37,446 nucleotides of DNA from Thermoplasmata archaeon (GTDB taxonomy: Archaea > Thermoplasmatota > Thermoplasmata > Halarchaeoplasmatales > Halarchaeoplasmataceae). Position numbers and translations under genes: made by a program. Each line of letters opens with the position of its first letter. Position 1 is the stretch's first letter. This document shows, in pieces, positions 1 to 37,446 of this stretch. The DNA lies in the NCBI GenBank assembly GCA_003553085.1, contig PUPH01000034.1, positions 1-37,446 of the forward strand, written 5' to 3'. The notes under the pieces are model-generated. The model did not search any database and was not told where the DNA came from. It saw only the letters and a program-made list of their open reading frames with translations.

Positions 1-1
1 A

Positions 2-52
2 GAACTACCGCAGCTTGCGATCGTAGGCTGTTTCAGGAAGGAGACGGGGTGA
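2..52 (+). CDS. Possible 3' end of an upstream gene truncated by the window edge (...ELPQLAIVGCFRKETG*)
   Basis: Open frame from the left edge to TGA at 50-52, 5 nt before the next ATG; too short to identify. Confidence 0.25.
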   Translation, partial: ELPQLAIVGCFRKETG

Positions 53-57
53 TCTAG

Positions 58-906
58 ATGGAAGGCTACCTTTATTATCCTGGATGCACTTTAAAAACAA
101 AGGCCAGCGATTACGAGGAAAGTGCCATGGCGGTCATGGAAGCCCTGGGTAAACCCCTGGTTGAGATGGACGATTGGTACTGCTGCGGTGCCGTACAATC
201 GCTTACCACCGACGACCTCATGCATCAACTGGCACCCATACGTACTATGTGCTGTGCACAGGAACAGGGAGAGAAGGAATTGGTCACCCTCTGCGATATG
301 TGTTACAACGTATTGAAACAGGCCAACGAGAGGGTCCGGGAAAATCCTGATGATCTTGAAACCATGAATGAATTTCAGGACGAGGATCCGGATTACCTGG
401 CGGAGGTCGAGATATACCACCTATTCCAGATCTTACAAGACATGAAAGATGACATAAGGAAGAAGATAGTTAACCCACTCAGTTCACTGCGAGTGACGCC
501 CTATTACGGCTGTATGTTATTGAGACCGGAAAAAGCGGCAATAGACGACACTGAGGACCCCTCCGTCATGGAGGAACTCCTGGAACTGACAGGTGCCGAA
601 GTCATCGATAACCCAAAGAGGACGGAGTGCTGCGGTTCTTACCACACCGTTAACAGGAGTGATATAGTGGAGAAAAGGGTGAAGGAGATAGTGGGACGTG
701 CCGTGGAAGACGGTGCTGACGTCATAGTACTTTCCTGCCCCCTTTGTCAGTTCAACCTTGAATATCATCAAAAAACGACGGAGTTCGAGGTACCCGTTCT
801 TTATCTTACCGAGCTGTTGGCTTTAGCTTTCGGCATCTCGGTAGGGATGAAAAAGCATAAGATAGACCCGATCAAAAAATTCAAAGAAAAGGATATCCTG
901 GAGTGA
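58..906 (+). CDS. HdrB-like / CCG-domain (cysteine-rich domain) protein; heterodisulfide reductase B or SdhC/SdhE-like subunit
   Basis: Two Cys-rich blocks (YPGCTL...DDWYCCG...LCDMCYN and YYGCMLLRP...ECCGSYH...SCPLCQFNL) typical of the CCG domain; first gene of a tightly packed operon. Confidence 0.85.
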   Translation: MEGYLYYPGCTLKTKASDYEESAMAVMEALGKPLVEMDDWYCCGAVQSLTTDDLMHQLAPIRTMCCAQEQGEKELVTLCDMCYNVLKQANERVRENPDDLETMNEFQDEDPDYLAEVEIYHLFQILQDMKDDIRKKIVNPLSSLRVTPYYGCMLLRPEKAAIDDTEDPSVMEELLELTGAEVIDNPKRTECCGSYHTVNRSDIVEKRVKEIVGRAVEDGADVIVLSCPLCQFNLEYHQKTTEFEVPVLYLTELLALAFGISVGMKKHKIDPIKKFKEKDILE

Positions 907-911
907 TATGA

Positions 912-1613
912 ATGGCTGAAGAGGAAGATAAAAAAATGATAGAGATATACGTGATGGGAAGGCGATATAAAGTTCCCGAGGGGCTGACCATCATGACCGC
1001 CCTGGAATACGCTGGATACAAGTATGTGAGAAGCTGTGGATGCAGAGGAGGCTTCTGCGGCGCATGTTCTACCGTGTTTAGGAAGGAAGGTGATTACAAA
1101 TTGATGATGGATCTTGCCTGCCAGACCGCTGCTGAAGATGGGATGTTCTTGGTACAGCTCCCCTTCGTTCCTGCGGTACGTGCGGAGTTCGAGATCGACG
1201 AGTTGAACATAGAAGAGAACGACAACGTCATGTTGGAACACTATCCCGAGATAGCCCGGTGTGTTTCGTGTAATACATGCACAAAATCCTGTCCCCAAGA
1301 CATAAAGGTAATGGATTATGTCCAGGCCTCCCTGAGAGGCGATATAGACAGAGCGGCAAAACTTTCCTTCGACTGTATCCAATGTGGATTGTGTTCCATA
1401 CGCTGTCCTGCGGATATAAAACACTATCATCTTGCACAGTTGGCCCGTAGGATAAAAGGTCGATACATCGATCCTAAGAGTTCAGAACTTGAAAAGATGG
1501 TGCAGGAGCTAAAAGAAGGCAAGTACGACGAAGAGCTGGAAAAACTATGCGATATGTCCGAAGAGGAGTTGAAGAAAGTGTACGATGAACGAAAATTCCA
1601 GAAGGAGGGCTAA
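912..1613 (+). CDS. Iron-sulfur subunit of fumarate reductase/succinate dehydrogenase or TfrB N-terminal type: 2Fe-2S plus two 4Fe-4S (HdrC-like) motifs
   Basis: CGCRGGFCGAC...C 2Fe-2S motif; CVSCNTCTKSCP and CIQCGLCSIRCP. Confidence 0.85.
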   Translation: MAEEEDKKMIEIYVMGRRYKVPEGLTIMTALEYAGYKYVRSCGCRGGFCGACSTVFRKEGDYKLMMDLACQTAAEDGMFLVQLPFVPAVRAEFEIDELNIEENDNVMLEHYPEIARCVSCNTCTKSCPQDIKVMDYVQASLRGDIDRAAKLSFDCIQCGLCSIRCPADIKHYHLAQLARRIKGRYIDPKSSELEKMVQELKEGKYDEELEKLCDMSEEELKKVYDERKFQKEG

Positions 1614-1615
1614 AG

Positions 1616-3271
1616 ATGAGTGACGGTTATCCAGAGTATATGAGGAAGTCTATAGAGAAGGTTGAAGCGACCAGGGAAAAGCGCGCGAGTATCGATTTTG
1701 AACGTATGAAGCCTGAAGAATCTCAGGAGACTTTAGATAATTTCCACCCAGATTACAGAAAGGAGGGAAAACACGAGCTAAAGGTGGGGCCCAGCAAAGG
1801 AGAACTGGCGCCGATCGAACTGGCAGAACTGCTGGAATCGCCCAGCATCATAGATCCTTCTGAGATAGATCTCTCACAAGTGGATTACGATGTAGAGATA
1901 TTGATAGTCGGTGGCGGTGGTGCAGGGACGGTAGCCGCTCTGTGGGCGATAAAAGAAGGTATCGACCCCAAAGATATACTGATCGCCACAAAGCTGCGCC
2001 ACGGAGATTCCAACAGTATGATGGCACAGGGAGGTATACAGGCGGCGGATAAAGAGGTCGATTCACCGGTCACCCACTATCTGGACGCTATCGGAGGAGG
2101 ACACTACACCAACCAACCGGATCTATTGAAAGCATTGACAAGGGATGCACCGGAGATAATCAAATGGCATGAGAAACTGGGGATAATGTACGATAGGGAT
2201 GAAAACGGAGAGTTCGTAGAGCTACCCGGAGGAGGTACTTCACGTTACAGACTTCATTCTGCAGGGGATTACACCGGTATGGAACTGATGCGTGTGTTGA
2301 TGGACGAATCCCGTAACAAAGGTGTTCCTGTGCTCGAATTCGCACCGGCGGTTGAGCTGCTCACGGATGAGAAGGGGAACGTGGGCGGTGCTCTACTCAT
2401 GAACTTAGAAACTAACGAGTACTACGTGGTCCGTGCAAAGTCCACGATCATGGCCACCGGTGGTTTCGGAAGATTACACGTTCAATCTTACCCGACATCG
2501 AACCATTACGGCGCAACGGCCGACGGTCTGATCATGGGCTACAGAGTGGGCATACCATTGAGAGACATGGACAGCGTACAATACCATCCTACCGGAGCGG
2601 CCTTCCCTGATCAGGTCATAGGACTGTTGGTGACCGAAAAGGTACGAAGCCTTGGAGGACAACCGGTGAACGCAGACGGTGAGCTGTTCGTTAACCCCTT
2701 GGAACCAAGGGATGTCGAGGCCGCCGCCATCATCCGGGAATGTTATGGTAAAGAGAAGGGTATAACCACACCTACGGGGATGAGAGGAGTATGGCTGGAT
2801 AGTCCACTCATAGACTTCAAGGAGGGCGAAGGTACCGTGGCCAAAAGATTACCCGCCATGGTACGGCAGTACGAAAGGTTCAACATAGATATGACCAAGG
2901 ATCCCATACTCGTTTTCCCGACGCTGCACTACCAGAACGGAGGTCTTGTGATCAACGCCGATTCTTCCACGCCCGTAGATGGGTTATTCGCCGCAGGAGA
3001 AGTTTCAGGCGGTGTACACGGGAAGAACAGGTTGATGGGTAATTCTCTACTGGATTTCAACGTATTCGGTAGAAGAGCGGGGATCACCGCGGCGAAGCAC
3101 GCCAGGAGATCACAGAAGCCGTCTAAATTGACCCTAGATCACCTCTCCAAGTACAACAAAGAGCTCAAAGATGCCGGGATCGAAAGGAAGAACCCGTCTC
3201 CAATGTTACTACCTGAATACAGAGGTAAGAGAGTATTAGAAAGGCACCTGGACGTTCAGGTGACACTGTAG
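1616..3271 (+). CDS. Fumarate reductase/succinate dehydrogenase-type flavoprotein subunit
   Basis: ILIVGGGGAGTVAAL Rossmann motif; AQGGI, QYHPTGAAFP, HYQNGGL, FAAGEVSGGVHGKNRLMGNSLLD motifs; terminates at TAG. Confidence 0.88.
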   Translation: MSDGYPEYMRKSIEKVEATREKRASIDFERMKPEESQETLDNFHPDYRKEGKHELKVGPSKGELAPIELAELLESPSIIDPSEIDLSQVDYDVEILIVGGGGAGTVAALWAIKEGIDPKDILIATKLRHGDSNSMMAQGGIQAADKEVDSPVTHYLDAIGGGHYTNQPDLLKALTRDAPEIIKWHEKLGIMYDRDENGEFVELPGGGTSRYRLHSAGDYTGMELMRVLMDESRNKGVPVLEFAPAVELLTDEKGNVGGALLMNLETNEYYVVRAKSTIMATGGFGRLHVQSYPTSNHYGATADGLIMGYRVGIPLRDMDSVQYHPTGAAFPDQVIGLLVTEKVRSLGGQPVNADGELFVNPLEPRDVEAAAIIRECYGKEKGITTPTGMRGVWLDSPLIDFKEGEGTVAKRLPAMVRQYERFNIDMTKDPILVFPTLHYQNGGLVINADSSTPVDGLFAAGEVSGGVHGKNRLMGNSLLDFNVFGRRAGITAAKHARRSQKPSKLTLDHLSKYNKELKDAGIERKNPSPMLLPEYRGKRVLERHLDVQVTL

Positions 3272-3281
3272 GAGGACCCAA

Positions 3282-3530
3282 ATGATAGAAGTTAACGAAG
3301 ACTACTGTAAGGGATGCAACCTATGCATACTGTACTGCCCTCGTGATGCGCTCGTCGAGAGCGAAGAGTTGAATAAAAAAGGAGTGCATCCCCCGGTGGA
3401 AGTCGAGGATAGATGCAACGGATGCAGATTGTGTGAGCTGATCTGTCCCGACTTCGCCATAGTGGTTGTAGAGGATGATAGACTACCCAAGATGAAGAGA
3501 ACTAAAAAATGTTCTGGGATGATAAAATGA
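3282..3530 (+). CDS. korD: 2-oxoacid:ferredoxin oxidoreductase delta subunit (2x4Fe-4S ferredoxin)
   Basis: CKGCNLCILYCP and CNGCRLCELICP; directly upstream of korA. Confidence 0.85.
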   Translation: MIEVNEDYCKGCNLCILYCPRDALVESEELNKKGVHPPVEVEDRCNGCRLCELICPDFAIVVVEDDRLPKMKRTKKCSGMIK

Positions 3531-4681
3531 CCACTGACCTTGAAAAAGTGAAAGAAGTGTTAGGTCCGAAAAAACAGTTCGTGCACGGAGATACCGCCGT
3601 TTGCTACGGCGCACTCTTGGCGGGCTGTGATTTTTACGGCGGCTACCCAATAACACCGGCTTCCGAGATAGCTGAGATGATCGCCAGCCTTATGCCTAAG
3701 GTCGGAGGCGTGAATATCCAGATGGAAGACGAGATAGCCAGTATGGCTTCTATCATAGGAGCCTCCTGGACGGGAGCCAAGGTGATGACCGCAACCAGCG
3801 GACCTGGGTTCTCACTCATGCAGGAGAACATAGGTTTTGCCTACATGTCTGAGACACCGGCTGTTGTGGTCAACGTTCAGAGATCCGGACCATCCACAGG
3901 TCAACCCACTCTGGGAGCCGAAGGAGACATGATGCAGGCAAGATACGGTTCTCACGGAGATTATCAATCGATCACACTTTCACCCAACACCATACAGGAA
4001 ACCTTGGAATTCACCATAAAAGCCTTCAATCTGGCGGAAGAGTACAGATCTCCGGTCTTTTTGATGATAAGCGCAGACCTGGGACACATGAGAGAGATGA
4101 TCACCATCCCGGATGAAGTCGATCTAGTATATAGAAAAACACCCAAGGTACCGCCGGAAGAATACGTCCCCTTCGGAAAGGGGAAATATGGTAAAGAGAA
4201 GGTGCCTGAGTTCGCTCCATTTGGTACCGGTTATAGAACGTATGTAACGGGATTGACGCACAACGAGTTCGGTTTCCCGGCAACCGACGATCAGCAGGAC
4301 CACGACAAGTTGATACGAAGGCAGATAGAGAAGATAACCGATGACAGGGAAAAACTGACTGATATCGAAGAAAGGATGATGGACGACGCAGAGATAGCAC
4401 TGGTATCCTACGGTATAGCAAGCAGGAGTGCACTGGGAGCACTGAAGATAGCTCGGGATCAGGGGAAGAAGGTCGGTTACTTTAGACTGAAGACCATCTG
4501 GCCTTTCCCGAAGAAGAAGATCAACGAACTTTCTCAAAAAGTCGATAAGATCGTGGTGCCGGAGATGAACACCGGGCACGTATATCACAGGGTGAAAGAG
4601 TATGCCGACTGTGAAGTGAAGTTGGTGAGCAAGATAGGCGGAGAGATAATTTCACCGAAAGAGATACTCGAGGAGGTATGA
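3527..4681 (+). CDS. korA: 2-oxoglutarate:ferredoxin oxidoreductase subunit alpha
   Basis: YPITPASEIAE, TATSGPGFSLMQE, QRSGPSTG; ATG at 3527 gives an ATGA overlap with korD and is preferred to the ORF-track start at 3509. Confidence 0.9.
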   Translation: MTTDLEKVKEVLGPKKQFVHGDTAVCYGALLAGCDFYGGYPITPASEIAEMIASLMPKVGGVNIQMEDEIASMASIIGASWTGAKVMTATSGPGFSLMQENIGFAYMSETPAVVVNVQRSGPSTGQPTLGAEGDMMQARYGSHGDYQSITLSPNTIQETLEFTIKAFNLAEEYRSPVFLMISADLGHMREMITIPDEVDLVYRKTPKVPPEEYVPFGKGKYGKEKVPEFAPFGTGYRTYVTGLTHNEFGFPATDDQQDHDKLIRRQIEKITDDREKLTDIEERMMDDAEIALVSYGIASRSALGALKIARDQGKKVGYFRLKTIWPFPKKKINELSQKVDKIVVPEMNTGHVYHRVKEYADCEVKLVSKIGGEIISPKEILEEV

Positions 4682-5547
4682 TCATGGCCGATAAAAACGA
4701 AGTCGATGTTATAGACGGAAAACAACTACAGGATAAATACCTAAGAGAGGAGATGATGCCGCACATATTCTGTAATGGATGCGGACTCGGTAACGTCCTG
4801 GATTATGTTTTATGGGCTGTTGAAAAAGAAGGACTCGATCTTGATAAAACAGTATTTCTATCCGGGATAGGATGTTCTTCACGTATACCGGGATACATAA
4901 ACGCCGATGCCCTGCACACCACTCATGGAAGGGCGCTGGCATTTGCAACGGGTGTGAAGATGGCAAATCCCGACCTGAACGTGATAGTTTTCACTGGCGA
5001 CGGAGATTGTATCGGTATAGGTGGAAACCACTTCATACACGCGCTGCGAAGGAATCTAGACATAACGGTCATAGCTGTGAACAACTACATATACGGGATG
5101 ACCGGAGGGCAGGTAGCACCAACAACACCAGAGGGGCATATAGGGACTACCGCACCCTACGGAAATATCGAACCACCCTTCGATATGTGTGAGATGGCAA
5201 AGGCGGCTGGAGCAACATACGTAGCTCGATGGCCGGTTTTCAGACCACATCAGCCCATCAATTCCATAAGGGAGGGTATTCGAAACAAAGGATTGAGTTT
5301 CATAGAGATGATGTCACCCTGTACAACCGCCTACGGTAGACGTAACCGCTTCAGAAAGATAGAGGATCTCTGGGCCTTCTACGAAGATAAAACCATCCTC
5401 ATAGAAGAGTATGATAAGATAGATAGGTTCGGTACGGAAGAAGAGAAAGAGGAACTCGATGACAAGATCAAGATAGGTGTGTTCAAACGTTCTACTAGAA
5501 AACCATTGGAAGAAAGATACCGTGACCTTCTGGAGGAGTTCAAATGA
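4678..5547 (+). CDS. korB: 2-oxoglutarate:ferredoxin oxidoreductase subunit beta (TPP-binding)
   Basis: FCNGCGLGNV, GIGCSSRIPGY, TTHGRALAFATGVK, GDGDCIGIGGNHFIHA. Confidence 0.92.
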   Translation: MIMADKNEVDVIDGKQLQDKYLREEMMPHIFCNGCGLGNVLDYVLWAVEKEGLDLDKTVFLSGIGCSSRIPGYINADALHTTHGRALAFATGVKMANPDLNVIVFTGDGDCIGIGGNHFIHALRRNLDITVIAVNNYIYGMTGGQVAPTTPEGHIGTTAPYGNIEPPFDMCEMAKAAGATYVARWPVFRPHQPINSIREGIRNKGLSFIEMMSPCTTAYGRRNRFRKIEDLWAFYEDKTILIEEYDKIDRFGTEEEKEELDDKIKIGVFKRSTRKPLEERYRDLLEEFK

Positions 5548-6074
5548 GAAAAAATATCAGGTTGTGTGGCAGCGGTGGACAGGGGATCATGACCGCTGGT
5601 TATATCCTCGGTAAAGCGGCTAGTGTGTTCCACGATTACCACTCGGTACAGACACAGTCCTATGGGCCGGAAGCACGTGGAGGCGCCGCACGTTCCGAAG
5701 TCATAATCTCTGACGAAGAGATAGGATACTTTGGACTCCCTCAAACGGAGTACATGATGGTCATGTCCCAGGCCGCCTTCGACAAATACAACTTCGATCT
5801 CACCGAAGATGCGATAGTCGTTCTGGATCCTAACCTTGTTCCGTATGCCGATTACGATGGAGCTTTCGAGGTCCCGGCCACCAAGCTAGCAGAGAAACTG
5901 GGTAACAAGATCGTGGCGAACATCGTGATGATCGGTGCCTTCAACGAAGCCGCGGACCTGGTGCCGTATGAAGCTCTTGAAGAGTCCGTCAAGGATAGTG
6001 TGCCGAAGCGCTTCATCGACCTCAACATGGAGGCTCTGAAGAAAGGAAAGGACTATGTCAAAGGGCTGAAGTGA
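5544..6074 (+). CDS. korC: 2-oxoglutarate:ferredoxin oxidoreductase subunit gamma
   Basis: CGSGGQGIMTAGYILGKAA, QSYGPEARGGAARSEVIIS; overlaps korB. Confidence 0.92.
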   Translation: MRKNIRLCGSGGQGIMTAGYILGKAASVFHDYHSVQTQSYGPEARGGAARSEVIISDEEIGYFGLPQTEYMMVMSQAAFDKYNFDLTEDAIVVLDPNLVPYADYDGAFEVPATKLAEKLGNKIVANIVMIGAFNEAADLVPYEALEESVKDSVPKRFIDLNMEALKKGKDYVKGLK

Positions 6075-6075
6075 T

Positions 6076-8061
6076 TCACCATACAAGGAACATCCGACCC
6101 ATTATAGCGACTCCGGACAGTACTGCGGTACATACTAGTAGGACAGTTCCCAATTTGAACTTGAATTCTACCGGATCGGATTGATATTTTATACCGACGG
6201 TGAAGTAGGTGATCACCGCACTCATGGTGAGTAGATAACCCACGACGACCATGGTGAAGTGGTCGGGAGCGATGGTGCTCTGGCCGGATATATCCATGAA
6301 GACACCGTGCAGCATGGAGTAAAGGGCCACGATTATCCCCATAACAACCGGGGCGAAGAACATGGAAGTCGCCTCCATCATCTCTACGGATTGAGAAAGT
6401 TCCGATCTGATATTGCTTTCCATCTCCTGCATATCCTTAAGGTATTCCGCATTCTGTAGGATGATCATACCTGCATCCTGGGGACTCTTCTTGGATGCAG
6501 ATATCACTGATTTCATACTTGCTTTAACCATCCGGGACGGATAGTGATCCAACAGTCCATCTCGCCCAAATAACACCATTTCCAATGGCATCCTCTGCAG
6601 CATCATCATGTTGGATATCTTTTTGAAAAGATCTCCCACTCGAGAACCCTTCATACTCTGACTCGTCTCCTCTATGGCTTTCTCCAAGGACTTACCTTCT
6701 GCCATCCTGCTCCCTAACTGGAATAAGGCATCAGGAAATTCTGTTTCAAGTTCGAGTATTTCTTTTCGCTTCTTTTTGGCGTCCCAAGGATCTTTTAACA
6801 GATAGTATGAAACACCTACCACAGGAGCCCATATCCATGCGAAGGGCATGAACATATCTAGCTGGGCTCTCAGTAGATAGATGACGATGGTACCGACCAA
6901 AGTGATGGAAAGTGGGACCCAATACGGCACTCTTACATCGGATCGGGTTTCCGGTAGCGAGGTGGTACCCGGTCTATTGATGAGTATCTTGTATGAATAA
7001 GCGAAGGCTCCCAGGGGGATGATCACATTCATCAGGAGTACCACGTGGGTAAGTGATAAGCCACCACCTTCAGCGGCGGTCTCTTGATATATGCTGGTCA
7101 TGTCTAAACCGCCTATGGTCAGCATAGGTAGCATAGCACCTATGATCAAGGGCAATAATATACCCAAAGCAAAGAGAACGGTGGTTGGTGTTCTTAAGGA
7201 GTTGGCAAAGTCTCGTATCTTCTGTTTTGTACCGGTGATGATTATATCGTTAGCCCTCTGTAAGGTCGCCTCCAGGCCCTCTTGTGTGTTCTCAAGGACA
7301 GAGGATCGTATGACATATAGGGCTCGTTTGAGATCATCGTTCCACTCCCCCCACTCGATGGCTAGATGCATCAGAGACTCCTCCAAGGAGCTTTTCTTCC
7401 TTAGATAGACGTGCCAAATCGTTCTGGAGAGGCCGGAAGACATGGGCTCTTCCACGTTCTCCGCAGAAAACAAGACGGCTTTATGGAGTGAGGGGGTGAC
7501 CCTCATCGACATGGTCAGATAGTTGATCGCCTCTGGTGCGGAACCGATCGTTTTAGCTTTCAATCTCTCAGCCAATATCTCTGGGTAGTTGGCTATGAAT
7601 ATCAATATGCACAGTGGAACACCTAATGACAATGGGATGATCCAGAGTAGAACATCGATCATATCGAGGCCTACGGTCAGATGAACAATTGATGTACCAA
7701 ATATCACCAGTAGAAACCCCAACAGTGCTCCGAAGACTGCAAACAGTAGTACCTCTTCCTCCTCTAGATCCATACCTACGAATTCAGCAGTTTTTTTGAA
7801 ATCTTCTTTTTTATAACTACGTTCGATGGTTCTGAAACTTTTCTCTGCTTTGGTCAGTTGTTTTTTAGCTCTGCCGTACTCATCGGAACCTTTACCATGT
7901 ATTATCATAGATTCGTTCAGTCGGTTCTTTGCAGCCTTTAATTCTCTCCTCCGTTTAAGATAATCTGATCGTTTGTCTTCCCTTTTCTCGATGATGTCTT
8001 TTCTCTCCGTACCGAATCGATCGTTTACAGCCCGACATAGTTTGTGATAAAGATCAGACAT
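6076..8061 (-). CDS. Type II/IV secretion (TadC/FlaJ/PilC-like) membrane platform protein with two T2SSF-like domains
   Basis: Multiple TM segments, two T2SSF-like repeats, overlaps the upstream secretion ATPase gene. Confidence 0.82.
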   Translation of the reverse strand: MSDLYHKLCRAVNDRFGTERKDIIEKREDKRSDYLKRRRELKAAKNRLNESMIIHGKGSDEYGRAKKQLTKAEKSFRTIERSYKKEDFKKTAEFVGMDLEEEEVLLFAVFGALLGFLLVIFGTSIVHLTVGLDMIDVLLWIIPLSLGVPLCILIFIANYPEILAERLKAKTIGSAPEAINYLTMSMRVTPSLHKAVLFSAENVEEPMSSGLSRTIWHVYLRKKSSLEESLMHLAIEWGEWNDDLKRALYVIRSSVLENTQEGLEATLQRANDIIITGTKQKIRDFANSLRTPTTVLFALGILLPLIIGAMLPMLTIGGLDMTSIYQETAAEGGGLSLTHVVLLMNVIIPLGAFAYSYKILINRPGTTSLPETRSDVRVPYWVPLSITLVGTIVIYLLRAQLDMFMPFAWIWAPVVGVSYYLLKDPWDAKKKRKEILELETEFPDALFQLGSRMAEGKSLEKAIEETSQSMKGSRVGDLFKKISNMMMLQRMPLEMVLFGRDGLLDHYPSRMVKASMKSVISASKKSPQDAGMIILQNAEYLKDMQEMESNIRSELSQSVEMMEATSMFFAPVVMGIIVALYSMLHGVFMDISGQSTIAPDHFTMVVVGYLLTMSAVITYFTVGIKYQSDPVEFKFKLGTVLLVCTAVLSGVAIMGRMFLVW

Positions 8062-9775
8062 ACTTAGTCCTCTTTTCGAACCATCCCATCCATTCTCTCT
8101 CTATGTCCTCATGTGTACCGGTGGAGTGATATTCTTCTACCAGATTCCAAAATCTGTCATTGGCCTCTGAAACCCATGCCGGACTTAAAAGCTCCATCCC
8201 CTTGGTTCTTGATTTTTCTACCATTTTTTCACGGATGGACGCTCGCAGATTGATATTCTCGATGGCCTGTTCATAACTCATGGACCATGAACGAGCTATG
8301 TGTCCCACGCGCTCAGAACTCCTTTTGAGTATGTCCGTGGCGTTCAATCCCTCATCGTAGAGCATCAGATCGGTGAATCGACCATCACCGTATTCAGACA
8401 CGTGTGTCAGCCGTCTTTCCCTTCTCTGTGTTCCTCCTGGTCGTACGACACCGGCTATCAAGACTACGTCAGTGGCAGAAAAGCTTTCCTCCGAGATGCC
8501 CATGTCGAATACCACCCTTTCATAAACCGATTCCGGTGAATCACCATGTATCGTACCCATGACCGCGCTTCCAGCGGTACCGGCACGCATCGCTTCGTAA
8601 AGGGTCTTGGCCTCCTTTCCCCTGACCTCTCCCAACACGATGGATGATTCACCCAGACGTAATGATACACGGAGTGCGTCGTCGGCGGTCATCTCGTTGT
8701 CTTCCAACAAAGACCCTACGGTTAAACTCTGTATATTATATCCCAACTGCTGCATCTGTCGGGAAGGGAGTTCACGAGTGTCCTCGATGGTGAGAATACG
8801 TTGACTCCTGGGAAACTCCATCATGAGTGCACTGAGTAGAGATGTTTTTCCCGCACCACGACTACCGGCCACCAACATGGTACTCCGACCGTCGACCAAG
8901 AATGAAAGCAAGCCTGCAGCCAGGGGAGTCAAACTACCCACCCGTATCAATTTGGGTAACGTCCATGGCTCTTTGCTCCTTCGCCTAAGCGCCAGGGCGA
9001 TACCGTCCTGACTCAGTGGTTTGCCGATGGCCGTAACACGTGTGTCGAACTCATACAGGTCGGTTTCAAGAACGGGGAATGCCTCGGAGAACGGTTTACC
9101 GCTCTCCGACCTGAACCTGGCCAGCATACTCTCAACTTCTTCTTCTGTCAGGAATATGTTCGTGCGACACCGATCTCGGATGTCCGGAACTCCGCCCAAT
9201 TCGATATAGACATTGTTATCCTCAGAAGGTGCGTCGATATATATGTCTTGAACGTTCGGATCCACCAATAATGTCTCCATGACACCATACCCGGCTGTGT
9301 ACTTTGCCAGAGTTTCCACTAGAAGTTCCAGGTTCTTATCGTGTTCTTCTCTATCGGCACCCAATTCTATACCCTTGTCCTGGGCGGTGTTGGTTATCAT
9401 ACGCTTACCTATCGACTCTATATACCTCTTGACGCCCAGGGCTGACGAAAAATCCGCAGTGCTTGTATAGTGGTCGGATAAATTGGATGTGACTTCGTTG
9501 AGGAGGAGATACTGCTCTTTATCGAAGGAATATTCCACCGGTTCTATGTGATAATAATCCTCTGTGGATTCATCATCACGGTAAAGGGCTACACGTGTAT
9601 GCTTTATGTCATACTCCACAACCTTTTTGAACGTTTCAGGTACCCTGAGGTTAACCCAGGTGTATGAGAAACTCGGGCGCAGCTCCTTATATTTTTCAGC
9701 TACCCGTGCTACACCATCGAAAAACCTGGAACCATCTATCCGACGAACCTTCTTCATGATCTCTGTATCTGTCAA
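8054..9775 (-). CDS. Type II/IV secretion system ATPase (TadA/VirB11/archaeal PilB family)
   Basis: Walker A VAGSRGAGKTSLL, ILTIEDTRELPS, SSIVLGEVRGKEAKTLYEAMRAGTAGSAVMGTIHGDSPESVYERV. Confidence 0.92.
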   Translation of the reverse strand: MTDTEIMKKVRRIDGSRFFDGVARVAEKYKELRPSFSYTWVNLRVPETFKKVVEYDIKHTRVALYRDDESTEDYYHIEPVEYSFDKEQYLLLNEVTSNLSDHYTSTADFSSALGVKRYIESIGKRMITNTAQDKGIELGADREEHDKNLELLVETLAKYTAGYGVMETLLVDPNVQDIYIDAPSEDNNVYIELGGVPDIRDRCRTNIFLTEEEVESMLARFRSESGKPFSEAFPVLETDLYEFDTRVTAIGKPLSQDGIALALRRRSKEPWTLPKLIRVGSLTPLAAGLLSFLVDGRSTMLVAGSRGAGKTSLLSALMMEFPRSQRILTIEDTRELPSRQMQQLGYNIQSLTVGSLLEDNEMTADDALRVSLRLGESSIVLGEVRGKEAKTLYEAMRAGTAGSAVMGTIHGDSPESVYERVVFDMGISEESFSATDVVLIAGVVRPGGTQRRERRLTHVSEYGDGRFTDLMLYDEGLNATDILKRSSERVGHIARSWSMSYEQAIENINLRASIREKMVEKSRTKGMELLSPAWVSEANDRFWNLVEEYHSTGTHEDIEREWMGWFEKRTKYV

Positions 9776-9779
9776 TAGA

Positions 9780-10280
9780 TCACCCGATTATGCCGTATGC
9801 ATCACGTAAGACAGCGTCTGATAAAGATACGAGTTCTTCTCCGAAGCGACACATATCTTCTTCACTCTGTCTTTTACATTCTTCACAACCTTCCCCCTGG
9901 TTCAACGATCTATAAGAGGTGTAGTATGCCTCGAACACCTTATCCGGCTCGTCTGCAAAAGATCCATATATATCACCAAATATCTTCTTAGGTGATACAT
10001 CACAGTTTTTACATTCTTTACCCTTTGGGACTTTGGAAGAAACCCGGTCGATATCCTTACATAGATCCCCCAATCTTCCCAATATATCTACCACATTTCC
10101 AGTCAGTTGTGTTTCAACATCATCGGAAAAGACCATGTTGTCTATGTTATATTCGTCGCCCATGATCTTTATGACGTGAAAAAAACACTCTTTTAGGTCA
10201 AAACTCTCATCACATTCAAGGCAGTTTACCGTGATCCTTCTCCCTTCTATTCTATCATCGACGTTATATTCGCACTTCAT
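9780..10280 (-). CDS. Hypothetical CxxC protein, first gene of the secretion operon
   Basis: CLEC, CKNC and CEEC pairs; 4 nt spacing to the ATPase ORF. Confidence 0.65.
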   Translation of the reverse strand: MKCEYNVDDRIEGRRITVNCLECDESFDLKECFFHVIKIMGDEYNIDNMVFSDDVETQLTGNVVDILGRLGDLCKDIDRVSSKVPKGKECKNCDVSPKKIFGDIYGSFADEPDKVFEAYYTSYRSLNQGEGCEECKRQSEEDMCRFGEELVSLSDAVLRDAYGIIG

Positions 10281-10389
10281 TATATCGTCCTGTTACTTTA
10301 TGGGAGGTGGCGATGTGAGGAGCTATTAAAAGAGTTGCGCTGGTGATAGTACGAGTGAACAGTAAAATTTTTATCATATAACCTTTTGG

Positions 10390-10695
10390 ATGGATTCGAT
10401 TACCATGTACGCCGTATTTAAAGTTCCTGGAGATAAAAAAGACGTGATCCCGAAGGTGATATCTGACGAAACCGTCAGCAGACAGAGTTCCAGTATAAGG
10501 GATGGAGATAGCCTAGGCTTCGATAAAGAGATGACCTATGTGTTGATAGAGGGTAACGAGGATGGTGTCGAACTGGCAAAGGAATTGTTCTCTGAAAATG
10601 ACATAGACCCAATGGAAGATGATCAGGAAGTTTACGAAGCCATAAAGAAGGCTGATGAGGACGCAGCCGCAGGAGTAGGCACCATATTTGGCTGA
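10390..10695 (+). CDS. Small acidic hypothetical protein
   Basis: 101 aa ORF with an upstream A/T-rich promoter-like region and a downstream T-rich tract. Confidence 0.6.
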   Translation: MDSITMYAVFKVPGDKKDVIPKVISDETVSRQSSSIRDGDSLGFDKEMTYVLIEGNEDGVELAKELFSENDIDPMEDDQEVYEAIKKADEDAAAGVGTIFG

Positions 10696-10745
10696 TCACA
10701 AAAACCTTTTTTCCTTTTTTTGTTTCACGCTTGTACCATAATCTA

Positions 10746-10755
10746 CTTATATTTA
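10746..10755 (+). promoter_or_regulatory. TATA-box-like element (cttatattta) for the following surface protein gene
   Basis: About 32-41 nt upstream of ATG 10787; too close to the ORF-track ATG at 10760 for that to be the start. Confidence 0.45.
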
Positions 10756-10786
10756 GGATATGCTAAATCAGTACAAGGTGAAAAAG

Positions 10787-11791
10787 ATGAAAAAAACAAA
10801 CCTTAAGAAAACGTTCATCGTGCTGTTCCTCGCCACCTTGTTGGTAATGGGGTATTCCATAACACAAACCACTACAGCGAGCACCATAGAGGATGTAGAA
10901 GAATATATCGGCAACGCCAAAAATGCAGCAGCACATGGTTCTGCGACATTCTTAGAAGTTGAAGGTTACGAACCTTGGGCCGCATTGGTCGTGAACGCTG
11001 GAGATCCAAGAGGGGTCGATGAAGTTACGATCTCATTCGAGGAGGAGGTACTTCGGATAGAGGCAACGGACGGTAACTCAACCAACCACGTTTCCATTCT
11101 GATAAACAAGGCATTCGCAGACGAATATCTTGACGAATCGGAAGGTAATATCGATATTTCATTCAGCGACGCTGTCAACTACGAAGGAATAGATAAGTCC
11201 AACGAAAGTGCTGGACACGGAGCGGTATACGTATTTCATATAGAGCATTTCAGTACACAGTGGATAGATATGACTGCAGTTCCACCGAACGACTTTGAAC
11301 CACCGGTAGAAGGAGCACAAGCTTTCAGGAATCGCGCTAAAAACGCAGCAGCAGACGGTTCTGCAACATTTTTGAAAGTAGAGGGATACGAACCCTGGGC
11401 TGCATTGGTCGTGAACGCTGGAGATCCAAGAGGGGTCGATCTGGTAACGGTATCTTTTGAAGATGGTGTTCTACGTATAGAGGCCACAGACAGTAATTCT
11501 ACTAATCGAGCAGCGATCCTCATCAACAGAGCTTTTGCGGATGAGCATCTGGATGATTCTGAGGGAAATCTCGACATGTCTACAAGCGATGCCGTTAACT
11601 ATCAAGGTCTAGACAATTCAAATGCTAGTGCCGGCCACGCAGCAGCATATGTTTTTCACATAGAACACTTCAGTACTCAGTGGATAGAGATCGCTGCGGA
11701 AGAAGACGGGATACCTTATCCCGGAATTGTGTTCACTGGACTAGGTATCAGTATCGCAACGATATACTATCATAAACGACGAACGCGATAA
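10787..11791 (+). CDS. Secreted/cell-surface protein with two tandem ~130-aa domains and a C-terminal TM anchor
   Basis: Signal-like MKKTNLKKTFIVLFLATLLVMGYSITQT; duplicated 'AKNAAADGSATFLKVEGYEPWAALVVNAGDPRGVD...HIEHFSTQWI'; C-terminal hydrophobic segment + KRRTR. Confidence 0.75.
   Translation: MKKTNLKKTFIVLFLATLLVMGYSITQTTTASTIEDVEEYIGNAKNAAAHGSATFLEVEGYEPWAALVVNAGDPRGVDEVTISFEEEVLRIEATDGNSTNHVSILINKAFADEYLDESEGNIDISFSDAVNYEGIDKSNESAGHGAVYVFHIEHFSTQWIDMTAVPPNDFEPPVEGAQAFRNRAKNAAADGSATFLKVEGYEPWAALVVNAGDPRGVDLVTVSFEDGVLRIEATDSNSTNRAAILINRAFADEHLDDSEGNLDMSTSDAVNYQGLDNSNASAGHAAAYVFHIEHFSTQWIEIAAEEDGIPYPGIVFTGLGISIATIYYHKRRTR
10982..11020 (+). repeat. 39-bp perfect direct repeat, copy 1 (gcattggtcgtgaacgctggagatccaagaggggtcgat)
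   Basis: Identical to 11402..11440. Confidence 0.9.
11402..11440 (+). repeat. 39-bp perfect direct repeat, copy 2
   Basis: Identical to 10982..11020; offset 420 bp (140 codons). Confidence 0.9.
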
Positions 11792-11807
11792 AACCCTTTT
11801 CTCTTTC

Positions 11808-12734
11808 TTATTTTCCCGCCAACATGGTCACTTTAGCACGGTCACCGATATCTGGATCCTTCCTCAATCCCCACATTATATCCGCGTCCGGCGCCACATC
11901 ACGGAGTGTTTCAAGAGCATCTTGGGCCTCCATCTCCGCAGAACCAGTTCCACTGGTGACGACGGTAAGGATGGTGCTGTATCCATGCATATCTTCTAAC
12001 CATGGGGACCGGAGTGCTTCTCTAGCGGCGTACCTGCCTCTCTCTCTACCCTTACCGTATCCTGCACCGATATGAAAAACATCGTTACCAGAACAGAATT
12101 TCTTCAGATAAGGTACATCCTCTTTGGTAAGAACGGTGTTGAAATCTTGTATAGGCAGCCTGATGATCGTGTTCATGACCTCGAAGGCTTTGGTCATAGG
12201 GAGATGAGGATTCAACTTCAATAGCTTACTATTACTGAAACATCCCAATATGTCTGAGTACTTTTTTACCTCTGTTTTCGCTTCTCTAGCAAATTTCCTT
12301 CGATTTTCATTCTCTGTTTCGAAGGGCATAGCTATCAAAGAGATGATGAACAAATTCATATCATCAGCTAACTGAGCACATATTGGAGCGGACCAACTGC
12401 CGGTCTCTCCTCCGAGTCCGGATATCAAATAAAGGATCTCCGTCTGTTCTAATCTTCGTTTTATCTTTTCTTCAGAATGGCTTAAAGGTCTCATACTCAA
12501 AGGCGCTGCTGTTTCGTAAGCATCCCTCATATGATATTTTGATACCTCTATGAATGGTAATTTAGGTAACCTATCGGAAGACCCCACTTCGAACATATTG
12601 ATGTTGGAAAGTGTTTGATCTTCAACAAGTGTCGTTATTATGTTCCTTCCAGCTCCACCTACCCCCAAAGCCATCATCCTAGGTCTTTTTTTTGGTTCTA
12701 GTGATTCCGATCCAAATCTTTTGGTGCTTGCCAT
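11808..12734 (-). CDS. Divergent FtsZ/tubulin-superfamily protein
   Basis: GVGGAGRNII (T1-like), LISGLGGETGSWSAPICAQLADDMNLFIISLIAMPF (T4-like region), CFSNSKLLKL matching the FtsZ layout. Confidence 0.75.
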   Translation of the reverse strand: MASTKRFGSESLEPKKRPRMMALGVGGAGRNIITTLVEDQTLSNINMFEVGSSDRLPKLPFIEVSKYHMRDAYETAAPLSMRPLSHSEEKIKRRLEQTEILYLISGLGGETGSWSAPICAQLADDMNLFIISLIAMPFETENENRRKFAREAKTEVKKYSDILGCFSNSKLLKLNPHLPMTKAFEVMNTIIRLPIQDFNTVLTKEDVPYLKKFCSGNDVFHIGAGYGKGRERGRYAAREALRSPWLEDMHGYSTILTVVTSGTGSAEMEAQDALETLRDVAPDADIMWGLRKDPDIGDRAKVTMLAGK

Positions 12735-12772
12735 TTACTTTCAAGGGTACAAGGAGATAGCAAAATAAAAAT

Positions 12773-13174
12773 TTATTCATCGAAATAGGATTCATCGTCC
12801 ATACTTTGGACTTTGTTAGTGATTATGTATCCAGCCACAGCTCCGGATGCCGGTGAGATGAATGATGCGAGCACCGCAGCCTCAGTTCCCACCGTATAAA
12901 GTACAAAATAGGTTCCAATAAATAGACCTCCTATCAATCCAAAGAACACCCCTGACGGACTCTCATACATAGTAGAACCCAGAGTAGCTAATGAAAGGGA
13001 AACGATAAGGGATGCACCTACACCCGATAATATCCACCCTGACCATCCTTCTAGTCTCAAACCCAGTAAAAAGATGACTAAGGAGATTGCTATGATCGGC
13101 ACGACCATCATCCAGATGTGCTTATGTCCGATGAATGACTTTTTGAACCGACTTTTAATCGCTTTCATTCTCAT
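12773..13174 (-). CDS. Hypothetical membrane protein (about 4 TM segments)
   Basis: Alternating hydrophobic segments; ORF in a gap with no competing ORF. Confidence 0.6.
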   Translation of the reverse strand: MRMKAIKSRFKKSFIGHKHIWMMVVPIIAISLVIFLLGLRLEGWSGWILSGVGASLIVSLSLATLGSTMYESPSGVFFGLIGGLFIGTYFVLYTVGTEAAVLASFISPASGAVAGYIITNKVQSMDDESYFDE

Positions 13175-13281
13175 AGGTTATTACCATCAGTAGGGTAAAC
13201 GATGGATATATTTAATACTTAGTGAACTGGTTAACTCAGCACAAAATATAAAAGCCATGGATTTTTTAAATAGTAGTAGAT

Positions 13282-15855
13282 ATGCCTAACGAAAGAGATC
13301 TTCGCCAAGATGTAACAAATATCATGATTGTGATATTTTTCTTGATATCGCTACTTAGTTTAAATTATTTTTATCCATCGGTAAGGGGAGAGGAACCAAC
13401 TACCACGATCAGGATCGATGGTGATGAGGAACTAATTCAAGCATCTGAAGAATATGGGTGGTCCGGTGATGGGAGTTCGGAATCCCCGATAATGATATCC
13501 GATCTTGTCCTAGACTACGTAGGACCTGGGACGAGGATGTTCATCGGCAACACCTCTAAACACTTTATAATATACAACTGTACCTTTTCTGGAGGCTCAA
13601 GAACTCTATCAACATGGGATTATGGGGCAGGTTTGGAACTGTACAATGTAACCAATGGTACGATAGGTTCGAGTTCATTCGTAAGAAATCGTGTCGGTAT
13701 ACTCTTAAAAGAAGGGGACAACATAACGATAGAACAAAACGAATTTGAACGTAATACATATGGTATAATCTTTGATGGGACTGTTAGCAACACCGCTAGA
13801 TACAACACCTTCGATAGGTCAGGGTTTACATTCCAAGGAAACCGAGAAACGTTCGTTTCTCAACACCTGGTCAATAATACACTCGATGGAAGAGAGATAA
13901 TATACCTATCCAACGAAGATTTTTCAAATGATATCCTCTCCTTCGATGCAGGACAGCTGATACTTGCGAATGTGAGTCATGCAACAGTACGGGATATAGA
14001 ACTAAAAAACGCGGGAGTTATAGTAGCCTTTTCAACGGAGGTGCAGTTAGAGGAGTTCCATGTGAAAGAAAATCATGCAGAAGGCATACGGATATACCGA
14101 TCAGAGGGTATAAGCATATACGATTCAACCTTAGAAAATAATCAATACGGTATAAACATAATCACATCTTTATTCAATCGGATCGAAAACACAGTTCTCA
14201 GAGGAAACTCCCAGAACGGGATAGTGATAGATCAAGGATCTCATGATAATATTGTATCGAACAATACACTATCTAGAAACGGGATAACGATCCATCGGTC
14301 TGACAGGAATTTAATAAAAAATAATAGGATATTCAGATCTATCGGAGAGGGGATAGGTGTACTGCGAAATTCCCACGAGAATGTCATATATCTCAACGCT
14401 TTTTCATATAACAATCGGGCAAGAGAGAGCTACAATGAAAGCAGGATACAGGGGAGGGATGACACGGGTAACAACCAATGGAGCATGTCCGAAACTGGTA
14501 ATTATTGGAATGACTGGACAAGCCCGGATGAAGACGGAGACGGTATAGTTGATCAACCATATATGATCCGTGGAAGCGATGCAAAGGACCAATTTCCTTT
14601 GGTGAAACCACCGATGGAAGTGATATCTACACCACCGATGGATCTCAGGATATATCCTGGAAACTCGTCATTGGAGTTGAAATGGGAAACACCGAGTGAC
14701 GACGGAGGTGCGGAGATCAGCCATTTCAACCTATACCGTGGAGAGCATATCGAATCACAAACCCTCCTGACGGAAACGAATAAAACATCTTATATCGATA
14801 CCGATTTGACGAATGATATCCCTTACTTTTATCGAGTTTCCGCGGTAAACGAAGTTGGAGAAAGTGTTTCAACCCGGGTTGTCAAAGGGGTTCCAGATGG
14901 AACACCACCGAGTCTTGAAATAATGGAACCCAGCATGGATTCGTATCACAACGTAGAATACATCACGGTCAAATGGAATGCCTCGGATGAGAATTCAGGG
15001 ATAGACTACCACCAGATCCGTTTAGACGGGGAAGAATGGGTAGGGGTGGGACAGAATACAACTTATACATTAACGAATATAACAGAGGGCGAAAGGACCG
15101 TCAGGGTGAGAACTATCGATCACGCAGGTAATGAAGCGACAGAAAGCATACGTTTTATTATAGATAGGACTCCCCCTGAATTGATATATCAAGAACCTAC
15201 CGGTTATTCAGTAACTACCGATACCGATATTGGTATGGTCTTTTCAGAAAAAATGGATACTGAGACGGTGAACATCACAATCACCAGTGTTGACAACTTC
15301 ACATATGAATGGATCGATGAGGTATCTTTAAGATTGAACATTTCTGAAAGACTAGAATATGGTACTGAATATCGTGTGTACGTTAACGGGAGTGATCTGG
15401 CTGGGAACGAGATGGAGACATGGTCCTGGAATTTTACCACCAAAGACGGTGGAATAATCATCGGAAGGACGATCGACAAAGATGGTGATCCTATCGCGGG
15501 TGTTACCATACGTATAGGAGATATGGAATCTCTATCGGATAACGAAGGGAGGTTCAAATTTGAGACCTACTCGGGATCCCATAGGGTCCAGTTCACCAAA
15601 GATGGATTTGAGGATAAAGAGATTGATGTAGAGGTCATAGCTGGAGAAGAGAATGATATAGGAGATGTGACGTTGAGTGAGATACCATCTAGTTACGACC
15701 TGTTGCTGATAGTTGCGGCAGTGGTCGTATTAAGCACCGGTGGTATGGCTCTAGGCATATTTATCATACACGAAAAGAACAAGGAAGATTTAGACGACGA
15801 TCTTGAGTTCGAAGAGGATTATGCCGACGAAATACCCCCTGAGTTCTTAGAGTGA
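13282..15855 (+). CDS. Secreted NosD/parallel beta-helix repeat protein with fibronectin type III, Ig-like and carboxypeptidase-regulatory-like domains and C-terminal TM
   Basis: Repeated G/N-rich beta-helix rungs (NGTIGSSSFVRNRVGILL..., NRIENTVLRGNSQNGIVI...); FnIII-like PMDLRIYPGNSSLELKWETPSDDGGAEISHFNLYRG; KDGDPIAGVTIRIGDMESLSDNEGRF; terminal hydrophobic helix. Confidence 0.85.
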   Translation: MPNERDLRQDVTNIMIVIFFLISLLSLNYFYPSVRGEEPTTTIRIDGDEELIQASEEYGWSGDGSSESPIMISDLVLDYVGPGTRMFIGNTSKHFIIYNCTFSGGSRTLSTWDYGAGLELYNVTNGTIGSSSFVRNRVGILLKEGDNITIEQNEFERNTYGIIFDGTVSNTARYNTFDRSGFTFQGNRETFVSQHLVNNTLDGREIIYLSNEDFSNDILSFDAGQLILANVSHATVRDIELKNAGVIVAFSTEVQLEEFHVKENHAEGIRIYRSEGISIYDSTLENNQYGINIITSLFNRIENTVLRGNSQNGIVIDQGSHDNIVSNNTLSRNGITIHRSDRNLIKNNRIFRSIGEGIGVLRNSHENVIYLNAFSYNNRARESYNESRIQGRDDTGNNQWSMSETGNYWNDWTSPDEDGDGIVDQPYMIRGSDAKDQFPLVKPPMEVISTPPMDLRIYPGNSSLELKWETPSDDGGAEISHFNLYRGEHIESQTLLTETNKTSYIDTDLTNDIPYFYRVSAVNEVGESVSTRVVKGVPDGTPPSLEIMEPSMDSYHNVEYITVKWNASDENSGIDYHQIRLDGEEWVGVGQNTTYTLTNITEGERTVRVRTIDHAGNEATESIRFIIDRTPPELIYQEPTGYSVTTDTDIGMVFSEKMDTETVNITITSVDNFTYEWIDEVSLRLNISERLEYGTEYRVYVNGSDLAGNEMETWSWNFTTKDGGIIIGRTIDKDGDPIAGVTIRIGDMESLSDNEGRFKFETYSGSHRVQFTKDGFEDKEIDVEVIAGEENDIGDVTLSEIPSSYDLLLIVAAVVVLSTGGMALGIFIIHEKNKEDLDDDLEFEEDYADEIPPEFLE

Positions 15856-16295
15856 TGGATATGAAGAAAGGTTATTCGGGACCATATGTGAAAAAACAAG
15901 ATGAGGAGGTACTACTGCGTCTTAACAGGAGCCTACGATCAAGTGCACTTTGGATATTGTTCTCATCATTTTGGATATTCTTGGGACTTTTTTATCCGAT
16001 CTTACTCCTATTAGGCGTGATCATCTTGGCAGTCGTGTTCATTAAAACTTCGCTTTCAGAATATGTGATCACCGCCGAGGGGATATATGCTAAAGAATGG
16101 GTACTGCTGGATCGAAGATCGGGGTTTTTGCCATGGAAAGAAGTAGAAGAGGTTTCACTCAAAGTGAACAATATGGGGGGACTGTTGGGGTTTGGAGATG
16201 TAATAGTAGGTCCGTTTGGTGACGAACGGCTGATCTTGAAAGGTGTTGCAGAACCTAAAAAACTCGTCGATTATATCGAGGATAAAATGAGGTGA
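15855..16295 (+). CDS. Membrane protein with bacterial PH-like (bPH2/DUF304) domain
   Basis: Two TM segments followed by SEYVITAEGIYAKEWVLLDRRSGFLPWKEVEEVSLK; ATG overlaps the previous stop (TGATG). Confidence 0.7.
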   Translation: MDMKKGYSGPYVKKQDEEVLLRLNRSLRSSALWILFSSFWIFLGLFYPILLLLGVIILAVVFIKTSLSEYVITAEGIYAKEWVLLDRRSGFLPWKEVEEVSLKVNNMGGLLGFGDVIVGPFGDERLILKGVAEPKKLVDYIEDKMR

Positions 16296-16298
16296 AAC

Positions 16299-17243
16299 GT
16301 GGAAGATATTTACGCCACCGAAAGGCTAAAGTGGACTCTGATACGAGAAAACAAAGGTAAAGAACTGGATGAAGTGATAAAGGGAGAAGAGTGTGTTAAC
16401 GATATCGGTATGTTTTATCGTATCGTTAAAACATATGAGATCGATCTACGATTGCCACATCGGGAAGTGACCATAGATAGCATTTGTTCAGATCTTATAC
16501 TACTACCCGGTGTCGGTCCAGCCACTGCGGATTCTCTCAGAAAGAAGGGTATAACCAGCTTAAAAGATGTAATAGAAGATTCTAGATGGTGCGAACCTGC
16601 TAGAGATATACTCCAGATGATAGAAGATGATGATATCGCTTCTATCTTGTCAGTCGTAGAACGATGGCACAAGTTCAGTCATCCATCTTGTAATGCCCTA
16701 TTAGGGATGGCTGAGAAAGAGGATCTGCTATTCTTCGACATAGAAACCATGGGTTTACGGCATCGACCGCTTTTTCTTATAGGTGTAGGATACTTTGATG
16801 GTGATAACTTCGTGCTTGAGCAATTCTTGGCCAGAGATACCTCCGAAGAGAAAGCGGTGATACATGAGTTCTTGAATCAGTCGGCGACGTATGATATAAT
16901 GGTCAGTTTTAACGGCAGAAGTTTCGATGCTAGGTTCATCAGGGAGAGGATGGAACGGTACGATATGAATGGATTTAAGAGTATGCCACATTTTGATCTC
17001 CTCCACATGTCCCGGGGACGATGGGAACTCATCAACAATAAGTTATCCACCATAGAGGGTGAAGTACTTGGGGTGGAGAGAGATGTTGACATATCGAGTG
17101 CACTGGTACCACATTTTTACGAACTATTTCTACGTAGAAAAAATCCTGGGCCACTGATACCGATAATAGGGCACAATCAACAGGATATAGTATCCATGGT
17201 ACACCTGCTCGATATATTATGTAAGGGTCTTAAAGACCAGTGA
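16299..17243 (+). CDS. Helix-hairpin-helix + RNase H-like (YprB/DEDD) exonuclease-domain protein
   Basis: LPGVGPATADSLRKKGI HhH; LLFFDIETMGL, SFNGRSFDARFI, GHNQQDIVSMVHLL DEDD-like motifs; GTG start. Confidence 0.8.
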   Translation: MEDIYATERLKWTLIRENKGKELDEVIKGEECVNDIGMFYRIVKTYEIDLRLPHREVTIDSICSDLILLPGVGPATADSLRKKGITSLKDVIEDSRWCEPARDILQMIEDDDIASILSVVERWHKFSHPSCNALLGMAEKEDLLFFDIETMGLRHRPLFLIGVGYFDGDNFVLEQFLARDTSEEKAVIHEFLNQSATYDIMVSFNGRSFDARFIRERMERYDMNGFKSMPHFDLLHMSRGRWELINNKLSTIEGEVLGVERDVDISSALVPHFYELFLRRKNPGPLIPIIGHNQQDIVSMVHLLDILCKGLKDQ

Positions 17244-17303
17244 GAAAAAGTAGGAAAAATATTTATTTGATTGACATATAGTAAATGCATTGAAGGTGTT
17301 AGA

Positions 17304-19943
17304 ATGAATATTATAGGGCGTTATGAAAAGATGGTGTCTAAGAGACCGTGGGCTTTCATCACGGTCTTGGTTGTCATCACCCTGATCTTCTCCTTTTTTG
17401 CCTCACAGATGGAGATGAACTTTGGTGAGGATGATTTTCAACCGGATACGGAGGTTGCATTGGCCAACCGGAGGGTGAACGAGATATACGGGCGGGATGG
17501 AGAACAGATCACTCTGATATTCATCTCGGAAAACAATGTTTTGAGTAGTGATTCACTGGTGTATCAACTTGAATTCGAAGAAAAGATACTAGGATCAGAT
17601 TTTGATATGGACATGGTCGAAACTACACCCGAGAGTCCTCAAGGTTTTTCCTCTCCGGCAAGACTGATCGCTCAAACCAGATTCATCAGCGAATTGGTGG
17701 ATCTAAGCGAACAGTTCATAGGGCCTGATCAGGGTGATTTTTCAGAGATCCAGCAGGAGTTGAGTGAAAAAGTATTTACGCTGAATACTGAAGAGATGAA
17801 GACAATAATAGGAGGGGGCACACTCGAGGTCGACTTTTCCTTTGTTCCAGAGCCTATACCTGTAGAATTTGATCCCTTTGAGCCTGAAATGCTCGATGAG
17901 TTGTATGCAGATCCTTTCATATCAGAGATATTCCCTCTAGAAGATATCTTAGGATTTTTACTATCGAGTGATTACGACAGGATTAGCCATACCGCGAGTA
18001 AATCGTTGATGGCTATAGCGGTAAGAGGCGATATACCGGAGGATCGAGCATTAGAGTCGGAGAAAGAGATACAAAGGCTCACCCGTGAGTCTAGTCACGA
18101 TGAAGTGAGTGTGCGCATATTGGGTAACGCTTTGATCCAGGATGAGATCAACCAAGCCTCAGGCAGGAATATCGCTATCTTGATGCCGGCCGCGTTCATC
18201 TTCGTTATAGTGGTTTTAGGCTTGATGTATAGGAACATTACAGATACCGTTTTGAACCTACTCTCACTGATCATGGCGGTGATATGGGTTTACGGTGTAG
18301 GTGTTCTATTGGGTGTAAATCTGGGGAATCCCATGATGACCACTGTTCCCGTACTCATAATCGGTCTTGGTATAGATTATGGAATACACTATACATCCCG
18401 GTACCGTGAAGAGTTAAAAGAAGGAAAAAACGTGGGCCAGGCGATAACCTTGGCCGGAGCCACAGTGGGTTTTGCGATCCTACTCACAACGGTCACCACA
18501 ATAATCGGCTTCATGAGCAACATAACTTCTAACATCTCGGCGATCAGAGATTTCGGAATACTGTGTTCCGTGGGAATTCTGAGTGCGTTCATACTCATGT
18601 TGACCTTTTTCCCAGCCTCTAAGACCATAATAGATAATAGGAGAAAAAGGAAGGGTAAAGAGTTGGTGAAAGAGAAAAAAGCAAGGAAGAAATTGACCTT
18701 AGGAAAAAGGTTCTGGGCTAAGATCGGCGAACCAGAAACGTTCTGTGAATCCGATGTGAGCTGTGTCAACAACGGACTGGGTCTGGGTGCCATCGCTGCA
18801 AGGACTCCGGTTAGGGTACTCATCGTCGTTCTTCTTATCACCTCTGCTGCTGTTTACGGAGGGTTGCAGCTTGAAGCTAGATACGATTTCAGAGATTTTT
18901 TACCTTCGGACCTCGAGGTGACGGATACATTCAATATGTTCGTTGAAGATTTCGACTTCAGCCAGGAGACCGTATTTGTACTCGTAGAGGGCGACATAAC
19001 ACAGCCCAGTGTTTTCCAACGTACAGAAGAAGTACAAAATAGAGCTACGGAGAGTGATTATTATGTACCGGCTAGGAGTATAGAATCCCCTTATTCCCTA
19101 GCCATCTCCATGATCAATGAAAATTCTCCCAACTACAACAGTTCGTTCGCAGAGATATGGGATGCTAACATGCAGGATGATGTGAGTAGTGAGAACATAA
19201 TCGCGGTGTACGACGGTCTATACGAGTATGCTCCTGAAAGAGCTGCAAGAGTGATCTCAGAAGATTATGACGGATTCGTGATCAGGATACCTGTGGATAC
19301 TAGAGATGAAACTAGGGTGAAAGAAACGGAAGAGGATATGGTATGGGCGATGCAGCCCATGAAAGAAGAGGACCTGGATAGAGTGATAGTGACCGGAGGC
19401 CCGATAGTCAGTTTCTCTACGTTCGAATCCATCAACCAGGGGCAGATAGATACTTTATTGATCACCTTTGTGATAGCACTGATCATCCTAACTATACTTT
19501 ATAAATATCTGGGCAAAGGATACTCTCTGGGAGCCATCACGATCTTACCACTGGTCTTCGTTATAAGTTGGACGTTCGGAACCATGTATTACCTAAATAT
19601 TCCTTTGAATCCAGTTACAGTCACCATCGCAGCCATAACAGTCGGTCTCGGTATCGATTACAGCATACACATCACCCAGCGGTTCATAGAAGAAACGGAG
19701 CGCATCGATCAACCCCAATGTGCACTTTGTGTAGCCGCTAGTCATACTGGGAGTGCCCTGTTCGGATCAGCTACAACCACCATCGTGGGATTTGGGATAC
19801 TATCGCTAGCTATAATCCCACCTCTAGCTCAATTTGGACAGGTAAGCGCTATAAGCATATTCTATGCATTCCTTGCATCCGTATTCGTTTCGCCGACTTT
19901 CCTGTTACTTTGGTATAGATTTAGAAATAGATCTGAGGGCTAA
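17304..19943 (+). CDS. RND/MMPL family transporter (HAE3-like)
   Basis: Two SSD-like halves (VLIIGLGIDYGIHYTSRYREE and AITVGLGIDYSIHITQRFIEE). ATG 17304 preferred to TTG 17271. Confidence 0.9.
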   Translation: MNIIGRYEKMVSKRPWAFITVLVVITLIFSFFASQMEMNFGEDDFQPDTEVALANRRVNEIYGRDGEQITLIFISENNVLSSDSLVYQLEFEEKILGSDFDMDMVETTPESPQGFSSPARLIAQTRFISELVDLSEQFIGPDQGDFSEIQQELSEKVFTLNTEEMKTIIGGGTLEVDFSFVPEPIPVEFDPFEPEMLDELYADPFISEIFPLEDILGFLLSSDYDRISHTASKSLMAIAVRGDIPEDRALESEKEIQRLTRESSHDEVSVRILGNALIQDEINQASGRNIAILMPAAFIFVIVVLGLMYRNITDTVLNLLSLIMAVIWVYGVGVLLGVNLGNPMMTTVPVLIIGLGIDYGIHYTSRYREELKEGKNVGQAITLAGATVGFAILLTTVTTIIGFMSNITSNISAIRDFGILCSVGILSAFILMLTFFPASKTIIDNRRKRKGKELVKEKKARKKLTLGKRFWAKIGEPETFCESDVSCVNNGLGLGAIAARTPVRVLIVVLLITSAAVYGGLQLEARYDFRDFLPSDLEVTDTFNMFVEDFDFSQETVFVLVEGDITQPSVFQRTEEVQNRATESDYYVPARSIESPYSLAISMINENSPNYNSSFAEIWDANMQDDVSSENIIAVYDGLYEYAPERAARVISEDYDGFVIRIPVDTRDETRVKETEEDMVWAMQPMKEEDLDRVIVTGGPIVSFSTFESINQGQIDTLLITFVIALIILTILYKYLGKGYSLGAITILPLVFVISWTFGTMYYLNIPLNPVTVTIAAITVGLGIDYSIHITQRFIEETERIDQPQCALCVAASHTGSALFGSATTTIVGFGILSLAIIPPLAQFGQVSAISIFYAFLASVFVSPTFLLLWYRFRNRSEG

Positions 19944-19961
19944 GATTCGAAACCAATATCT

Positions 19962-20702
19962 ATGACCCATGCTGTATGGTGGAACATGACAGAATTACTA
20001 TACATGCCCGATATAGAAAGTAACTATATCAAAGAGTTCGAAGCAGTGGTTGTTAGTACAGGTAAAGAACATGTGGTCCTAGATAGAACCGCTTTCTATC
20101 CTGAGGGTGGTGGACAGCCGTCGGACACCGGAAGATTAGTTTGGGATGAATATGAAACATCTGTGGTGAAGGTGGAAAAGAAAGGAAAGGTCATACATAG
20201 ATTGGAAGGGAAGATGCCAAAGGAAGGGGAAGAGGTCTCAGGAGTGATCGACTGGGAACCAAGACACATGCATATGAAGCTACATACAGCTCAGCATCTT
20301 TTCTCAGCGGTAGTTTACGACCTCTTCGGTGGAGAGACCGTCGGCAATCAGATATATACGGATTATTCAAGGGTGGATTTTCATCCAGTAGATCTCTCTG
20401 CGGATGATCTTAAACAGATCGAAGTAGAAATAAATCGACTGATCCAAGAAGCACACCCAGTATCAGTTTATAAGGAAGAGAGATCGATACTTGAAAAGGA
20501 TATAGAAGCAAATAGGGTTAATCTATCCCTGATACCAAAATCGATCAAGATGCTGAGGGTGATCGATATAGATGGTTACGATATATGTCCCTGTGCGGGA
20601 ACACATGTTCGTAACACAGAAGAGATCGGAGGAGTGAGGATAACTGGAGATGAAAACAAAGGTAAGGATAAACAGAGGATATACTACGAACTACGCGAAT
20701 GA
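19962..20702 (+). CDS. alaX: Alanyl-tRNA editing protein AlaX
   Basis: TAFYPEGGGQPSDTG, HTAQHLFSAV, CPCAGTHV. Confidence 0.92.
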   Translation: MTHAVWWNMTELLYMPDIESNYIKEFEAVVVSTGKEHVVLDRTAFYPEGGGQPSDTGRLVWDEYETSVVKVEKKGKVIHRLEGKMPKEGEEVSGVIDWEPRHMHMKLHTAQHLFSAVVYDLFGGETVGNQIYTDYSRVDFHPVDLSADDLKQIEVEINRLIQEAHPVSVYKEERSILEKDIEANRVNLSLIPKSIKMLRVIDIDGYDICPCAGTHVRNTEEIGGVRITGDENKGKDKQRIYYELRE

Positions 20703-20885
20703 GTCTCAACTGAGTGTAATACTAGATTTTAGATCCCTCTAGCAATAAATCAATGACTTTTAGGATACGGTCGAAAGATATATTTTACACCCTGACAATC
20801 ATGGATAGAGTCTTCGAAGAGGAGATAAAGAGCTTCGGAAATCGCTAAAACAGAGATATACACTGTGATCGGAGATAATTGAGAT

Positions 20886-21449
20886 ATGATGGAATACGTA
20901 TCATTCGTAAAAAAGGACATTTTCAAGGATGCATATATGGCTTTGTTGACCCTAGCTCCAGCTTTCGTTGTATCCATGTTCATCATAAGTATGGGATCCG
21001 ACGTGTACAGAGCTGTCTCTGCTGTTTTGGTCAATTATTACTTCGCCATCGGTGTCGGATGGATATCATCCCCAGTGGTGGGTTTATCAGCCGGCCTAGG
21101 ACCATTATCATTACTTCTGATATTGGTTTTCGTTGCTATGCAGGGTTCTTTTTTCATAAGCTTCAACTACGACCTTCTGGAGAAGGTACCTTTGATCGGT
21201 AGATTAGTCAAAAGGGTAAGAAGAAAGGCTAACGAAGTCATAGAAAAACACTCTCTATTAGAAAATGTAAGTTACATAACCATATTCTGGCTAATGTTCA
21301 TCCCTCTATATGGAACAGGTCCCATGTCTATGAGTTTGATCGGCCGAATACTATCTCTAGAATGGTGGAAGCTTTGGATCACCATCAGTTTATCGGTCAT
21401 TACAAGGTATTCCCTGGTGATCAGTATAGTTTATTTTGGTTTATTTTGA
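20886..21449 (+). CDS. Small multidrug export-like (COG2426-type) membrane protein
   Basis: Several TM helices; FIPLYGTGPMSMSLIGRILSL motif. Confidence 0.65.
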   Translation: MMEYVSFVKKDIFKDAYMALLTLAPAFVVSMFIISMGSDVYRAVSAVLVNYYFAIGVGWISSPVVGLSAGLGPLSLLLILVFVAMQGSFFISFNYDLLEKVPLIGRLVKRVRRKANEVIEKHSLLENVSYITIFWLMFIPLYGTGPMSMSLIGRILSLEWWKLWITISLSVITRYSLVISIVYFGLF

Positions 21450-21464
21450 TCGTTAAAGAAGAGC

Positions 21465-21508
21465 TTTATTCACGAAGCGATGTTCTCTTCCCTATGGTCG
21501 CAAATAAA
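21465..21508. repeat. 44-bp imperfect direct repeat, copy 1
   Basis: tttattcacgaagcgatgttctcttccctatggtcgcaaataaa; 40/44 identical to 21716..21759. Confidence 0.85.
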
Positions 21509-21520
21509 AAAAAAGTGCGC

Positions 21521-21539
21521 AGTAATGGTGACCATTACT
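21521..21539. repeat. Perfect 9-bp palindrome with 1-nt centre (agtaatggt-g-accattact)
   Basis: Direct reading; followed by a T-rich tract. Confidence 0.85.
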
Positions 21540-21647
21540 CCTTTTTACAATTTCTTCACTAGCGTTCAGAAATATGTAAATGCTCCCGCGTCAGAAAAAT
21601 ATGGGATATTTTTCCACTAGGTCGCATTTTTTCAGAAAATAAAAAAG

Positions 21648-21664
21648 TGCTCCCGCCGGGATTC
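21648..21664 (-). repeat. Partial duplicate of the tRNA-Glu 3' end (17 nt: tgctcccgccgggattc)
   Basis: Identical to 21767..21783; a shorter 9-nt fragment (tgctcccgc) occurs at 21581..21589. Confidence 0.85.
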
Positions 21665-21715
21665 TACTCGTAATAACTCGTTCAACTCGTTATTTCAAGT
21701 GCTCGTAAAACAAGT

Positions 21716-21759
21716 TTTACTCACGAACCGAGGTTCTCCTCCCTATGGTCGCAAATAAA
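21716..21759. repeat. 44-bp imperfect direct repeat, copy 2, immediately 3' of tRNA-Glu
   Basis: 40/44 identical to 21465..21508. Confidence 0.85.
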
Positions 21760-21766
21760 GAAAAAA

Positions 21767-21841
21767 TGCTCCCGCCGGGATTCGAACCCGAGTTTTTGGC
21801 TCGAGAGGCCAAAATGATTGGCCGGACTACACTACGGGAGC
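21767..21841 (-). tRNA. tRNA-Glu (anticodon CTC)
   Basis: Reverse complement GCTCCCGTAGTGTAGTCCGGCCAATCATTTTGGCCTCTCGAGCCAAAAACTCGGGTTCGAATCCCGGCGGGAGCA; complementary 7-bp acceptor stem, TTCGAAT T-loop, loop CTCTCGA. Confidence 0.93.
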
Positions 21842-22014
21842 GGGTTGAAAGAAAAGTCGTTCAGCAAGATTCTAGGTTGTTACTTGCTACACGTTAAATC
21901 CTACCAAAATACTTTTGATATTTAATGATTTCCACAACCATCCAATAAATCGGAAATTTTCACGTTGGTTAAAGCGTAAAGTTAAAATCCAACAAGCACC
22001 TAACCGGATTCCAA

Positions 22015-22087
22015 GCCGCAGTAACTCAGTTGGGAGAGTGCCACGCTGAAGACGTGGATGTCGCCGGTTCAAGTCCGGCCTGCGGCA
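22015..22087 (+). tRNA. tRNA-Phe (anticodon GAA)
   Basis: GCCGCAG...CTGCGGC acceptor; CCACG-CTGAAGA-CGTGG anticodon arm; GCCGG-TTCAAGT-CCGGC T arm. Confidence 0.93.
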
Positions 22088-22110
22088 CTTTAAAGGTTTT
22101 GATCTAGTGT

Positions 22111-22164
22111 ATGTCAGATATGAAAGAGATGGTAACCAAGCCTTCGGGTCGGTTGGGTCGATAA
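22111..22164 (+). CDS. Possible short upstream ORF (MSDMKEMVTKPSGRLGR*) preceding the Nudix gene
   Basis: 17 codons; TAA at 22162-22164 lies 1 nt before the ATG at 22166. Confidence 0.3.
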   Translation: MSDMKEMVTKPSGRLGR

Positions 22165-22165
22165 T

Positions 22166-22903
22166 ATGATAATTTATGGAAGAGGCTTATCGTCAGGAAC
22201 ATCGAAGGGAACACTAGTTTCTTTAGATGAACTGAAATCGGTATCTCAAAATAGTGTGGAAGAGATATGTTTTTTCAAACATGTTCGGCAGAGTGATTTC
22301 ACACCCTCGCTTTTAAAACTGAATAAAGATGCAAATAAAAAACCTAAAGGTTTGATCACCGATAAGGCTGGAGATGATGTCATCGATTTTGCGAATGATT
22401 CAAATATCCCATTGGTTGATAAAATTCAATTGGACATACTTAAAGAAGGGGATCGAGCAATATTAGATGGTTGTAATGGAACGGTAGACCTATCAGATGT
22501 CAAGGAGCAGCCTGTTGTGACCGTTTTTCTACAGAAAGGTTGCAAGATATTATTATTGAGGAGAAGCGAAGACGTCGGTAGCTACAGAGGTAAATGGGGT
22601 GCGGTATCAGGTTATCAAGAGTTGGAACCTTTAGAACAGGCCATGGTGGAGATCGAGGAAGAAACTAGTATGGAAGCAAAATACATATGCAAGGGCGAAC
22701 CTGTTTTGGTGAGATACCAAGATATAGTTTGGAGGGTTGAGCCGATGTTGTTCGAAACCCAGGATGAACCTAGTTTGAACTGGGAAAACACCATGTACCG
22801 TTGGGTAGAACCGGAAAAGATAAAAGAATTAGATACTGTACCTAAATTATGGCAGGCTTACGAATCTGTAAGGAGATCTAAAGATGCGAATAAAAACAGA
22901 TGA
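22166..22903 (+). CDS. Nudix hydrolase fused to an N-terminal PEP-utilizer/AcnX-swivel-like domain
   Basis: Nudix box-like GYQELEPLEQAMVEIEEETSM; N-terminal MIIYGRGLSSGTSKGTLVSL...PKGLITDKAGDDVIDFANDSNIPLVDKI...LKEGDRAILDGCNGTVDL. Confidence 0.75.
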   Translation: MIIYGRGLSSGTSKGTLVSLDELKSVSQNSVEEICFFKHVRQSDFTPSLLKLNKDANKKPKGLITDKAGDDVIDFANDSNIPLVDKIQLDILKEGDRAILDGCNGTVDLSDVKEQPVVTVFLQKGCKILLLRRSEDVGSYRGKWGAVSGYQELEPLEQAMVEIEEETSMEAKYICKGEPVLVRYQDIVWRVEPMLFETQDEPSLNWENTMYRWVEPEKIKELDTVPKLWQAYESVRRSKDANKNR

Positions 22904-23885
22904 TGGTATCAAAGATATGAGGGCGGTGTGGAGGGAAGGAAACATCGTAAAGATGATAGATCAACGATATCTTCCCAACGAACTGATTATTTTTTCAGCT
23001 AAAAACGCTGACGATATACACATGGCAATAAAAGAGATGGTTGTGAGAGGGGCCCCATGCATCGGTGTTACGGCAGCCTATGGTATGGCACAGGCTTTTG
23101 AAAAACGGGTTGATACATCAGAGGCCGCTTCTAAGATAAAAAGTGCAAGGCCGACAGCCTACGACCTTTTCTATGCTGTGGATCACATGCAGGAACAGGT
23201 CAAACAAGGGAAGGATCCAAGTGAGGCGGCTGACGATTATGCTTTATCAGTGATAAACAAATGCCGTGCTATAGGTGAGAACGGTGCTAAAATGATCGAG
23301 GATGGTTATAACATCCTGACTCATTGTAACGCAGGTGCTCTAGCGACTGTAGATCATGGTACAGCACTAGCCCCTATGAGGGTAGGAAAAGAGCAGGAAA
23401 AAAATATATTTGTCTACGTTGACGAGACCCGACCTCGTTTACAGGGTGCCAAACTCACTGCATGGGAATTATACAATGAAGATATAAGGCACACCGTGAT
23501 AGCAGACAACGCTGCCGGCCACTACATTCAAAGGGGTCATATAGACATGGTAATCGTTGGGACCGACAGGATAGCGGCTAACGGAGATATCGCCAATAAG
23601 ATCGGTACCTACGAGAAAGCTGTAGTCGCTAAAGAGAACGGAGTTCCCTTTTACGTCGCAGCACCGGTGACCACCTTCGACCCGAACACCGAATCAGGTA
23701 TGGATATACCCATCGAGGAGAGGGATCCTAAAGAGGTTACCATCATGGATGGTGTGAGGGTTGTTTCACCGGGATCGAACGCAAATAACCCGGCCTTCGA
23801 TGTTACACCCTCTCGGTATATTACAGGCTATATCACGGAGAAAGGTATCTACACTCCCGATGATCTGGAAGATATGTTCGATTGA
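22884..23885 (+). CDS. mtnA: S-methyl-5-thioribose-1-phosphate isomerase / aIF-2B-alpha family
   Basis: VVRGAPCIGVTAAYG, LTHCNAGALATVDHGTALAPMR, VDETRPRLQGAKLTAWEL, VIVGTDRIAANGDIANKIGTY, NNPAFDVTP. Confidence 0.93.
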   Translation: MRIKTDDGIKDMRAVWREGNIVKMIDQRYLPNELIIFSAKNADDIHMAIKEMVVRGAPCIGVTAAYGMAQAFEKRVDTSEAASKIKSARPTAYDLFYAVDHMQEQVKQGKDPSEAADDYALSVINKCRAIGENGAKMIEDGYNILTHCNAGALATVDHGTALAPMRVGKEQEKNIFVYVDETRPRLQGAKLTAWELYNEDIRHTVIADNAAGHYIQRGHIDMVIVGTDRIAANGDIANKIGTYEKAVVAKENGVPFYVAAPVTTFDPNTESGMDIPIEERDPKEVTIMDGVRVVSPGSNANNPAFDVTPSRYITGYITEKGIYTPDDLEDMFD

Positions 23886-23897
23886 GTCCTGGGCGTC

Positions 23898-24233
23898 TTA
23901 GAGATAGTTTGCCAATAACTCCTTCAGATCGTCCTTTGGGAGAGCTCCGATTGCTTTGTCTTTGAGTTCTCCGTCCTTGAATATCAACAACGTGGGGATG
24001 GAAGAAACTCCGTACTCAGCGCTTTTATCCTTGTTCTGATCTACATTCAATTTTCCGATGGCGACTTTACCGCTCATCTCGACTGCCAACTCCTCCAGCA
24101 CCGGTTCCATCATCCGACATGGTCCACACCAGGCCGCCCAACAATCTACCATTGCCACAGGATAATCGTTCACGAATTCGTCCATATCTTCGTCCGTCAC
24201 ATCGACGGGTTCTTTAGGCCATGTTTCACTCAT
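23898..24233 (-). CDS. Thioredoxin
   Basis: VDCWAAWCGPCRMMEPVLEEL; KLNVDQN; GVSSIPTLLIFKDGEL. Confidence 0.96.
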   Translation of the reverse strand: MSETWPKEPVDVTDEDMDEFVNDYPVAMVDCWAAWCGPCRMMEPVLEELAVEMSGKVAIGKLNVDQNKDKSAEYGVSSIPTLLIFKDGELKDKAIGALPKDDLKELLANYL

Positions 24234-24300
24234 ATTTCATCACCTTGGTTTTGTAAATTATGTGCATAAACAACACACACCCTAATAAAACTTTCCCATC

Positions 24301-24882
24301 TCACGGCTTGCCTTTAGATTCACCCCTTACGATACCCGAAGCCACTATGTGACTGATCCTTAAAGGTTCGGGTAATCTACCTCTTATCGAGAATAGTTTC
24401 AACATCCTTATTGCTTCTTCTAGTTCGACTCCCTCTACCTGGATATATATTGGCTTGTGAGGGGTATCGACTTCGTGTATATCTCCCCTATCTACCAGTG
24501 AAAATCTATCCTTCCAATCATCAAAATGCCCCTGCATAGCTATCTTGATAGTTTCGAAATCCGGTTCTTCTCGTGAAACACTGATCACAGGTATGTTCGT
24601 TTCCATGAACAACTTGTCCAGTTCGATGATGTTGAATCCACCTACGGCCATCCCGTCTGTGAAGATCACCTTTGCCTGGTCGGAAAATCTAGAATTAACG
24701 ATCATATCTATGATCTTATCAGTTGCATCCGTTCCGTCCACCTCTACATGGGTAGACAAAATACCTTCTAGGTAATTCGGAGCTCTAGTAAGATTACCTA
24801 CTACCATCACCTCCTCGTCAGAAAATTTGAAAGGTGAATCGTCTATTCCTATTGCCCGGATGTTGGTTTTCAAGTCGATCAC
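24301..24882 (-). CDS. DUF99 family protein
   Basis: AIGIDDSPF..., DGMAVGGFNIIELDKL, IPVISVSREEPD; next to pth2. Confidence 0.82.
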   Translation of the reverse strand: MIDLKTNIRAIGIDDSPFKFSDEEVMVVGNLTRAPNYLEGILSTHVEVDGTDATDKIIDMIVNSRFSDQAKVIFTDGMAVGGFNIIELDKLFMETNIPVISVSREEPDFETIKIAMQGHFDDWKDRFSLVDRGDIHEVDTPHKPIYIQVEGVELEEAIRMLKLFSIRGRLPEPLRISHIVASGIVRGESKGKP

Positions 24883-25248
24883 CTACATCAAGGAAAGATC
24901 TCCAGTGATCTCATCGATCAAATTCTCCGGACCAGGTCCAACACCCAAACATGTTTTGGTACCTGGAGATACCTCTGTTAGTCCTGCATCTGAAACTTCC
25001 ATGGCGACTACATCTCTCTTTTTAGCCATCTCTTTCAGGAAGTGCATATGTTCTAGATCATCGCAATATACCGCTACCTTCTTTTGACCCTCAGCGGACC
25101 ATTTTGAAAAATACTTGCCTCGTTTTTTACTCTCCAAAGCACAAAGAACCGATGCGTGCCCTGCCTGAACTGCGAGTTTACCTTTAGATAATTTCAGGTC
25201 CTTGCGAAATACGAGTACCATCTTATATTTAAATTTCAACTGTATCAC
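24883..25248 (-). CDS. pth2: Peptidyl-tRNA hydrolase Pth2
   Basis: MVLVFRKDLKLSKGKLAVQAGHAS; AGLTEVSPGTKTCLGVGPGPENLID. Confidence 0.95.
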   Translation of the reverse strand: MIQLKFKYKMVLVFRKDLKLSKGKLAVQAGHASVLCALESKKRGKYFSKWSAEGQKKVAVYCDDLEHMHFLKEMAKKRDVVAMEVSDAGLTEVSPGTKTCLGVGPGPENLIDEITGDLSLM

Positions 25249-25848
25249 CTAATATATGTCTTCAGCCCTCATCTTCTCAAGCTTCTTCAACCTATCATCT
25301 ACCTCCCGTAACTCCTCCTCGGCCTTCTTCTTCTTATTTTGATAATGATCTCTGATGCTCTTAGCCTGGGCCTTGCTCTTCTCCCTTGCCTCTTTGATCT
25401 GGTGTTTTAGCTGCTGTCTTCTTCTTGCCAGTTTCTGCATCTCATGGAGTATGTCTTTGTCGTCGGTATAATTAAAATCTTCAGGGCCAGGGGGAGGGGG
25501 TGCGGGTCTTTCTAAAGACTGATGTAGAAGTCCCATCCATTGATATGCACCTTTGTACCAACCAACTATGAAAAATACCACGGTGATGGTGATCAGAGAG
25601 ATCCATATGTTCTGTTCTACGAAATAACCCATCTCACCGTGATCAACAGGTATCGAGCCTAGGAAAAATCCGACCAATATAGTAGTAACTATGCTCATAC
25701 CCATGCCAAGGGTTATGCGGTAAAGCATATCGAACTCCTTATCCAGTTCACCTTTTCTCGGAAATAGAGCGTTCACAATGGTAAAGCCCGGAAGAAAGAA
25801 GATGAATAAGGTCGCTACTATCAGTCGTAATACCATTTCCAGAGGCAA
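25249..25848 (-). CDS. DUF1616-like membrane protein with C-terminal coiled coil
   Basis: FLPGFTIVNALFPRKGELDKEFDMLYRITLGMGMSI; Lys/Glu-rich coiled coil C-terminus. Confidence 0.7.
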   Translation of the reverse strand: MPLEMVLRLIVATLFIFFLPGFTIVNALFPRKGELDKEFDMLYRITLGMGMSIVTTILVGFFLGSIPVDHGEMGYFVEQNIWISLITITVVFFIVGWYKGAYQWMGLLHQSLERPAPPPPGPEDFNYTDDKDILHEMQKLARRRQQLKHQIKEAREKSKAQAKSIRDHYQNKKKKAEEELREVDDRLKKLEKMRAEDIY

Positions 25849-25882
25849 TCTATGTAGATATAAAAAGGTTTTTTGGTATCAT

Positions 25883-26890
25883 TCACTCGACCCTGTCGAA
25901 TTCATCGTATATCTCGCCCAACAATTCCTCAACGATATCTTCAAGAGTGATAAGGCCGTCGAACTTTCCTCTTTCATCGACCACTACCCCCATGTGGATA
26001 CGGCTTTTTCTCATCCGCTGGAATACTTCGGTTATATCATCTTGATTCTTCACTAGCATCGGTACCTCTCTTGCATATTCACCCATGGTCCCGATCTCTT
26101 CTCCAAGAAGGTCCTTGCTGTACAAGATACCGATGATCTGGTGGGTTCCATGTTTGGCTACAGGTATCCTGGTAAAACCATGTTCTTTGATGAACTCCAC
26201 TCCCTCGTCCACGGATATTTTTGAGTCTAGTACGAAGCTCTGGTTTTTTGGTACCTTCACCGATCTCACCTTAACATCTCCAAACCAAAACGCCCGGTGG
26301 ACGATGTGCTTCTCTATGGACTTTATCTGACCTTCTTCTTCTAGTATCGATGCCAGATCCCTAACGTCCGATTCGGTCACATGGATCTTCTCGTTCTTGG
26401 TTTCCCCACCGAGCAATCTTATTATCCCATTGGATATCTCACCCAGTGCGATGATCAGAGGATAAAATATCCTTGAAAGATAATAGATAAACGATGCGTT
26501 CTTTATGCTGAAGTGTCTTTTGTTCTTGATCGCGAAGCCCTTGGGGGTGATCTCTGCGAATATGAGTACTAGGATGGTTAGCACACCCACCGCTATGGAT
26601 ATACCGAAATTTCCAAGCAGGTCATAGGCTAATTTTGTAGCTATCGCAGATGCAGTGATGTTGACAAGGTTATTACCTATCAAAATGGTGATTATAGTGC
26701 TATCCATATCGGATCTCAGCTTTATGATTATATCGATGTGTTTCTCGTTATCCATCTTCATCTTCGCTAGATCCACCTTGGATAATGCAGTTATAGCCGT
26801 TTCAGCGCCTGAAAACCGTCCGCTGAGATAGATCAGAACCGCCAGGGAAACCAGATATACAAGATGTATCATATCCATGTTCATACACAT
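25883..26890 (-). CDS. CNNM/HlyC-CorC-like protein (DUF21 + CBS pair)
   Basis: SGAETAITALSKVDL, EITPKGFAIKN, FTRIPVAKHGTHQIIGILYSKDLL, GLITLEDIVEELLGEIYDEFD. Confidence 0.92.
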   Translation of the reverse strand: MCMNMDMIHLVYLVSLAVLIYLSGRFSGAETAITALSKVDLAKMKMDNEKHIDIIIKLRSDMDSTIITILIGNNLVNITASAIATKLAYDLLGNFGISIAVGVLTILVLIFAEITPKGFAIKNKRHFSIKNASFIYYLSRIFYPLIIALGEISNGIIRLLGGETKNEKIHVTESDVRDLASILEEEGQIKSIEKHIVHRAFWFGDVKVRSVKVPKNQSFVLDSKISVDEGVEFIKEHGFTRIPVAKHGTHQIIGILYSKDLLGEEIGTMGEYAREVPMLVKNQDDITEVFQRMRKSRIHMGVVVDERGKFDGLITLEDIVEELLGEIYDEFDRVE

Positions 26891-26906
26891 CTTTCGATCA
26901 TCGTTT

Positions 26907-27650
26907 TCAGGATAATAGTCCTATTAAATATTCTTTGCTCATCTTTAGTGCTTCTAAAGAGCGTCCTTCGATCACCCAATTACCTTCATAGTTAGTTGAT
27001 TTGGATAGAACGTTTGCAAAGTCTATGTTTCCTTCGCCTAATGGCAGGTGTAGGTCATCCTCACCATGGTTATCGTGTATATGTATGTTTACGGGATCGA
27101 ACTCTAGAAAGTCATCCAGCCTTCCAGTCGTGTTTGCATGCCCTATATCAAAACAGAATCCCACGCCGGTTTTTTCTGTGAAATAGCGTATCTCTTCAGG
27201 AGTTATTCCTGTGGTGGGGAAGCACGCCGGCATGTTCTCTAAAGCTATCATGATCCCACTGTCATCGGCCAGTTTTTTGATGGTTATCAACGAATCCAAC
27301 AAAGCATCTTTCGTTCCAGACCATTCTCGTGCCATGGGTGAGTAAAGACCGGGATGTACCGTCAACATCTCACTATCAATCATCACAGACAGATCTATAG
27401 CTTTCCTTATCTCATCTATGGATGCCTTTTTCATGGAACGATTCAAACTGGATATATTTATATCGTTAAAGGGTGCGTGAACTTGGATCTGTAGGTTACT
27501 AGTCGATAAAGTGTCCTGGATCGTTTCTCTGTGGTCCCAACCGTGTTCGGCCTCGGCTAAAAACTCCCAACCTTCGAAACCGTCTTCTATCTTTTTGATC
27601 ACTTCATCGAAAGGTCTAAAGCAAAATAGGGGATTGGATGCTATTATCAT
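26907..27650 (-). CDS. Sugar phosphate isomerase/epimerase-like TIM barrel protein
   Basis: QVHAPFNDINI, MLTVHPGLYSP, ALENMP, GFCFDIGHANTTG, NIHIHDNHGEDDLHLPLGEGNIDF; ATG 27650 gives an ATGA overlap. Confidence 0.87.
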   Translation of the reverse strand: MIIASNPLFCFRPFDEVIKKIEDGFEGWEFLAEAEHGWDHRETIQDTLSTSNLQIQVHAPFNDINISSLNRSMKKASIDEIRKAIDLSVMIDSEMLTVHPGLYSPMAREWSGTKDALLDSLITIKKLADDSGIMIALENMPACFPTTGITPEEIRYFTEKTGVGFCFDIGHANTTGRLDDFLEFDPVNIHIHDNHGEDDLHLPLGEGNIDFANVLSKSTNYEGNWVIEGRSLEALKMSKEYLIGLLS

Positions 27651-28039
27651 CGAGATACCTCTGTACAAGTCAACTCTTCGATGACTCCTTTGATCCTCTC
27701 CGAAGTGATTTTTACAGTTATCCCGCCCAGTGGCTGCTTGCCCTGGAAAAAGTTGACCCGTCTACTGCAGGAAGCCTGTTTGGAAAGAACGAACTCACAT
27801 GTGTCGGAACTTACATGTGCCATCATGTGCATCCTGGCCGTATCTCTGATCTTCAGATCACGAAGAATTTCTGAAAATCTGTAAAGAGATCTAGTATCTC
27901 CTATCACCATATCATCTTGTATGTCCCAATCTGCCTCTGGGAACAATTTGCTAAGGCATGATACCAATATCTTATAGTCCTCAGTGGGATAGATCGGTGC
28001 CCGTATCTCCGCCCGATAGTCTGATGTTTCCGATTCCAT
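27647..28039 (-). CDS. PF01877-type RNA-binding/UPF0201-like protein
   Basis: AEIRAPIYPTEDYKILVSCLSKLFP; FVLSKQASCSRRVNFFQGKQPLGGITVKI. Confidence 0.7.
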   Translation of the reverse strand: MESETSDYRAEIRAPIYPTEDYKILVSCLSKLFPEADWDIQDDMVIGDTRSLYRFSEILRDLKIRDTARMHMMAHVSSDTCEFVLSKQASCSRRVNFFQGKQPLGGITVKITSERIKGVIEELTCTEVSR

Positions 28040-28077
28040 CGAATATGAACTCCTCGTTCATGTATATATAGATTGAC

Positions 28078-29073
28078 CTACTTATTACCCTTTAACATAT
28101 CATCCACCCTCGTTAGGATCTCTGGTGTGATCTGCCGTACATCCTGTTCTTTTGCTGCCCTGTTATAGAGTTCGAAAAAGTTGAGGGGACCCTTCACAAG
28201 ACCTACTATTTCATCCCTGGAAACTTCGTTCGATAGATCCATGATCTTTACCATCCTTCCCGATAAAAAATGTCCGGGTGGGAGACCTCTGCCCCTTTCA
28301 TCCATTGTGAATCCGTTGTACGATCTGGCTATTTCTTCCTGAGTTCCAGAGAGTATATCATCCAATAGTCTTTCAAGCATATCGAAGAGGTCGTCCATGG
28401 CCCCCTCATATTCCGAGATGAGTTCGTTGTGTTCCTCATCACCTTCCACCTTTGTTATCGCTTGTGGAGAACAGAAAGCATTAGCTAGCCCTTCACCCAC
28501 CAGATACGTAAGAAGGTTTACCATATGTTTTTTCCTGGGATCTACTGAAGATCTCAGCCCCTCGATCAGAGGGTCTTTACTCCACCAGTACTCCGCACCC
28601 ATATGATGGAGTTCGTGAGAAAATGTATCTGGCGAGATAGCTGATGCATCAAAGTATACCAGGGATAGATAGACAGTCCCATTACGGAACATCCCTCCGT
28701 TGAAACCGTCGATGGTCACTATCATGACGGGATCCAGGTATGTATCATCGGGTAAATACTCCAAAGCATCCTCTTGTGCACTTTCCCAATCGTAATTTTT
28801 TATCTCTCTTATAGCGGTACGCATCCTGTCTGGTTCCCCGAGTGCTTTTTTAAGACCGAAGTGGATCTTCTCCTCCCAGAGGTTTAGGTCGGAACGAGGT
28901 TTCTCCGGCAGTGCCTTCAATATCCCTCTGAATCTTTCCTGCCGCTCGGGTACCCAGTCATACGCATCGAGCCATCTTTGAATGTCCGGATGTGATATCA
29001 CATCTGAAGCGCTCTCTAGGTCACCTTCCAACTTATCGAGCAATAGTGAAACACCCTCGGTTCTAACTTTCAT
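28078..29073 (-). CDS. Putative zinc metallopeptidase (DUF5700/DUF2268-like zincin)
   Basis: HExxH motif in SPDTFSHELHHMGAEYWW. Confidence 0.7.
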   Translation of the reverse strand: MKVRTEGVSLLLDKLEGDLESASDVISHPDIQRWLDAYDWVPERQERFRGILKALPEKPRSDLNLWEEKIHFGLKKALGEPDRMRTAIREIKNYDWESAQEDALEYLPDDTYLDPVMIVTIDGFNGGMFRNGTVYLSLVYFDASAISPDTFSHELHHMGAEYWWSKDPLIEGLRSSVDPRKKHMVNLLTYLVGEGLANAFCSPQAITKVEGDEEHNELISEYEGAMDDLFDMLERLLDDILSGTQEEIARSYNGFTMDERGRGLPPGHFLSGRMVKIMDLSNEVSRDEIVGLVKGPLNFFELYNRAAKEQDVRQITPEILTRVDDMLKGNK

Positions 29074-29153
29074 GTTTCCAAATATATCTACGACGATAAA
29101 TAACCTTTTCCTGAGTCAAGAGATCCGAATGTGCTATTGAATCTTAATTAACA

Positions 29154-29765
29154 CTATCCATCAATCTCGGTGTAAAGTACAGCTGATATGGCGGTTCCGG
29201 GCATGGGGTTGTACCATTTACCTTCGATCTCGAGTAGAAATAGGTCGTCAAAATCTCCTAGGTCCGCCACCCAATAGATGGGAGAATCCTCATCGACTGT
29301 AGCGTCCCAATCGAGTATTATCGTGCACATATCACTGATATCGCCCTGGAAGTATTCACTATCGTTCAACATCTCCATGATCTCTTCAGACTGTGTTCTA
29401 TTGTCTTCTTCCATATCTTCGAGGTAGATCAGCTCTTCTATCTCGTATGACTCCACATATGCTTCCCCATCATCTATGGCGGACTTCATATCCTCTAGAT
29501 ACTCCTTGAATTCTTCTTCTTCCATCGGGATCTCTTCGAATACATCGTCGCTCAAGAATTCGTTATCCACCAACAACTCCATAAATAACTCTCCATCCTT
29601 GTTATTGATACTTTCGACGAAAGAACTCATCAGCGCTTCTGGAGTTCCAGAAGTATCGTCTTCAACACATCCGGATGTTAACAATACTGTGATGAGAAGT
29701 GTTACCATAACCACGCAACTCAGAAGCTTATCCATTCCTTTCATTTCGGGCATTTTAGATTTCAA
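29154..29765 (-). CDS. Hypothetical lipoprotein
   Basis: Hydrophobic N-terminus ending LLTSGCVED (lipobox-like); acidic remainder. Confidence 0.65.
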   Translation of the reverse strand: MKSKMPEMKGMDKLLSCVVMVTLLITVLLTSGCVEDDTSGTPEALMSSFVESINNKDGELFMELLVDNEFLSDDVFEEIPMEEEEFKEYLEDMKSAIDDGEAYVESYEIEELIYLEDMEEDNRTQSEEIMEMLNDSEYFQGDISDMCTIILDWDATVDEDSPIYWVADLGDFDDLFLLEIEGKWYNPMPGTAISAVLYTEIDG

Positions 29766-29896
29766 ATCAAACCACGATTACAAGATGGGGGGGTCATCAC
29801 TAATAAACCTATTTGATTTTGAACTATACATATTTTGAAAAAATAAAAAGCGAGTTCAAAGTAGAGGAGACTTGAATATGAATTTCATCTTATAGA

Positions 29897-31318
29897 TCAC
29901 AACATACCTTTACGATTCATTTCGACCAGATAGCTATCAGCCGATCGCCAGTCGTCAGCAGCATGGTTGAACAGTACGGTAGCCCTTTCCTGGGCTTCGT
30001 GCACCACTTCTTCCTCATCTATATGAACGAACTCCCCGTCAAGTAATACTATCTTTCCGCCGATGATGACATTATCCGCCTGATGGGTAGAATACGCAAG
30101 GTTAGGGACGTAATTGTGGAATGGAATATCAACAGAGGGGGTCTGATGTGTCTTCGATAGATCGACCATAATCATATCGGCTAACTTACCCTCTTTGATA
30201 GATCCTATCTTATCGTCCATACCTAATACTTCTGCTCCACCTTTACAGCCCAACCTCAGAGTTTCCCACGCTGGTAGAAGGGTCGGGTCTTTGTACATGG
30301 TCTTTGTGAGAACAGATATGGTCCTCATCTCTCTGAACATGTTGTGGGTTCCGGGACCGGGAGCCTGATCCGTGCCCAGGCCAACGGAACCACCGGAGGA
30401 TAAATGATCCCACACCGGAGGTACCATCCCATCTATCATGGCTATGGAACTAGGGCAGCCTACCATCCCTACATCGCTTTTGACCAGAAGTCCTCTCTCC
30501 TTTTTAGTCGTATCATGGCAGTGTACAGCTATCAGATCGGAATCCAGCATATCCCATCCATCCAACACATCCACAGTACTCTTCTCGTATCTACCGTACA
30601 CCTGTAACCGCTCACGTTCCCCCTGGGCAACGTGCATGTGGATCTTACAATCACGCTCTTTCGCCTTCTCTTTGACCTTCAGCATCGTTTCAGAGGATAC
30701 CATATCAAGGGCCTGAGGGCCGTACAGGATGTCCACAGATCCTGAGTCCTTATATGATTCATACAGTTCATCGGTCCTTTTCAAAAGTGCCGATCCTTTA
30801 TCAGGGTCCAGCTCGTACAGATCCTTTGGGCCTAATCGCGTCCTCTCGGATACCACTTCGTTGATGGTCTCCGCTGCGGCCACACGTACGCCGAAGGGTT
30901 CGTACACCTCCTCTATCAGCACTCTAACATCGCTTGAATACTCTCCAAATGTGGTTATACCTGATCTAAGACCCTCTAATACCCCCAGCTTCGATCCGAT
31001 GATGATATCATCCATCTTCATCCTCCTTGTAAGGGGTGCTAACGCCTTATTCATCCATTCGATCTCAGGAACATCCTGGGCTCCTCCTCTCAAGATAGTC
31101 AAACCCGTGTGTGTATGCGCGTTGACCAAACCAGGCATGGTGACGTGACCGCTGCCGTCGATCACCCGTTCTACGCCCTCCAGGTCTATATCTGCAGTTT
31201 TTCCTACCCATTCTATGCGTTCGGTAAAACGAACAGCGCCGTCATCTATTATACCCAATCCATCTCCTTCAAAGGTCAACAGCTTCGTATCGATTATCGC
31301 GGACTCCATGGATATCAC
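29897..31318 (-). CDS. Amidohydrolase: MTA/SAH or 5'-deoxyadenosine deaminase family
   Basis: VNAHTHTGLTILRGGAQD, CKIHMHVAQGERER, VGLGTDQAPGPGTHNMFREMR, GSIKEGKLADMIMVDL. Confidence 0.88.
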   Translation of the reverse strand: MISMESAIIDTKLLTFEGDGLGIIDDGAVRFTERIEWVGKTADIDLEGVERVIDGSGHVTMPGLVNAHTHTGLTILRGGAQDVPEIEWMNKALAPLTRRMKMDDIIIGSKLGVLEGLRSGITTFGEYSSDVRVLIEEVYEPFGVRVAAAETINEVVSERTRLGPKDLYELDPDKGSALLKRTDELYESYKDSGSVDILYGPQALDMVSSETMLKVKEKAKERDCKIHMHVAQGERERLQVYGRYEKSTVDVLDGWDMLDSDLIAVHCHDTTKKERGLLVKSDVGMVGCPSSIAMIDGMVPPVWDHLSSGGSVGLGTDQAPGPGTHNMFREMRTISVLTKTMYKDPTLLPAWETLRLGCKGGAEVLGMDDKIGSIKEGKLADMIMVDLSKTHQTPSVDIPFHNYVPNLAYSTHQADNVIIGGKIVLLDGEFVHIDEEEVVHEAQERATVLFNHAADDWRSADSYLVEMNRKGML

Positions 31319-31354
31319 GGTTATAACTACACGATAATATTAAGACCTTTTCAG

Positions 31355-32065
31355 TCATAAGTTCATGAGTTCTTTCCTAATATCTTTTGGTGCCTTCTCC
31401 AACGCATACCTGAAAACGACTCGAGGGATCTCGTCAACGTTCTCTTTTAAATAATCGTAAACCTCATCCGGATAACTCAGGTATGCATATTTGAGCAGCC
31501 AACCGACACCTTTCTGCACATGAATCTCATCATCATCCTTCAATCTACCTACTACCTTCAACACCTTCTCCCAACTGAAATGAACAGAGAAACTCCTAGA
31601 TGATCTGAGTAAGCTGACTGGTGCCGCTCTTCTAACGAACGTTTTTGATGAATCACACCACCGCAAAACGTTCTTGAATAACTGGGGATGCTTCTCCAAC
31701 ATAGGGTTCAGAACTCTATAGCAGAGAACGTCACACTGTCCCCAGGTGTGTATGTGCTCGTACAACCACCTTTCATAGTATCCCATATATCGTAGTTCAT
31801 ACATCTGCTTCCTTTTGATCCATCTAGTCACCAACCAAAGGTAACTCCATCTACCTTCATCGACCAAGGAGTCGAAAACGTCGATCAACCCCTCCTCTGG
31901 TAGGTTATTGTAAACCATCCTGGCGATCTTATCCATATCTGATGAAGCCTCGATCTCTCTATCTATGACATCTTTGATTTGAGCTACTCGAGACGAAACA
32001 TCCATAGATTCGCCAACAGATTCAGGTAGTATAACTGTTTCTAAAGGGAGATGGAAAACGCCCAT
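31355..32065 (-). CDS. DNA alkylation repeat (AlkD/HEAT-like) protein
   Basis: WSYLWLVTRWIKRKQM, WCDSSKTFVRRAAPVSLL, VQKGVGWLLKYAYLSYPDEVYDYL. ATG 32065 preferred because the longer ORF overlaps the divergent PAP2 gene. Confidence 0.8.
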   Translation of the reverse strand: MGVFHLPLETVILPESVGESMDVSSRVAQIKDVIDREIEASSDMDKIARMVYNNLPEEGLIDVFDSLVDEGRWSYLWLVTRWIKRKQMYELRYMGYYERWLYEHIHTWGQCDVLCYRVLNPMLEKHPQLFKNVLRWCDSSKTFVRRAAPVSLLRSSRSFSVHFSWEKVLKVVGRLKDDDEIHVQKGVGWLLKYAYLSYPDEVYDYLKENVDEIPRVVFRYALEKAPKDIRKELMNL

Positions 32066-32090
32066 CCTAATCTTTATATCGGGATAATGA

Positions 32091-33332
32091 ATGATGGGTT
32101 CGTCGTTTGAGATCGATGAAACCATGAATAAAGAGGAACTTTTCAAGCTACTTGGAGCCGTAGCGGCTTTCGCCTCGGTGACGTTCTTGATCGATGAGTA
32201 TATGATCAGTATCATTCCGAAATACCGGATCCCCGTTCTCAACGACATACTGGTATTTTTCGAGATTTTGAGCGTTTCGGTGATATGTACCATCCTCCTA
32301 TGTATCATACTTGGGATAGCTTTTTGGAAAAAGAACGAAGAACGGTGGCTTCCTTTTCTTTTTTTATCCATAGGTCTGAGTGCGGTGGTAGCCATAGGTA
32401 TCCAGCATCTTTTCGCGAGACCACGGCCAGAGGATATAGGGCTGGTAGGTGTAACACTACGACTATGGAGATACTCATTCCCCAGCGGTCACACCGCAGT
32501 GGCTTTTTCCGCAGTACCTATCTTACTTAAGGTACTTCCTAAATTCAAACTCCTATGGTTTGGATTTGCAACTACCGTGGCAATATCTAGGGTGTATTTA
32601 GGTGCCCATTACATCAGCGATGTCATCTTCGGTGCCATCATCGGATATCTCATCGGGATGTCTATGTTGAATTACGAGGTGGCCGTTAAAGACCGAGAAG
32701 TGCGAAGACAGCTATTTCATGCCGCTATGGGGGTCTTCCTCGTCATATCGATCTACAGAGGTTTTTTCGATCAGATCGGTTCATACCCACCTCTGAGTTC
32801 ACTTTATTTTATACCCGCGACCTCCAGAACTATCCTATCGATCCTCATGATCGGTGCTGTCTTGATATACACATCCATGAAGATGGACATACCGATAATA
32901 TCGTGGTTTTTGGACCACTTTGAAAGACCGAGATTGAGGGAAGATTTTCCCGGCAAAGGTTGTTTTTTCTTCTTTGTAGGTGCCTTTATCATCTCACTTA
33001 TCTTCGATAATAGTATAGTCGCCGCGTCATTACTCATACTTGCCATCGGTGACTCAACCTCCCACTTGATCGGTGCTAGATTCGGTAAAATTAAACATCC
33101 ATTTAGCCGTGACAAAAATATCGAGGGTAACATCGCGGGGGCTCTGTTGAGCGGTTTGTTAGTCTCGATCATACTCCATCCCGTTATCGCTTTCACCACC
33201 TCATTTATCGTGATGTTCGTGGAAGGCATATACTTCACAGGGATATTTGAAAAATTGAACGAGGATAATCTCACCATACCCATATTATCTGCGGTACTGA
33301 TCTTTATTCTCGATCATCTGATCGCCATATGA
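32091..33332 (+). CDS. PAP2 phosphatase fused to dolichol/diacylglycerol kinase-like (CTP-dependent) membrane domain
   Basis: PAP2 motifs FARPRPED, FPSGHTA, SRVYLGAHYISD; C-terminal VRRQLFHAAMG ... AIGDSTSHLIGARFGKIKHPFSRDKNIEGNIAG. Confidence 0.85.
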   Translation: MMGSSFEIDETMNKEELFKLLGAVAAFASVTFLIDEYMISIIPKYRIPVLNDILVFFEILSVSVICTILLCIILGIAFWKKNEERWLPFLFLSIGLSAVVAIGIQHLFARPRPEDIGLVGVTLRLWRYSFPSGHTAVAFSAVPILLKVLPKFKLLWFGFATTVAISRVYLGAHYISDVIFGAIIGYLIGMSMLNYEVAVKDREVRRQLFHAAMGVFLVISIYRGFFDQIGSYPPLSSLYFIPATSRTILSILMIGAVLIYTSMKMDIPIISWFLDHFERPRLREDFPGKGCFFFFVGAFIISLIFDNSIVAASLLILAIGDSTSHLIGARFGKIKHPFSRDKNIEGNIAGALLSGLLVSIILHPVIAFTTSFIVMFVEGIYFTGIFEKLNEDNLTIPILSAVLIFILDHLIAI

Positions 33333-33413
33333 GCACGGGTATCGATCATCCCTTGTAGAAAGATACCTTTTACATCGAATCTTTATATACTCCGTTGACC
33401 ATGATCAGCACTG

Positions 33414-34028
33414 ATGAAAGGTTGCAGTATTATCCTATTTGACGATTTTGAAACACTAGATGCCTTCGGTCCGGTCGAGATAATCGGAAATATTTCATTG
33501 TTCTCCGAGGAAGATATCGATATCTCTTTTTATTCTTTATCAGGTGGAGTCATCACCAGCGCTCAAAGCGTAAAGGTGATGACACAACATATCACGGATA
33601 TCAAAAAGGGGGGTGCATTACTCATACCCGGCGGATATGGAGTCAGAAGAGAACTCGATAATGAAGATATGATCCTCTTCCTAAGATCGATTGTAGAAGA
33701 CGTGGACCACGTTCTGACAGTTTGTACGGGTTCCGTTCTATTAGCCAAAACGGGACATCTGGACGGTAGGAGGGCTACATCGAACAAGATGGTATTCGAC
33801 TGGGTTACTGAACAAGGTCATGAGGTGGATTGGGTACCCGATGCTAGGTGGGTTAAAGACGGTAAATTCTACACCTCATCCGGCGTCACAGCAGGTATGG
33901 ATATGACTCTAGATTTCGTGAAAGATACCTTCGATATGGAGACCGCTGAAAGGATCGCTGAATATATGGAGTATCTCTGGAACAAAAACAAATATCTCGA
34001 TCCATTTTACAAGGTTCATAAAGGTTAA
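33414..34028 (+). CDS. DJ-1/PfpI family protein (class I GATase-like)
   Basis: LFDDFETLDAFGPVEI, LLIPGGYG, LTVCTGSVLLAKTGHLDGRRATSN, TSSGVTAGMDMTLDFV. Confidence 0.9.
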   Translation: MKGCSIILFDDFETLDAFGPVEIIGNISLFSEEDIDISFYSLSGGVITSAQSVKVMTQHITDIKKGGALLIPGGYGVRRELDNEDMILFLRSIVEDVDHVLTVCTGSVLLAKTGHLDGRRATSNKMVFDWVTEQGHEVDWVPDARWVKDGKFYTSSGVTAGMDMTLDFVKDTFDMETAERIAEYMEYLWNKNKYLDPFYKVHKG

Positions 34029-34060
34029 TAGATAGTTAGACATCTCGGTGAATGGAATAA

Positions 34061-35320
34061 ATGGAGACACACGGTAAACCAAACAACATAATCCTGATAA
34101 CCATCGATTCTCTGCGGTGGGATACTCTGCCCAAGATGCCCGAGTTATGGTCTATGGCCAAGGAGAACGCTTACTTCACCAGAGCATACACCAACGGTCC
34201 ATCGACTCCGTTCTCTTTTCCCAGTATATTCAGTCTTAACTACGATCCCATGAAAGAAAGGATCAGGATAAGAGAACCCACCCTTGCAGGATACCTGAGG
34301 GGTAAAGGATATCGCACAGCGGGTATCGTAGCCAGTAATCCATATATTTCTTCACTCTCAGGATATCAGAATGGTTTTGATCACTTCAACGACCACATCA
34401 GCACTGCTGGAAGGGAAGTAAAAGGAGAATTATGGAGATATCTGCAGAGGCTTCCTGACTGCGTTCAAAATCTTAGAGACATACACCGTTGGTACTTCAA
34501 GCAGGATGTAACATCTTCTTTGAGCGCTGAGGTGGTCACCGAGGAATCGATAGATCTTATATCTACATCCAGACGACCTTTTTTCATCTGGATACATTAT
34601 ATGGATACCCATTACCCATACACACCTCCGAGAGAATATTCAGAATATTCTATATCTGAGATAGCTGAATTGAATAACTTTAGAAAAAAAAGAGAAGCAG
34701 ATGATTCAAAGGAGACAAGGATGCAGGTCGAGCGTCTGAAAGTACTTTATGAGGACTCCGCAAGGTGGTTAGATGAGAAACTATCAGATCTGTTCGCATA
34801 CCTTGAGCAGAGTGGCCTTTGGGAGAACACTGATATGCTCGTAACTTCAGATCACGGAGAGGGATTCGGTGAGCATGGTTTTCTAGGCCATCCGTCTCAA
34901 CTGTACCAGGAGGTGGTGAAGATCCCTCTGGTCGTGAAAAAAGAAGGGCTCTTTGGAAAACATGATGAACTTGTGGAAACCCGCGATATACCATCCATGC
35001 TCTCCTATTCTGGTTGCGAAATTGATAAAACAGGAGACAAGGGGATCATACCGCTCAGAGCTAGACATGCCGGTGGAAGAAGCTGCATGAGGAAGGGGAT
35101 CAATCTGATAAGCGATCCTGAAAGTCTTGATTACGGCATCTGGGGTTTTGCTACAGAGAAGTACAAATTCATCTTCGATGAGGAACGGGATGAAGTTGAG
35201 CTTTACGACCTGGAAACAGATCCAGGAGAAAAAAAGGACATATCTATGGTTGAAGATGCGGTTGTATCAAAGTTTTTAAAGATGATTCTAGGATCTGGAG
35301 CTTTTTCATCTGGAAAATGA
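34061..35320 (+). CDS. Sulfatase-fold (alkaline phosphatase superfamily) hydrolase
   Basis: NIILITIDSLRWDTL, FIWIHYMDTHYPYTPP, LVTSDHGEGFGEHGFLGHPSQLYQEVVKIPLVV, ELYDLETDPGEKKD. Confidence 0.9.
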   Translation: METHGKPNNIILITIDSLRWDTLPKMPELWSMAKENAYFTRAYTNGPSTPFSFPSIFSLNYDPMKERIRIREPTLAGYLRGKGYRTAGIVASNPYISSLSGYQNGFDHFNDHISTAGREVKGELWRYLQRLPDCVQNLRDIHRWYFKQDVTSSLSAEVVTEESIDLISTSRRPFFIWIHYMDTHYPYTPPREYSEYSISEIAELNNFRKKREADDSKETRMQVERLKVLYEDSARWLDEKLSDLFAYLEQSGLWENTDMLVTSDHGEGFGEHGFLGHPSQLYQEVVKIPLVVKKEGLFGKHDELVETRDIPSMLSYSGCEIDKTGDKGIIPLRARHAGGRSCMRKGINLISDPESLDYGIWGFATEKYKFIFDEERDEVELYDLETDPGEKKDISMVEDAVVSKFLKMILGSGAFSSGK

Positions 35321-35346
35321 ACGAAGAAGATATAAAAAAAGAAAAC

Positions 35347-35376
35347 ATTGGCCGAGTATAACAGCCAATTAGTTTT
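35347..35376 (+). terminator. Possible intrinsic terminator (attggc...gccaat followed by T-run)
   Basis: 6-bp inverted repeat then TTAGTTTTTT, between the convergent sulfatase and Q/P-repeat genes. Confidence 0.35.
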
Positions 35377-35404
35377 TTATATCAATTCTAGGTTCTAAGA
35401 ATGT

Positions 35405-36022
35405 TTATGCTTTTTGGAACACCATCTTATATGTGTATGTTTCGCCGTACATAGTCTCTTCTATAGTGAATGTTAGTGTGCTGCCGCTTATGCTGTAGGA
35501 TATTTCTTCGGTGCCGTCAGGATCCGAGATCTCCAATATGCCGCCACCTTTATCTTCCCATTCGAAATTTTCCCTATATCCAAACATTTCAGATTCTCCG
35601 GTCCCATCACTGTTGAACTTGATATATCCGTCTATGTTTTCGGTCTCAGTCACTCTTTCACCGGACCATGGATCTTCGTAGGTGTACTCTGCATAGTCTC
35701 CGTCCCATCGTCCGACCAAAGAACTACTGCCGGCAAAGATCATCCACAAAACGAGGATTGCGACCACTGCTACTACGGCCACAACACCGATGATCATTGG
35801 GGTTTTACTCTTTTGGGGTGGTGGTCCGTGATGTGGTGGATACTATTGGGGTGGTTGCTGTTGGGGCGGTTGCTGTTGGGGCGGTTGCTGTTGGGGCGGT
35901 TGCTGTTGGGGCGGTTGCTGTTGGGGTGGTTGCTGTTGGGGTGGTTGCTGTTGGGGTGGTTGCTGCTGGCCTTGGTAATTATTAGGGTTCCAACTACCTT
36001 GTCGATTATCATTCATCATCAT
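35405..36022 (-). pseudogene. Q/P-repeat single-TM membrane protein, frame interrupted by one in-frame TAG at 35843..35845
   Basis: ORFs 35843..36067 and 35405..35797 are in the same frame (difference 438 bp). Through the TAG it reads MMMNDNRQGSWNPNNYQGQQQPP...QQQPPQ*YPPHHGPPPQKSKTPMIIGVVAVVAVVAILVLWMIFAGSSSLVGRWDGDY... Intact, recoded or mutated status unknown. Confidence 0.6.
35846..35965 (-). repeat. Tandem repeat, 8 x 15 bp (ttgggg[c/t]ggttgctg), encoding 8 x QQPPQ
   Basis: Exact 15-nt period read directly; only C/T variation at one position. Confidence 0.95.
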
Positions 36023-36036
36023 AGAGATGAAAAGTG

Positions 36037-36050
36037 AAATATAAATACTT
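36037..36050 (-). promoter_or_regulatory. TATA-box-like element (reverse complement aagtatttatattt) for the Q/P-repeat gene
   Basis: About 15-35 nt upstream of the ATG cluster at 36016-36022. Confidence 0.4.
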
Positions 36051-36161
36051 ATAGTATCAAATATCAAGCATATTTAATATGGTGGTTATTCACTAGAAAT
36101 GATCCAAGACGATAAGCATATATGCGTGTATTCTATTCAAAAAAGAGAGTCGGAGATCAAT

Positions 36162-37446
36162 ATGGAAGGAAATCACTCTAAGTTCTTGGTATTTATACTC
36201 GTTTTCATCATGATCTCATCGGTAGCGGGATTGGATGTTATCGAACCCTCCGAAGATAGGGGAGAAAGAGACGGAGGTCCAACCGAACCCGATGTGATCC
36301 CAAGCCGATGGATGGATCCCTATGGTACGGTCGATATGGAGCATCAGACCTACACCTCAGCAAGACAAGACATCGAGGTAAGATCATCCGTTTCAACAGA
36401 TGATAGCAGGGGTAGAGTGGCTCTGATAGTAGACGATGATCTCTATAGAGAGATAGAAGATGAGATGGATAGACACATTGATTACCTAACAGCCGATGAT
36501 CTAGATGTGATCTTGATAACATTCTCGGGCACTGCCGAAGACCTGAGGTCCCTTCTTTCAGACCTGCACGATGAGAAGGACTCACTTTTTGGGGCTAAAT
36601 TGATAGGGGACCTGCCGTACATCATATATGAGATGTATCAGGATTGGGGGTCAGGGACGGAGTACGAGACGTTTCCCAACGACCTTTTCTTCATGGATCT
36701 AGATGGTACATGGGAGGATACCGAAGGGAACGGTTACTACGACACCTGGAGCGGAGACAGACATCTGGATATATGGGTATCCCGGATGAAAGCCGACAAC
36801 CTCGTATCACTGGGATCCGAAAGTGATCTTATGATCTCTTACTTCCACAAGAATCATGCATACCGATCAGGGGAACTCCGACCGCAGCAGGACGCACTTG
36901 CATACGTGGACAATTACTGGGAAAACATGGGTCCCGACGACCAAACGAACTTAGAGATGATCTATGGGAACAACGTAACCATGGAGAATGATCCTAGTAG
37001 GACCACGGTTCAGGATTATATAAACAACAGGATGCCTGTTGACCAGGAGATGATATTCACAAGATCCCATGGATGGCCAGGGGGACACGGTTATAATCAA
37101 GGAGGATCCTACGATTATGTTTTCTGCTCAGATTATCGCAACATAAAACCTCCCGCTTTGTTCTACCATCTCTTTGTCTGTTCGGGGGTAGATTACACTT
37201 ATGACGACTATCTGGGCGGCACCGTAATCTTCAACCACGATGACTCAGGTCTGACTTCATGGGGCTCTACAAAAACAGGCGGTATGCTCTACGATCAATT
37301 CTTCTACACACCGTTATCCAACGGAGAGGACATCGGGCAGTCTTTTATAGATTGGTTCAACGTTGTAAAGAACTATGGGGATTGGACACACCGGTGGTTT
37401 TGGGGGATGACCATCATAGGAGATGGAACTCTTAGGCCCTCACCAT
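36162..37446 (+). CDS. Secreted gingipain/C25-like (clan CD) cysteine peptidase domain protein, truncated by the window's right edge
   Basis: Signal peptide (MEGNHSKFLVFILVFIMISSVAG); FPNDLFFMDLDGTW; GDRHLDIWVSRM; TRSHGWPGGHGY; FYHLFVCSGVDYTYDDYLGG. No stop to the end, so missing from the ORF track. Confidence 0.75.
   Translation, partial: MEGNHSKFLVFILVFIMISSVAGLDVIEPSEDRGERDGGPTEPDVIPSRWMDPYGTVDMEHQTYTSARQDIEVRSSVSTDDSRGRVALIVDDDLYREIEDEMDRHIDYLTADDLDVILITFSGTAEDLRSLLSDLHDEKDSLFGAKLIGDLPYIIYEMYQDWGSGTEYETFPNDLFFMDLDGTWEDTEGNGYYDTWSGDRHLDIWVSRMKADNLVSLGSESDLMISYFHKNHAYRSGELRPQQDALAYVDNYWENMGPDDQTNLEMIYGNNVTMENDPSRTTVQDYINNRMPVDQEMIFTRSHGWPGGHGYNQGGSYDYVFCSDYRNIKPPALFYHLFVCSGVDYTYDDYLGGTVIFNHDDSGLTSWGSTKTGGMLYDQFFYTPLSNGEDIGQSFIDWFNVVKNYGDWTHRWFWGMTIIGDGTLRPSP

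Follow-up and report, generated by a model that had tools for sequence, protein, structure and literature searches.

In the eukaryotic route, dolichyl phosphate (DolP) is dephosphorylated on the lumenal face, free dolichol diffuses back, and a CTP-dependent kinase restores DolP (PMC11542857). Several steps of archaeal dolichyl phosphate metabolism are marked as unknown (PMC5088576). PAP2-type phosphatases also occur in fusion proteins, and PAP2-DUF368, DUF368-BacA and DedA-PAP2 fusions pointed to DUF368 and DedA as carrier translocases (PMC9876793), while fusions of a lipid phosphatase with a lipid kinase are annotated in actinobacteria (PMC12016549). Here we describe a protein encoded on a 37,446-nucleotide stretch of Thermoplasmata DNA (the window), in which a PAP2 phosphatase is joined to a COG0170/SEC59-type kinase. 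Fusions of a lipid phosphatase with a non-homologous kinase had already been annotated; what is new here is that the PAP2-COG0170 fusion is recurrent and backed by a conserved gene pair. Within the open-access literature, we found no paper on a PAP2-COG0170/dolichol kinase fusion or gene pair.

The MAG that the window comes from is 84% complete, and the window lies on its contig C174. An amidohydrolase gene on this contig has relatives of 65-66% identity in other genomes of the window's family, and the contig therefore belongs to that family. Two named relatives (L061, L062) are the 'Thermoplasmata archaeon' MAGs B1Sed10_191R1 and T1Sed10_119m; B1Sed10 and T1Sed are the datasets of high salinity in a survey of soda-lake sediments (PMC6146748). 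The fusion frame (32091-33332, + strand) is open, complete and uninterrupted. Since the orthologues have their first residue where the 413-aa frame has Met12, 32124 is a likelier start than 32091, and residues are numbered below from the Met at 32124 (402-aa numbering). The features are as follows:

32073-32079, + strand: possible archaeal TATA box TTTATAT, some 50 bp upstream of the likely start, with a count in the window not above chance
32091-33332, + strand: fusion frame of PAP2 and putative polyprenol kinase, 413 aa, stop included, first 11 codons probably untranslated
32124-33332, + strand: likely true coding sequence, 402 aa, from the starts of the homologues L002 and L003 and of most DPANN fusions
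32358-32672, + strand: PAP2 phosphatase domain, from Pfam PF01569 (E 2.1e-19) and kin among PDB sequences and in Foldseek
32403-32429, + strand: PAP2 motif 1, Q94-HLFARP-RP, with Gln aligned to the position of the catalytic Lys
32481-32492, + strand: PAP2 motif 2, PSGH, residues 120-123, with His123 as general acid
32586-32621, + strand: PAP2 motif 3, SRVYLGAHYISD, residues 155-166, with Arg156, nucleophile His162 and Asp166
32694-33326, + strand: predicted COG0170/SEC59-type CTP-dependent lipid kinase domain, from profile-profile comparison, family profile and AF2 model
32703-32720, + strand: kinase RRQLFH motif with invariant Arg195 and His199, counterpart of the RK..H clamp
32919-32960, + strand: conserved kinase loop FERPRLREDFPGKG, from the alignment, predicted cytoplasmic
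33048-33128, + strand: kinase core GDSTSHLIGARFGK...KNIEG, with Asp310, Gly317, Gly321, Lys331, Glu334 and Gly335
33222-33281, + strand: kinase Glu367 and EDNLTIP, with Asp381, Asn382 and Pro386

The initial annotation had read both domains as one polypeptide, and full-length orthologues of the same architecture (82% and 49% identity to the window protein) confirm this; the fusion is thus neither a chance frame nor an assembly join. The source MAG is fragmented (184 contigs), which might suggest an artefact or a pseudogene, but the identical architecture recurs in independent MAGs and in Nanoarchaeota, the frame is open, and residues of both halves are invariant among the fusions. The orthologues rule this explanation out, and we give it practically no weight.

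The PAP2 half was recognized directly by Pfam, with a match over residues 79-183 (aa 90-194 of the 413-aa frame) that scored 70 bits (E 2.1e-19) against a curated PF01569 cut-off of 27.2 bits. By sequence, its nearest PDB kin are LpxE (6ebu, E 2e-12) and the PgpB-type enzyme of B. subtilis (5jki, E 2e-8), and Foldseek also retrieved 5jki (E 2.5e-4). All three PAP2 motifs had been claimed for this half. Motif 2 (PSGH) and motif 3 (SRxxxxxHxxxD) are indeed complete, but motif 1 (KxxxxxxRP) reads QHLFARPRP, with Arg and Pro kept and Gln94 in place of Lys. PAP2 membership therefore rests on the profile and on motifs 2 and 3, and full catalytic competence is in doubt: without the motif-1 Lys, the phosphatase could be less active. 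Gln94 is present in 3/3 full-length Thermoplasmata fusions, whereas Lys is present in 8/8 DPANN fusions and in 51/51 paired PAP2s. This contrast (3/3 vs 59/59), together with the variable N-terminal domains often found on dolichol kinases (PMC11542857), could mean that the PAP2 half of the Thermoplasmata fusions is catalytically crippled and that, at the N-terminus of what is functionally a kinase only, it binds lipid or lends stability. We consider this unlikely, given that RP, PSGH and SR...H...D are retained, nucleophile His included, and that 2 of the 26 solo PAP2s also have Ser for Lys with most other catalytic residues kept. In these two solo PAP2s of the class (L013, L029), the motif reads SAIYYHPRPF, so the motif-1 Lys is not universal among archaeal PAP2s.

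The kinase half was reached by a less direct way. Alone, it had no match in Pfam or NCBIfam, and the half or its profile gave chance GPCR matches or none against PDB sequences, so that the domain search proposed at the outset succeeded directly for PAP2 and only through the profiles of relatives for the kinase. Specifically, PF01148 (CTP_transf_1) was matched by 4/7 close-family members (best E 2.6e-4), and a profile built from three orthologues retrieved stand-alone proteins of ~200 aa in the phylum. Profile-profile comparison of the C-terminal half with 15 archaeal and bacterial COG0170-type kinases, some of which match PF01148 (best 9.4e-9), gave E 3.8e-42, and the profile of this kinase family recovered the window domain in a whole-genome search at E 1.1e-35. 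These two matches bear out the dolichol-kinase-like assignment and place the C-terminal half inside the family. The core residues RR..H, GD, G...G, K..EG, E and DN are all present; the RK..H clamp has been described (PMC10849223). An AlphaFold (AF2) model of the kinase half alone was confident (pLDDT 94.9, pTM 0.90), and its best PDB match, which was weak, was CdsA (4q2g; E 0.24, prob 0.72, TM 0.35), an expected distant relative.

We aligned 11 fusions from two phyla (3 full-length from Thermoplasmata and 8 from DPANN). In the PAP2 half, Arg101, Ser121, His123, Arg156, His162 and Asp166 are invariant in 11/11, and the same holds in the kinase half for Glu192, Arg195, His199, Asp310, Ser313, Gly317, Gly321, Lys331, Glu334, Gly335, Glu367, Asp381, Asn382 and Pro386. 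A loss of catalytic residues, which would have counted against the initial annotation, is thus confined to the PAP2 motif-1 Lys. Since identity to the window protein falls to 27% among these fusions while the catalytic residues stay invariant (except for Lys to Gln in three), both halves are under selection.

In a set of 300 genomes from the class, only the window's family has the fusion (G000, G030 and G071, with a contig-end fragment in G100). Two full orthologues of the window fusion and the fragment thus come from this one Thermoplasmata family, most members of which are without a copy. Fusions were also found in two Woesearchaeota of the named genome collection, and Nanoarchaeota/Woesearchaeota hold at least eight in total, in the order PAP2 then kinase. 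The survey thus shows a recurrent architecture in the two groups and not a one-off. Viral contigs yielded no relatives, and plasmids yielded PAP2-half matches but no fusion.

The conserved gene pair behind the fusion is of more interest than the window fusion itself. The kinase subfamily is present in 180/371 genomes of the Nanoarchaeota/Woesearchaeota phylum, from which we took 128 kinase loci, including 8 fusions and 119 stand-alone genes with enough upstream sequence. A PAP2 gene lies directly upstream on the same strand at 51/119 stand-alone loci (Nanoarchaeota), and its stop falls anywhere from 11 bp within the kinase domain to 69 bp ahead of it. From the few PAP2 genes per genome, we estimate that PAP2 would be a random neighbour at well under 1% of loci. 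Divergence in one half also tracks divergence in the other (Mantel r 0.59, 0/2000 permutations), a correlation that still includes shared organism history. PAP2 and kinase are therefore a conserved, operon-like gene pair that is common in Nanoarchaeota, and the window protein is its fused form. One lone kinase frame (L115, in G825) contains a long internal X run, which is a masked stretch or an assembly gap.

In the kinase tree, the fusions are scattered over several places, and forcing them all into one clade was rejected (p-AU 0.006), and with it a single origin. There, L098 is sister to the Thermoplasmata fusions (support 100/96); this kinase from DPANN has a PAP2 of its own upstream. In the PAP2 tree, the Thermoplasmata fusions group with the PAP2s of the L065 and L076 pairs (SH-aLRT 93) and lie away from the solo PAP2s found in the class. 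As the two trees disagree on the exact DPANN neighbour, we name no donor. With both window halves placed among DPANN pairs and a single origin rejected, the phylogenies indicate a conserved pair that has been fused more than once. The fusion gene shows no synteny across the three Thermoplasmata genomes, where its surroundings differ. The simplest reading of trees, surroundings and patchy presence is that the window fusion was probably acquired horizontally from a DPANN-type pair.

The helices of the model and charge counts support a predicted topology, which we infer from these two sources, with the PAP2 motifs outside and the three conserved kinase loops inside. Lys/Arg counts in predicted cytoplasmic versus outer loops are 18:7 overall and 11:1 for the kinase loops alone. 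Structure prediction, suggested in the initial annotation, thus agrees with active sites on opposite faces. In this regard, we favour, with somewhat less than even confidence, a bifunctional polytopic membrane enzyme that would recycle an isoprenoid lipid carrier (dolichyl or polyprenyl phosphate) of surface glycosylation. The N-terminal six-helix PAP2 phosphatase, its active site toward the outside, would strip spent polyprenyl (pyro)phosphate on the outer leaflet; the neutral polyprenyl alcohol would flip across the membrane; and the C-terminal seven-helix COG0170-type kinase, its CTP site toward the cytoplasm, would re-phosphorylate the alcohol with CTP on the inner leaflet. Both activities and this direction of flux are predictions from the domain families and the topology. 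Since PAP2 fusions to the translocases DUF368 and DedA are on record (PMC9876793), a pair of PAP2 and kinase is in line with a pattern already described.

The initial annotation had offered polyprenyl-phosphate recycling or a set-point module, and the first of these gains support from the gene pair and the repeated fusion. As a set-point device, phosphatase and kinase would act on one lipid pool and tune its phosphorylated/free ratio, in keeping with the opposing activities predicted within one chain. The predicted sites on opposite faces, however, favour cross-membrane recycling; moreover, no regulatory domain was seen, and a futile cycle would waste CTP, which makes the device highly improbable.

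Polyprenol is the substrate that we infer for the fusion. cis-Prenyltransferase, the maker of the polyprenyl carrier, was detected in 29/30 pair or fusion genomes, 14/30 lone-kinase genomes and 14/20 kinase-free genomes. The contrast of 29/30 with 14/30 (Fisher p 2e-5) leaves one supported independent contrast after correction for relatedness, so that the association with the pair, strong in the raw counts, then lacks support. The genome that carries the window, 84% complete, yielded no cis-prenyltransferase, though one is present in 9/9 genomes of the family that are 90% complete or more. STT3 occurs in almost all genomes, does not differ between pair and lone-kinase genomes, and is therefore uninformative.

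COG0170 relatives also include phytol, farnesol/geranylgeraniol and diacylglycerol kinases. The protein could accordingly salvage or remodel other isoprenoid lipids, with PAP2 taking phosphate off short prenyl phosphates or off archaeal analogues of phosphatidate, and the kinase phosphorylating a C20 prenol or archaeol anew, much like plant phytol/farnesol salvage; in DPANN, the protein could import lipids of the host. That range of relatives (PMC10849223) and the fusion of the kinase relative L037 to DUF92 speak for salvage, and so do the 16/30 lone-kinase genomes without detectable cis-prenyltransferase, by which the kinase subfamily has no fixed link to dolichol. Genomes with a linked PAP2, on the other hand, nearly all have cis-prenyltransferase (29/30), and we regard salvage as possible but rather unlikely. 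In L037 (positions 1099-2670; Thermoplasmatota, G316), the same kinase family is joined to DUF92 (PF01940, E 2e-35), which we take to be the VTE6-type prenyl-phosphate kinase family, and the protein is a probable two-step kinase from prenol to prenyl diphosphate in one chain.

The fusion is an accessory and not the sole recycling route, since the host genome also encodes PAP2, kinase and DUF368 in genes apart from it; most members of the window's family likewise have a separate kinase and PAP2. Absence of DUF368 carrier transporters as the reason for the fusion was rejected, as they occur in 16/16 genomes of the family.

More broadly, and doubtfully, the PAP2-kinase pair may be a general DPANN-centred archaeal module that returns the glycosylation carrier across the membrane with no need for a phospho-lipid translocase, and the neutral lipid might even cross through the fused protein itself. 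If so, dephosphorylation outside and re-phosphorylation inside would be the recycling step so far unassigned for dolichyl phosphate in archaea. Phosphatase and kinase, side by side or fused, offer a concrete two-enzyme candidate for outer-face recycling of dolichyl phosphate after protein glycosylation, and the fusion proteins are single-chain constructs for direct tests of sidedness, substrate and net lipid transport.

Elsewhere in the window, 17271-19943 encodes an RND transporter of the MMPL/Patched type that gave a sterol-sensing-like match. The region 6076-9775 holds a T2SSE-type ATPase (8054-9775), then a 661-aa protein without a Pfam match; the two are probably the ATPase of an archaeal pilus/secretion system and the membrane protein that partners it. 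The fusion is followed downstream by a DJ-1/PfpI protein and then by a Sulfatase/AlkP-superfamily protein (34061-35320), and the gene of the latter is not conserved beside the fusion in relatives.

Compared with known systems, the window protein shares with dolichol kinase and other COG0170 enzymes (SEC59, DOLK; VTE5/FOLK, PfPolK) the C-terminal core RR..H, GD...G...G, K..EG, E, DDN..P, the single-domain size and the cytoplasmic conserved loops (predicted here). Unlike them, it has an N-terminal PAP2 phosphatase and belongs to a divergent archaeal subfamily with GDSxSH for the usual GDxxA, which PF01148 misses in the window protein. With the PAP2 lipid phosphatases LpxE, PgpB and YodM it shares the fold, motifs 2 and 3 and a predicted outer-face site, but its motif-1 Lys is Gln and it is fused to a kinase. 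The kinase of MamU-type proteins is presumably of the soluble DAGK_cat/YegS type, non-homologous to the polytopic kinase and set apart here by annotation. Such actinobacterial PAP2/diacylglycerol kinase proteins (Streptomyces MamU, PMC12016549) likewise hold a lipid phosphatase and a lipid kinase in one chain. The PAP2-DUF368, DUF368-BacA and DedA-PAP2 fusions (PMC9876793) are alike in that PAP2, where present, is joined to another carrier-recycling step, but the partner in the window protein is a predicted CTP-dependent kinase and not a translocase. The eukaryotic DolPP phosphatase (CWH8/DOLPP1, PAP2 type) and dolichol kinase follow the same carrier logic, with a lumenal phosphatase and a cytosolic kinase. 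To the best of our knowledge, their genes are not adjacent; the two are separate proteins there, whereas in the window they form one chain.
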